Assembly: GCA_945787445.1 (NCBI GenBank)
Contig: CALZHT010000049.1
Coordinates: 1 to 50,218, forward strand
Direction of reading: 5' to 3'
DNA length: 50,218 bases
Source of the DNA: an uncultured Desulfobulbaceae bacterium
GTDB taxonomy: Bacteria; Desulfobacterota; Desulfobulbia; Desulfobulbales; CALZHT01
The translations under genes and the position numbers were made by a program. The notes below the pieces were generated by a model that ran no database searches, was not told where the DNA came from, and worked only from the letters and a program-made list of their open reading frames with translations. Positions 1 through 50,218 of this stretch are shown piece after piece; within the stretch, counting starts at the first letter, position 1; each line of letters begins with the position of its first letter.

Positions 1-277
1 TACAACAATCACTCGCCATAAGACAAGAAATCGGCGACAAATCCGGCGAAGGCACCACCCTCAATAATATGGCCACAACCGCTCACGCCCGCGGCGACTT
101 CGACACCGCCCTCAAATACCTACAACAATCACTCGCCATAAGACAAGAAATCGGCGACAAATCCGGCGAAGGCACCACCCTCAATAATATCTCCCAAATC
201 TATGACGCCCGCGGCGACTACGACACCGCCCTCAAATACCTACAACAATCACTCGCCATAAGACAAGAAATCGGCGA
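1..277 (+). repeat. 120-bp tandem repeat inside the TPR gene
   Basis: Bases 1-60 and 121-180 are identical, and the same block recurs at 241-277 before diverging. The intervening halves (61-120 and 181-240) differ at only a few codons. The period is 120 bp, that is 40 codons or one TPR unit, so copy-number change keeps the frame. The array continues off the left edge. Confidence 0.9.
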
Positions 278-503
278 TGTAGCCGGCTTATGCGTCACCT
301 TGTTTAATATGGGCCATATATATTGGCAGAATGAAGAACAACAAGAGGCGGTTAGTGCCTGGGTAGCTGTTTACAAGCTGGCCAGACAAATGAATCTGGC
401 CGAACCTTTAAACGCATTGACCGGGCTGGCAGAGCAATTGGGTTTACCCGGCGGCCTTCAAGGTTGGGACGCATTGACCAAGAAAATGGAAGAGGGGTCG
501 TGA
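3..503 (+). CDS. TPR-repeat protein, 3' part (5' end outside the window)
   Basis: The frame is open from the first base and ends in TGA at 501-503, so this is the C-terminal 166 residues of a longer protein. It is built of about 40-residue tetratricopeptide units of the kinesin-light-chain type, with recurring segments such as ALKYLQQSLAIRQEIGD. The last unit diverges (from about base 277) into a C-terminal cap with a Leu/Ala-rich helix. TPR arrays form superhelical scaffolds for protein binding; nothing here shows an enzyme. The first ATG at 69 lies inside a repeat and is unlikely to be the start. The units are nearly identical at DNA level, unlike most TPR proteins, which implies recent duplication or gene conversion. 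Its partner or function cannot be judged without the upstream half. Confidence 0.8.
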   Translation, partial: QQSLAIRQEIGDKSGEGTTLNNMATTAHARGDFDTALKYLQQSLAIRQEIGDKSGEGTTLNNISQIYDARGDYDTALKYLQQSLAIRQEIGDVAGLCVTLFNMGHIYWQNEEQQEAVSAWVAVYKLARQMNLAEPLNALTGLAEQLGLPGGLQGWDALTKKMEEGS

Positions 504-716
504 AAGGCACCACTTTGCCTGGAGTGTGGTTCGCAATTTAACAAATCGCTGCACCTGACGTCAGGGCTTCTCATTCGCTCAGACGCTGCCGTAGATGAAC
601 TCCACGTTAAAACTATCAATTGCTGCCATCCAAAGCCCTAGCAGCCTCCAAGGCTTTTTCCTTTCCACCCCAAACCATTATATTGACATCACATCAGTTG
701 TTGGGCATATTCAATC

Positions 717-1211
717 ATGCCTAACCGGAAGATATTTTCACTTTTAGTCCTTGTAATTCCCCTCCTATGGCTCTCCCCTGCACTCGCTTGGACCGGCAAA
801 GTCGTTTCTGTTTCTGATGGCGATACTCTTAAAGTATTGCGCAACAACCAGCAAGTCAAAATCCGTCTTTACGGTATTGATTGCCCTGAGAGAAAACAGG
901 CCTTTGGAAAGAAGGCTAAACAATTCACTTCGGATATGGTGGCCGGAAGGATAGTTGACGTTAAGGAAGTCACACAAGACCGCTATGGGCGAATGGTGGG
1001 AATTGTGAAGTTAGAAGATGAAATCCTCAATGAAGAGCTTGTTCGAGCTGGATATGCTTGGGTGTATAAAAAGTATTGTGATTTAACTTTATCAATATGC
1101 GCTTCATGGCCTTCTTTAGAAACTCAAGCTAGAGAAGCAAAAATTGGCCTATGGAGCGATTCAAAACCAATTCCACCCTGGGATTGGAGAAGGAATAAAA
1201 GAAGGAATTAG
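717..1211 (+). CDS. Secreted thermonuclease (SNase/TNase) family protein
   Basis: This 164-residue protein has an N-terminal signal peptide (residues 1-24, hydrophobic core and an ALA cleavage site). It then has a staphylococcal-nuclease fold: VSDGDTLKV near residues 33-41, KIRLYGIDCPER near 48-59 with the catalytic Arg and the metal-binding Asp pair region, and DRYGRMVG with YAWVY further on. Members are Ca-dependent phosphodiesterases that cut DNA and RNA outside the cytoplasm. The basic tail (RRNKRRN) is typical. The next gene starts 2 bases after the stop, so the two are probably cotranscribed. No strong Shine-Dalgarno is seen before the ATG. The family is clear; the substrate is not. Confidence 0.85.
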   Translation: MPNRKIFSLLVLVIPLLWLSPALAWTGKVVSVSDGDTLKVLRNNQQVKIRLYGIDCPERKQAFGKKAKQFTSDMVAGRIVDVKEVTQDRYGRMVGIVKLEDEILNEELVRAGYAWVYKKYCDLTLSICASWPSLETQAREAKIGLWSDSKPIPPWDWRRNKRRN

Positions 1212-1213
1212 TA

Positions 1214-1399
1214 ATGGCGGATAAACTTGATCCCAAAGAAACCGTATCAGCAGCTGAAGCTCTTCAAATGGAAATCATTGTCAATCAAGCGCTCATTGAT
1301 ATTCTCATTGAAAAGGGAATTTTCACAGAGGACGAGCTAATGGTAAAAATTGAGGATCTCAAAATCAAGATGGGAAAAAGTGGTGGAATTGCTAAGTGA
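1214..1399 (+). CDS. Small hypothetical protein, 61 aa
   Basis: I do not recognise this acidic 61-residue protein. It starts 2 bases after the nuclease stop, with a purine-rich GAAGGAA stretch at 1201-1207 as ribosome binding site, so it looks translationally coupled. It is predicted to be mostly helical (QMEIIVNQALIDILIEKGIF, then ELMVKIEDLKIKM) and has no signal peptide or TM segment. The short helical build could suit a coiled-coil or adaptor role, but no function can be assigned. Confidence 0.55.
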   Translation: MADKLDPKETVSAAEALQMEIIVNQALIDILIEKGIFTEDELMVKIEDLKIKMGKSGGIAK

Positions 1400-1630
1400 A
1401 AAGATTTTTTGCATCTACACCTAACAAAAGTTGAGGTGAAAAGTTTCTGGTTATAATTTGCACGGGATCTAGACTCCTGACAGAGTTAAGATTGTTTGGA
1501 AATAGTTTGACTTAGCTTAAAGGGAATTTACAGTATCTCAAATTTTCATATTGGAATTCATCGACTGGCTTGTGAAGGATCCACCAGGTAGCGACAAGAG
1601 TCAAGCAAAGACGCGACCCCTTTTCCTCCA

Positions 1631-1845
1631 ATGACCCTGATTTTCAATATTGTGAGGATATTGGGGAGCGCCCCAGAGAAAGTCAACGAAGTCAATAGCG
1701 TCCCGGAGTTTCCTGTTCCTGATTCATGGATAGATGAAAGCAAGACCCAGATTGGATATGAAATTTCCTTCACGCGGTACTTTTATAAACCGCTACCGTT
1801 AAGGACTCTTGAAGAGATTAAAGCTGATATTGTTAAGCTAGAGCG
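1631..1845 (+). pseudogene. Remnant: C terminus of type I restriction methylase HsdM
   Basis: The translated stretch from about 1715 reads VPDSWIDESKTQIGYE, followed by FTRYFYKPLPLRTLEEIKAD and then IVKLE. This is the conserved end of type I restriction-modification M subunits (consensus D-WID--KT-IGYEI-F-R-FY--P-R-LEEI-ADI--LE). The frame has a stop at 1589-1591 and everything upstream, including the methylase motifs, is missing. After the final LE the sequence leaves HsdM and, in another frame, becomes the end of HsdR. It is a deletion scar rather than a working gene. The match is from memory of the family and should be confirmed by a profile search. Confidence 0.6.
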
Positions 1846-1980
1846 ATGGAGTTACTTTCAGATCATACAGAACTGTTTAAACAATTCAGCGATAATCAGT
1901 CTTCCAAGAAATGGTTATCGGATACAGTGTTTGGGGTGACTTATAACGAAAGTAGTAATCCTGAAATGTCTATAAGATAG
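1846..1980 (+). pseudogene. Remnant: C terminus of type I restriction enzyme HsdR
   Basis: This 44-codon open frame starts at ATG 1846 and ends with TAG at 1978. It reads LLSDHTELFKQFSDNQSSKK then WLSDTVFGVTY, which resembles the extreme C terminus of type I HsdR subunits (ELFKQF-DN-SFK-WL-DT-F--TY). It begins exactly where the HsdM remnant ends, so an internal deletion has removed hsdS and nearly all of hsdR. The CBASS operon begins 5 bases after its stop, so this junction may also mark the edge of the defence-island cargo. Confidence 0.55.
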
Positions 1981-1985
1981 TATTT

Positions 1986-2591
1986 ATGGGTATGTTAAAT
2001 GATTCAAAGGAGTTTTTGTCGGGAGAAGCCCTTATACTTTTAAGCGGTGGAATTGATTCTGCTGCGTGTACTCATTTTTATTTGACTCAAGGATTTTCAG
2101 TCCAGACTCTTTTTGTGAATTATGGGCAGAAAGCTAAGAATCAGGAAATAGAAGCTGCACAGGGTGTTGCAGATTTTCTGCAGGTACCTTTTAAGAAGAT
2201 AGATTTAGAGGGAATATCTTGTTCCTTTGAAGGAGAAATAGTTGGACGAAATTCTTTTTTATTATTTACCGCGCTGATGGAATTTCAACATAAGGGTGGA
2301 GTAATAGGAGTCGGTGTACATTCTGATACGCCATATTATGATTGTTCCATTGAGTTTATTAAAAGTGTTCAAGATTTATATGATGGTTACACTGGAGGCC
2401 GAATCAAGGTCGGGGTTCCATTCATACAATGGACTAAATCAGATATATGGAAATATTTCATTAAATCTAAAATACCTTTTGAACTAACCTATAGTTGCGA
2501 AAACGGATTGACCACCCCCTGTGGAAAATGTTTATCATGCAAAGATTTGGAGATGTTAGGTGCTTACGAAAAGGACAAAAATTTGTCATAA
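1986..2591 (+). CDS. cap9: QueC-like protein of type IV CBASS (Cap9)
   Basis: This 201-residue PP-loop ATPase is related to QueC, which makes 7-cyano-7-deazaguanine from 7-carboxy-7-deazaguanine. The ATP-pyrophosphatase motif SGGIDS is at residues 20-25, and the C-terminal zinc site is complete (Cys171, Cys179, Cys182, Cys185 in SCENGLTTPCGKCLSC). It is a little shorter than housekeeping QueC. No other queuosine gene is adjacent; instead a TGT-like, a CD-NTase and an OGG-like gene follow, the gene set of type IV CBASS. Recent work, as I recall it, has the QueC-like enzyme of such systems attach a deazaguanine to the N terminus of the CD-NTase. The start could also be ATG 1992, since no clear Shine-Dalgarno is visible. 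The operon is visibly more AT-rich than the flanking core genes. Confidence 0.85.
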   Translation: MGMLNDSKEFLSGEALILLSGGIDSAACTHFYLTQGFSVQTLFVNYGQKAKNQEIEAAQGVADFLQVPFKKIDLEGISCSFEGEIVGRNSFLLFTALMEFQHKGGVIGVGVHSDTPYYDCSIEFIKSVQDLYDGYTGGRIKVGVPFIQWTKSDIWKYFIKSKIPFELTYSCENGLTTPCGKCLSCKDLEMLGAYEKDKNLS

Positions 2592-3579
2592 GAAAAGCGG
2601 GGTTGAATTAACTACTCCCCTGCTAATCCCTTCTTTCTCAAGTAAAGGATTTTCGACAATTATCGATGGAAAATCTGAAATAGATATTCTCTTCAGAGAT
2701 ACAAGTGAATTTATTACAGATGTTTGTTTGGTAAGTGCTTTTGATCTTTTTTATTCATTTCTACCACCTCCTGAAAATTGGAAATATTACCCAACTCTGG
2801 TTTTTCTCGATAGCGGAGGGTATGAAATATCTCCAGGAGGGGATTATTCTTCTAGCAAAACCCCAAAACAGTCTCAAAAGGAATGGAGTAGAGGTCAATT
2901 ATTGACTTTATGGAAACACTGGGATGTTGAATTTCCTGCGGTCTTCATAAGTTACGATCACTATGAAGACAGAAGTCCGGTTCAAAAACAAGTTGAGCTA
3001 GCTTTGCAAATGCGAAAAGAAGCAACAGAGCATCTACATTTATTTTTGTTGAAACCAGAATGCTCGACCCATTGGTTACTGTCTGGTTCCTTAAAAACTA
3101 TAATTGACTCGCCATCGGCAATCAAAAAATTTGATATTATCGGTGTTACGGAGAAAGAACTAGGTTCGAATATTCTGAATCGCATGTTAAATATTAGCAA
3201 GTTACGAATAGCTTTAGATGATTCTGGATACAACATCCCGATACACATTTTTGGTGCTCTTGATCCCATTTCAGTCATTTTATATTACATAGCAGGAGCA
3301 GAAATCTTTGATGGGTTAACCTGGATTAGGTATGCATATAGGAATGACTTATGTGTATATCCACATAATCACTTGGCTCTTACCTATGGTATCTCCCATG
3401 ACGAAGAATTTGGAAAGCTAGAAATTATGACTCAGAATTTATATCTACTGGAAAATCTGAATAAAAAAATGATTTCATTCGATGAAAAAAAAGATTTTCG
3501 AATTTTTGAGTCCCATGCGGATTTTATTGAATCATCTATATATGAACATGAGAAAGCTCTAAAGGAAAGGAGTGAGTAA
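2560..3579 (+). CDS. cap10: TGT-like protein of type IV CBASS (Cap10)
   Basis: This 339-residue protein is related to tRNA-guanine transglycosylase. It has the N-terminal TPLLIPSFSSKG strand, LDSGGYE at residues 83-89 (equivalent to the DSGG substrate pocket) and, near the C terminus, IFGALDPISVILYY followed by EIFDG, with Asp251 at the position of the TGT nucleophile. The CxCxxC-His zinc site that ends normal bacterial TGT is missing, so tRNA binding or folding must differ. The start is GTG 2560, with GGAG at 2549-2552 seven bases upstream; it overlaps cap9 by 32 bases. Its stop TAA overlaps the CD-NTase ATG (TAATG), so the two are translationally coupled. It probably handles the deazaguanine mark or a related base; the real substrate is unknown. 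Confidence 0.8.
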   Translation: MLTKRTKICHKKSGVELTTPLLIPSFSSKGFSTIIDGKSEIDILFRDTSEFITDVCLVSAFDLFYSFLPPPENWKYYPTLVFLDSGGYEISPGGDYSSSKTPKQSQKEWSRGQLLTLWKHWDVEFPAVFISYDHYEDRSPVQKQVELALQMRKEATEHLHLFLLKPECSTHWLLSGSLKTIIDSPSAIKKFDIIGVTEKELGSNILNRMLNISKLRIALDDSGYNIPIHIFGALDPISVILYYIAGAEIFDGLTWIRYAYRNDLCVYPHNHLALTYGISHDEEFGKLEIMTQNLYLLENLNKKMISFDEKKDFRIFESHADFIESSIYEHEKALKERSE

Positions 3580-4508
3580 TGGGAGGATCTGGAGGAGGAT
3601 ATTACGGGGGAGGCTCATCATCTGGTTCATATCCAGACAAAATTCGTGAAACAGAAAAGAACGCTCAAAATGATCAGTTTGAAACCAGTGTGAATTCATT
3701 ATTATCTGATGAACTTAAATCTTATAACGACAGGGATACAACAACAATTAGAGATATTCTTGACACTATAACAAACGACCTTGGTAATAAAATAGAAGGT
3801 ACATTAGATTTACTTTTCGGTGGTTCGGTCGCCAAACACACGTATATTGATGGATTAAGCGATGTCGATGCTCTTGTTTTATTAGATCGCAGTGATCTTG
3901 CAGATAAAAATCCCAACCAATTACGCAATTTATTAGCGAAAGAACTTAGAGAGCGTTATGGCGCTGATAGTGTCAGTGTTGGTCAACTTGCAGTTACTGT
4001 CGAAATCAAAGGTCACTCAGTTCAGCTATTACCAGCATTGAGAGATGGGACAGCGTTTAAAATCAGTAAAGCTTCCGGGAAGGATTGGTCCCGAGTTCGA
4101 CCTCAAAATTTCGCCAACCTGTTATCTTCAGTCAATAAGTCGATGAACGGAAGTCTGGTTCCTCTCATAAAACTCGCAAAATCAATAGTTTCAAAATTTC
4201 CGGAAAAAAGACAGCTTACCGGATATCATATCGAATCTTTAGCAGTTAAAATCTTCAGAAACTATGATGGTCCCAAAACATACAAAACAGTGCTAAATCA
4301 CTTTTTTGAAAAGTCATCTGAGTACGTAAAGAATCCTATCAAAGACTCAACCGGTCAGTCAGTTCACGTAGACGATTATCTTGGAAGTTCTAATAGCTTA
4401 CAACGAAGAACTATTAGCAACGAATTAGCAAGAATTTCTCGAAAAATGAATAACGCTAATGGTGCTCGATCATCCGATGCGTGGAAGAGTATTGTCGGAG
4501 ATTCCTAA
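3579..4508 (+). CDS. CD-NTase (CBASS cyclic-oligonucleotide synthase)
   Basis: This 309-residue protein has the DNA-polymerase-beta-like nucleotidyltransferase core: GGS at residues 81-83 and SDVDAL with Asp95 and Asp97 as metal ligands. The C-terminal helical domain contains GYHIESLAVKIF and GQSVHVDDYLG, typical of SMODS-type CBASS cyclases. Gln149 (VQLLPA) stands where many relatives have the third acidic residue; this may be normal for the clade. It should make a cyclic nucleotide on phage infection that activates the neighbouring effector. The first 18 residues are almost only Gly, Ser and Tyr (MGGSGGGYYGGG...), a flexible tail starting with Gly2 after Met removal. That fits an N-terminal modification by the QueC-like neighbour. 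GGAG at 3569-3572 is a good ribosome binding site. Confidence 0.9.
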   Translation: MGGSGGGYYGGGSSSGSYPDKIRETEKNAQNDQFETSVNSLLSDELKSYNDRDTTTIRDILDTITNDLGNKIEGTLDLLFGGSVAKHTYIDGLSDVDALVLLDRSDLADKNPNQLRNLLAKELRERYGADSVSVGQLAVTVEIKGHSVQLLPALRDGTAFKISKASGKDWSRVRPQNFANLLSSVNKSMNGSLVPLIKLAKSIVSKFPEKRQLTGYHIESLAVKIFRNYDGPKTYKTVLNHFFEKSSEYVKNPIKDSTGQSVHVDDYLGSSNSLQRRTISNELARISRKMNNANGARSSDAWKSIVGDS

Positions 4509-4510
4509 AA

Positions 4511-5098
4511 ATGGAAAAGAAAGAAAACAACCGACAATACAAATTAGTAGATCAAATGATTAGTATGCACGCTAACTTGAGAGATGAATATAATAACAAA
4601 GCTCTCTTGCTCAATTTAGGCTTACTTGCTGCTTCTGTGTTTTTATGCGCTTTTGTTTTTGCTGATGATCAGATTCTTTCACTTTTCTCTGCAGATCCAA
4701 AATTATTGAAAATCGGGCTGGGTTTATCATCGGTATTATGTTTTGTCCTTTCTTTAGTTGAATATCGAGTAGATTGGAAAGGTAAAGCAGCTTTACATGC
4801 TGATGCAGCAACTAAACTTGCTATATTAAAGGCTGAATTTCGCGAGTCGCTTATAAAACATAACGGTAATGATCAAAATGAGATTTCCAGGCTTTCTTGT
4901 CTGTATAATGAGACAATGAAAGATATAGTTGAGATACCGGAGAACAAATTCTCAAAGTTAAAGGCGAAACACCTTTACAAGGTATCATTAAGTAAAATGA
5001 TCAGCACTTACCCTGAAGCACCAGTAATATTATTACGCGCTCGTCTTCGATTTTCCGGAATCAAACAAGCACTTCTAGACTCCAAAGACAAAGGATAA
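4511..5098 (+). CDS. SLATT-domain two-TM effector
   Basis: This is a 195-residue membrane protein with two transmembrane helices (about residues 31-51 and 67-86) flanked by charged helices. It continues with a long soluble C-terminal part (RVDWKGKAALHADAATKL and beyond). This layout is that of SLATT domains, two-TM effectors linked to CD-NTases and thought to form pores or depolarise the membrane when a cyclic nucleotide is sensed. I chose ATG 4511, two bases after the CD-NTase stop, with GGAG at 4497-4500. An in-frame GTG at 4481 would overlap the CD-NTase and add an unsuitable N terminus. It is the expected killing component of this operon. Confidence 0.8.
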   Translation: MEKKENNRQYKLVDQMISMHANLRDEYNNKALLLNLGLLAASVFLCAFVFADDQILSLFSADPKLLKIGLGLSSVLCFVLSLVEYRVDWKGKAALHADAATKLAILKAEFRESLIKHNGNDQNEISRLSCLYNETMKDIVEIPENKFSKLKAKHLYKVSLSKMISTYPEAPVILLRARLRFSGIKQALLDSKDKG

Positions 5099-5102
5099 TT
5101 CT

Positions 5103-5759
5103 TTGAAACATTTAGAGACTATAAAATTTGAACAACTTGCTCATAGATACCTGGATGCTAAAGACTTCATCATTCAAGAGGGATATAGTTGGGAATTAGA
5201 CTGGCAGACAGAACGGTCTTTCGCTGGATTTACAGAACAAGAATTTTTAAAAGAAACTTCTTGGGTAATACTTTCTTGTGGTTTTCGGGAAAGCACTATT
5301 CGCAAATACTTCAATACAATCTCAGAGTCATTTCTTAATTGGGAAAGTGCAGATAAAATCCATTGTTCTCTAGAGAAATGCCGACGGGATGCTTTAACGA
5401 TTTTTAATAATATTAAAAAGATAGATTCTATTTGCAAGGTTATTACCCATGTCTCAGATAGAGGTTTCCTTCATACCAAAACGAACATCCAAAAAGAAGG
5501 ACTCAACTATGTCCAAGGATTCCCTTATATTGGACCTGTTACTGGGTTGCATTTACTTAAGAATCTGGGAATTCAAATTGCCAAACCAGATCGACATTTA
5601 GTGAGAATCGCAAAAGCAACAGGATTTCCAACTGCTCAGGAATTATGTGAATCTATCAATGAAATTGTCGGTGATAATATTGCTGAAATTGATCTTGTAC
5701 TATGGCGATATGCGACACTGAGATCAGATTATATATCACATTTTTCAACTGTGAATTGA
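5103..5759 (+). CDS. cap11: OGG-like HhH-GPD protein of type IV CBASS (Cap11)
   Basis: This 218-residue protein is related to 8-oxoguanine DNA glycosylase. The helix-hairpin-helix reads FPYIGPVTGLHLLKNLG and is followed by KPDRHLVRIAKATGF, with Asp163 matching the catalytic Asp of the HhH-GPD fold. The catalytic Lys of OGG enzymes aligns with Val146, so a Schiff-base lyase reaction is unlikely; a simple glycosylase or a base-binding role remains possible. Translation probably starts at TTG 5103, with AAGGA at 5091-5095 inside the end of the SLATT gene. OGG-like proteins are a hallmark of type IV CBASS together with QueC and TGT homologues. Its role there may be to recognise a modified base. 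Confidence 0.75.
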   Translation: MKHLETIKFEQLAHRYLDAKDFIIQEGYSWELDWQTERSFAGFTEQEFLKETSWVILSCGFRESTIRKYFNTISESFLNWESADKIHCSLEKCRRDALTIFNNIKKIDSICKVITHVSDRGFLHTKTNIQKEGLNYVQGFPYIGPVTGLHLLKNLGIQIAKPDRHLVRIAKATGFPTAQELCESINEIVGDNIAEIDLVLWRYATLRSDYISHFSTVN

Positions 5760-5762
5760 ATT

Positions 5763-6998
5763 ATGGAGAGTCAACCAACCTGGGTAAAGGTTGCTCAAAA
5801 TGGAGCAATTGGTGAAGCAAGATCTAGATCTTTTTTACTGGATCGTTTCTGGATATTAGAACGGTCTATTGATATTCATGGAGCCGATTTTATAATTCAA
5901 AGAAGACTTACAAATAAGAATATATTAGACAGGAACGCACCTAAATTAGGGGTTGTGCAGGCGAAATTTGTCAGCTCCACCAGTACTACACATTACATAC
6001 ACTGCGAATATGTTGTTGATAACAAATCGATCCCCAGGGATGAGTTTTTTCTTCTCATTCACGCTGGGAATGAAGAAAATTCACAAATGTTTTTTTTAAC
6101 AGCTAAGGAAATAGACAAAGATTTTCAAAAAGTTTCGCATGATGGTGTTAACAAATACAAAATTCCAGGGAGCATAATTAAAGATCACAAATTCAAAGTG
6201 ACATCTCGTAGAGAAAGTCTAGACAAAATTGAGACTCAACTCATAAAAGCTGATTTTGCGAAAAACAGAGAATTTCTTTCTTGGACATTGTCTTCTACCG
6301 AAATATCAGTAGACGATATACTTCCAGATTATAACATTCCAATTGATAATATTTGGGGGGACATCCCAGAAGCATTTTTTGAAACTAAAAAAGATGCTGC
6401 TAAGGCTTTAAGCGAAGCAGAAAAAGTATGTTTTATTTTGAAAAGTATTGCTACAGAGATTGATCCTAATAAAGTGATTGATTACCTAGATGATTTTCGT
6501 TTTCACTGCAGAGGTGGATTGGGAAACTGGTATATTTCATTACCAGACAATATTTACAATGAAGAGTTTATTGATGTTGTGAAACGACATCAAGAGATTA
6601 TTCAGAACCTAAAGAACAAAAATAAACTTGATGAGTATCTTCGGTCTCAGAAAGAAATAGAAGATAGTTTTATAGACTTTCTCTGCGAGAGATTACCATT
6701 TAGAAATAAGTCGATTCACAAAGCTACCATTGTTTTTGATAAGGAAAGTTGGAGGATTACATCTATAAAAAATGACTTAACCGAAGATTCTACAGATGAA
6801 AAAATATTGAATTATGAAAAGTTAGACCGTGCTCGTATTTCTCGAAATACATTGAAATATACATGGAAACCACTAGGCATAATTTACGGAACTAAAAGAT
6901 TTAACCAAGATTCTGATAGGATAAAAAATAATTGTAAATACGTTAGCGCGGAGTGCATGAGGGAGATTATGAACGAATGCTTAGGGGCAGTCAATTAA
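5763..6998 (+). CDS. DUF4365-like PD-(D/E)XK protein at the end of the CBASS operon
   Basis: This 411-residue protein begins with a nuclease-like domain: Glu18 (GEARSRSFLL), Asp42 (DIHGADFIIQ) and Gln66-Ala-Lys68 (GVVQAKF) form the E...D...QxK pattern of PD-(D/E)XK enzymes and resemble DUF4365. The later strand DEFFLLIHAG and the motif around MFFLTAKEI also match that family. The remaining 250 or so residues are helical and unrecognised. It starts 3 bases after cap11 and shares its AT-rich composition, so it belongs to the same transcript. It may be a second, nucleic-acid-cutting effector or an accessory factor. I do not know this gene as a standard part of type IV CBASS. Confidence 0.65.
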   Translation: MESQPTWVKVAQNGAIGEARSRSFLLDRFWILERSIDIHGADFIIQRRLTNKNILDRNAPKLGVVQAKFVSSTSTTHYIHCEYVVDNKSIPRDEFFLLIHAGNEENSQMFFLTAKEIDKDFQKVSHDGVNKYKIPGSIIKDHKFKVTSRRESLDKIETQLIKADFAKNREFLSWTLSSTEISVDDILPDYNIPIDNIWGDIPEAFFETKKDAAKALSEAEKVCFILKSIATEIDPNKVIDYLDDFRFHCRGGLGNWYISLPDNIYNEEFIDVVKRHQEIIQNLKNKNKLDEYLRSQKEIEDSFIDFLCERLPFRNKSIHKATIVFDKESWRITSIKNDLTEDSTDEKILNYEKLDRARISRNTLKYTWKPLGIIYGTKRFNQDSDRIKNNCKYVSAECMREIMNECLGAVN

Positions 6999-7242
6999 GT
7001 TAAGTACCAGATATAATCGGCCAGTTTCGCTGTGTTCTGGTGATGCCAGTGGAACGGCGTTAATTTATTTGAAATTGGTCAAAATAGCCATCATCAAAAG
7101 TCACACTGTCTCCCTAAAGGTTTGACAGAATGAGAGTCAATTTATCTATATTTATTTATCATTAAACAAGCATGATCCCAGCACAATACAAGCAGATTGG
7201 TTCAGGAGCTATCACTACATCTCTTAAAAACTGAACCGAACC
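6999..7242. other. Intergenic boundary between the defence island and core genes
   Basis: These 244 bases carry no gene. The stretch from about 7020 to 7110 (GGCCAGTTTCGCTGTGTTCT and following) resembles non-coding ends of insertion sequences, but no transposase or clear inverted repeat is present. No terminator with a U-tract is visible behind the DUF4365-like gene. Confidence 0.3.
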
Positions 7243-7674
7243 TTAGTTTAACGAACTGATCATGTTGTTGAGGGACACCTCCATGGCCCTGACCGGACAG
7301 AGGGTGACGCAGAGGCCGCAGCCGCTGCATTTGTCTGGATCGAACATGATGGCCATCTCCGGTCTGGAGACGAACAGGGCATTGGTGGGGCAGATGCCGG
7401 TACAGGCCCCACACTGAAAGCATTTCTCATCATCGCGGCTGATGCTGGCTGCAATGCTCTTGATGTGTACGCCCTGTTGTTTAAGAAAATTCAAGCCCTT
7501 GTCCACCTTGGCTTTGGCGCCCCGGAGTTCGAGGACCATGAGGCCTTCCTGCTGCACCAGGATATCAGCCTTCAAAATGTTGAATTCTACATCATACTCT
7601 CTAACCAGCTTGCAGATAATGGGCTGGTCGGTAATTTCCTTGGGAAACTTCAAAACATACATGTGTGCATACAC
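7243..7674 (-). CDS. NIL-domain 4Fe-4S ferredoxin
   Basis: This protein of about 143 residues has an N-terminal NIL domain (FPKEITDQPIICKLVREYDV, VEFNILKAD) and a C-terminal two-cluster ferredoxin with CFQCGACTGICPTNAL and CSGCGLCVTLCPVRAM. Such proteins are common in anaerobic Desulfobacterota and methanogens, where the NIL domain (as in the MetN C terminus) may sense a small sulphur compound or methionine. The start is taken as GTG 7674 because GAGG lies eight bases upstream; ATG 7662 and TTG 7689 are alternatives. The gene is followed by the island boundary and preceded by a kinase gene on the same strand 12 bases away. Confidence 0.85.
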   Translation of the reverse strand: MYAHMYVLKFPKEITDQPIICKLVREYDVEFNILKADILVQQEGLMVLELRGAKAKVDKGLNFLKQQGVHIKSIAASISRDDEKCFQCGACTGICPTNALFVSRPEMAIMFDPDKCSGCGLCVTLCPVRAMEVSLNNMISSLN

Positions 7675-7685
7675 AACATTAATCC

Positions 7686-8249
7686 TCAATAGTCTTGGTT
7701 AATTCTTGATTCTTGGATCATCTCCTTGACCGTTTTTTGTGTGTCAATGGTGATGAGTTCTTCTGTAGACAATTCATCAGGCGGCTCAAACCTCTCTTTT
7801 TGTTTGAGATACACTTCCCAGCGTCCGTCGGAAACAGCCATGGGATCCTGGGCCCGTACTTCCATGCGGCGCTTCATCTCATCCTCATCGCAACCACAGA
7901 GCACGAAATATACCCGAACTGCCAACCGTCTTGCAAGCTCCCGGACCTTTTCCCGTTCCTTTTTATTTTGATAGGAACCATCTAAAACAACCGAACTACC
8001 CTTGGTAAGCTCCTTTTCGGCATGCTTTAAGAGAGCATCGTAGGTTCTTTCAGAAAACTCTTTTGTATAAATACCCTGGTCCATCACTTCCTTTTGTGAG
8101 GTTTCCGGAGCAATCCCGGCAAGCTCTTTGCGGACCCGGTCGGAATTGTAATAGAACGCCTTAATGGATGTGGCCCAGGCTTTGGCCAGGGTGCTTTTTC
8201 CTGAAGCTATCAAACCGAAAAAAACATACAGTCTAGCGTGCTCTGACAT
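7686..8249 (-). CDS. P-loop kinase, AAA_33 / gluconate-kinase-like
   Basis: This 187-residue P-loop kinase has Walker A GLIASGKST at residues 12-20, DSR-like NSDRVRKEL after the first helix, and a predicted lid region KRRMEVRAQDPMAVSDGRWE. Start ATG 8249 is chosen because the sequence before it is the end of the next gene in another frame; the two genes overlap by 17 bases. In many bacteria the upstream phosphotransferase-like domain and this kinase domain form one protein of about 520 residues. Here they are two overlapping genes. The substrate is unknown; small-molecule phosphorylation is likely. Confidence 0.75.
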   Translation of the reverse strand: MSEHARLYVFFGLIASGKSTLAKAWATSIKAFYYNSDRVRKELAGIAPETSQKEVMDQGIYTKEFSERTYDALLKHAEKELTKGSSVVLDGSYQNKKEREKVRELARRLAVRVYFVLCGCDEDEMKRRMEVRAQDPMAVSDGRWEVYLKQKERFEPPDELSTEELITIDTQKTVKEMIQESRINQDY

Positions 8250-9246
8250 AGTTCTCTGCCAAGGAAAAATATTTACGAGCCTGATCAAGAGAAGCTTTTT
8301 GGGTGGCAGGGTCAACCTCGGGAGCGGATGCGGTAAACAGCCCAATCTTACCCCGCACATAGGCACGATAGCATTTATAGAAGTTCAACACCTCAAACAG
8401 GTCATCATCCTTTGCGGCTTTTCTGAATGTTTCAATGAAATACGCAGACAGATCGTTGAGCCCATGAAAATCAAGGTCCATGGCGAGAAATGCCACATCG
8501 CTTGCCACATCGCAGTAGCGGAAACGCTGATTAAATTCGATACAATCGTAAATATATACCTGGTCGGCAAGACAGATATTGGCTGAATAGAGATCCCCGT
8601 GGCAGTCCCGAATCCTGCCTCCATCGATCCTTTTTTGAAATATTTCTTCCTTTCCAAGAAACTCCCTGGAATATTGGCTGATGATCTCATACTGTTCGCT
8701 GCTCAGTGCTTCGCCGCCGACAAAATCCCTGGTCTGATCAAAATTTTCCAGAACATTGACACCCACCGATTGCGGGGTGCCGAAATGGGTTTCCGCACCA
8801 TCCGCTTTTTCATAAAACGGCACCAAAACGGTAACAATGTCATCAATCATCTTGCCGGTCAACTTATCAGCCTTGATGAGGTTTGCCATCATCCGTTCTT
8901 CCGGCATGCGCTGCATTTTTACGCCATACTCCAGGGCAGTACCGGAACCGTTCATGCGCAATGATCCGTTCCGGTTAATGCTGACCAGGCCCAAATACAG
9001 GGTCGGGCACAGACGCCTGTTTAAAATAAGCTCCTGTTCGCAGAAATGTTTACGCTTTTCCAGGGTGGTAAAATCAAGGAACCCGAAATCCACCGGTTTC
9101 TTGAACTTATAGACGAAATCCCCGGCCAGAAAAACATAGGAGATATGGGTTTGAACGAGCTTCACCTCGGCAACAGGGTGGGGATAGGCAGCAGAATCAA
9201 GAAGCAATGTAACAAATTCCGGCAACGTGTCATTATCCATACGCAT
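8233..9246 (-). CDS. Aminoglycoside-phosphotransferase-fold protein (COG2187-like)
   Basis: This 337-residue protein has a protein-kinase-like fold. The nucleotide-binding part contains YVFLAGDFVYKFKKPVDFGF, with Lys in the beta3 position, and the catalytic loop is CHGDLYSANI (HGDxxxxN), followed by YDCIEFN with the metal-binding Asp. This is the N-terminal half of the bifunctional 'aminoglycoside phosphotransferase/ATP-binding protein' family, which is a chromosomal protein of unknown substrate rather than a resistance gene. GAGG lies just before ATG 9246; ATG 9240 is an alternative. It overlaps and is probably coupled to the downstream P-loop kinase gene. Confidence 0.8.
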   Translation of the reverse strand: MRMDNDTLPEFVTLLLDSAAYPHPVAEVKLVQTHISYVFLAGDFVYKFKKPVDFGFLDFTTLEKRKHFCEQELILNRRLCPTLYLGLVSINRNGSLRMNGSGTALEYGVKMQRMPEERMMANLIKADKLTGKMIDDIVTVLVPFYEKADGAETHFGTPQSVGVNVLENFDQTRDFVGGEALSSEQYEIISQYSREFLGKEEIFQKRIDGGRIRDCHGDLYSANICLADQVYIYDCIEFNQRFRYCDVASDVAFLAMDLDFHGLNDLSAYFIETFRKAAKDDDLFEVLNFYKCYRAYVRGKIGLFTASAPEVDPATQKASLDQARKYFSLAENYVRAR

Positions 9247-9298
9247 TTTTCCTCATTTCAGATCTATTTGAGATAAAAAATCATCGTAAACAAAAACT

Positions 9299-9398
9299 GT
9301 CATACCGGCAAAAAGTCAGGTAAGCGGTTAACGTGCCATGCAATTTCAACTAGTTACAACGTAATACATCGATGAAATTGTATTTATACGATTTCATC
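9299..9398 (+). mobile_element. MITE family 1, shortened copy A
   Basis: This 100-bp sequence shares with the copies at 25988-26180 and 43340-43532 the stretch from AAGCGGTTAACGTGCCATG through ACTAGTTACAACGTAATACATCGATGAA. It also has the terminal ACGATTTCATC. The middle right part present in the full copies is deleted. No clear target duplication is seen. Confidence 0.7.
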
Positions 9399-9454
9399 AA
9401 TTACAGGGTATTGGCGACTCAACAACCTCCGTCTAAATACGGTGGATTTTGAAT

Positions 9455-9560
9455 GAAAAGGACTGAAAGTCCTGATACAGGTCAAATAGACCAGTTTGTA
9501 TCGTGCACGAGCACGAAAATAACAAATAAGAGCTAAAGCTGCCAGCCTGAAAGGCAGGGG
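9455..9560. other. Cluster of four short hairpins, possible structured RNA
   Basis: Within about 100 bases there are AGGACT/AGTCCT (9459-9473, 3-base loop), GGTC/GACC (9480-9492), CGTGC/GCACG (9502-9515) and CTGCC/GGCAG (9539-9557). No conserved protein frame covers it. It could be part of an RNA element or a decayed repeat; I cannot match it to a known class. Confidence 0.25.
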
Positions 9561-9616
9561 TATTAACCTTAACTGAGACAATAAAAAGGAGAGCAAAGAA
9601 GAAAAACCTACTATAG

Positions 9617-9793
9617 GAGCCTGTCGGAGAACTCCATTTTATTACAATTGGCTGCAAATTTCGTGTTCTGCGTTGCCAAGGTCAAAATCTCCTCAACGTA
9701 GCTACGGCTATGCTTCCGGGGATTTTGACCTTGTCGCCTTGCTCACAAAATTTTCGCTCAATCTCATGACAAACTGAATTCTCCGACAGGCTC
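9617..9793. mobile_element. 177-bp MITE with 15-bp perfect terminal inverted repeats
   Basis: The ends are GAGCCTGTCGGAGAA (9617-9631) and its exact reverse complement (9779-9793). Inside is a second inverted pair, GGTCAAAATCTCC and GGGGATTTTGACC, around a short loop, so the whole element can fold into a long hairpin. There is no coding capacity. The 600-base gap between the phosphotransferase and PilZ genes is mostly this element, the shortened MITE at 9299-9398 and the hairpin cluster. Confidence 0.75.
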
Positions 9794-9846
9794 TTAGGCG
9801 GCTTAACAATCCATGGCGAAACAATAAACACCATCCGTAGAGTTTG

Positions 9847-10197
9847 TTATTGATTAAAACCCAAATCCTCTATAAGGGTCAGAATAACATCAGCGGCCTG
9901 AGAGTCTATAGTATCTGAAAACTCAAAGCCTGTATCAAAAAAATCGGGATTCACATCATTGGTGCACCAAAGGCTCTTTGCCTCGAACTCCAGTTCTTTT
10001 TGGGTAAAATACCCTTCCGGCAATGCCATCCTCAGCTTGAAGTCTTTGCCGGTTTCAAGAGGTTCACGACTCACCAGTTTCACGCCCTTGGTGGTAATGT
10101 CCACAACATGCCCCACAAGGTCACCGCTTTCAACATCAAAAACTTCCAGATAGAAAATAAGATGCCGCCGCCGGAGTGTTCTTTCTTCATCAGACAT
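9847..10197 (-). CDS. PilZ domain protein (cyclic-di-GMP receptor)
   Basis: This 116-residue protein consists of one PilZ domain. The cyclic-di-GMP motif RxxxR is at residues 6-10 (RTLRR) and the second motif appears as DITTKG (D/N-x-S/T-x-x-G) after the first strands. PilZ proteins bind cyclic-di-GMP and then act on a partner controlling motility, polysaccharide export or transcription. It stands alone, upstream of cmk on the same strand. The bases before the ATG (GGAGGGCACC reversed from the plus strand) give a good ribosome binding site. The partner is unknown. Confidence 0.8.
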   Translation of the reverse strand: MSDEERTLRRRHLIFYLEVFDVESGDLVGHVVDITTKGVKLVSREPLETGKDFKLRMALPEGYFTQKELEFEAKSLWCTNDVNPDFFDTGFEFSDTIDSQAADVILTLIEDLGFNQ

Positions 10198-10264
10198 GAT
10201 GGTGCCCTCCTGGAACTAGTGCCGGTTTTAAAAGCTCACCGGGGGTTTTTACCGGCAATTACAT

Positions 10265-10936
10265 TTACTGAACCTTCTCAAAATAATTCATCATAAAATT
10301 AACTACTTCGTCAATACTCATTTTGGATGAATCAATGATAACTGCATTATCAGCAGGCTGCAACGGCGCCAAATCCCTGGAGCTGTCATCACGATCACGT
10401 TTGATGATCTGGTCAAGAAGCACCTGAAAATCTACGCTCTGGCCCTTTTCAAGGAGCTGGAGCTGACGGCGCCGTGCCCTTTCCTCGGGTGATGCGTCAA
10501 GAAAAAATTTGCATTCCGCCTTCGGGAAAACAACAGTGCCCATATCACGCCCTTCCGCCACTATACCACCGTTTTTGCCAATCTCCCTTTGGATTTGAGT
10601 CAACTTTTCCCGGACTATTTTTTCAGCGGAAACTCGGGAGGCGATCATGCCCATTTCCGGGGTACGGATCGCTTTCGAGATATCATCTTCTCCCAATAGG
10701 ACAATGGTGTCATCCCCTCCCGGCAAGAGCCGGAGATCGAGATCTTCGAACATGCGGGCCATCGCTTCACTATCGGCCGGATCAATACCCAGTCTGGTCA
10801 CTTTCAGGCCAACGGCCCGGTACATGGCACCGGTGTCCAGATAGGTATAATGCAACTTGGAGGCAAACATCCTGCTGATTGTACTCTTCCCGGCACCGGA
10901 TGGCCCGTCGATGGTGACAATGGCGTCAGATCGCAT
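10265..10936 (-). CDS. cmk: Cytidylate kinase
   Basis: This 223-residue enzyme phosphorylates CMP and dCMP with ATP. The P-loop is VTIDGPSGAGKST at the N terminus; YLDTGAMYRAVG, VAEGRDMGTVVFP and the DRDDSSRDLAPL segment that binds the CMP base are all present. I start it at ATG 10936, four bases after the hisC stop, because the preceding frame is hisC shadow and lacks family similarity. The tight spacing with hisC means one transcript; hisC-cmk adjacency is common in Deltaproteobacteria-like genomes. Length and motifs are normal. Confidence 0.93.
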   Translation of the reverse strand: MRSDAIVTIDGPSGAGKSTISRMFASKLHYTYLDTGAMYRAVGLKVTRLGIDPADSEAMARMFEDLDLRLLPGGDDTIVLLGEDDISKAIRTPEMGMIASRVSAEKIVREKLTQIQREIGKNGGIVAEGRDMGTVVFPKAECKFFLDASPEERARRRQLQLLEKGQSVDFQVLLDQIIKRDRDDSSRDLAPLQPADNAVIIDSSKMSIDEVVNFMMNYFEKVQ

Positions 10937-10940
10937 ACCT

Positions 10941-12041
10941 TCAGATATTCCCCTTTTCCTTAAGCGTGTCAGCCAAGGCCTGCAGCAACCTTTCATTTTC
11001 CTGCCTGGTTCCCACGGTAATGCGAATATAATTGGGGAATCCATAAGAGGTCATGGGCCTTACAATTACACCCTTATGCAACATGGCCTTGTATATATCC
11101 TTGCCATTGCCGACATCAACCAGAAAAAAATTGGTTTGAGAAGGAAAGGTACGGCAGCCGAGCTCCTCTATTCTTTTGTGGAGCCATGCCATGCCTGCCC
11201 GCGTCATGTTCAGGGTTTTTTGATAATGCTGCTCATCGGACAAAGCTGCCAGGGCACCGATTTGGGCGGGCAAATTCACATTAAACGGTTGCCTCACTCT
11301 ATGGAGATAATCGGCAATTTTGGCCGGCATGAGACCATAACCAATGCGAAGCCCTGCCAGGCCGTAGGCTTTAGAAAAAGTACGCAACGCTACCACCGGG
11401 GTGCCAACATTCATATATTCTCGCGCATCAAGCCGTACTTTCGGGTCTACAAAATCCACATAGGCTTCATCCAACACCACGATTATATCCTCAGAAACCC
11501 TTTCAAGAAAGGCATCGAACTCGAGCTTGTCGAAAACCGTGCCAGTGGGATTGTTGGGGTTATCAAGAAAGATAAGCCGTGTTTTTGGAGTTATTCCTTG
11601 GCGCAGTGCTTCCAAATCATGTTTCATCCCTTTGAGTGGCACAACCCGGTTCACTCCACCTCGCGCCTGCACCATCTTCTGGTACACCAAAAAGGTTGGA
11701 AAACTGGTAAGCACCTCCTCCCCGGGAGACACAAAAGAAGTAACCAACAGTTCGATCAGTTCGTTGGAACCGTTGCCGAATACAATCTCAGCCGGGCTGA
11801 CCTGCAGTTTCTCAGCCAGGGTATTTGCCAAATAATAGCAGCTGCCATCCGGATAGCGGTGCAGTTTGGTTAAACTTTCAGCAATGGCAGCAATTGCTTT
11901 GGGCGAAGGACCAAGAGCATTCTCATTAGACGCCATTTTTATGGAGCCGGTGATTCCTAATTCCCTTTCCAATTCTTCAAGGGGCTTGCCCGGCGGATAG
12001 GGCACCAAACTTCGTATATTCTCTGAAACTTTAAGCTTCAC
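10941..12041 (-). CDS. hisC: Histidinol-phosphate aminotransferase
   Basis: This 366-residue fold-type I PLP enzyme converts imidazole-acetol phosphate to histidinol phosphate in histidine synthesis. Visible motifs are FGNGSNELIELL, FLDNPNNPTGT, VVLDEAYVDF, and TFSKAYGLAGLRIGYG with the PLP Lys; the arginine binding the phosphate is in the C-terminal IRITVGT segment. Length is standard. It is the first gene of a pair with cmk. No other histidine gene lies nearby, so the his genes are scattered here. Confidence 0.93.
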   Translation of the reverse strand: MKLKVSENIRSLVPYPPGKPLEELERELGITGSIKMASNENALGPSPKAIAAIAESLTKLHRYPDGSCYYLANTLAEKLQVSPAEIVFGNGSNELIELLVTSFVSPGEEVLTSFPTFLVYQKMVQARGGVNRVVPLKGMKHDLEALRQGITPKTRLIFLDNPNNPTGTVFDKLEFDAFLERVSEDIIVVLDEAYVDFVDPKVRLDAREYMNVGTPVVALRTFSKAYGLAGLRIGYGLMPAKIADYLHRVRQPFNVNLPAQIGALAALSDEQHYQKTLNMTRAGMAWLHKRIEELGCRTFPSQTNFFLVDVGNGKDIYKAMLHKGVIVRPMTSYGFPNYIRITVGTRQENERLLQALADTLKEKGNI

Positions 12042-12088
12042 TGTAGGATCCTCTTTTCGAGTATCACATCAAATTATTTGCAGTTGGG

Positions 12089-13555
12089 TTACGATACAAT
12101 GCCGGCAGGCTTTTTCACCGGCAGGGCCAGCTGTTTTTCAAGATTAAAGGCCACCTGCAGCAATTTTTCCTCCTCAAAATGGGAAGCCTGCAGCTGCATG
12201 CCGATGGGCAATCCTGCGCCGCTCAGTCCGCAAGGCACCGACGCCCCGGGAATTCCGGCAAGATTAGCCGGGATCGTCAAAATGTCAGCCAAATACATGG
12301 AAAGCGGATCGTCAATCTTTTCGCCAATACGCCATGCCGGGGTGGGAGCAACCGGCGAAACAAGGACATCGCATGATTGGAAGGCCTTTTGGTAATCTTC
12401 CACTATCATGGTGCGCACCTTGGAAGCCTTCTTATAATAAGCGTCGTAGTACCCGGAAGAAAGGGCATAGGTGCCGATGAGAATTCTTCTTTTCACCTCA
12501 TCACCAAAGCCTTTTGACCGGGTGTGCCTATACATATCCAGCAATGTTTTTGCGTCTGTATCACGAAAGCCGTATTTCACCCCATCAAAACGGGCCAAAT
12601 TGGAGCTTGCCTCGGCGCATGCTACTATATAATAAGCGGCCACGCCATAATCGGTATGCGGCAGGGAAACATCGACTACGTGTGCTCCTGCATCCCGGAG
12701 GGCGGCAATACCGTTTTTCACGGCCTGCTCTACTTCATTGTCCAGACCTTCGCCAAAATATTCCCTTGGGATCCCGACTGTAATGCCATGAAGGCCTTCT
12801 ACCAATGCCGAGGTATAGTCCGGCACGTGCAGGTTCACTGAGGTTGAATCTTTCTCGTCATACCCGCAAATTACATTAAGCAGTAAAGCACTGTCCTGGA
12901 CGTTTTTGGTCAAAGGGCCAAGCTGGTCAAGCGACGAGGCGAAAGCCACCAAGCCGTAACGTGAAACTCTGCCGTATGTGGGTTTCAATCCCACTACGCC
13001 ACAGAAGGATGCCGGTTGGCGGATAGAGCCGCCTGTATCCGAGCCGATGGAGGCGAGACATTCGTCCGCAGCAACAGAGGCAGCTGAGCCTCCGCTTGAT
13101 CCACCGCATACATATCCAAGGTTCCAGGGATTCTTAGGGACGCCGTAGGCACAGTTCTCATTGGATGAGCCCATGGCGAATTCATCCATGCTGACTTTGC
13201 CAAGAATCACTGCTCCGGCTTTTTTTAATTTTTCAACAACCGTGGCGTCATATGGTGGAATGAAAGGCTCCAATATGCGGGAGCCGCAGGTGGTTCTTAT
13301 ACCTTTTGTGCACAAGACATCTTTAACGGAAAGCGGTATTCCGCATAAAGCTCCTCCATTGCCATTTTTTATGGCCTGGTCCGCAGCCTCGGCCTGTGCC
13401 AGTGCCTGCTCATTATTACGTGTTATGTAGGCCCCAACTTTGTCTTCCACGGCCTCAATGCGATCAAACACCGAATGTGCAACTTCAACCGCAGAAACCT
13501 GTCCGCTTGCAAGGAGGTCTTTTACTTCATGAATTGATAATGCAGGTAACTCCAT
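12089..13555 (-). CDS. gatA: Aspartyl/glutamyl-tRNA amidotransferase subunit A
   Basis: This 488-residue amidase-signature enzyme is the glutaminase subunit of GatCAB, which turns Glu-tRNA(Gln) (and often Asp-tRNA(Asn)) into the amidated form. The Ser-cisSer-Lys triad is visible in LSVKDVLCTKG and GGSSGGSAASVAADECLASIGSDTGGSIRQPA (split across residues about 75-185). Length is normal. gatC lies upstream on the same strand but separated by 376 bases with a terminator-like hairpin and a repeat. gatB is 30 kb away. The three subunits are therefore not one operon here. Confidence 0.95.
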   Translation of the reverse strand: MELPALSIHEVKDLLASGQVSAVEVAHSVFDRIEAVEDKVGAYITRNNEQALAQAEAADQAIKNGNGGALCGIPLSVKDVLCTKGIRTTCGSRILEPFIPPYDATVVEKLKKAGAVILGKVSMDEFAMGSSNENCAYGVPKNPWNLGYVCGGSSGGSAASVAADECLASIGSDTGGSIRQPASFCGVVGLKPTYGRVSRYGLVAFASSLDQLGPLTKNVQDSALLLNVICGYDEKDSTSVNLHVPDYTSALVEGLHGITVGIPREYFGEGLDNEVEQAVKNGIAALRDAGAHVVDVSLPHTDYGVAAYYIVACAEASSNLARFDGVKYGFRDTDAKTLLDMYRHTRSKGFGDEVKRRILIGTYALSSGYYDAYYKKASKVRTMIVEDYQKAFQSCDVLVSPVAPTPAWRIGEKIDDPLSMYLADILTIPANLAGIPGASVPCGLSGAGLPIGMQLQASHFEEEKLLQVAFNLEKQLALPVKKPAGIVS

Positions 13556-13704
13556 CGTTTCCTCAACAATCTCACCAAGATCTGATAATTCACCAAGAGT
13601 TAATAGTTTTGTCTCTTTTTTACAACTGAATTGCGCGATAGCAATCTGTTTTTGACGCCGTAAAAATTGCCAGAGGGAGCATACACAACTACGGCGTATA
13701 AAAC

Positions 13705-13735
13705 AAGAACGGACCTCAAATGGAGGTCCGTTCTT
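13705..13735 (-). terminator. Rho-independent terminator-like hairpin between gatC and gatA
   Basis: A perfect 13-bp stem, AAGAACGGACCTC with GAGGTCCGTTCTT, encloses a 5-base loop. Read on the minus strand it is followed by TGTTTTAT, a short U-rich tract, so it could end or attenuate gatC transcription before gatA. On the plus strand no gene points into it. Confidence 0.6.
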
Positions 13736-13789
13736 CGCAAAAACCTATAGGTGGAATAGGTATTAGAATTTTATTATCTTAATAGTATG

Positions 13790-13934
13790 TTGTTTTCAAT
13801 TGGGAAATGGAAATTTTTCGTCAAGATCAAGGAAAACAAGGCGGCACGCGGAGGCGTACATATGTATGCCGCACAAGTGACGCCGCAGGTTGACACAGAG
13901 GTTGGCGAAAAAGGCCGTTTCCGGGTGGAAACTA
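13790..13934. repeat. Imperfect inverted-repeat element ending in the gatC stop codon
   Basis: The left end (TTTTCAATTGGGAAATGGAA, then TTTTTCG) and the right end (CGAAAAAGGCCGTTTCCGGG, then TGGAAACTA) are imperfect inverted copies. The centre has GCGGAGGCGTACA/TGTATGCCGC, which forms a hairpin. The right end overlaps gatC and supplies its TAG stop. A short related fragment may lie at 31672-31740. Confidence 0.5.
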
Positions 13935-14216
13935 GATAACCCTCGGCACTACAAAGGCATCTTCATTATGAACCGGGCCATTGGCGAGAGCGTCCTCTTG
14001 CCGCAATGATTCCCGGACAACGTCATTCCTAAATGCATTGCTGATGGATAGCGCGTGAGTTGTGGGTTCAACTGGTCCTGTATCGAGCTCATTAAGCTTC
14101 GCAACATAGCCGAGTATTTTATCAAGCTGGCCGGTCATGTTCTCAACTTCCTTGTCGCCGATATCCAGTCTGGCGAGCTTTGCAACATATCGTACTTCTT
14201 CTTTGGAAATATTCAT
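13932..14216 (-). CDS. gatC: Aspartyl/glutamyl-tRNA amidotransferase subunit C
   Basis: This 94-residue protein matches GatC: ISKEEVRYVAKLARLDIGDK at the N terminus, a middle helix with LDKILGYVAKLNELDT, then VEPTTHALSISNAFRNDVV and the NEDAFVVPRVI tail. GatC stabilises GatA and is needed for assembly of the amidotransferase. ATG 14216 is chosen for the AAGGA six bases upstream. The gene follows an HD-GYP regulator on the same strand by 41 bases. Its stop codon is formed by the end of a dispersed repeat. Confidence 0.93.
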   Translation of the reverse strand: MNISKEEVRYVAKLARLDIGDKEVENMTGQLDKILGYVAKLNELDTGPVEPTTHALSISNAFRNDVVRESLRQEDALANGPVHNEDAFVVPRVI

Positions 14217-14257
14217 GTAAATCCTTTTTTTATAACGAGGCGAAGGCGCCAAAGATA

Positions 14258-15331
14258 TTATGCTTCAGCTACCTCATCAATCTTTTTGTTGGTATCTTGC
14301 AGTAAATCGATAAAAAAGCTGGCCACATCAGGATCAAACTGGGTGTTCATGCACCGTTTGACCTCTTCGATGGCCTCGTACATACTCATATTCCGTTTGT
14401 AACTTCTCCGAGAAGTCATGGCATCATAGCTATCGGCAACAGTTATGATTTTGGTCAAAAGATTAAGCTCTTTACCTGTTAGGCCATCAGGATATCCCTT
14501 TCCATCCACCCTTTCATGGTGGTGCCGGATAATTACCGCCTCCTGCTTCAAAAAGCCCAAAGGCTTGATGATATTCTCGCCGATCTCAGGATGTTTTTTG
14601 ACAAGTTCCCATTCTTCATCATTAAGCGGTCCTGGTTTTTGGATACAGCTCACATCAATAACCAGCTTTCCAACATCATGAAGCTGGCAGGCTCTCTCAA
14701 GCACCATCACATCCTCTTTAGGCAGGCCCATACCTTTTGCTATCATAATGGCGTATTCTGTTACCCGTATGGTATGGCCGGCCGTATACAGATCCTTTTC
14801 TTCCATGGCCGTCTGTAAGGTAATGATGGTGCTCAGTGAAGATTTTTCCAGATGACGGCTGTATTCTTCAAGCAGTGCATTTTTCTCAGCCAATTCTTTG
14901 GTCTTGGCCTCCACTTCAAACTCAAGATTTGCTCGATACGCTTTCTCGCGGAGGACATACATCCTTTTTTCAACAGCCCTGCTGATTTTTGCGTTAAATA
15001 GATCCAGATCATCTATGGGCTTGGAAATAAAATCATAGGCCCCTAGGTTAATGGCCTTGACAGCATATTCCATACTCCCGGCCCCTGTAATAAAAAGAAC
15101 CGGAATATCCAGCTGCAATTTTTTAATAGCGGCCATCGCTTCAAAGCCGTCCATCTCCGGCATATTGATGTCAAGTATTATAACGTCAAAATCAGAGTTG
15201 ATCGCTTCCACGGCTTCCTTGCCGTTGGCTACCGAAGTCACATCATGGCCAAACAGTTCAAGGACCTTTGAAACAGCTTCCCTTACCAAGACATCGTCAT
15301 CCGCGATAAGTATTTTTGTCTTTGTCGCCAT
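14258..15331 (-). CDS. Response regulator with HD-GYP phosphodiesterase output
   Basis: This 357-residue protein has a receiver domain (residues about 5-120: acidic patch ADDD, phospho-acceptor in VIILDINMPEMDG, conserved Lys in FISKPIDD), a coiled-coil linker, and an HD-GYP domain. The latter shows LHDVGK (HD), HPEIGENII, IIRHHHERVDGKGYPDGL (HHE and GYP) and VADSYDAMTS. HD-GYP enzymes hydrolyse cyclic-di-GMP to pGpG or GMP. It is an orphan regulator; no histidine kinase gene is nearby. Together with the GGDEF and PilZ proteins of this window it points to strong cyclic-di-GMP signalling. Confidence 0.92.
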   Translation of the reverse strand: MATKTKILIADDDVLVREAVSKVLELFGHDVTSVANGKEAVEAINSDFDVIILDINMPEMDGFEAMAAIKKLQLDIPVLFITGAGSMEYAVKAINLGAYDFISKPIDDLDLFNAKISRAVEKRMYVLREKAYRANLEFEVEAKTKELAEKNALLEEYSRHLEKSSLSTIITLQTAMEEKDLYTAGHTIRVTEYAIMIAKGMGLPKEDVMVLERACQLHDVGKLVIDVSCIQKPGPLNDEEWELVKKHPEIGENIIKPLGFLKQEAVIIRHHHERVDGKGYPDGLTGKELNLLTKIITVADSYDAMTSRRSYKRNMSMYEAIEEVKRCMNTQFDPDVASFFIDLLQDTNKKIDEVAEA

Positions 15332-15418
15332 TCGATCACGTATTATGAGTTATTAGGAAATATTACCAATCCGATTATAGCATAGGCTAAGCCTTTTAAG
15401 CAAGAGAGGATAGATCGC

Positions 15419-16462
15419 TTAAAACTGCCAATATCTGGAAAAAATACTTTTTGCCTGATCAAGGACGGTAAGGTGGACGTCGGCTTCCCGCAATCGCCTG
15501 AATGTTTCGTCATCAACGCCTTTCATCCCGCACATCTCCGCGAGGACAGCCATCACCCCTGTTTTGAGACCTTCAAGATTATAGCCGCCCTCAAGGGCAA
15601 AAACAATTCGCCCATCACATACTTCAGCGGCAAGGTTGAGCAGTATTCTGGCAAGGCTGGCAAAGCCGGCAGCGGAAATACCCATCGCCCCGAGGGGATC
15701 AGCAAGATATATATCATATCCCGCTGAAACAATGATCAATTCCGGCTTGTAAAGTCGCACGATAGGACAAAGAACCGTGTCGAAGATTTTCACAAATGCC
15801 CCATCATCCTGCCCCCCCGGCAAAGGAACATTGATGGTATATCCTTCTCCGGAGCCGCTCCCTAGCTCGGAAAGCGCACCACTTCCCGGATAATAGGGAT
15901 ACTGATGGGTGGAAAAATACATGACCTGGTCTGTATCATAAAAAGAATGCTGCGTACCGTTCCCGTGGTGCAAATCCCAGTCAATAATGAGGATGCGTTG
16001 CATATGTAAATTCTTTATGGCGTGACGAGCCGCAACCGCCACATTGTTAAAAAGACAAAAGCCCATTGCCCTGTCTGCTTCGGCATGGTGCCCGGGAGGC
16101 CTGACAAGAGCAAAACAATTGTCCGCCTCGCCGGTCGTAACCATCTCAATTCCCTTTATCACCGCCCCCGCAGCAAGGCATGCTGCATCATAAGAGCGCG
16201 CTGAAGTTTGCGTATCTGGGTCAAGCATGGAAAAATTCTTGCCGGCCGTGGCTGCCACCCTGGCAATAAGAGGCAATGTATGGTTCAGGGCAAGAACCTC
16301 CTGGGTTGCCGGTTCAAAAGCAGGATAGATAAAATTATTGCCGATTTCCGACTTTTCCAATTCCTTATAAATGACGGCAAGGCGGTCCGGTGATTCAACA
16401 TGGCCATATCCGGGATCATGCTCCAGAAACAACTCGTGCTTCATAATCGCAGTCTTTTTCAT
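15419..16462 (-). CDS. Histone deacetylase family (AcuC/HdaH-like) hydrolase
   Basis: This 347-residue protein matches the bacterial histone-deacetylase-like amidohydrolases. LVRPPGHHAEADRAMGFCLF holds the catalytic His pair, IIDWDLHHGNGTQ the zinc ligands, and SAGYDIYLADPLGAM the third ligand region. These enzymes remove acetyl or related groups from acetyl-lysine, acetylpolyamines or acetoin-related substrates; the target here is unknown. A purine-rich ribosome binding site (GGGGAAGG) precedes ATG 16462. It is the last gene of the minus-strand group before a 500-base gap. Confidence 0.88.
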   Translation of the reverse strand: MKKTAIMKHELFLEHDPGYGHVESPDRLAVIYKELEKSEIGNNFIYPAFEPATQEVLALNHTLPLIARVAATAGKNFSMLDPDTQTSARSYDAACLAAGAVIKGIEMVTTGEADNCFALVRPPGHHAEADRAMGFCLFNNVAVAARHAIKNLHMQRILIIDWDLHHGNGTQHSFYDTDQVMYFSTHQYPYYPGSGALSELGSGSGEGYTINVPLPGGQDDGAFVKIFDTVLCPIVRLYKPELIIVSAGYDIYLADPLGAMGISAAGFASLARILLNLAAEVCDGRIVFALEGGYNLEGLKTGVMAVLAEMCGMKGVDDETFRRLREADVHLTVLDQAKSIFSRYWQF

Positions 16463-16972
16463 TACCTTCCCCTTTCAATACGTTCATCAGGATTGAGCGC
16501 GCCATCTTCGAACAGAAGGTTTCCCTGGTCAATCCTCGGAAAACATTCCCACAGAGGAGATTGTCAATTGCCATTAACATTTAATGCGAAAACTTTAACT
16601 TCTTGACTCATCCTATAATAGGCATATAAAACTATACATTAGATAAATAAAAGTATCTTTTTAAATTGGCCTGCCAATTTTGACAGACTCGCAAAAACTA
16701 TAAATTCACCACAGAGGACACAGAGTGCACAGAGTAAAAACTTATTATTTCAGTCAGTTACCTCTATGAACTCTGTGTCCTCTGTGGTATAAAAGGACTT
16801 TTTACGATTTCATCATTTATCCCAACTCCCATGTATTTAATCGTATGTAATGCGGCTCGGTAATCAGATTTCTTTCCGGAATGCGGTAATACGGTTCTTG
16901 GGTACTTATGATCTTTTAGGCAAGTGGGGACCCTGGGCTGGTCCGTTATTCCTTAAATCATGTTGACGAATA
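16463..16972. other. Gene-free gap with repeat element
   Basis: This 510-base gap separates divergent genes, so it must hold promoters for both. Its only clear structure is the hairpin repeat at 16679-16815. The bases 16816-16972 before the diguanylate cyclase show no riboswitch motif that I can recognise. Confidence 0.5.
16679..16815. repeat. Hairpin repeat family 2 ('ccacagaggacacagag'), copy 1
   Basis: The core is an interrupted palindrome: CACCACAGAGGACACAGAG near the left and CTCTGTGTCCTCTGTGGT near the right. About 80 bases (16688-16767) are identical to the copy at 24411-24490. The outer ends, GACAGACTCGCAAAAA and TTTTTACGATTTCATC, resemble the terminal repeats of MITE family 1, suggesting they are moved by the same transposase. 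Confidence 0.75.
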
Positions 16973-18265
16973 ATGAAAAATCAATCCCCGACATCCGCGC
17001 CCTTTGAACCCAGTATTAATAAATGGCATATCAAACAGTTCATTTTTACACTCACCTTTGCTGTCTGCCTCGTTGTTTTGGCTCTCTTTTGGTTTTTTCA
17101 CCATAAAACGAGCAATCTTCTGGAGAAACAGCTCCTTGAGGAAGCAAGGGCATTTTTCCAGCAAATTGTCCTTACCAGACAATGGATTGCCAAACACAGC
17201 GGGGTCTATGTCAAGGCGGAACCTGAAGAAAAAGCCAATCCTTATTTGGCTAACATACCCAATATCAAAACCGAGATATTTGACCGGGACGATCAGCGGT
17301 ACATCCTGAAGAATCCTGCCATTGTTACCAAGGAAATATCGGTATTAGGTCAGGAAGAACGGATAGTAGCCTTTCATATCACCAGCCTCAATCTCTTGAA
17401 TCAGGAAAACAAGCCTGACACCTTTGAGGAGCTGGCATTACAAAGTTTCATTACCGGTAACCGGGAGGCTCATACTTTCGAAAAAAAGGGCAAGAGTATT
17501 TATTTCCGCTATATGGCACCCTTGACTGTTGAAAAATATTGCCTGCAATGCCATAGAGCCCAGGGCTATAAAGTAGGGGATATCCGGGGTGGTATTAGTG
17601 TTTCAATTCCTGCTGATACCATCAAACGAGAAATCTTTGCAGGAAAAGTATTTCTGGTACTTTTTGCTGCTCTCACCCTTGGCGCCATCATTGGTATTAT
17701 CCTCTATATTTCCAGGATATTCATCCATGATCTCAGAAAGGCACAGCACAGTCTCTATACTATGGCGACCCGGGATTTTCTGACCGGTCTTTTTAATCGC
17801 AGGGAAGGTCTTGCCCTCCTGAGTTCCGAGGTTTCAAAAAGCGTGAGAAAGGGCGCGCCTCTGTCTGCAATCTTGCTTGACATTGACCATTTCAAAATTA
17901 TCAATGATGATTATGGCCACCAGGCCGGCGACAAGGTTTTGCAGTTTTTTGCCAAAGTCCTCAAGGTATCCCTGCGCGATTACGATTTCGGTTGCCGGTA
18001 CGGCGGTGAGGAATTTCTTATCGCCCTGCCCGGCACTACCGGCAAAGAAGCCTTTGCAATTGCCGTGCGCCTTCGCAAAAAAATTGCCAGCCACAAGTTC
18101 TCGCTTCATGAAAATCTCGCCATTCCGATAACCGTTAGTATCGGTGTCGGCCAGTACCGGGTTGGAGAAAGTATAGACAAATTTATCAACAGAATAGATC
18201 ACGCACTTTACCATGCCAAGAAAAAAGGCCGCAATACAACGGTCGGGGCCAACGTCTCAACCTGA
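16973..18265 (+). CDS. DUF3365 (heme-binding sensor) diguanylate cyclase
   Basis: This 430-residue membrane protein has TM helices near residues 22-43 and 220-245. A periplasmic DUF3365/Tll0287-like domain between them contains the heme motif CLQCH. The cytoplasmic GGDEF domain begins DFLTGLFNRREG and has LDIDHFKIINDDYGH and the active site YGGEEF. The inhibitory I-site RxxD (RDYD) lies five residues before the active-site motif, so product inhibition is expected. It should make cyclic-di-GMP in response to a ligand or redox state sensed by the periplasmic heme. It ends directly against the convergent 5-FCL gene without an intervening base. Confidence 0.88.
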   Translation: MKNQSPTSAPFEPSINKWHIKQFIFTLTFAVCLVVLALFWFFHHKTSNLLEKQLLEEARAFFQQIVLTRQWIAKHSGVYVKAEPEEKANPYLANIPNIKTEIFDRDDQRYILKNPAIVTKEISVLGQEERIVAFHITSLNLLNQENKPDTFEELALQSFITGNREAHTFEKKGKSIYFRYMAPLTVEKYCLQCHRAQGYKVGDIRGGISVSIPADTIKREIFAGKVFLVLFAALTLGAIIGIILYISRIFIHDLRKAQHSLYTMATRDFLTGLFNRREGLALLSSEVSKSVRKGAPLSAILLDIDHFKIINDDYGHQAGDKVLQFFAKVLKVSLRDYDFGCRYGGEEFLIALPGTTGKEAFAIAVRLRKKIASHKFSLHENLAIPITVSIGVGQYRVGESIDKFINRIDHALYHAKKKGRNTTVGANVST

Positions 18266-18856
18266 CTATTTCTTCATAGCCAATATCCTGCTTTCCGTCA
18301 CCAAATAGTCCAACAATTGGTCATGGGGCAGTAAAGGAATTTCCGGGACCACCTGGATATCAAAGGCTATGCCGATCCGCACGGCATGAACCGCGTCGTT
18401 TGCAAGAAAGCGGTCATAGTATCCCCCGCCGTAACCAAGGCGGCCCCCTTTTAGATCAAAGACACTGCCGGGCATAATAACAACCTCTATTTCCCTGGGG
18501 TCCAGGACTATTGCCCGTTCCGGGTCAGGTTCAAGGATCCCGCGGTATCCCGGCCGAAGATCGTTTTCCGGATCATAGATTTCATAAGGGACAAGTTTCT
18601 TTTGCTCTTGCCAGAAAGTTTGAGGAACACCTATCCGCATTCCTTTTGCCAGACATTTATGGATGAGGGTGATGGTTTCAACTTCGCTTCTGAAGTTGAC
18701 ATAGAGAAACAATAATGAAGCCCTGGAAAATGGATCGAGCTGCCAAAGATTTTCAGCAACAGCTTTGCTTTTTTGCGCCCGCTCCGCAGGGGATAAGCTG
18801 TCACGCCGGGCGAGAATAGTTGTCCGCAGTTCTTTGCGGCTGGATATACTTTCCAT
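18266..18856 (-). CDS. 5-formyltetrahydrofolate cyclo-ligase
   Basis: This 196-residue protein of the YgfA/MTHFS family makes 5,10-methenyl-THF from 5-formyl-THF with ATP. Family motifs visible are RKELRTTILARRDSLSP at the N terminus, FLYVNFRSEVET, and VIMPGSVFDLKGGRLGYGGG YYDRFL read as two parts (the PGxAFD and GxGGGYYD regions). Length is normal. The gene stands alone on the minus strand and is convergent with the diguanylate cyclase. The symbol in E. coli is ygfA/fau. Confidence 0.92.
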   Translation of the reverse strand: MESISSRKELRTTILARRDSLSPAERAQKSKAVAENLWQLDPFSRASLLFLYVNFRSEVETITLIHKCLAKGMRIGVPQTFWQEQKKLVPYEIYDPENDLRPGYRGILEPDPERAIVLDPREIEVVIMPGSVFDLKGGRLGYGGGYYDRFLANDAVHAVRIGIAFDIQVVPEIPLLPHDQLLDYLVTESRILAMKK

Positions 18857-18958
18857 AAGGTACTCGTTCTTTCGTAATAATAGAATGCTTTACCACATAC
18901 AAATCCGCAATGCATGCAAAACCGGAGCCGGCTTCGGAGTTCCGTTATCTGTTAGCCC

Positions 18959-18987
18959 TTGACCCTGGACCACAAGGCAATTATGCT
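18959..18987 (+). promoter_or_regulatory. Possible sigma-70 promoter of the TVP38 gene
   Basis: TTGACC at 18959-18964 and TATGCT at 18982-18987 are separated by 17 bases, in the intergenic region before the gene at 19056. The sequence from the -35 inward (CCTTGACCCTGGACCACAAGG) has matching CCTTG/CAAGG ends, so an operator may overlap the spacer. This rests on pattern alone. Confidence 0.35.
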
Positions 18988-19055
18988 GATCCCGCGAAAA
19001 GTATATATCACGAAGTATTTATCTATCTTCCTGGCAGGTATCAGTAGGGATATTT

Positions 19056-19763
19056 ATGGCAAAGGAAACACCCCAAAAAGGCAAAGGCAAGGCACTCATC
19101 CTTTTATTATTTATTGTTGGCGCCATTATTGTCTTTCGTTTCACACCGCTTAAAGAAATTATTGCCCCTGAAAAAATCCAAACTTTTATTCAAGGCGCTG
19201 GTCCTTGGGGACCGGTGATCTTTATAATGAGTTATGCAGCAGGGGTGTGTGCTTTTCTTCCTGCCCTTCTTTTTACCGGAATCGGCGCCGTTCTTTTCGG
19301 CCCTTATTACGGTTTTCTGTACAACCAAACCGGAGCACTTATCGGGGCGGCGGTGGCTTTTAATATCGGGCGTTATCTGGGTCGTGATTTTGCTGCATCC
19401 TTGATCGGCGGCCGCCTGAAAAAATACGACGATACGATTGCTGAAAACGGTTTTGCAACCACCCTCTATCTCCGCCTCATTTTTTTCCCGTTCACGCCCC
19501 TTAATTTCGGCATGGGCCTTACCAGGATAACTTTCAGGGACTTTTTCCTCGGCACCATGTTCGGTATCATCGCCGGCGGTTTTGTGTTGACCTTTTTCTT
19601 CGCCAACCTGGCTGATGTCTGGGCAAGCGGAGATTGGACTCAATTGCTCAACAAGAAAAGTCTGTTGTCATTGGCCATGTTTATAGCTTCCTTTTTCATC
19701 CCCAAGGTTGTTAAAAAAATCAAACCACCGGCTGAAGAAGAGATTATCTCTAACCAAGGTTGA
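19056..19763 (+). CDS. TVP38/TMEM64 (DedA-like, VTT domain) membrane protein
   Basis: This 235-residue integral membrane protein has a short Lys-rich N terminus, a first TM helix (about residues 10-26), a PVIFIMSYAAGVCAFLPALL segment and several further helices. The VTT/SNARE-associated signature is seen as GIGAVLFGPYYGFLYNQTGA and LRLIFFPFTPLNFGMGLT. Related proteins act as lipid scramblases or flippases for undecaprenyl phosphate or phospholipids. AGGGA lies upstream of ATG 19056. The stop is 89 bases before mutM, and the two may be cotranscribed. The transported lipid is unknown. Confidence 0.85.
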   Translation: MAKETPQKGKGKALILLLFIVGAIIVFRFTPLKEIIAPEKIQTFIQGAGPWGPVIFIMSYAAGVCAFLPALLFTGIGAVLFGPYYGFLYNQTGALIGAAVAFNIGRYLGRDFAASLIGGRLKKYDDTIAENGFATTLYLRLIFFPFTPLNFGMGLTRITFRDFFLGTMFGIIAGGFVLTFFFANLADVWASGDWTQLLNKKSLLSLAMFIASFFIPKVVKKIKPPAEEEIISNQG

Positions 19764-19852
19764 ACAATTCCCTCGTTTATAGCACAAATTGCTACAATAG
19801 AGACAATTCCAATTCTGACAATCAGAAACCGCTCAAAATTTTACAGGAAATT

Positions 19853-20677
19853 ATGCCGGAACTTCCCGAAGTTGAAGTGATCCGCCGGGGGCTCAGCCCC
19901 CACCTGCTGGGTCGGAAAATCGTAAAGATCAGGTGCTCAAAGAAAAAACTTCGTGAACCTATACCCCGGTATGCCCTAAAACGGTTAGCAGTAAACCAAA
20001 AGATTGTACAACTCGGTCGCCGGGCAAAATATCTGCTCATCTACCTTGCAAACGGAGCCAAAATGGTGATCCATCTGGGAATGTCCGGCAAAATGGGCCT
20101 CTTCCAGCAAAAAACACCCACACAGAAACATGATCATGTGCGATGGTTGTTGGATAACACCATGGAACTCCGGTTCAACGATAGCCGTCGCTTTGGTTCA
20201 GTCACGATTTTTGCTCCTGAAACCTGCAAAACATCAGATCCATTTGCTCACTTGGGTGTGGAACCTTTTTCCGCAGACTTTACAGCAAAACACCTCCAGG
20301 AAAAAGCCTATGGGAAAAAACAGCCGGTAAAAAATTTCCTCATGGATGCAAGAATTGTGGTCGGCATCGGCAACATTTATGCCAATGAAATCCTCCATGC
20401 TGCGGGAATTCATCCATTGAATCCTGCCGGCACTGTTAATCTGCAACAATGGGAAACAATTGCACACCAGAGCATTACGATACTTGCGGAGGCCATCGAT
20501 TGCGGCGGCACCTCGGTCAGTGATTTTGTAAACGCAACCGGCACCCCGGGCTATTTTCAGAATGCGCTTTGTGTATATGGCATGACAGGAAAGGCATGTA
20601 AGTCCTGCGGTCATGCCATTAGCAGGATCGTGCTGGCAGGACGCGCAACTTTCTTTTGTCCCCGCTGCCAAAGATGA
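19853..20677 (+). CDS. mutM: Formamidopyrimidine-DNA glycosylase
   Basis: This 274-residue enzyme excises 8-oxoguanine and formamidopyrimidines and nicks the abasic site. The start ATG 19853 is fixed by the family: MPELPEVEVIRRGL places Pro as residue 1 of the mature enzyme, the catalytic amine. AGGAA lies six bases upstream. Later motifs are HLGMSGKM, the helix-two-turn-helix around VVGIGNIYANEILHAAGIHP, and the C-terminal four-Cys zinc finger (CKSCG, CPRCQ). It is probably expressed with the TVP38-family gene before it. Confidence 0.95.
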   Translation: MPELPEVEVIRRGLSPHLLGRKIVKIRCSKKKLREPIPRYALKRLAVNQKIVQLGRRAKYLLIYLANGAKMVIHLGMSGKMGLFQQKTPTQKHDHVRWLLDNTMELRFNDSRRFGSVTIFAPETCKTSDPFAHLGVEPFSADFTAKHLQEKAYGKKQPVKNFLMDARIVVGIGNIYANEILHAAGIHPLNPAGTVNLQQWETIAHQSITILAEAIDCGGTSVSDFVNATGTPGYFQNALCVYGMTGKACKSCGHAISRIVLAGRATFFCPRCQR

Positions 20678-20868
20678 TCCCTCCCCCGGTTATCCTGCCC
20701 AGTCGATATTCTGCCTGCCGCTTATACACAATCCATCATAATATCGATGAAAACATAAACCATGCCAATTTTTCCACCGCCGGTTCTATGACTATAAATC
20801 TATATTTCTTTTGAAATATTGGGTAGTTGAATCGCAGTCCCTCTATATATAGGTTTATTATAATGGGA

Positions 20869-21345
20869 TTATTGAAAAAGAAGCCAGGCAAGGACCACAA
20901 CCATACCCACGGCAACAAAAAACTCATAAAACAGGGAAAAAACGGTGCCGATCACGGCGCCGAAACCTGCCTTGACGCCATCTTTTGCTTTTTTTACCGC
21001 AAATATCATTTCAAAAATAAATGCTCCTAGAAAAGTGCCGATGAAAATGCCCCCAACAACCGGTATCATCAAGCCAACTATCATGCCCAGGCAGGCTCCA
21101 AGAACACCATACTTTGAAGCACCGAACCTTTTGGTGCCCAACCCGGTTACAGCGTATTGACCTACCCAGCCCGCAACAAAAAGGCTGCTAAGCAAAAGAA
21201 GAGAATTCACCGTGATGGGATGAAAATCAGTAAGAAATGCATGGATGGCGGCTCCCAGTAAAATGACCGCCGTCCCTGGAAAAGCCGGGACCAAGGTACC
21301 GACCAGGCCTATAATGACTGCTATGCCGAGGATGATATCAGCCAT
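20869..21345 (-). CDS. DUF456 membrane protein
   Basis: This 158-residue, very hydrophobic protein has four or so TM segments with Gly-rich helices (GACLGMIVGLMIPVVGGIFI) and the loop TGLGTKRFGASKYG, matching DUF456. The function of the family is unknown. I prefer ATG 21345 to the TTG nine bases upstream. The gene is divergent from uppP, with 115 bases between the starts, and convergent with mutM. Confidence 0.8.
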   Translation of the reverse strand: MADIILGIAVIIGLVGTLVPAFPGTAVILLGAAIHAFLTDFHPITVNSLLLLSSLFVAGWVGQYAVTGLGTKRFGASKYGVLGACLGMIVGLMIPVVGGIFIGTFLGAFIFEMIFAVKKAKDGVKAGFGAVIGTVFSLFYEFFVAVGMVVVLAWLLFQ

Positions 21346-21460
21346 TATGTACAATCAATATTGTTTTGAGTTCTTTTATATTTTTTTCGCTCATAAGTGC
21401 CCCTGAAACCTCCCTTTTTTCGGTTTACAATTACTATATCCTCCCGTATAGTGCCACCCA

Positions 21461-22273
21461 ATGAATATATATCACGCAATTTTCATGGGATTTCTGCAAG
21501 GCGCCACAGAATTTTTGCCCATTTCTAGTTCAGGCCATTTGGTCCTTGCCCATATATTTTTCGGCATCGAAGAGGTTGGCCTTACATTTGATGTTGCCCT
21601 GCATATGGGTACCCTGCTCGCTGTTTTTATATATTTCCGGGCCGATTTCCTTCATATGGCCAGAGCTTTACGATATCGGCACGATACAAGTGAGGAAACC
21701 GTTTTTCTGCGCAGACTTATCCTGTTTCTGGTCATAGCAACAATACCGGCGATTGTTGCAGCTTTGTTGTTTGGAGGCGCTTCGGAAACAGTTCTGCGGA
21801 AAAAGTCCATTGTGGTGACGACGCTCGTTGCAGGTGGTATCCTGCTGCTCTGGGGAGAAAGGAAAGGAAAACACTTGCGGGATTTTAGGTCAATTACTTT
21901 CAAGGACGCTTTAATCTTAGGCCTTTCGCAGGCCATAGCTATTATACCAGGGGTATCCAGAAGCGGCATTACCATGACTGCCGGTCTTTTCCGCGGACTC
22001 AACCGGCAGTCCGTGGCACGCTTTTCTTTTCTCATGTCGGCGCCTGTTATCTTCGGCGCCGGAGTTTATCAGATACCTGCAATTTTTAAACAAGGCCTGC
22101 ATCCTGATATGTTTATTATTTATGTCACTGGTTTTGTAACTTCAGCAATATCAGGCTACCTGTTCATCGCCATGCTGCTAAAACTTATAAAAACAAGAAC
22201 CTTTGATATATTTGCCTACTATCGTTTTGTTCTTGCTGGCACTGTTCTACTCACCATGGTGCTCAAAGGTTAG
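21461..22273 (+). CDS. uppP: Undecaprenyl-diphosphatase
   Basis: This 270-residue integral membrane enzyme (BacA family) recycles undecaprenyl diphosphate to the monophosphate carrier for peptidoglycan and O-antigen synthesis. Both active-site signatures are present: QGATEFLPISSSGHLVL near residue 15 and PGVSRSGITM near residue 165. About eight TM segments and normal length support it. It is followed by a methyltransferase gene 70 bases later on the same strand. Confidence 0.95.
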   Translation: MNIYHAIFMGFLQGATEFLPISSSGHLVLAHIFFGIEEVGLTFDVALHMGTLLAVFIYFRADFLHMARALRYRHDTSEETVFLRRLILFLVIATIPAIVAALLFGGASETVLRKKSIVVTTLVAGGILLLWGERKGKHLRDFRSITFKDALILGLSQAIAIIPGVSRSGITMTAGLFRGLNRQSVARFSFLMSAPVIFGAGVYQIPAIFKQGLHPDMFIIYVTGFVTSAISGYLFIAMLLKLIKTRTFDIFAYYRFVLAGTVLLTMVLKG

Positions 22274-22343
22274 GCTAAAAATACTATGAGGTTTTTGCCC
22301 AACTCTATATATGCGTACCACATAAAATTACCTTGGGGAAGCC

Positions 22344-23039
22344 ATGAAACAAATCGATCTGCCGGCTAATGCAGCAAAAATCTACGCAAAAATTAAGAAA
22401 AAATACAAAATTTCCTTAGAACCCCTCCGGGTACGCGACAAGGAGGTGAAAATCCTCCAAACCAATGATATCCTAACACTTTTAAAAGGAAAAGATCCCT
22501 TTAAGGATGTTTCCGGTTTTCCTTTCTGGGCCAGAATCTGGGAATCTGCCATAATCCTCGCTGACCTCATTGCATCCCTTCCTCATAAACCCGGCCAATC
22601 CCTTCTCGAACTTGGGGCAGGCTTGGCCGCCCCTGGCTTGGTGGCAGCAGCATGCGGCTATAAGACAACCTTAAGCGATTCAGAATCCCATATCCTTGAC
22701 TTCCAGAAGGTTAGCGCCGCCGCCAATGGCTTTACAAATGTTTCCTTTCAGACCATTGACTGGAAAAAGCCGCCCGAGCTGCCACGATTCGATGTTATTG
22801 TCGGCGCCGAAATATTGTTCAGGGATGATTTTTTTGAACCGCTCCTGAATATTTTTGCTAAACTATTATTGCCTGATGGCACTATTTATCTTGCCCACGA
22901 TATGAAGCGAAATAGTCTGCCGCAATTTCTCCTTATGGCGGAAAAAAAATTCGACATTGCAGTAAGCACTAGAAAAATTCGCTCGGAAGACGGGGAGAAA
23001 ACAATAATCGTCAATAAACTACGCCATAAGGCCGTATAA
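22344..23039 (+). CDS. Class I methyltransferase (METTL/MTF16-like)
   Basis: This 231-residue SAM-dependent methyltransferase has a conserved FPFWARIWESAIILADLI entry segment, SAM motif I LLELGAGLAAPGLVAA, acidic motif II (LSDSES) and the post-motif FDVIVGAEILF. The W-A-R-x-W and GAEILF elements are typical of the lysine methyltransferase-like METTL21/MTF16 group, so a protein substrate is possible. It precedes fmdB and another methyltransferase in a run of plus-strand genes with 30- to 45-base gaps, likely one transcript. Confidence 0.8.
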   Translation: MKQIDLPANAAKIYAKIKKKYKISLEPLRVRDKEVKILQTNDILTLLKGKDPFKDVSGFPFWARIWESAIILADLIASLPHKPGQSLLELGAGLAAPGLVAAACGYKTTLSDSESHILDFQKVSAAANGFTNVSFQTIDWKKPPELPRFDVIVGAEILFRDDFFEPLLNIFAKLLLPDGTIYLAHDMKRNSLPQFLLMAEKKFDIAVSTRKIRSEDGEKTIIVNKLRHKAV

Positions 23040-23081
23040 ACCCAAACGTTTGATTATTTCCTTATCTGAGGAGCATTGTAG

Positions 23082-23396
23082 ATGCCGGTCTATGAATACG
23101 AACATGCCGAAAAAGGCTGCAGCCTTGGCAAACAATTCGAGATAACCCAGTCTATATCCAGTGAGAAACTGAAAACCTGCCCAAATTGCGGCAAAGAGAT
23201 CAAACGTCTTATTTCCCTTGTAGCCGTCAGCACGCCGACCACAACCAGCGCACTTAAAAATCATGGTTTTACAAAACTGGTCAAAAGAGATGATGGTGTC
23301 TATGAAAATGTCACTGCCACAGGGAAGGAAAGTCGCTATTGGGATGTAAACAAGCCCGGCACCATGCCTGACATCAAATCAAAAATCCGTGACTGA
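23082..23396 (+). CDS. FmdB-family zinc-ribbon protein
   Basis: This 104-residue protein begins MPVYEYEH, the hallmark of FmdB-type regulators, and has a CPNCGKEIKRLIS zinc-knuckle half. The first CxxC pair expected near residues 9-12 is reduced to a single Cys (EKGCSLGKQFE), so metal binding may need another ligand. A good GAGG site precedes ATG 23082. The C-terminal half is a low-complexity basic tail ending in DIKSKIRD. Function in the cell is not established for this family; a putative nucleic-acid or metal-sensing role is usual. Confidence 0.75.
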   Translation: MPVYEYEHAEKGCSLGKQFEITQSISSEKLKTCPNCGKEIKRLISLVAVSTPTTTSALKNHGFTKLVKRDDGVYENVTATGKESRYWDVNKPGTMPDIKSKIRD

Positions 23397-23426
23397 ACTC
23401 CCCCAAATCCTATTCACGCAATATTT

Positions 23427-24257
23427 ATGACAGATCTGCCCATTGACTGGAACACCTTGTGGAAGGAAATCCGGAGCAAAAAATCCTGGCGGACCAAGAC
23501 CAGTAGAGATTGGGATGATAAGGCACCCTCCTTTGCCAAGAGAAACATCAACTCCGAATTCACCGAACAATTTATCAAACACATAAAGCCTGATCCCTCC
23601 TGGACTGTGCTTGACGTGGGCTCCGGCCCAGGGACCCTGAGCATCCCTCTGGCACCCATGGTCCGGCACATCACTGCTCTGGACTATTCCCCCAGGATGC
23701 TCGAAATACTGCAACAATCCGCGAAAGATGCAGGTTTGCATAATATTACCGCTATTCGCTGCTCCTGGGAGGACGATTGGGATAGGCTCGGCATAAAACA
23801 GCACGATGTGGCCATTGCCTCACGCTCCCTTTCTGTAGAGAATCTGCAAGCAGCTCTAAAAAAATTAAATGATAAGGCGGCAAAAAAAGTCTTTATCGCG
23901 GACCGGGTAGGATCCGGCCCTTTTGATCCGGAAATTTTCAAGGCCGTAGGGCGTGATTTCAATCCAGGCCCCGATTATATATTTACAGTTAATATCCTCT
24001 ACCAGATGGGCATCTATGCCAGGGTTGATTTTGTGCGCAACGAAAGACAAAAATACTTTGCCAGCAGGCAAGAGGCGATAGAATCATGCGCCTGGATGCT
24101 TGAAAACCTGACAGAGAATGAAAAGGAGCGACTCAAACATCATATTTTTTCGAGGCTGGAGCAGACCGGTAAAAAATCGTGGCGGCTCACCAGAATAAAT
24201 CCACCTCAATGGGCCCTAATCTCCTGGGACAGGGAAGACCTTCCTGTTGCTGAATAA
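23427..24257 (+). CDS. SAM-dependent methyltransferase
   Basis: This 276-residue class I methyltransferase has motif I VLDVGSGPGTLSIPLA near residues 60-75, the acidic end of the next strand in TALDYSPRMLEIL, and a post-I segment CSWEDDW. The last 100 residues are helical and unassigned. Such proteins in Desulfobacterota often sit near metal or cofactor genes but the substrate cannot be read. It starts 30 bases after fmdB on the same strand and is the last gene of that run. Confidence 0.75.
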   Translation: MTDLPIDWNTLWKEIRSKKSWRTKTSRDWDDKAPSFAKRNINSEFTEQFIKHIKPDPSWTVLDVGSGPGTLSIPLAPMVRHITALDYSPRMLEILQQSAKDAGLHNITAIRCSWEDDWDRLGIKQHDVAIASRSLSVENLQAALKKLNDKAAKKVFIADRVGSGPFDPEIFKAVGRDFNPGPDYIFTVNILYQMGIYARVDFVRNERQKYFASRQEAIESCAWMLENLTENEKERLKHHIFSRLEQTGKKSWRLTRINPPQWALISWDREDLPVAE

Positions 24258-24584
24258 TATAGGTTCACCGTCACCAGACGGTTTCATAAAAATGACCGAT
24301 CCTCCATTGCAAGGTGCACCAATAATTTGACAGAAATGGATATTTTCTGATTTTTTCGAATTCATCATTACCCGTGCAAACATTATTATTCTTCTCAATT
24401 TTTTGTCACACTCGCAAAAACTATAAATTCACCACAGAGGACACAGAGTGCACAGAGTAAAAACTTATTATTTCAGTCAGTTACCTCTGTGAACTCTGTG
24501 TCCTCTGTTGTTTACTATTTTTCCGATTTGCATTTCTTTACGCATCTATTTATAATGCCACCTTTTTTTTAGGAGGTTCTCCAC
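24258..24584. other. Intergenic gap with hairpin repeat before trkA
   Basis: These 327 bases hold the second copy of the 'ccacagaggacacagag' repeat and AT-rich flanks. The piece at 24347-24369 (TTTTTTCGAATTCATCATTA) resembles another eroded repeat end. The trkA promoter must lie in or behind the repeat; I see no confident -35/-10 pair. Confidence 0.45.
24404..24530. repeat. Hairpin repeat family 2 ('ccacagaggacacagag'), copy 2
   Basis: The core at 24411-24490 is identical to 16688-16767, followed by GAACTCTGTGTCCTCTGTTG against GAACTCTGTGTCCTCTGTGG in copy 1. The left outer end GTCACACTCGCAAAAA and right outer end TTTTTCCGATTTGCAT are more decayed. It lies directly upstream of trkA. Confidence 0.75.
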
Positions 24585-25931
24585 TTGCGAATCATGATCG
24601 TCGGATCAGGCAAGGTTGGTTATCATCTGTGCGAAAAGCTTTCTGTGGAAGGACAGGAAGTGGTGCTCGTGGACCGCGACGAAACAAAACTCAGGCGCCT
24701 TGAGCGGGAACTTAATATCCTGCCGGTGCTCGGCAGCGGCGCTTCGGCTAAAGTGCTGGAGGAAGCCGGCATCGACAAGACCGACCTCTTTATTGCCGTG
24801 ACCGACAGCGATGAAGTGAACTTGGTGGCCTGCATCATCTCAAAGCACTATAATGTGAAGACCCGCATTGCCAGGGTCCGGAACGAGGATTTTTTCTCAC
24901 CGGGCACCCCTCTCAGTGAAAAAGCCCTCGGCATTGACATGCTGATCAGCCCTGATCATGCCATGGCCGAAGAAATCCTGCAATTGAGCCTCATGTCCGC
25001 CGCCTTCGAAGTGGCGGATTTCGCTGGTGGCCAGGTTGAGCTTCTTGGATATGTGGTCCAGGAGGACAATCCATGCATCGGCTTGAGCCTCCAGGAAATT
25101 CAGGACAAGGGCGGGAAATACAACTTCGTTATGGTGGCCATTGTCAGGGGCGATACCACCATTATCCCTCGAGGTCTCGACCGCCTTGAAGCAGGCGACA
25201 AAATATACCTGGTTGCCCGTAAAAAGGATATCAAGTCCGTTGAACCGCTGTTTCATCTCATCAGCAGAAATCCCAGACGTGTTTTTATCATCGGCGGCGG
25301 CAAAATAGGCCTGCAGGTGGCAAAAAAAATGGAGCAGCAGGGAATCGAGGTGCGCTTGGTTGATAAAGATCAGCAACGCTGCCAGTTCTTAAGTGAACAG
25401 CTTGAAGAAACCGTAGTTCTGAACTGCAACGGCCTTGAGGCCCACGATCTTCTGGAAGAGGGCATTGACCAGGCTGATCTGGTTATTTCCGTAACCAACA
25501 GCGATACTGCCAATATTCTCTCAAGCCTCCTGGCCAAACATCATGGCGCCAAAAAATGCATAACCCATATCACCCGCCCTGATTTCATACCCCTTTTAGG
25601 CAAGTTGGGCATTGATGTGGCCCTAAGTCCCAGGCTTGTTGCCGCAAACATGATCCTCCGCTTCGTGCGGGGCGGAAGAATTGTTTCCGTTGCAACCCTT
25701 CTTGGCAGCAACGCCGAAGTTATCGAGCTTAAGGTCCCGAACATCAAGCTCTTCAGCGATACTCCTCTGCGGTCTTTGCAATTTCCTCAAGGCGCGGTTG
25801 TCGGTGCCATTGTCAGAAATGGCGAAGTGACCATTCCCAAGGGTGATACGAGGCTGAATCCAGGAGACAATGTAGTGATATTTCTCAGAAAAGATGCCCT
25901 GCAGGAAGTGGAATCCTTTTTTGAAGAATAA
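24585..25931 (+). CDS. trkA: Trk potassium uptake protein TrkA
   Basis: This 448-residue cytosolic regulator of the TrkH potassium channel contains two NAD-binding RCK modules. The first Rossmann motif is VGSGKVGYHLCEKL and the second is IGGGKIGLQVAKKM, each followed by a TrkA-C domain. Translation starts at TTG 24585, eight bases after a strong AGGAGG; the in-frame ATG 24594 is too far from it. trkH follows after 263 bases, which include a MITE, so the usual trkA-trkH unit is interrupted. Confidence 0.93.
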   Translation: MRIMIVGSGKVGYHLCEKLSVEGQEVVLVDRDETKLRRLERELNILPVLGSGASAKVLEEAGIDKTDLFIAVTDSDEVNLVACIISKHYNVKTRIARVRNEDFFSPGTPLSEKALGIDMLISPDHAMAEEILQLSLMSAAFEVADFAGGQVELLGYVVQEDNPCIGLSLQEIQDKGGKYNFVMVAIVRGDTTIIPRGLDRLEAGDKIYLVARKKDIKSVEPLFHLISRNPRRVFIIGGGKIGLQVAKKMEQQGIEVRLVDKDQQRCQFLSEQLEETVVLNCNGLEAHDLLEEGIDQADLVISVTNSDTANILSSLLAKHHGAKKCITHITRPDFIPLLGKLGIDVALSPRLVAANMILRFVRGGRIVSVATLLGSNAEVIELKVPNIKLFSDTPLRSLQFPQGAVVGAIVRNGEVTIPKGDTRLNPGDNVVIFLRKDALQEVESFFEE

Positions 25932-25987
25932 TCTTTCCAGGACATAAAAAAACGGGACTATCCTGAACTTTCCTATTTTTAAAGATT

Positions 25988-26180
25988 GATGAAACCGTAA
26001 AAAATACGGATTGTATGCTACGCGGACGCGTTGACCACCTTAAATCCTTGCGATGACACAGGCGATAAGTCCAGCCGGAATTTTTTAAGGAGTTGTTGCC
26101 AGTTCATCGATGTATTACGTTATAACTAGTTCAAATTACATGGCACATTAACTGCTTTCCCGACTTTTTGCGGGATTATC
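25988..26180 (-). mobile_element. MITE family 1, full copy B, between trkA and trkH
   Basis: This 193-bp element begins GATGAAACCGTAAAAAATAC and ends CCGACTTTTTGCGGGATTATC, imperfect inverted repeats of each other. It is flanked by a 7-bp direct repeat, AAAGATT, at 25981-25987 and 26181-26187, the target-site duplication. It has the same length as copy C and lies in the opposite orientation. There is no coding capacity. The right end is 14 bases before the trkH start, so the element forms most of the trkH leader. Confidence 0.85.
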
Positions 26181-26194
26181 AAAGATTGTGAAAT

Positions 26195-27700
26195 ATGCGT
26201 ACCGGTGGTGTTTTAAATATATTTGGAAAACTTCTCATCCTGCTTTCTCTGTTTCTCCTGATCCCGATACCGTTCAGCCTGTATTATCATGATGGCATGG
26301 TGCCTGAATTTCTTATCTGTTCCGCTATCGGCGCTATCGTTGGCGGGATCCTTGTCGCTGTCTTTTCCCCTGACAAGGAACTGGGATACCGGGACGGCTT
26401 TGGTGTTGTTGTCCTGAGCTGGCTTGGCCTTGCTTTCCTTGGCGCTTTCCCCTTTTACTTTGCCGGGGACACAATTACCTTTGTTGACGCTCTTTTTGAG
26501 TCCATGTCTGGGTTTACCACCACCGGCTCTACCATTTTAACCCAGGTGGAGGTGTTGCCCAAAAGTGTCCTACTCTGGCGCGCTACTACTCAATGGCTTG
26601 GCGGCATGGGAATTATCGTCCTCTCATTGGCCATCCTTCCCTTGCTTGGCGTGGGCGGCATGCAACTTTTTCAAGCTGAAATGCCCGGCCCTACCAAAGA
26701 TCGCCTGGCCCCGAGAATCCAAGATACGGCCCGAATCCTTTGGGGCGTATATCTGTTGTTCACCCTTGTCGAAATTCTGCTGCTTATTCTCGGCGGTGTA
26801 AATTTTTTCGATGCCCTGTGCCATGCCTTTGCAACCCTTGCCACCGGTGGTTTCTCCACCCATACCGCCAGTGTCGGGTATTTCAATTCTGTATATATTG
26901 AAACGATTGTCATAGTGTTCATGTTCCTGGCCGGCATCAACTTTTCCCTGCATTACCAGGGCATTATAAACGGCCGTTTTTCCGCCTACTGGAATAGTGA
27001 GGAATTCCGCTTTTATCTTGGTATCACCATACTTGCCATTTTTGCCATCTTCACCGCAAATCTCTATAATAATACGTTTGACACCCTCATTGAAAATATC
27101 AGGACAGCTTTCTTTCAGGTCATAGCCATTCTTACCACCACTGGATTCGGCACTGCAGATTTTGACCAGTGGCCGCCTGTTTGCAAAATCCTGCTTGTGG
27201 CGCTCATGTTTGTCGGGGGCTGTGCCGGTTCCACCGGCGGCGGCATTAAAGTTGTGCGCATTCTCCTTTTTTTCAAATTTGCCAGGCTGCAGCTGCGTAA
27301 TCTTATCCACCCGCGCGCCATCAACACCATCAAAATAGGCAAGGTCAAAGTACCCCCGGAAGTTATGGTTTCCATCCTTGGCTTCCTGGCCATCTACATG
27401 GCCGTTTTTCTGCTGGCAACCCTTATTGTCGCTGCCACCGGTGTTGATATTGTTACCGGATCGACATCGGTTATCGCCACCTTGAACAATATCGGCCCCG
27501 GCCTCCATTTAGTCGGGCCGACTGCAAACTTCGGGCACCTCCCTGTCTTAGCGAAAGTTGTGTTGATTTTCTGCATGCTGGCAGGCCGCCTGGAACTCTA
27601 TACCGTTGCGGTCCTCCTCTCTCCCGCTTACTGGAATATGGCACGAAAACCAGTTTTCCGATGGCATAAAGGTTCTGCCACCGCAACCCAATTCAAATAA
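26195..27700 (+). CDS. trkH: Trk potassium channel subunit TrkH
   Basis: This 501-residue membrane protein has four M1-P-M2-type repeats of the Trk/Ktr/HKT superfamily. The selectivity-filter regions are visible as [31 protein letters not shown] and a degenerate one near [10 protein letters not shown]. It forms the K-conducting channel with TrkA bound below. The ATG at 26195 has no good Shine-Dalgarno and lies 8 bases after the MITE target duplication. MnmG begins 17 bases after its stop. Confidence 0.93.
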
Positions 27701-27717
27701 TCCTGGGAAATAATTAC

Positions 27718-29595
27718 GTGTTCACCTCCGACACTTTATACGATGTATTAGTTATCGGCGCCGGCCATGCCGGCTGCGAGGCCGCTTTGGCTGCCGCCCG
27801 CATGGGCTGCAAAACCGCCATTACTACGATCAATGCAGACAACATTGGCGCCATGTCCTGCAATCCGGCCATCGGTGGCCTGGCAAAGGGGCATCTTGTC
27901 AAAGAAATAGATGCCCTTGGCGGTGAAATGGCAAAAAATATCGATGCCACCGCCATCCAGTTCCGACGCCTTAACACCAGCAAGGGTCCGGCTGTCTGGT
28001 CCTCCCGCGCCCAGGCGGACCGTACCCTCTATCGGCTGCGCATGAAGTCTGTGCTGGAAAATCAACCAGATCTGGATATCATCCAGACTGTGGTGGACGG
28101 ACTCATTATTAGGGCCGGCAAGATCGAAGGGGTAAAAACCTCGCTCGAAGAGATCATCAGGGCTCGAACCGTGATCATCGCCACCGGCACCTTTCTTAAT
28201 GGTCTAATCCATATTGGCCTGACCAGCTTTGCAGCAGGCCGCATGGGCGATTTTCCTTCCCTCAAACTCCCCCAGAATCTTAAAGAGCTGGGTTTCACCA
28301 TGGGCAGGATGAAAACCGGCACAACGCCACGCCTGGACGGCAACTCCATTGATTACCGTGAGCTTGAACCGCAGCCCAGCGACGATCCGCCCAATGTGTT
28401 TTCCTTTTCCAGTCCCCGCAAACACCAATTGCCCCAGCGTCCGGTCCACATCACATACACAAATCCCCGGACACACGACATCATCAGGGACGGCACCGAC
28501 CGGTCGCCCATGTTCACCGGTATTATAGAAGGAGTTGGAGCCAGGTACTGCCCATCCATAGAAGATAAGGTGAACCGTTTTCCGGACAAGGACAGGCACC
28601 AAATTTTCCTGGAACCGGAGGGCATAGACACGGTGGAAGTCTACCCCAATGGTGTACCCACCAGCTTACCGGTTGATGTGCAGGTAGCCATGCTCAGAAG
28701 CATTAGCGGGCTTGAAAATGTGAAAATCATCCGCCCGGGTTACGCCATTGAATACGATTACGTTGATCCTCTCGAACTCAATCCTTCCCTTGAGACCAAG
28801 CGGGTCAATGGACTTTTCCTGGCCGGGCAGATCAATGGGACCTCCGGTTATGAGGAGGCGGCGGCGCAAGGCATTATAGCGGGCATCAACGCTGTAAAGT
28901 ATGGGCGTGAAGAAGATTTTTTGATCCTTGACCGCTCGCAAGCATATACCGCAGTGCTGATCGACGACCTGGTGACCAAGGGCACTAAGGAACCATACCG
29001 GCTCTTTACCTCCCGAGCCGAATACCGACTCCTCCTCAGAGAGGACAATGCCGATCTGCGGCTGCGGGAGATCGGTTACAGCCTTGGCCTGGTTGACCAG
29101 AACACCTATAAAATCTTTCAGGAAAAGAAAAACGGTATAATGAAGGCCCTTGACCGGCTTCAATCAACCACCATAAAACCAAATCCCGAAACCAATACAC
29201 TGCTGAAGGCCAAGGGAAGCAGCCCCCTAAGACAACCGCATTCACTGGCTGATCTTCTCAGACGTCCTGAGATAAAGATAAACTACCTGTCTGCCCTCAC
29301 CGGCCAAGGCTTGGAAATAGCCGAGGAAATACAAGCTGAAATCGAGCTGCAGGTGAAATACAACGGATACATCAGGCGACAACTGGAGCAGGTGGAACGT
29401 TTCAAGCGTTTCGAGGATGTCATGCTTCCTGAGTCTTTGGAATACAAAGGGCTGGCCGGTCTATCCAATGAAGTGGTGGAAAAACTCACCAGAATCCGTC
29501 CCCGTTCTTTAGGGCAGGCATCCCGTATTTCCGGAATTACTCCTGCAGCCCTCTCGGTTCTTCAGATTCACCTCAAAAAGGCTGGTTTGCTCTAG
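27718..29595 (+). CDS. mnmG: tRNA uridine-5-carboxymethylaminomethyl modification enzyme MnmG
   Basis: This 625-residue FAD enzyme works with MnmE to make cmnm5U/nm5U at the wobble position. Motifs are the FAD fold [19 protein letters not shown] at the N terminus, [39 protein letters not shown] and a C-terminal helical MnmE/tRNA-binding part ([15 protein letters not shown]). Translation begins at GTG 27718, with GGGAA upstream. No mnmE is adjacent. Length and motifs are normal. Confidence 0.95.
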
Positions 29596-29630
29596 TAAGG
29601 TATCAAAAGGCCACAAAGACCTGATGGTTG

Positions 29631-30578
29631 TCAGTCGTGGGCGATCACCCTGTTTCTTCCTGCCTTCTTGGCCAGATAGAGTCGGTCATCTGCAATGTGG
29701 ATAAGCTCGTCGACGCTAAACTTTTCATCGGATTCCATATACGAAATGCCCAAACTGATAGTCAGGTGGAAATCCTGCTCATCAAAGAAAAAAACCTTCC
29801 GCTCCACTGCAATGCGCAACCGCTCGCTAACTAAGACAGCCTGGTCCAATGTGGTTTCCGGCAGGAGCATGATAAACTCTTCGCCACCATAACGGCCAAG
29901 AACATCATACACCCGCAACCCGTCCGAAAAAATCTGCGCCAACTCTTTCAACACATTGTCTCCGCTCAAGTGGCCGTATGTGTCGTTCACCTTTTTGAAA
30001 TGATCGATATCGATCATAACCAAGGACAATGGCCTTTTTTTCCTGGTGTGACGGGCCAACTCAACTCTGATCCTCTCCATTATGCAGCGCCTGTTAGGAA
30101 TCTGGGTGAGTTCGTCCATCATGCTCAGCTTTTCAAGCTCATCCTTGGATTTCAACAACTGATTCTGATAGTAAACCCAGTCGGTCACGTCAAATATCGT
30201 TACCAGAATCTGCCGGGAGATATTGTCTTCATCATTTAAGGGTGAAAGGATAACCGTCTGATACATGTAGGAGATCAGGTTTTCATCAATATAGGATCGC
30301 ACCGTTGGAAAGGGAAAGACATACTGGTGTTTTTTGCGGGTAAAAAAAACAGGCTTGCCGGTCTTCAGGACATTGCGCGCCTTTGCCGTAAAACCTCTTT
30401 TGACAAGTTCAGGAAACAATTCGTCCACCGGCTTTCCCAAGGTTTCTTCCCTGGTAAACAGACTATGCTCCATCAGCCATCGGTTCCAGAAGACAATGTT
30501 GAGGTCTTCATCCAGAACAGCGGTCCCGATACTTAAGTGGTCAAACATCTGAACATAATCGATCATAGAGGCGCCCAC
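29631..30578 (-). CDS. PAS-domain diguanylate cyclase
   Basis: This 315-residue soluble protein has an N-terminal PAS domain (residues about 8-130, with LDEDLNIVFWNRWLMEHS), a short coiled coil and a GGDEF domain. The GGDEF part has DELTQIPNRRC, MIDIDHFKKVNDTYGH and the active site YGGEEF; the I-site RVYD lies five residues before it. It should synthesise cyclic-di-GMP under control of a signal bound by the PAS domain. GTG 30578 is the longest start; ATG 30566 is possible. It is convergent with mnmG. Confidence 0.88.
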   Translation of the reverse strand: MGASMIDYVQMFDHLSIGTAVLDEDLNIVFWNRWLMEHSLFTREETLGKPVDELFPELVKRGFTAKARNVLKTGKPVFFTRKKHQYVFPFPTVRSYIDENLISYMYQTVILSPLNDEDNISRQILVTIFDVTDWVYYQNQLLKSKDELEKLSMMDELTQIPNRRCIMERIRVELARHTRKKRPLSLVMIDIDHFKKVNDTYGHLSGDNVLKELAQIFSDGLRVYDVLGRYGGEEFIMLLPETTLDQAVLVSERLRIAVERKVFFFDEQDFHLTISLGISYMESDEKFSVDELIHIADDRLYLAKKAGRNRVIAHD

Positions 30579-30827
30579 GGATTTTGGTTCATTCTCATTG
30601 GAGATATACCCGAAAACAACATACTCAGCCAGAATTTTTGCCTAAAAAAGAGAATTAGGCCGGATAACCGGAAAATACCAAACTATATCACCTTATACGG
30701 AGGAGCAGGCATGCTATGGCATGACTCCTGTTGACGCTCGGCTCTTTGAGAACCCAACAATCAGAACCGCTCCAGGATCTTGCGGCTCTCGTTTAGCGGT
30801 CACGGATTCAGGAAAACAATTGAGCAA

Positions 30828-31607
30828 TCATGTTGGAAAAAAATACCAGAGGATGAATTCGTGTATCTTTTCCTGAAAAAACAGATAGAAAATGCTGCCG
30901 ATGGAGAGGAAAGGTCCATAAGGTATTGCTGTTTTGCCCGCTTTGTTGCCCTTATTTCTCTGGCATATAATGATCGTAAACCCGGCAACCGCACCCAGGA
31001 CAGAGCTGCTGAATACCACAAAAGGCAAAGATTGCCAACCAAGGAAGGCGCCGATCATGGCAAGCAGTTTGATGTCTCCACCACCCATACCTTCCCTTTT
31101 GGTCACTAGATAGTAGCTTGCGGCAATGAGGTATAGACTGCCGCCGCCAAGAAGTATCCCCAGTCCAGACTGTTGCCACGTTACAAGAGGATTCACGAAA
31201 GAAAGTCCAAACCCAAGAGCAATACCCGAAAGACTTATGACATCAGGAATGATCATGTGGTGGAAATCAATAAAAATGACGACAACCAGGGCAGCCACGA
31301 AAACAAAATAAATGAAAAGGGATGGGGATAGGGAAAATCTGTAAAAGAGGGCGGCAGCGAACAGGGCCATGGCAAGTTCGACCATGGGGTATTGCCACGA
31401 GATCTTGATTTTACAATACCGGCATCTGGCGCGAAGCAGAAAAAAACTTATTATTGGTATGTTGTCATACCACTTGATCGATTTTCCACATCCAGGGCAA
31501 TGGGAACCCGGAAAAACTATGGACTGCCCTTCCTCAGGGAGCCTGTAAATTACAACGTTTAGAAAACTCCCTATGGCAGCGCCCACAATAAAGGATAAAA
31601 TCAGCAT
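30828..31607 (-). CDS. Prepilin peptidase (leader peptidase / N-methyltransferase)
   Basis: This 259-residue integral membrane aspartyl protease cuts and methylates type IV prepilins or type II secretion pseudopilins. The cytoplasmic methylase domain has the CPGCGK and CRYCK Cys pairs; the two catalytic Asp regions are FIDFHHMIIPD and MGGGDIKLLAMIGAF. About seven TM segments are present. No pilin operon is adjacent, so this is an orphan pilD/gspO gene. The start is at ATG 31607. Confidence 0.9.
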   Translation of the reverse strand: MLILSFIVGAAIGSFLNVVIYRLPEEGQSIVFPGSHCPGCGKSIKWYDNIPIISFFLLRARCRYCKIKISWQYPMVELAMALFAAALFYRFSLSPSLFIYFVFVAALVVVIFIDFHHMIIPDVISLSGIALGFGLSFVNPLVTWQQSGLGILLGGGSLYLIAASYYLVTKREGMGGGDIKLLAMIGAFLGWQSLPFVVFSSSVLGAVAGFTIIICQRNKGNKAGKTAIPYGPFLSIGSIFYLFFQEKIHEFILWYFFPT

Positions 31608-32030
31608 ATCGTAAAAATTTCCTAAGGTAAATTCTATCGGATACTCCTGGTCACGAGATCGTACCTATTTAGTTCCCATCCGGAAAGTCGCAAACTTTAC
31701 GGATGCTGGAACAAATAGTTTCCAATTCGGAAACTATTTAAAAACCACACGGCATTATGAGGCTCTGATATACCGTGATCAAGACATAATATACATAAAA
31801 AGATGTATTTTACATGATTTACATTACTTTTTTCTTCATTCTTCTGTAAACCTAAGCTATAAATTAAATAATACCTTTTTGCAATAATCTATGGTGATAT
31901 TTGCTAGTTAGAGATACTATACCAATTGAAATGTTGTCAGGTCCTGTATCTGTGTCGGATTTTATGATACATTAGATCATATATCGCTGATATTCCGTAT
32001 ACCATCCGTAACAATTTGGAGGACCGGTCT
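31608..32030. other. AT-rich intergenic region between divergent genes
   Basis: These 423 bases separate the prepilin peptidase and the CheW-like gene. They contain a perfect 11-bp palindrome, AAATAGTTTCC/GGAAACTATTT, at 31713-31739, with a possible decayed repeat around it (31672-31740). The rest is AT-rich with no gene I recognise. Confidence 0.4.
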
Positions 32031-33287
32031 GTGACCATTCCCATTGATGAAGCGATCAAGACTTTAAAAAAAGAAATACTTGCACAGGATTGGAGTTTAA
32101 GTGACCGGCGCGCCAAAAAGCTGGAAGATGCCTTCGCATGTCTTAAAGGAAGATTCAAAAACCGCAAGACACCCCGTGACATCTTGACAATGGGCGAAAA
32201 CGTCCTGGGCTGCATCCCGGTCCTAAAAGAAAAATATCCTGAAACAATTGATTTTCTGAAAGAAGTGATGGTGCATGTCGTTTCTATATATGAAGATACT
32301 GAATACGATCCTCTCAAGGAAGAAAAAGTATTTGGTTCATGTTATGCAAAATTTTCCACCCTCAAAGAAAAAATCCAGGCAGACAAGAAACCACGCTCCC
32401 ATCAGGAAGCTGAAACCGTCCACAAATATCTGACCACAATGATCAAGGGGGATCCAAACGCGCCGCAAAAGCCTTCTCAAGATCCTTCTGACGAACCTGG
32501 CCCTGTTCCTGCCAAGCCCAAAAATCCCTTGCTCGAAGATAACCAAGAGATGACTGAAGAAGAAGAGCAAGAACTTGAGCTGCTCATGAAGGACCTGAAA
32601 ACAACGGCCCATGATTCCGGGGCATCGGCAGTGGATCATGCCAGCAAACAGTTGGAAGAGTTTGTTACCAAACAGGTCTCCAAGGAAGATAATGATACAG
32701 ATGCTTCCCAAGTCCCACCCGGCAACTCCCCCACCCTCAAGGACGAGGAAAATATAGCGCAATCCGAGAAAATTGTAGAAGAGAATCTCATAAAGGAATG
32801 TCCCCCTACATTACTGAGGAGGATTGTCATCGGAGATGCAAACTTTGCCGTGCAGGAAAACAATATAGCCCTGGTGCAAGCCGTTGAAAGAAAAAGGATC
32901 AAAAGCTACCTCAGAAAAAACACCGTGCCTTTGCTCGATTTTGACCGATTTATGAAAAGCCTTGCAAAACAGTTCAGGGGCTCTCTTGCAACTCTGAAGG
33001 ACAGCAAGCTTAAACAACTTTCCTTACCGGTGATGGTGCCCCGGGGCCTCGGTCTAACAGCCACGCCTGACGATAAGGCGACTACCGTACTCGTAGTGAG
33101 CAATGGTGAATGGAACGGCGTGATCCTGTGCTCAGAAGTTTCTAAGGAAACTTTTACCATGGTGAAATTCCAGAAGGCCAAAAACGGTGATATCGCGGGC
33201 ACCGGTTATTTAGAGGACAACAGCACCATGTCCCTTTTAAATGCCGTTTCAGTTCTGAGAAGGGAAGGATTTATGATCACCGGGTGA
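32031..33287 (+). CDS. Hypothetical protein with a CheW-like C-terminal domain
   Basis: This 418-residue protein has a helical N-terminal third, an acidic Pro/Glu-rich linker (residues about 125-235, including EMTEEEEQELELLMKDL) and a globular C terminus. The C-terminal part reads FAVQENNIALVQAVERKR, NTVPLLDFDRFMK and, after a loop, TTVLVVSNGEWNGVILCSE. That order resembles CheW (sensor strand, vPvlDl strand, final vv---g---gl-vd strand), but identity is weak. GTG 32031 is chosen for GGAGG at 32018-32022. CheW-like domains bind receptor-kinase arrays; here a signalling-scaffold role is only a guess. Two PilZ genes follow. Confidence 0.5.
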   Translation: MTIPIDEAIKTLKKEILAQDWSLSDRRAKKLEDAFACLKGRFKNRKTPRDILTMGENVLGCIPVLKEKYPETIDFLKEVMVHVVSIYEDTEYDPLKEEKVFGSCYAKFSTLKEKIQADKKPRSHQEAETVHKYLTTMIKGDPNAPQKPSQDPSDEPGPVPAKPKNPLLEDNQEMTEEEEQELELLMKDLKTTAHDSGASAVDHASKQLEEFVTKQVSKEDNDTDASQVPPGNSPTLKDEENIAQSEKIVEENLIKECPPTLLRRIVIGDANFAVQENNIALVQAVERKRIKSYLRKNTVPLLDFDRFMKSLAKQFRGSLATLKDSKLKQLSLPVMVPRGLGLTATPDDKATTVLVVSNGEWNGVILCSEVSKETFTMVKFQKAKNGDIAGTGYLEDNSTMSLLNAVSVLRREGFMITG

Positions 33288-33419
33288 ATGCAGGGAAGTA
33301 TTTCTTAAATTTATTGTTACATAAATCCGTCAAAATGAGTAATATAGCTTTGTGACAGGCTATTGTTCCAACCGGGGAACCTAAGGCATGCTGCAGGGAG
33401 GATAGGGAGAACCCAAAAT

Positions 33420-33794
33420 ATGGAAAATAAAGAAAGAAGAAAAAATACGCGCGTACCTTTTGAAGCCTCTGTGGATCTACGTTTTAAAGGTAAGACTTTC
33501 AAAGACTGCGATATAAGAAATCTCAGCATCAATGGAATGTTTGTCTTGGGAGGACTCAAAAGGAATATCGGCGAAAGATGCGACATAACCTTACATCTTA
33601 CAGGAGCCAAAACAAAGGTATCTTTACGGATGAAGGCCAATATTGTTCGGCTTGAAGAGACGGGGATCGGCCTGCATTTTTATGAAATGGACCTGGACAG
33701 CTTTCACCATTTGAAAAACATCGTTTATTACAATTCTCTAAATCCCGACGATATGGAAGACGAATTTCTTGATAATGTAATTTTACCTCAATAA
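33420..33794 (+). CDS. PilZ domain protein
   Basis: This 124-residue single PilZ domain has the cyclic-di-GMP-binding arginines in RRKNTR near the N terminus and the second motif NLSING. A conserved strand LEETGIGLHFYEMD ends the domain. ATG 33420 is chosen for the GGGAGA site about 10 bases upstream; longer frames reach into unrelated leader. Its sequence is close to the PilZ protein encoded at 34084, so the two arose by duplication. It may be cotranscribed with the CheW-like gene 132 bases upstream. Confidence 0.85.
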   Translation: MENKERRKNTRVPFEASVDLRFKGKTFKDCDIRNLSINGMFVLGGLKRNIGERCDITLHLTGAKTKVSLRMKANIVRLEETGIGLHFYEMDLDSFHHLKNIVYYNSLNPDDMEDEFLDNVILPQ

Positions 33795-34083
33795 TTTTTT
33801 TCTCGATATTGCCATCTTCCTTCCCTGTTTTATCTATGGATCAAATCGAGGCATTAACATTTTCCTGAATCAACTCTGGTAGACCAAGGTACCCTTTTAA
33901 AATAGCTATCTTTGCCTCGGTGCTTTTTTATTTCACTTTCCTACGACTAATTTTACGTTATTTTTTGTCTCTAAAAAAAATCTTCACTGGTTATGTGTTG
34001 AAAAATATGATAATTAGAAATGCGGGCTAGTAAAGATCATCACATCAAGTCTTTTTGTCAACCATTAACGGAGCTGCTTTGCC

Positions 34084-34611
34084 ATGGATGATAGGACCAA
34101 CCAAGAAAGGCGTAAATATGCACGTGTTGATTTTCATTCCACCCTTGAGCTTGCATTCGGCAAGAAAAAATTCAAAGACTGCATAACTCGCAATATCAGT
34201 GTGGACGGTGCCTATATCGAAGGAATCGAGGGTCCAAAAGCAGGGGAACAGGGCAAAGGTACTTTTTACTTTATCGGGCCAAGCAGTAAACTCATACTGG
34301 AGCTTAAGGCAGAGGTGGTACGTATCGAAGATGACGGAATAGCTCTGCAATTTTATGATGTGGACAACGACTGCTTCTGTCACCTTATGAATATTGTGTA
34401 TATCAATTATCAGAAAAGGGATGGGGTGAACGGGAAAAACTTTACCCCTGAACAGATGGAAAAGTTCAATAAAAAACCCAAATCCAAGATGAATGAAACA
34501 TACCTTGATAAGTTAGAAGAAAACTTTGAGGAAAACATTGACGATTATGAGGAGGATGATGACATTCTCCGCAACCTCGATTCCCCCACCCGTGACGATT
34601 ATGATGAATAA
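34084..34611 (+). CDS. PilZ domain protein with acidic tail
   Basis: This 175-residue protein repeats the architecture of its neighbour: RRKYAR for cyclic-di-GMP, NISVDG as second motif, and VRIEDDGIALQFYDVDNDCF at the end of the barrel. It adds a tail of about 55 residues rich in Asp and Glu (EENFEENIDDYEEDDDIL), which may bind a basic partner. It lies 289 bases after its paralogue, too far to be sure of one transcript. It has no output domain of its own. Confidence 0.85.
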   Translation: MDDRTNQERRKYARVDFHSTLELAFGKKKFKDCITRNISVDGAYIEGIEGPKAGEQGKGTFYFIGPSSKLILELKAEVVRIEDDGIALQFYDVDNDCFCHLMNIVYINYQKRDGVNGKNFTPEQMEKFNKKPKSKMNETYLDKLEENFEENIDDYEEDDDILRNLDSPTRDDYDE

Positions 34612-35179
34612 AAGTTGTTCTTGGCATTAATGCAGATTATACTCCCTTCTCTGATCCCGAATATTCCGAGCATCTACCAATTGGCAGCTGCTGATTAATC
34701 AACTTCCTTGGGTAAAATCTTCAATTCCAGAAAGCGGCCATAGAGATTCCCATCCAAAGCTAGAAAAATACCCAGTGGCAAGTACTGCGAAACCAGGTGA
34801 ACACAATTTTCATCGGGGATACAAAGATGCGGTACATATATTGCGCTACATGGACTCCGTAACAACCTTCTCAAAAATAGACGCTTAAACCGCTTCTGTT
34901 CAAGGGCGTCTGTACTAACACCATCATGTCTGTTTTCTTGCCCCGGAGGGTCTGTAGCTTTTTTATCTATAAAGCCGCAAGTCTCTTTTTTCAAAAGCAC
35001 CATGAAAAATAATAAACCTTGTAATAACAGAACAATGAGTCATTTTAGCCGGCCATTGGTTTTCGGTTCACGGCAATTTTTATCCGCAGATGGCATTGAA
35101 TTTTATCTGCATGCCGTGTTAATAATGTTGTGCAACACGATTAGACAATTCCTTACCACAAAAGGTGAAAAAACACGCT
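34612..35179. other. Gap before the CXXC-peptide operon; weak minus-strand frame
   Basis: These 568 bases lie between the second PilZ gene and the CXXC-peptide gene. A 102-codon minus-strand frame at 34695-35003 (with SPCSAIYVPHLCIPDENCVH) lacks a ribosome binding site and any family I recognise; it could be real but I do not call it. No terminator or repeat is evident. Confidence 0.3.
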
Positions 35180-35341
35180 ATGGCCGCTGCAAAGAGAAAA
35201 CGTCACACCCTGCGCAAGACTCCTTATATGGTAATTCTATTTTTTCTTGGCTTGTTTCTTGCCGGAATAACTGCGGCTGAGCCTGCACGAGTTCTGGAAC
35301 AGGCCGTCCAGGTCTGCTTAAGCTGTATTGGAATCGGCTAG
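35180..35341 (+). CDS. CD1871A-family CXXC-motif peptide
   Basis: This 53-residue membrane peptide has a basic N terminus (AAAKRKRHTLRK), one TM helix (YMVILFFLGLFLAGIT) and a C-terminal AVQVCLSCIGIG. The tail CLxCIGIG at the very end is the mark of the small CD1871A-type CXXC family, which accompanies NapH-like polyferredoxins. The stop is two bases before the ATG of the polyferredoxin gene, so they are coupled. AAGGTGA lies upstream of ATG 35180. It may deliver electrons or hold a metal near the polyferredoxin; its role is not established. Confidence 0.7.
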   Translation: MAAAKRKRHTLRKTPYMVILFFLGLFLAGITAAEPARVLEQAVQVCLSCIGIG

Positions 35342-35343
35342 CA

Positions 35344-36258
35344 ATGGAATTTATCAGAAAATGGATACAAACGATTTCGGCATTCCTTGTAAACGGTTCC
35401 CTGGTTTTTCCCTTCAGCCGCACCATTTACCAAGGTCCGCTTAAAGTTATCTGTTCTCCTGGGTTAAATTGTTATTCCTGCCCGGCAGCTACAACATATT
35501 GTGCCATGGGCTCTCTGCAGCAATTAATGGCCGGCATCCGCTTTTCCCTTGAAAATGGGCAATATTTTCTCGGATGGTACGTAGTGGGATCCATCGGTGT
35601 CCTTGGTGGTATTTTCGGCCGCATGATCTGCGCCTGGTTATGTCCCTTCGGTCTCATCCAAGAGCTGCTTCATAAGATTCCCTCTCCGAAGCTCCAGGTT
35701 CCCCGCATACTACGCTTTGTTAAATACGGCATTCTCCTCGTAATGGTGGTTTTGTTGCCATTACTGGCAGTAGATGAATTTGGCGGCGGCACTCTTTGGT
35801 TCTGCAAATATCTCTGTCCCGCCGGCACCTTGGAAGCAGGAATTCCAATGCTGCTTTTGCAGCCTAAACTTCGCGAAATTGTCGGGTTTCTTTTCTTGAG
35901 TAAATTAATCATTATGGTAATCTTTATTGGCTGGTCCATTCCGGCAAGCCGCCCTTTCTGCCGAACGACCTGCCCGCTGGGCGCATTTTATGCCTTGTTT
36001 AACAAGGTGAAACTGGTAAAAATGAAATTTCATGCAGATAAATGCACCCGTTGCAAGGCTTGTCATCACGTATGCCCCATGGGAGTGAAGTTTGACGAAT
36101 CGCCGGATGATATGGAATGTATCACATGTCTGGCTTGCATGGACAAGGCCTGCCACTATGATGCTATTTCTCTTGATATAGGAGGTATTCCCCTGGGAAC
36201 ATCCCCTGCACCAGACAGTCAACCCCGAATGAAAAAGGTTTATCATGATGTTGCATAG
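35344..36258 (+). CDS. NapH-like membrane polyferredoxin (4Fe-4S binding protein)
   Basis: This 304-residue membrane protein has several TM helices and the NapH/CcoG-like double CxxxCP motif: CPGAxx-like SCPAAT near residue 45, CAWLCPFGLIQ near residue 100 and CRTTCPLGAF near residue 210. The C-terminal soluble part has two 4Fe-4S ferredoxin sites, CTRCKACHHVCPMG and CITCLACMDKAC. Such proteins carry electrons across or along the membrane, for example to periplasmic reductases or for metal-centre maturation. It is coupled to the CXXC peptide before it and overlaps the SH3 gene after it by 14 bases. Confidence 0.85.
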   Translation: MEFIRKWIQTISAFLVNGSLVFPFSRTIYQGPLKVICSPGLNCYSCPAATTYCAMGSLQQLMAGIRFSLENGQYFLGWYVVGSIGVLGGIFGRMICAWLCPFGLIQELLHKIPSPKLQVPRILRFVKYGILLVMVVLLPLLAVDEFGGGTLWFCKYLCPAGTLEAGIPMLLLQPKLREIVGFLFLSKLIIMVIFIGWSIPASRPFCRTTCPLGAFYALFNKVKLVKMKFHADKCTRCKACHHVCPMGVKFDESPDDMECITCLACMDKACHYDAISLDIGGIPLGTSPAPDSQPRMKKVYHDVA

Positions 36259-36715
36259 ATATTTAAGACATTCCGACATGATCAGACAATCGTGGTTAGT
36301 TTTATTGATAATCATCCTTTTTGCCGTTCCAGCCGAGGCGGCAATGGTGAGTATCGCCCAAAGCAAGGTGAATATGCGATCCGGGCCGGGGACAAAATAT
36401 GCCGTACTTTGGGAATTGGGCAGAGGGTATCCCCTTAGAGTCCAAGGCTCCAAAGGAGAGTGGCTGAAAGTCTCAGATTTTGAAGGTGATACCGGCTGGA
36501 TCTTCAAAAGCCTCGCTGCCAAGAAACCTCATCTCATTGTTAAACGGAAAAGAATCAATGTGCGTAGCGGTCCCGGCACCAAATACAAAATTGTCGGCAA
36601 AGCCAATTATGGTGTTGTTTTCAAGACCATGGGCAAGAAAAAAGGCTGGGTCAAGGTGAAACACGAGAACGGTCTCACCGGCTGGGTGATGAGGAGCCTC
36701 CTCTGGGGTTGGTAA
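36245..36715 (+). CDS. Secreted protein with two SH3b domains
   Basis: This 156-residue protein starts with a signal peptide (hydrophobic run LVLLIIILFAVPAEA). Two bacterial SH3 domains follow, each with the SGPGTKY signature: one at VNMRSGPGTKYAVLWELG and one at INVRSGPGTKYKIVGKAN, both ending in a GW-V/I-S strand. SH3b domains bind peptidoglycan or act as modules in periplasmic enzymes; no catalytic domain is present. ATG 36245 overlaps the polyferredoxin gene; ATG 36281 is an alternative. A terminator lies 38 bases behind the stop. Confidence 0.8.
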   Translation: MMLHRYLRHSDMIRQSWLVLLIIILFAVPAEAAMVSIAQSKVNMRSGPGTKYAVLWELGRGYPLRVQGSKGEWLKVSDFEGDTGWIFKSLAAKKPHLIVKRKRINVRSGPGTKYKIVGKANYGVVFKTMGKKKGWVKVKHENGLTGWVMRSLLWGW

Positions 36716-36752
36716 TGTCCCTTACCAAAAAAGAATCCTGAATAAAACAAAA

Positions 36753-36784
36753 ATGCCCGACATTTCTGTCGGGCATTATATTTT
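36753..36784 (+). terminator. Rho-independent terminator
   Basis: ATGCCCGACA (36753-36762) and TGTCGGGCAT (36767-36776) form a 10-bp GC-rich stem with a TTTC loop, followed by TATATTTT. It ends the CXXC/polyferredoxin/SH3 operon. On the minus strand the stem is followed by TTTTGTTTTATT, so it probably also ends the tRNA-Ser transcript. Confidence 0.8.
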
Positions 36785-36785
36785 A

Positions 36786-36878
36786 TGGCGGAGAGAGAGG
36801 GATTCGAACCCTCGGTGGGGTATAACCCCCACACTCGCTTAGCAGGCGAGCACCTTCAGCCAGCTCGGTCATCTCTCC
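36786..36878 (-). tRNA. tRNA-Ser (anticodon GCT)
   Basis: On the minus strand the sequence begins GGAGAGATGACCGAGCTGGC and ends GGTTCGAATCCCTCTCTCTC then CGCCA. The acceptor GGAGAGA pairs with TCTCTCC. The anticodon stem CTCGC/GCGAG encloses CTGCTAA, giving anticodon GCT. A long variable arm (GTGTGGGGGTTATACCCCAC) marks it as serine. CCA is encoded. Confidence 0.95.
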
Positions 36879-36892
36879 GGACTGAAAAAAAA

Positions 36893-36978
36893 TGGCGGAG
36901 GAAGTAGGATTCGAACCCACGGTACTTTCGTACAACGGTTTTCAAGACCGCCGCCTTCAACCACTCGGCCATTCCTCC
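36893..36978 (-). tRNA. tRNA-Ser (anticodon TGA)
   Basis: The minus strand reads GGAGGAATGGCCGAGTGGTT at the 5' end and closes with CTTCCTCC-G-CCA. The anticodon loop is CTTGAAA, anticodon TGA, within a GCGGT/ACCGT stem. The variable arm TACGAAAGTA is of the long serine type. It lies 14 bases before tRNA-Ser(GCT), and the two are one transcript. CCA is encoded. Confidence 0.95.
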
Positions 36979-37072
36979 GAAGCGCGAATGCTTATCTACC
37001 ATCTCAGGGGAAACATGTCAATACAGACATGATGCAACCAATCACGACGCAAGCAACTGAGGCGAGAACTTT

Positions 37073-37102
37073 CCCCACCCTGTAAGTGATTACAGGGTGG
37101 GG
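37073..37102. other. Strong hairpin without a U-tract
   Basis: CCCCACCCTGTAA and TTACAGGGTGGGG form a perfect 13-bp stem with a GTGA loop. No T-run follows on either strand. It lies downstream of the CFA synthase gene (minus strand) and upstream of the tRNA-Ser pair, so it may end the former without a U-tract or protect a 3' end. Confidence 0.5.
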
Positions 37103-37132
37103 AATCTGCTTTGTCATCGCTTATGACATAAT

Positions 37133-38395
37133 TTATCTATCCAATGACATCCATGATCTTGTTAAGGGCAGATCATTTCTGGCACCGGCTGAGAACAATA
37201 ATTGGAAAACATGCATATTTCCATACCAAAAGGATGCAGAACAACTTGCAAGATAAAACCGCCACATCCTGACAAACCGATCGTCAAACATTTTCTTGAT
37301 TTCAGTGGTATGGTTTTCAAAGCGTTCATGCCATTCATCAAGGGTTCTTCCGTAGTGAATACGCAAATCCTCAAGATCAATGAATTTAAGCCGTGAATTG
37401 AATCCTTCCCTAAATAATTCCGGGAGCCCTGGTATATAACATCCTGGGAATATATATTTTTTTATCCATGAATCAGTGGGCTGATCGACCACCTTGCCAA
37501 TGGTGTGCAATAAAAAAAGGCCACCCGGATTAAGAACCTTCCGCACCAAAGAAAAATAATCATGAATGTTTTTTTTGCCGACATGCTCGAACATGCCCAC
37601 AGAAACAATCTTATCAAATCCCTTGCCAAGTTTTGGCAACTCCCGATAGTCAAGATAGAGAATCTTTAATCGATCGCTTAAACCGGCTTCCTTAATGCGT
37701 TGCTGACCGAATGCTGCCTGTCGTTTGGAAAGAGTTATCCCTATACCGTTTATTCCATATTTTTGAGCTGCCTTGAGCAAAAGACCTCCCCAGCCGCAGC
37801 CGATATCGAGTAGTCGCTCTCCAGGCTTAAGGGCCAGTTTTTTGCAGCAAATTTCCATTTTCTGCTGTTGCGCCTCTTCCAGGGTGTCCTCTTCGTTTGT
37901 AAAATAGGCACAGGAATAGACCATTTCCTTACCAAGCCAAAGCTTGTAAAAATCATTGCATATGTCATAGTGATGGGCAATATGTTTGCGATCATACTTT
38001 TTGGTATTTTTTTGCCTCATGTTTATGAGCGCGGCAAGGCACCGCTTCTTGAGGCTGTCTTGGTCTGCCATAGCCTCAATTAAAAAACCAGCTCGCATAA
38101 AACATCGAAGGTCCCCTTCCACTTCGATATCTCCATCAACATATCCTTCACCAAACCCCAGCGACACATCGGCAAAAATTCTTTTAAAGGCTTCTCTACT
38201 TTTAAAGCGAACAACAAATTCAATTTCCTTGCCGAAACGCATCTCACTGTTGTCCCAGAAGATGACTTTGAAGTTTGCTTCGGGATGCTCTTCAAAAAGG
38301 GATTGAAATATCCATCTCAAATCTACGATACCGCGGCTTATATTAGGCAGTGTCCTTTGCTTAGACAACCTCGTTGCTCTCTCTGTTCCTAACAT
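37133..38395 (-). CDS. cfa: Cyclopropane-fatty-acyl-phospholipid synthase
   Basis: This 420-residue SAM-dependent enzyme adds a methylene bridge to unsaturated acyl chains of membrane phospholipids. The N-terminal lipid-binding part is followed by IAHHYDICNDFYKLWLG, MVYSCAYF and motif I LLDIGCGWGGLLL; the FEHVGKKN segment carries the bicarbonate-site region. GGGAGG lies nine bases upstream of ATG 38395. It is a single gene with a strong hairpin downstream. Length is normal for the long form of the family. Confidence 0.93.
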   Translation of the reverse strand: MLGTERATRLSKQRTLPNISRGIVDLRWIFQSLFEEHPEANFKVIFWDNSEMRFGKEIEFVVRFKSREAFKRIFADVSLGFGEGYVDGDIEVEGDLRCFMRAGFLIEAMADQDSLKKRCLAALINMRQKNTKKYDRKHIAHHYDICNDFYKLWLGKEMVYSCAYFTNEEDTLEEAQQQKMEICCKKLALKPGERLLDIGCGWGGLLLKAAQKYGINGIGITLSKRQAAFGQQRIKEAGLSDRLKILYLDYRELPKLGKGFDKIVSVGMFEHVGKKNIHDYFSLVRKVLNPGGLFLLHTIGKVVDQPTDSWIKKYIFPGCYIPGLPELFREGFNSRLKFIDLEDLRIHYGRTLDEWHERFENHTTEIKKMFDDRFVRMWRFYLASCSASFWYGNMHVFQLLFSAGARNDLPLTRSWMSLDR

Positions 38396-38684
38396 ATAAC
38401 GCCTCCCTTCACATACTATTTAGCCGTATCCACCAATTCTTTTTTTCATGATATATGCCTCTATTAATGAATTTCAAGAACAACTGGTGAGAAACAAAAA
38501 CAAAATCAACAGAGCACCAATTTTACCAGTATTTTAGTGTAATAGCGCAAATTCTTACAGTAAGATATAAGGAATAAGGAAAATCCTGTTCAATGTCTTC
38601 CGCTGGCTGCAGTAATCCACAAAATTATCTTGAATATTTATTGGTGAACAAATTTGTTATGCGGATTAGAAGTACGCCATTCAA

Positions 38685-39140
38685 TTAACTCACCACCCAA
38701 ACGGCAAACTCACTGCTGCTCCGCACGATCGTATTGGAAATGCTGCCAAACAGGAATTCCTCGGCCTTGGATACCCCCCGTTTGCCGACCACGACGGTAC
38801 CGTAGCCTCCATCGTTTCGCACGTGCAATATGGCATCGCTGATCGTCTCGCCTGCCGTCATTTTCGATGTGCGTTTGATGTTGTCCAGTTGTATGCCGTA
38901 ACCGGTAAGTATATTTGTAGCTTTCTCAAACGTCTGGGTGGCTATTTTTGCCCTTTCCGCCTTATATTCATCCAAGGTGCGGCCCTGCTGCTGGTAATTC
39001 GGAGGCGGCTCGGGGTAGATATGCAGGAGGTTGACTTCCAGTCCTTGGGTGCATCCGGCTATTTCACCGACGTAGCGGACAGCACGCATGGATGTCTCGG
39101 TTTCATCAACTGCTACCAAGATTCTCTGCCAGTTGCCCAT
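38685..39140 (-). CDS. Universal stress protein (UspA family)
   Basis: This 151-residue protein has the Usp fold: ILVAVDETETSMRAV at the start and VVVGKRGVSKAEEFLFGSIS near the end, the G-x2-G-x9-G-S/T ATP-binding pattern. ATG 39140 is chosen for GGAG seven to eight bases upstream; the longer frame adds an unrelated basic leader. Usp proteins help survival under starvation or stress. It follows the ketopantoate-reductase-like gene on the same strand by 66 bases, probably one transcript. Confidence 0.88.
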   Translation of the reverse strand: MGNWQRILVAVDETETSMRAVRYVGEIAGCTQGLEVNLLHIYPEPPPNYQQQGRTLDEYKAERAKIATQTFEKATNILTGYGIQLDNIKRTSKMTAGETISDAILHVRNDGGYGTVVVGKRGVSKAEEFLFGSISNTIVRSSSEFAVWVVS

Positions 39141-39206
39141 TTTAACTCCATTTTTCAAGTTGTTCAGCCTAAAAGCCTTTTTCGAAAGCACAACCCTTCA
39201 AACTCA

Positions 39207-40148
39207 CTATTCAAATCCCTCCTGCCATTTTTCCAGAAGTTTGACGATCTGAATAATCGTATGATGAGTCGGCAACTGAATCCCTTTTTCCTCTCCATAC
39301 TGGCAGAGTGCGCCGTTTAAGGCATCAATTTCCGTCATATGCTTGTTTAAGATATCCTGCAGCATGGATGAAATATTGTCGTAAGTGTGCCTGCAAGTAT
39401 CAAACAGAAGATCATACAGGTCATAGCATCCGAGCTGAACGGCTGAAGCCTCGGCAACTTCCCTCCCTTCATCCACCAAGCGTTTCATCAAGTTCACCGA
39501 TTCCATTTTTTCAAGGAGTTGGCCGTTTTTAATGCGTAATATTGCGGTGACCGGGTTGATAGCCGAATAGACTATCACTTTGCACCACAGACTGCCGATT
39601 ATCTGCGGCAAAACTTCACACGCTATGCCGCACTCATTAAAGACCTTATTCAGCATATCCACCCTGGGGGATCTTTTGCCGTCAAGCGCGCCGATTTTGG
39701 TTTTGCCAAAGCCGCCGTGCCGGACCTGCCCTGGCCCCAGAGCTGCTCCAGCCATATAGGTAAAGCCGCCCACTATATCCTTCCGGGGCACAACCTTTTC
39801 CATGATCTCAATGTTGCCCAATCCTGTCTGGATGCTTAAAGCAGGAGTATTACCGGTAATTAAATGGGCAATGCTCTTTATAGCCGCCAAGGTGTCATAC
39901 GACTTGACTGCAATTATTACAGCATCACAGTCCTTAATTTCCTTTCCGTCAACAGAGGCCTTGGCCGGAAAATACGTCATTGCATCAGAGCCGGTAGCGC
40001 CGATATCCAAATAGCCGATACCTGCATCATTAATGGCATCGACCACCTCCTGCTTGGTCTCGACAAAGGCAACTTCATTGCCGCCCCTGCTCAGCAAGGC
40101 CCCGAAAAGTCGACCGATAGCGCCGGCACCAACAATAACAAACTTCAT
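39207..40148 (-). CDS. 2-dehydropantoate 2-reductase family protein
   Basis: This 313-residue NADPH-dependent reductase starts with the Rossmann motif FVIVGAGAIGRLFGALL. It has the ApbA/PanE C-terminal helical domain, with the conserved WCKVIVYSAINPVTAIL segment. The enzyme reduces ketopantoate to pantoate for coenzyme A, but several paralogues of this family act on other 2-keto acids, so panE is not certain. ATG 40148 is chosen because GGGGAGTGAT precedes it. No pan operon is nearby. Confidence 0.85.
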   Translation of the reverse strand: MKFVIVGAGAIGRLFGALLSRGGNEVAFVETKQEVVDAINDAGIGYLDIGATGSDAMTYFPAKASVDGKEIKDCDAVIIAVKSYDTLAAIKSIAHLITGNTPALSIQTGLGNIEIMEKVVPRKDIVGGFTYMAGAALGPGQVRHGGFGKTKIGALDGKRSPRVDMLNKVFNECGIACEVLPQIIGSLWCKVIVYSAINPVTAILRIKNGQLLEKMESVNLMKRLVDEGREVAEASAVQLGCYDLYDLLFDTCRHTYDNISSMLQDILNKHMTEIDALNGALCQYGEEKGIQLPTHHTIIQIVKLLEKWQEGFE

Positions 40149-40729
40149 ATCACTCCCCTCTGAACATGCATAGCGAGCGTGGTACACATAAAAACTTCAT
40201 CATAAACAGAGTATCCCTGCCACTCTGAAACTGGCCGGCAGGGAACTTTACTCTCCTTCCTTCATAACACCCCAAAAAAACGGCAAACTTCTTTATGTAC
40301 TGGTCACACTTTATCATATTCACTTGTTTTTAAAAAAATCCACCATATTTATTTCATTGTAATTCAGAGTTGAATGCGCTTGAAAAAATAAAAAAAACCA
40401 TACATGAGGGAGGAGATACCAAGTTACATTCAAAGAGGTACCTAGGCGGTAAGGGGGAGGCCCCGGAGGTCTGCCGCGGATTGAGGAAACCCACAACGCG
40501 GCAAATTCGGTTCAATCCCCCCTTGGGGCAAAGTAAAAATTTGAATGCGACTTGGTATGAGTTTCTGATTTAGATAAAACACAGGGAAAATGACTGATTG
40601 AAAAAATTTTGATTTGCGGCTGTGATATCCTTTCTCACCTATAAGAAATAAGGCCCGCTCCAAGTTCCGACGGGCAAGCCCGAAATTCCCTCTACGGCGC
40701 AATGCCTGGCGGAAAGAATGATTGCTTTT
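40149..40729. other. Long AT-rich gap with a GC-rich foldable island
   Basis: These 581 bases separate radA and the reductase gene, both on the minus strand. The only structured part is at about 40451-40530: AAGGGGGA with TCCCCCCTT as an outer stem, AGGCC with GGTCT, and GCCGCG with CGCGGC as inner hairpins, i.e. a three-way fold of about 75 nt. The 20-base surroundings are AT-rich. No known RNA class or gene is recognised. Confidence 0.35.
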
Positions 40730-42082
40730 TCAAAAGACCTCCAACGCCTCACTCAAAGTCTGCACGGTGTGAATGTCAAGTCCTTTAATCCCTTTTCGGG
40801 GCGCGTTATCCTTAGGCACAACTGCTCTTCGGAAACCATGTTTCGCTGCTTCACGGAGTCGGTCCTCGCCGCTGGAGACCGGACGTATTTCCCCGGCAAG
40901 GCCGACTTCGCCGAAAACCACCAGGTCTTGCGGCAAGGGCTTGTCCTTCATGCTGGATACAACCGACATCAACAGCGGCAGGTCCGCACCGGTTTCAACC
41001 ACCTTTACCCCGCCTACAACATTGGCGAATACATCCTGATTATAAGTAGACAAGCCACCATGCTTGTGCAATACAGCAAGGAGCATGGCAAGCCTGTTAT
41101 GCTCAAGTCCTACAACGACGCGCCGCGGATTTTCAGCATAACTCTGATCAACCAATGCCTGCATCTGGACAAGCAGCGGCCTGCTGCCTTCCCATACCAC
41201 CATAACAACGCTGCCGGGCATGGGATCTTCAAGACGGGACAAGAAAATAGCCGAGGGATTGCTCACCTCTCTAAGCCCCTTTTCGGTCATGGCAAAGACG
41301 CCAAGTTCGTTCACGGCGCCAAAACGATTTTTCACTGCTCTCACTAACCTGAAACGACTATTGTTGCCTTCTATGTAACACACTACGTCAATTATATGTT
41401 CGAGAACCCTGGGGCCGGCAATGTCTCCCGTCTTTGTGACATGCCCCACCAGGAATATAGCGGTACCGGTCTGTTTGGCGAATTGGGTAAGTTGGGCTGC
41501 ACTTTCCCGAACCTGAGAAACGCTTCCCGGCGCGGACTGGCTTTCGGCAACCTGCATGGTCTGGATGGAATCAATGACAATAACATCTGGACTATCGCGC
41601 AAGGCAGTGTCGCATATATGCTCCACCTGGGTTTCGGCAAGCAGCAACATGCTCTGCTCATGGAGACCAAGACGTTTGGCTCGCATGGCAATCTGCTGGG
41701 GTGATTCCTCTCCGGTTACATAAAGAACCTTTTTTGTCTGGCTGAGATTGCAGCTCACTTGCAGCAGACAGGTGCTTTTCCCGACCCCCGGATCTCCACC
41801 TATTAACACCACCGAACCTGGCACCAATCCGCCGCCAAGCACCCGGTCAAGTTCGGACATATCCGTGCTGAAACGGGGCGCGCTCTCGGTCTGCACCTCA
41901 GCCATCGACTGCACCATGGCCGGAATTCCTGCATACCCGGCATATCTTTTCCCCCTGGCAGATGGGACAACAGTGCTTTCAGTGATGGTATTCCATTCCT
42001 GACATGTCGGGCACTGGCCGGACCACTTACTGAACTCGGCTTTACAGGCTGTGCATGCATATATTTTTTGTTCTTTTGCCAT
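40730..42082 (-). CDS. radA: DNA repair protein RadA
   Basis: This 450-residue RecA-like ATPase helps branch migration and processing of recombination intermediates. The N-terminal zinc finger is CTACKAEFSKWSGQCPTCQEW, Walker A is GGDPGVGKST, the RadA-specific motif is KNRFGAVNELGVF, and the C-terminal Lon-protease-like domain ends the protein (PLPQDLVVFGEVGLAGEIRP). Length is normal. It follows hemW on the same strand by 83 bases. Confidence 0.95.
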   Translation of the reverse strand: MAKEQKIYACTACKAEFSKWSGQCPTCQEWNTITESTVVPSARGKRYAGYAGIPAMVQSMAEVQTESAPRFSTDMSELDRVLGGGLVPGSVVLIGGDPGVGKSTCLLQVSCNLSQTKKVLYVTGEESPQQIAMRAKRLGLHEQSMLLLAETQVEHICDTALRDSPDVIVIDSIQTMQVAESQSAPGSVSQVRESAAQLTQFAKQTGTAIFLVGHVTKTGDIAGPRVLEHIIDVVCYIEGNNSRFRLVRAVKNRFGAVNELGVFAMTEKGLREVSNPSAIFLSRLEDPMPGSVVMVVWEGSRPLLVQMQALVDQSYAENPRRVVVGLEHNRLAMLLAVLHKHGGLSTYNQDVFANVVGGVKVVETGADLPLLMSVVSSMKDKPLPQDLVVFGEVGLAGEIRPVSSGEDRLREAAKHGFRRAVVPKDNAPRKGIKGLDIHTVQTLSEALEVF

Positions 42083-42165
42083 CTATCATTCCCTTCGGGC
42101 CGATGCCTATTTGGCAAGCGCAAAAACCACTTTACCATGGTTTATCGTTTCTTCAATGTTGATAA

Positions 42166-43305
42166 TCAAACCAGTTTGGCCAGCACCTGATTGGCAACAG
42201 GCAAACCGTTTATTGTAAGCCGCAAAAAACCTTGGTCTAGCTCGACAAGATCATGATCAAGGAACTCCTTGAGGTTCTGACCATAATAATCAATTATCGA
42301 TATGCCGAAACGCTCTTTAAGGGTATTTATATCAACACCTTCAAGCATGCGCAATCCCATGATCACGGTCTCGCGGAACCGTGCCGCCTTTGCCAGAAAT
42401 TCTCCCTCATCAAAGGGCATGTCACCGTACGCCAGCAACCGGCAATACATTGCCGGATCAGCTATGTTGCGGATGCGGAGCCCGGAGAGGCATGACACTG
42501 CCGCAGCCCCAAGACCGAGGTACGAACCGTTCCGCCAATAATTGATATTATGACCGCATCTGAATCCCGGACGTGAATAATTCGATATTTCATACTGCTC
42601 AAAGCCTTTTTCCCCCATAAACGCCCTAGTCAACCCTTCCATGGCAATCACAGTATCTTCTTCCGGAAGCTGCAATTTTCCCTGCCGGGCCAAAAGGCCA
42701 AACGGTGTGTCCTTTTCTATGGTCAACTCATAGAGCGAGAAATGTTCCGGCCCAAAATCACCTGCAGTTTCAAGGCCGTGCTGCCAATCTTCCACATCCT
42801 GTTCCGGCAGGCCATAGATAAGATCCATGCTAATATTGGCAAACCCTGCCCGTCTTGCCATCTCAAGGACTGTCAGAGCATCCGCCTTAGTGTGCGAGCG
42901 TCCCAAAATTCGAAGGAGTCTATCGGAAAAAGACTGGATGCCGATGCTCAAACGGTTAATCCCTGCCTCTTTCAAGGCAGTAAGTTTCGCAAAGGAAAGG
43001 GTGTTGGGATTTGCCTCTATGGTAATCTCGGGCTGCTCTGTAAAAGTAAAAAGCCTGAGACACTTTGAAAGTATCCTATATAGTGACTGTTCATCGTAGA
43101 TGGTCGGCGTGCCGCCGCCAATAAAGAAGCTTGCAAAAGTTGCCTGTTGAACCCATGGATGCGCAGCCATTGTCTCCGCCTGCCGCAACAGGCATTCCAA
43201 ATAATCTCCTGGGGGGGCATCTCCACAGGCGAATGACGAGAAGGAGCAATAGTTGCATTTTGTCCGGCAAAAAGGGATATGGAGGTACAGTCCGGCTTTG
43301 TTCAT
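42166..43305 (-). CDS. hemW: Radical-SAM heme chaperone HemW
   Basis: This 379-residue radical-SAM protein has the cluster motif CRTKCNYCSF near the N terminus, preceded by LYLHIPF. FFIGGGTPT and LSIGIQSFSDRLL follow, then the HemN_C domain. CNYCSF with F in place of Y, and no fourth Cys after it, match HemW rather than HemN. It inserts heme into respiratory proteins. Its start lies 34 bases from a MITE that may carry or disturb its promoter. radA follows. Confidence 0.9.
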   Translation of the reverse strand: MNKAGLYLHIPFCRTKCNYCSFSSFACGDAPPGDYLECLLRQAETMAAHPWVQQATFASFFIGGGTPTIYDEQSLYRILSKCLRLFTFTEQPEITIEANPNTLSFAKLTALKEAGINRLSIGIQSFSDRLLRILGRSHTKADALTVLEMARRAGFANISMDLIYGLPEQDVEDWQHGLETAGDFGPEHFSLYELTIEKDTPFGLLARQGKLQLPEEDTVIAMEGLTRAFMGEKGFEQYEISNYSRPGFRCGHNINYWRNGSYLGLGAAAVSCLSGLRIRNIADPAMYCRLLAYGDMPFDEGEFLAKAARFRETVIMGLRMLEGVDINTLKERFGISIIDYYGQNLKEFLDHDLVELDQGFLRLTINGLPVANQVLAKLV

Positions 43306-43339
43306 CTGGCCTGCAAATATTTTTCGCTGTTACAATATT

Positions 43340-43532
43340 GATGATCCCGTAAAAATTTGGGAAAGCGGTTAACGTGCCATGTAATTTTAACTAGTTACAA
43401 TGTAATACATCGATGAACTGGCAATAGCTTTGTAAGAAATCCCGGCTGAACGTATCGCCCTTTTTATCGCAATAAATCAAAGTGGTCAACGCGTCCGCGT
43501 AGCAGACAAATCGTATTTTTTACGATTTCATC
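43340..43532 (+). mobile_element. MITE family 1, full copy C, between radC and hemW
   Basis: This 193-bp element has the same length as copy B. Its ends are GATGATCCCGTAAAAAT and ATTTTTTACGATTTCATC, imperfect inverted repeats. AATATT flanks both sides (43334-43339 and 43533-43538) as the likely target duplication. The interior shares AAGCGGTTAACGTGCCATG and ACATCGATGAACTGGCAA with the other copies. The last 13 bases are part of radC and give its stop codon. Confidence 0.88.
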
Positions 43533-44254
43533 AATATTGAGCGGCATTCCTTCTTAATATCATACATCATGCCATGATCTGCAAAGCTGTAAGGTTGTCC
43601 CGATCCCCCCACAATCAGGTGATCGAGAAGTTGGATGTGCATCAAAGAACAGGTCAGAAAAAGATTACGGGTAAGCCGCACATCCTCTTGTGAGGGAAGG
43701 AGACTTCCTGATGGATGGTTATGGGCTACCACCATGGCAGCACTGTTATGTTTCAGAGCCAGTTTTATGATCTCACGGGGATATATGGTATTGGCGGTAA
43801 TGGTCCCTTGGGCCACGGTTTCCAAGGCGATAATGGAATGGCCGGCGTCAAGAAAGATGACCGTGAATACCTCATTTTCCAGATCCCGCATGGAATGGAT
43901 AAGATACTCGGCAACCTCTTTTGAAGACCGGAGGTACTTTTTATTTTTAAGCCGCTGTTCGAGATAGCGCCTCGCTACCCCATGGATAAAATGAATGGCA
44001 AATCCATTATTGGGACCGATCCCCTTGATTCCTTCCAGTTCCGACTGCGAGGCCTCCAACACTGCGGCCAGGGAACCGAAACGGGACAAGGCGTCTCTCG
44101 CCTGCTCTTTGCAGTCTTTGCGGGGCGTGCCCAAAGCGAGCATCAGTTCCAGCACTTCACTGTCGCTGAAGGCGTCAATCCCTCTTTCCAGGAACTTATC
44201 GCGCAGGCGCTGGCGATGGCCGGCTCCCTTTTTCTGCCAGTCTTCCTTATTCAT
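43520..44254 (-). CDS. radC: DNA repair protein RadC (JAB/MPN domain)
   Basis: This 244-residue protein has an N-terminal helix-hairpin-helix part (GIKGIGPNNGFAIHF) and a C-terminal JAMM metalloprotease-like domain with the zinc signature AHNHPSGSLLPSQED. Its cell role is unresolved despite the name. The last residues (LMKS) and the TAA stop come from the end of a MITE, so the natural C terminus was changed by an insertion. ATG 44254 is preferred over the TTG two codons upstream. gatB ends 31 bases upstream. Confidence 0.92.
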   Translation of the reverse strand: MNKEDWQKKGAGHRQRLRDKFLERGIDAFSDSEVLELMLALGTPRKDCKEQARDALSRFGSLAAVLEASQSELEGIKGIGPNNGFAIHFIHGVARRYLEQRLKNKKYLRSSKEVAEYLIHSMRDLENEVFTVIFLDAGHSIIALETVAQGTITANTIYPREIIKLALKHNSAAMVVAHNHPSGSLLPSQEDVRLTRNLFLTCSLMHIQLLDHLIVGGSGQPYSFADHGMMYDIKKECRSILMKS

Positions 44255-44285
44255 GGGCAAGGCACCAGATTCTTACGATATATAT

Positions 44286-45719
44286 TTATTGGGAAAGTTC
44301 CTTGGCAAAAAGTTCATTGGCCATCTTGGGATTTGCCCTTCCTTTGGTTTTTTTCATCAACTGACCGACAAAATACCCCATGAGCTTGGTTTTCCCTGCC
44401 TTGTACTCTGTAACCTGGCCGGGATTCTCGGCAATGATTTCCTGCACCATTTTCTGCAGATCACCCGCATCGCTCATCTGGACCAGATTCTTTTCCTTGA
44501 CCACGGTATCGGGATCCTTGCCTGTGGCCATCATTTCCTCGAATACTGTCTTGGCAATCTTGCCGCTGATTGTGCCCTTGTCAATCATATTTAAAAGAGA
44601 GGCCAGATTATCTGGGGTCACGGGGCACTTACCTATTTCAGTCGCGTCCTCGCCCTTCAATTCCCGCATCAGTTCGGTCATGATCCAGTTGCTGAGCTTT
44701 TTGGCATTGGCGTATGCAGCCAGGGCTGTTTCAAAATAATCCGCCACTTCCCGGGATGAAGTCAGCACTTCCGCGTCATAGGCTGGTAAACCAAGTTTAT
44801 CGATAAATCGTTCCTTGCGCTGATCAGGCAACTCGGGCAGGGTCTCTTTAATTTTGCTGATCCACCGATGGTCAATGATAATCGGAATCAGGTCAGGATC
44901 CGGGAAGTACCGGTAGTCATGGGCTTCTTCCTTGCTGCGCATGGAGGTGGTCACGTTCCGGTCAGGGTCCCACAGGAGGGTCTCCTGCACTATCTCCCCC
45001 CCTTCCAGCAGGATATCCCGCTGCCGTTTCACTTCATATTCAAGGGCTCTTTGCACATTGCGGAAGGAATTCATGTTTTTAAGCTCGGTACGGATGCCGA
45101 ACTCCTGCTGGCCCAGCGGCCGCAGGGAAATATTGGCGTCGCAGCGGAAGCTGCCCTCCTCCATGTTGCCGTCACAGATATCAAGATATCGCAGGATGGC
45201 ATGCAGTTTTTTCAAATAGGCTGCGGCCTCTTCCGAGGACCTGATATCCGGCTCACTGACAATTTCGATGAGCGGCACCCCGGTACGGTTCAAATCCACA
45301 TAACTTAAAGGTTCCCGCTCATCATGCACCAGTTTGCCGGCATCCTCCTCCATATGAATGCGGGTTATGCCGATCCGCCTTGTGCTCTCCCCGACTTTAA
45401 TCTCAACCCAGCCATGTTCCGCGATGGGCAGGTCAAACTGGGAAACTTGATATCCCTTGGGCAGGTCCGGGTAGAAATAATTTTTCCGGGCAAACTGGTT
45501 GGTCCCCTGTATTTGGCAGTTGGTGGCAAGGGCCATTTTCATGGCATATTCCACTACCTTTTTGTTTAAAACCGGCAGGACACCGGGCATGCCCAGACAG
45601 ACCGGGCAGACATTTGTGTTGGGACTGGCGCCGAATGCTGTCGTGCATCCGCAGAATATCTTGCTGTCGGTAGTAAGCTGGGCATGAACTTCAAGCCCGA
45701 TTATGGTTTCAAACTCCAT
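44286..45719 (-). CDS. gatB: Aspartyl/glutamyl-tRNA amidotransferase subunit B
   Basis: This 477-residue protein is the kinase/transamidase subunit of GatCAB. Visible motifs are [11 protein letters not shown] at the N terminus, [47 protein letters not shown] and the C-terminal YqeY tail. ATG 45719 is chosen for GGAG seven bases upstream. It stands 30 kb from gatA/gatC; radC follows on the same strand. Confidence 0.95.
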
Positions 45720-45937
45720 CAACTGTCTCCAAATAGTTGAAGCTCTCCGCAGTCCGCCTGAGACGGATGGAAAATCTTGGCAAGAGAGGTGCTTTTTTTA
45801 TTTTTTTACCTGCGCGGCCTTATCTCCCGCAGGGGGCATAAGTGCACTATGGGTATATTCCCCGCTATGAGCAACAGGGAGGATGCTCGCTATGGCCTTA
45901 TAAAACATGGTCTCGCAAATGTGACTTCATTGCCTTA

Positions 45938-46489
45938 TCAAGCCGGTCGCCCCTTGTTCACCCAGACCCTGATCTTGGCGATATCCGTCTGCCAGTCAGG
46001 TCCAAGCCGAACCTGCAAGAAGGCTCTGAAAAGTTCATCAATGGTACGATGCACCAATTCAAACATGGAGATACGGTCGAGGATCCTGCCTTCCATAGCA
46101 GCCGGGTCATCACTCTCCTCGGTGGAAGTCATGGTTTTAGGCAACCGGACGCTTTTGAGTTCAAGCAGGCTTCCTTTCAGGGTAAGGCGCCATTCATAAT
46201 TATCCCGGGTGAGCAATATTCTGGCCTGTTCAATCTTCTTGCCCATGGCCAGGCCGGTCCGCGCTTCTTTGAGTTCCGCCTGCAGTCCCTGGCAGATAAC
46301 CTTTTCATGGGATTCGCCCTCACCGTACTCAAGCAGCATATGCTTTTCAAAGACCAGCTGGATATCCCCAGCTTCCGGCAAATAGACCGTGCCGCCGCGC
46401 TCTTCGCTCTTATACCATAGCCAGGTCAAAAAATCCTGGCCGAGAAATCCTTTTTCCATCATCACATCAACAAGATCCATACCAACCAC
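45938..46489 (-). CDS. RdgC-associated protein, likely the C-terminal half of a split RdgC-like protein
   Basis: This 183-residue protein begins GFLGQDFLTWLWYKSE after a short leader and has GLQAELKEARTGLAMGKKIE and WRLTLKGSLLELKSVRLPKT. This pattern is familiar from proteins that follow RdgC-like genes in Desulfobacterota; I infer that it is the distal half of an RdgC-type ring protein. It starts 6 bases after the preceding gene, in another frame, so coupling is likely. GTG 46489 is the longest start; ATG 46480 is possible. It has no enzymatic motif. Confidence 0.55.
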   Translation of the reverse strand: MVGMDLVDVMMEKGFLGQDFLTWLWYKSEERGGTVYLPEAGDIQLVFEKHMLLEYGEGESHEKVICQGLQAELKEARTGLAMGKKIEQARILLTRDNYEWRLTLKGSLLELKSVRLPKTMTSTEESDDPAAMEGRILDRISMFELVHRTIDELFRAFLQVRLGPDWQTDIAKIRVWVNKGRPA

Positions 46490-46495
46490 CCAACC

Positions 46496-47101
46496 TTAAA
46501 CAAAAATTTCAGGTTTCAAATCTGCAAGGATATTCTGCTCATCAGGTCCTACAAGATGCATGGCCGTGAGATAGGGGACCTGCAGGACAAGATACAACCC
46601 GAAGGTCTCTTTAAAATAATCTTCCAGCAATGCCTGCGCTTTTTTATTGGTGGAAAAGAACAGGAGGGTGCCTTCAGACAGGTTCCAGCATAGGTCATAA
46701 ACCGATGGGATGGGCACCGCTCTCTTGGTCAGCATAAGCTTCATGTTTTCCTTGATTTCCAAGCGCTGGCTACGGTTGAGCCGGGGAATCTGACGCTCTT
46801 TTTTGATCCTTTCCTCCTCCTTGAGGCAGAATTTCTTAAGGGCAGCCTTGGAGACCTTGCGCTCGTCAATACGGAGGGAAAGAACCAGGTAATCACCCAC
46901 GGCATAGGAGGAATATTCAAAACTGCTGTCAAACATATTATGCACCGAGACCCAGCCCATGGACTGCTCCTCGTAACTGTCATCAATATCCCGAAACGAA
47001 TACCTGGCAATTTGCCCTGCCGCAAAATCCCAAAAATTTTCAGGCAGTTCTCCTTCCACCGCATAGCGGACGAAACTAGCCGAACTTGAAAAAAGTCCCA
47101 T
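46496..47101 (-). CDS. RdgC-like recombination-associated protein
   Basis: This 201-residue protein starts MGLFSSSASFVRY and contains RIDERKVSKAALKKFCLKEE, RLNRSQRLEIKENMK and SVYDLCWNLSEGTLLFFSTN. The order matches RdgC, a DNA-binding ring that limits RecA action. It ends where the usual protein would go on; the next gene on the same strand supplies a possible second half. ATG 47101 is chosen for GAGG seven bases upstream. The tRNA-Lys/tRNA-Glu pair lies behind it, on the other strand. Confidence 0.65.
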   Translation of the reverse strand: MGLFSSSASFVRYAVEGELPENFWDFAAGQIARYSFRDIDDSYEEQSMGWVSVHNMFDSSFEYSSYAVGDYLVLSLRIDERKVSKAALKKFCLKEEERIKKERQIPRLNRSQRLEIKENMKLMLTKRAVPIPSVYDLCWNLSEGTLLFFSTNKKAQALLEDYFKETFGLYLVLQVPYLTAMHLVGPDEQNILADLKPEIFV

Positions 47102-47399
47102 CATCAAACCTCAAAGTATACAATCATAAGAACGAAATACATGCGTAATCGCTTTGAAAAAGAATCTCATGATATAGCAGACCGCCCCAAAGCCGACAAG
47201 GTTTTTTAAACCAGGGTTGATTACAGTTGGGTTCAATAGTGGCGACCATAAACCTGGACTGTAAAGTTTTCCCAGCAATTTGCTTTTCAATAAAAAATTT
47301 TCATGAATCCGGAAAAAATGATATAAAAAACATCAAAGACAAAAACCAAATACTTGACATGCAAGACCGTCTATTGTAAATAATCACGTTTCAATCCGG

Positions 47400-47475
47400 G
47401 GGTCGTTAACTCAGTCGGTAGAGTATCTGCCTTTTAAGCAGAGAGTCGCTGGTTCGAGCCCAGCACGACCCACCA
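47400..47475 (+). tRNA. tRNA-Lys (anticodon TTT)
   Basis: The 76-nt sequence GGGTCGTTAACTCAGTCGGT... closes with ACGACCC-A-CCA. The anticodon stem CTGCC/GCAG region encloses CTTTTAA, giving anticodon TTT. T arm CTGGTTCGAGCCCAG and D arm are regular; CCA is encoded. tRNA-Glu follows after 26 bases. Confidence 0.95.
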
Positions 47476-47501
47476 GCAGCGAAATGTGGTTTTTACTTTT
47501 C

Positions 47502-47579
47502 GTCCCCATCGTCTAGCCAGGTCCAGGACACCGGCCTTTCACGCCGGCAACACCGGTTCAAATCCGGTTGGGGACGCCA
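47502..47579 (+). tRNA. tRNA-Glu (anticodon TTC)
   Basis: The 78-nt sequence GTCCCCATCGTCTAGCCAGG... closes with GGGGACG-CCA. The anticodon stem CCGGC/GCCGG encloses CTTTCAC, anticodon TTC. The T arm ACCGGTTCAAATCCGGT is regular; CCA is encoded. This copy is intact, unlike the two decayed copies that follow. Confidence 0.95.
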
Positions 47580-47587
47580 TTTATATA

Positions 47588-47623
47588 GGGGAATCAGTCT
47601 AATACTGGTTCCCTATTTTTTTT
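47588..47623 (+). terminator. Rho-independent terminator behind tRNA-Glu
   Basis: GGGAATCAGT (47589-47598) and ACTGGTTCCC (47604-47613) pair with one G-T wobble, followed by TATTTTTTTT. It ends the tRNA-Lys/tRNA-Glu transcript. Confidence 0.85.
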
Positions 47624-47695
47624 CCATGCCCAGGACATCCCGCTTGTCCAAGCGGGACAACACCGGTTTCCCGCTCTGCGGGATTGGGGACGCCA
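47622..47695 (+). pseudogene. tRNA-Glu pseudogene (second tandem unit)
   Basis: This copy keeps CCAGGACA, CAACACCGGTT and the 3' end ATTGGGGACGCCA of tRNA-Glu, but its anticodon arm is replaced by a perfect palindrome, TCCCGCTTGTCCAAGCGGGA, and its T arm by TCCCGCTCTGCGGGA. The acceptor 5' strand is lost (TTCCATGCCCAGG). It is not a functional tRNA. Confidence 0.7.
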
Positions 47696-47702
47696 ATATA
47701 TC

Positions 47703-47737
47703 GGGGAATCAGTCTAGCACTGGTTCCCCATTTTTAT
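47703..47737 (+). terminator. Second copy of the tRNA-Glu terminator
   Basis: GGGGAATCAGT and ACTGGTTCCCC pair around CTAGC, followed by ATTTTTATTT. It is a near-identical duplicate of the terminator at 47588-47623 and comes with the tandem tRNA-Glu unit. Confidence 0.75.
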
Positions 47738-47739
47738 TT

Positions 47740-47790
47740 ACTAGGTCCAGGACATCCCGCTTGGACAAGCGGGACAACAATGGTATATAT
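47740..47790 (+). pseudogene. Third, truncated tRNA-Glu-derived unit
   Basis: ACTAGGTCCAGGACATCCCG matches the D-arm side of tRNA-Glu (CTAGCCAGGTCCAGGACA), then CCCGCTTGGACAAGCGGG and ACAACAATGG. It stops before any T arm. The loop of the palindrome is GA here and TC in unit 2, as if the hairpin were flipped. Confidence 0.6.
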
Positions 47791-48160
47791 ACGGCTTATA
47801 ATCTGTTATTTATAATAATATTATAAACAACTATAAAAGAACCGAGTAAAATAGTTAGGACACTGGCCCAGGGCTGGTTTGATTTTCAATATCAAGAGGG
47901 GTATTTGATTATTGCGAACAATCTAAAAGGCACTTCCTAGAATAATCAGGGGATAGACACCCTATTTTGTTGAAAGTGGATGATTATAAGCTCAAACGGG
48001 AGGTGCCATTTAATGGGTGACTCCTTACACGATCCTTTAATCCCTAAAGGTGAATTGCACTTAAATGGCTGCACATCGTCAGCTCCTCAACCTATTTCTG
48101 CATATGCCTGCGTCGCCTCCTCCCCAAAGGCCTTGTTATCCTTTTGAATGTAAATTCGCA
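47791..48160. other. Gene-free gap, AT-rich
   Basis: No gene is supported in these 370 bases. AATCAGGGGATAGACACCCT at about 47943-47962 resembles flanks of REP-type transposase elements, but no transposase is present. A 44-codon frame from ATG 48013 has no recognisable content. Confidence 0.35.
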
Positions 48161-48754
48161 TCAGAAGGTCCAGATCAATGTCACCATAAGTCCTTTTGAT
48201 ACCCGCGAGAGCGTTGGTACCCAGTTGGGAACTTGTTTGCCAAAAAGTCGCCAGGTATCGAAAACGGCGGGAATTGACATGAGTAACGCAAGTTTGTCGG
48301 CTGAAATACCTGTAGCACTTGACATACCGACTATATCACCATCAGCATGGCCTTTTAAAAAAGTAAGATATGCTGCAGTGGTGGCGAGATGGGCGAATAT
48401 AAGTCCGGCGTCAAGGTTGTTCATTTGTGTATCTGATTTGCGATGTTGATTTTTCAGAAAGACCACTTCGGATACAAGCCATTGTACTTGGAAGCCGGCT
48501 GACGCAACCTCAAGATGATCCGAATCAGACATTTCTGCATCCGGATACACAATGCTTATTCCATCATAATCGACGCTATATCCTTTTGACAGAGCAACAG
48601 CTACATGCCCTAATTCATGGGCTGTCAATCCTCCTGCAAACCCCAGCAAAAAACTTCCCAAATCTTCCTGCAAACTGGAAAGGGGCCATTCCTGGGCATA
48701 CACAGGAGAAGAGAGGGAAATAGAGAGAAGAGCAATAATCAGGTATTTTTTCAC
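48161..48754 (-). CDS. Membrane protein with HExxH metallopeptidase motif
   Basis: This 197-residue protein has a signal peptide (KKYLIIALLSISLSSPVYA), then LTAHELGHVAVALSKG, an HExxH zinc-binding motif near residue 47, followed by alternating hydrophobic stretches, including AHLATTAAYLTFLKG. It may be a small membrane-bound metalloprotease (M50-like) or a relic without activity; a third zinc ligand cannot be assigned. It stands alone, on the minus strand, next to the tRNA-Glu relics. I do not recognise a named family. Confidence 0.55.
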   Translation of the reverse strand: MKKYLIIALLSISLSSPVYAQEWPLSSLQEDLGSFLLGFAGGLTAHELGHVAVALSKGYSVDYDGISIVYPDAEMSDSDHLEVASAGFQVQWLVSEVVFLKNQHRKSDTQMNNLDAGLIFAHLATTAAYLTFLKGHADGDIVGMSSATGISADKLALLMSIPAVFDTWRLFGKQVPNWVPTLSRVSKGLMVTLIWTF

Positions 48755-49126
48755 AAAGATACTCTAGGGTTGAACAAACACCATTGCAAAGGAATATCAT
48801 ACGTTTCATTGGTGAGAAGCCGGTTATCAGAAAATTATACACCATTTGGGCTTTTAACCAGAAGAGCAGAATCCAACTAACAACAAAAAGAATCCAAGGG
48901 CCAAAGCAATTTCCATTGAAACAGACGAGATAAAGATGAATTTTTCGGCAGCATTTCCGACCAACCACAAATCAAATCTGCGAATACCCAATTGCCGAAA
49001 CTGACATTATTTCATGACACCATTCCACAATTGTCTTGCAATTATCAGGGATTGCCAGAATCTCTTGACCACGATTACAATTGATCTACGGCCTGAAAAA
49101 CCTAACTAGATTGAGGATAAATTACC
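48755..49126. other. Gene-free gap between HExxH protein and CBS protein genes
   Basis: These 372 bases show no repeat, RNA or conserved frame. They should contain the promoter of the minus-strand HExxH gene and the 3' end of the CBS/antiporter transcript, but I see no clear hairpin terminator. Confidence 0.4.
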
Positions 49127-49468
49127 TTACGGAATAAGGACCATTTTATCGAGAATGCTTTCGATTGTATCGTCTTTTTGTGCATAAACCACCCCTTTAT
49201 CCATAAGGTCAGCTACTTTTTTTGCCGTAATCATGGACAAGAGGGATCGGACGTGAAAGTGGGGCCTATGCCGCGAGGCGATGACATGGCGGATCAGCAC
49301 TCCCAGAGAAAGATACCCCTGCAGCCTCCCTCTTTCGTCCACCACATAGATTCCCCGGACTTGCGGATTCTGGGCAACCTTTTCCGAAGCCTCTTCCAGT
49401 GAGCACTTACCAGAAATTGCCAGGTATGACAGCTTGAAAATTGAATCGAGCACTTCCTCAAATTTCAT
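49127..49468 (-). CDS. CBS-domain protein, possibly truncated
   Basis: This 113-residue protein has a first CBS motif (EEASEKVAQNPQVRGIYVVD, then GRLQGYLSLGVLIRHV) and starts a second (KVADLMDKGVVYAQKDDTIE) that stops after ILDKMVLIP. A complete CBS pair would continue about 45 residues with a second VVD strand, which is absent in the following 150 bases. So either the gene is truncated or it is a natural one-and-a-half-CBS form. It starts 8 bases after the antiporter gene ends, so it probably regulates it by binding a nucleotide. Confidence 0.65.
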   Translation of the reverse strand: MKFEEVLDSIFKLSYLAISGKCSLEEASEKVAQNPQVRGIYVVDERGRLQGYLSLGVLIRHVIASRHRPHFHVRSLLSMITAKKVADLMDKGVVYAQKDDTIESILDKMVLIP

Positions 49469-49476
49469 TATCCCTC

Positions 49477-50217
49477 CTATGCGGCAGCAGTTTCTTGCAC
49501 CTTTGTCAGCGCATACTTTACCAGCGGTGGAGAAATCAGTTCATTGATTATCACCGAACCAATTATTGCATTGACAAGAATATTTGCCACATGAGGCGAC
49601 TGAAATATTCCCTGGCCGATAAGCACCAAACCCACGGAGACCCCTGCTTGTGGAAAAAGCGCTAATCCCAGATAATTCTGCACCTCTATGGGGGAACCGG
49701 ATAACTTTGCTCCGGCCCAGGTTCCCATGTGCTTGCCGATCATGCGGACAACAAGCACAGCTACTGCCAGTAATCCAGCAGATTTGAATACAGCCAGGTC
49801 AATATGCGCCCCGGCCAAGCCGAAAAACAGGCCGAACAAAGGTTCCTCAATCTCTTCAATAACCAGGAAGAAATCGCGATGCCGTCGTTCCAAATTGACA
49901 ATGGCAAAGCCAACCACCATACTCGCCAGAAGCGGAGAGAGATTGAACTGTGATGCCACCCCAACGGTGGTAAAAATGATACCAAGGATGACCATGAGTA
50001 GCGCTTCACGGCGGCGAACTACTTGGGCAGTAAATTTAAGCATTACTCCGGCCAGAATGCCAAGAAGAACCGAAAAGCCGATTTCAGCCACGGCTTCGCC
50101 CAGCATTTCACCCCAAGGGACAGTACCGGGATGCATCAAGGCATGAGCAACAGCACTGGATAATGCAAATACCATAATTGCCAAAGCATCATCAAGGGCG
50201 ATAATTCCCAACAAGAT
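49477..50217 (-). CDS. CPA2 cation:proton antiporter, C-terminal part (5' end outside window)
   Basis: The frame is open to the right edge, so this is the C-terminal 246 residues of a sodium/proton or potassium/proton antiporter of the CPA2/Kef type. The ALDDALAIMVF segment holds the Asp pair of the ion-binding site; several TM helices follow, with GLALFPQAGVSVGLVLIG typical of the last transport helices. It lacks a cytosolic RCK domain; instead the CBS gene follows at once. The TTG at 50214 inside ILLGIIALDD is not a real start. Confidence 0.85.
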   Translation of the reverse strand: MLLGIIALDDALAIMVFALSSAVAHALMHPGTVPWGEMLGEAVAEIGFSVLLGILAGVMLKFTAQVVRRREALLMVILGIIFTTVGVASQFNLSPLLASMVVGFAIVNLERRHRDFFLVIEEIEEPLFGLFFGLAGAHIDLAVFKSAGLLAVAVLVVRMIGKHMGTWAGAKLSGSPIEVQNYLGLALFPQAGVSVGLVLIGQGIFQSPHVANILVNAIIGSVIINELISPPLVKYALTKVQETAAA

Positions 50218-50218
50218 A

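Follow-up and report, generated by a model that had tools for sequence, protein, structure and literature searches.

Palindromes in place of tRNA arms: tandem tRNA-Glu remnants in a Desulfobulbaceae genome and their probable link to small GIY-YIG nucleases

Behind an intact tRNA-Glu gene of an uncultured Desulfobulbaceae bacterium, two partial tRNA copies stand in tandem with short palindromes where tRNA arms belong, and copies of the same kind lie beside ordinary tRNA genes in many unrelated bacteria, often next to a gene for a very small GIY-YIG protein. The reading that we favour, and hold to be reasonably probable, is that both units are what decay and loss of the nuclease gene have left of small mobile elements, members of a family that invades tRNA genes and pairs short palindromes with a GIY-YIG nuclease of ~80-95 aa.

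Results

A tRNA-Glu gene followed by two arm-swapped units

The window, meaning the whole 50,218-nucleotide stretch analysed, is contig C49 of a 4.46-Mb draft genome (a single draft assembly in 227 contigs). On its + strand, an intact tRNA-Lys(UUU) gene (47400..47475; ARAGORN and Rfam) is the upstream neighbour of the parent of the copies, an intact tRNA-Glu(UUC) gene (47502..47579; ARAGORN; Rfam, 60.6 bits) that is followed by its terminator, a hairpin with a T-run (47582..47623, + strand; sequence, repeat family D2 and fold). The D-arm tail AGGTCCAGGACA starts at 47519, 47626 and 47743, a spacing of 107 and 117 bp; ARAGORN, Rfam and repeat comparisons bear out the first-pass annotation, which had described an intact gene and two partial copies at these distances. 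Unit 2 consists of a D-arm tail copy, ATGCCCAGGACA (47626..47637, + strand, repeat family D3), the palindrome TCCCGCTTGTCCAAGCGGGA replacing the anticodon arm (47638..47657, unstranded; sequence, repeat comparison and genome pattern search), the palindrome TCCCGCTCTGCGGGA replacing the T loop and 3′ T stem (47669..47683, unstranded; sequence and pattern search), the 3′ end of the tRNA copy, TTGGGGACGCCA (47684..47695, + strand, repeat family D6), and a second copy of the terminator, 88% identical to the first (47697..47738, + strand, repeat family D2). Unit 3 has the D-arm tail copy (47743..47754, + strand, repeat family D3), the palindrome TCCCGCTTGGACAAGCGGGA replacing the anticodon arm (47755..47774, unstranded; repeat and pattern search) and, as its last recognisable tRNA bases, CAACAATGGT (47775..47784, + strand, repeat family D1). 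The terminator was thus duplicated together with unit 2, and the earlier suggestion that the units have their own terminator is right for unit 2 and wrong for unit 3, which stops after CAACAATGGT. Directly past the last unit, the window contains an AT-rich 13-bp inverted repeat, GTTATTTATAATA/TATTATAAACAAC (47805-47831).

Base-by-base comparison with the intact gene confirms that palindromes occupy the anticodon and T arms of unit 2 and, inverted, the anticodon arm of unit 3. In particular, the intact gene reads GGACA, CCGGCCTTTCACGCCGG, CAACACCGGT across its anticodon arm and unit 2 reads GGACA, TCCCGCTTGTCCAAGCGGGA, CAACACCGGT, while the T loop and 3′ T stem have become TTCCCGCTCTGCGGGA; whole arms are exchanged and the tRNA bases on either flank are kept. 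The general form of the palindrome is TCCCGC-N-GCGGGA, found in the anticodon arm of both units and once in a T arm, and the unit 3 palindrome is the exact reverse complement of that in unit 2. In a functional tRNA gene the acceptor stem and the anticodon and T loops are all intact, which is true of neither unit: unit 2 is without its 5′ half and without either loop, and the only ARAGORN calls near the units are the Lys and Glu genes, the units themselves being rejected. A profile search found no GIY-YIG gene in the window, and because no nuclease gene remains there, the link to a nuclease is invisible from the window alone.

Palindromes and swapped copies elsewhere in the genome

The 20-bp palindrome TCCCGCTTGNNCAAGCGGGA has 5 copies in 4.46 Mb, all inside tRNA-Glu copies of two separate genes (reversed-pattern control, 0), which agrees with the earlier judgement that the palindromes did not arise by chance. 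The genome search that the first-pass annotation had proposed therefore did return further copies, and all were in tRNA-Glu copies; since the palindrome recurs in this genome and in others, it is not unique to the locus; uniqueness is what had been named in advance as counting against the idea. The three copies outside the window surround the tRNA-Glu(CUC) gene of contig C13, where they take the anticodon-arm position and have the flanking bases of that gene on either side; no GIY-YIG gene was seen at this array. A looser palindrome search of the genome hit 44 places, versus 7 for its control. Further, contig C81 has two arm-swapped tRNA-Asp copies, one with both arms exchanged, and contig C31 has a tRNA-Pro copy with a swapped T arm. 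The proposal of a palindromic element that targets tRNA arms is thereby supported, and it extends to Glu(CUC), Asp and Pro copies and to dozens of other genomes. A tRNA survey of the genome recovered 37 tRNA-family genes in intact form; besides these it picked up one swapped Glu copy right at the cut-off and one weak fragment, located in the tmRNA.

Several other repeats surfaced in these searches. Copies of TCCCGCTACAGCGGGA (L009, L010, L012, L013, L015, L060, L061, L064 and L066) were rejected as tRNA-type and left uncounted because each marks the middle of a different repeat of ~150-180 bp, an element with inverted ends (TATACA..TGTATA) that looks like a MITE without relation to tRNAs. The sequence TCCCGCTGAAGCGGGA lies within a CCCCGCAG/CTGCGGGG hairpin repeat (L062:436-459 and L052:597-612), a palindrome within a palindrome outside tRNA genes, and many copies of TTTAGGCACTT/AAGTGCCTAAA surround a tRNA-Ser gene of contig C46 (L055:150-750).

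Swapped copies in other genomes

Named bacterial and archaeal genomes were scanned with a pattern consisting of the D-arm tail and TCCCGC-N(3-12)-GCGGGA, and 57 stretches matched where, by our estimate, ~5 were expected by chance. Ten of these loci (L101, L106, L111, L114, L118, L129, L133, L136, L144 and L151) were dropped as chance matches because their right border has no tRNA. The right border is also tRNA in 59 of 71 copies (43 loci), though the pattern made no such demand. Most loci belong to Desulfobacterales or other Deltaproteobacteria; the rest include Ignavibacteria, Falkowbacteria, Saccharibacteria and other Patescibacteria, Gracilibacteria, Neomarinimicrobiota, Calditrichaeota and Methylomirabilota, the comparison loci coming mostly from metagenome assemblies. 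Copies located 5′ of an intact tRNA retain its 5′ half, and those located 3′ retain 10-12 bp of the D arm and the 3′ half. Loops vary freely between copies, 7 nt being the commonest loop length. Moreover, when over-long Asp arms (18-34 bases) were sought in 395 genomes with the arm sequence left free, five of the seven matches had TCCCG palindromes; within the window genome's class, this genome was the only one with such an arm.

The exact 20-bp palindrome is absent from 57 same-order relatives, two same-family genomes among them. The general TCCCGC-N-GCGGGA motif is common in same-order relatives; in most of them it does not exceed its control, and the motif alone therefore says little. Overall, swapped-arm copies are not a local peculiarity, being present beside ordinary tRNA genes in many unrelated bacteria.

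A small GIY-YIG nuclease at tRNA genes

At several scanned loci, an ORF of ~85 aa reads directly into the D-arm copy. Its protein has a GIY-YIG domain (Pfam PF01541, 58-75 bits for four representatives), and a profile search places such genes next to swapped copies at 17 scanned loci in several phyla, many of them separating the intact tRNA from the swapped copy. The window genome has one as well: a truncated GIY-YIG gene on contig C81 (PF01541, 48.8 bits), flanked by a tRNA-Asp 3′ half and terminator on one side and the copy with both arms swapped on the other. The full version of the layout is an intact tRNA, a terminator, the GIY-YIG gene, a palindrome for the anticodon arm, the tRNA 3′ half and a terminator, with the end of the GIY-YIG gene often merging into 10-12 bp of D arm; some loci have an additional upstream 5′ half that terminates in a palindrome. 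No empty site for an element of this tRNA type was found. Among Glu copies, only L134 (Saccharibacteria) has a directly attached GIY-YIG gene; L113 was rejected as a Glu-type nuclease, as it belongs to a tRNA-Arg copy.

A palindrome-independent search, by protein only, of 395 genomes of the phylum gave matches in 113; at the loci read, for tRNA-Asp, tRNA-Ala(GGC) and tRNA-Asn(GTT), an intact tRNA is followed by a GIY-YIG gene and then by a partial tRNA copy. The palindromes vary by nuclease group, with GTCGNATCGAC for Ala and the TCCGCCTGAGGCGGA and AATCCCGC types for Asn. A nuclease tree (146 domains, 89 columns, with many forks open) tracks the neighbouring tRNA, needing 46 label changes against a shuffled mean of 86.6 (0 of 200 shuffles as low), and has one-tRNA clades for Asp, Asn, Ala and Lys. 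Locus L175 carries tandem tRNA-Asn fragments with ATTCCGAAGGATTTCGGAAT, several near-identical units 5′ of a GIY-YIG gene, and is a second tandem array comparable to that of the window. On a plasmid of Planktothrix agardhii (L289), a REP-less GIY-YIG gene has a type IIL restriction enzyme on one side and DISARM drmA on the other, a stray copy in a defence region.

A sister clade bracketed by REP palindromes

A sister clade of GIY-YIG genes, with one member in this genome (contig C22), is enclosed by inverted palindromes in the order GTC-ATTCC..GGAAT-CCAG, gene, CTGG-ATTCC..GGAAT-GAC. Among 43 sister-clade loci (30 from the phylum sample and 13 plasmid-collection records), 27 have such hairpins no further than 120 nt away on both sides, compared with ~2% per side for shuffles, 1 of 41 for offset windows in the same loci and 0 of 17 for a control clade of UPF0213-like proteins that have neither a tRNA neighbour nor palindromes. 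The left and right arms match at 0.815, versus 0.634 when permuted (0 of 2000 permutations as high), and GTC stands on both outer edges at 18 of the 27 two-sided loci. The C22 palindrome, gtcATTCCGGCGAACGCCGGAATccag, occurs exactly twice in the genome, once on each side of the C22 gene, as itself and as its inverse partner; the element ends read GTC-ATTCCGGCG..CGCCGGAAT-CCAG, with CGTC at the right end and AGTC at the left, and they have the tag, the AT-starting stem and the CCA tail of CGTC REPs. This region, C22:14142-14490 (L157/L250), is a candidate for a self-contained mobile unit of ~350 bp. Of three cases of Sphingobium strains that are without the gene, two have a single palindrome of the same type at that position and the third has another inverted repeat. 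On Azospirillum lipoferum plasmid AZO_p3 (L280), a REP-bracketed GIY-YIG gene separates sufB from sufC; it is missing from several further Azospirillum plasmids, their sufB-sufC spacer being too diverged to place the junction.

Discussion

Relation to known systems

RAYT/REPtron systems consist of a Y1 tyrosine transposase gene flanked by GTAG REPs. The present elements resemble them in having a small gene between inverted REP palindromes and differ in the enzyme fold, which is GIY-YIG and not HUH/Y1, in the CGTC type of their repeats and in a branch specialised on tRNA genes; the genes that are flanked encode GIY-YIG proteins, so they are not RAYTs. The CGTC-tagged REP superfamily, which includes Neisseria dRS3, was described without a dedicated transposase, none being flanked by CGTC repeats (Di Nocera et al. 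2013, PMC3733652). Both sets are short GC-rich palindromes with CCCGC-type stems that occur in unrelated phyla and are sometimes nested in other palindromes; unlike in the 2013 work, which found no enzyme, such repeats here bracket a GIY-YIG gene. The window palindrome itself has a shorter core and neither CGTC tag nor AT start, and it lies in tRNA arms. Its copies are preceded by GACA (which reads CATC) in place of an unpaired CGTC, and the CGTC seen in Asp copies forms only because the tRNA supplies CG. Where REP stems have 8-9 bp, an AT start and a loop of 4-5 nt, its stem, TCCCGCTTG..CAAGCGGGA, has 9 bp, a TC start and a 2-nt centre, and the T-arm palindrome has a stem of 6 bp. It is related to CGTC REPs but, by its tag and stem, no formal member.

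Phage T4/T6 SegB, a GIY-YIG enzyme, cuts within tRNA genes and drives tandem amplification (PMC13096335). Like SegB and other free-standing GIY-YIG homing endonucleases, the present proteins have the GIY-YIG catalytic domain and a close tie to a target gene, as seen in the one-tRNA clades. In contrast, they are a GIY-YIG domain alone, reside in cellular genomes, carry part of a tRNA and leave palindrome-swapped halves, and their cutting is presumed. The elements are REPtron-like with another enzyme, or homing-endonuclease-like with palindromic ends. The open literature, to which our search was confined (subscription journals lay outside it), yielded no work joining GIY-YIG proteins with REPs or with bacterial tRNA fragments.

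How the units may have formed

The association of the nuclease genes with swapped copies, and the anatomy of those loci, are observed; from them we infer cleavage, mobility and a route by which one hairpin would be exchanged for another. The GIY-YIG nuclease would cut at hairpins formed by tRNA arms, and repair from a copy of the element could then rebuild the tRNA and leave behind halves in which a palindrome stands for an arm. The nuclease probably recognises the palindromes, since the sister clade has CGTC-type REPs as its inverted ends. Breaks, and recombination between repeated tRNA pieces, may have produced tandem units, as SegB does at tRNA genes, and later loss of the nuclease gene would leave units of ~107-117 bp like those in the window. 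Several observations stand against this explanation: Glu copies rarely have a nuclease beside them, and none lies in the window or was seen at the C13 array; the search for an empty site of the tRNA type brought up none; a single insertion does not account for the exchange of T arms in addition to anticodon arms; and the palindrome here is without the CGTC tag and AT start, in a genome with 11 matches to Y1-type transposases.

Hairpins might also have spread without any dedicated enzyme, by stalling replication so that template switching or gene conversion copied palindromes across redundant tRNA copies. The opposite orientations in units 2 and 3 are as expected of hairpin-mediated inversion, one Sphingobium site has different palindromes in different strains, and the palindrome also occurs inside a non-tRNA hairpin repeat. 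However, such a process predicts neither GIY-YIG genes beside swapped copies nor clades that each track one tRNA, and it leaves the recurrence of TCCCGC across several phyla unexplained, so that we regard it as unlikely, if the strongest of the alternatives.

Slightly less probable still is a role for Y1/RAYT tyrosine transposases, which act on single-stranded hairpins: the palindromes would be REPs that these enzymes move, and the GIY-YIG genes bystanders. RAYTs are the known REP enzymes, and this genome has the Y1_Tnp matches mentioned above; nevertheless, among ten Y1_Tnp loci read, a TCCCGC palindrome lies beside just one, in its flanks, and none has a palindrome pair like that of the REP-type GIY-YIG genes. 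The 2013 survey records REPs that sit within target palindromes of other genomes, and it found no transposase flanked by CGTC repeats (PMC3733652).

The anticodon and T loops of tRNA genes are classic integration sites. Attachment-site scars of tyrosine-recombinase elements could accordingly be imagined, given insertion at the anticodon and T arms, rebuilt tRNAs with leftover fragments, 5′ and 3′ halves on opposite sides of the intact gene, and the prevalence of 7-nt loops. This origin is very improbable: integration would keep the core arm sequence, whereas here the palindrome replaces the arm at both junctions, no element would fit into the ~107-bp spacing of some units, the gene that recurs beside the copies is of the GIY-YIG type, and an unsystematic reading of the loci turned up no integrase. 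Equally improbable is that the units were retained as altered tRNAs or, as the first-pass annotation had considered for the hairpins, as functional small RNAs, since their better folding than shuffles (z of -4.5 and -3.2 for units 2 and 3) stems from the palindromes and the terminator kept in unit 2, while the palindrome is absent from same-family genomes, loops vary, one half of the tRNA is missing from most copies and that or the acceptor stem from the units, and ARAGORN rejects the units in the window.

Implications

Beyond the reading of the units as remnants of a tRNA-invading family, a broader one is possible, to which we give somewhat less than even weight: small GIY-YIG nucleases would be the missing mobilising enzymes of CGTC-type repeats, with a tRNA-specialised branch that swaps arms for its own palindrome in many phyla. 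Should that hold, and at the same tentative level, the hairpin-for-hairpin replacement of tRNA arms would be a process not described before. CGTC REPs, left without an enzyme in 2013, have a possible and specific partner in a ~90-aa GIY-YIG nuclease gene that those repeats bracket; REP palindromes fill many bacterial genomes, and such a partner would make the question of their enzyme testable at the bench. The tRNA branch, if real, would account for one kind of broken tRNA copy that troubles tRNA annotation, would make tRNA hairpins sites of invasion for palindromes, and would provide a bacterial counterpart to phage SegB, a nuclease that multiplies tRNA segments.
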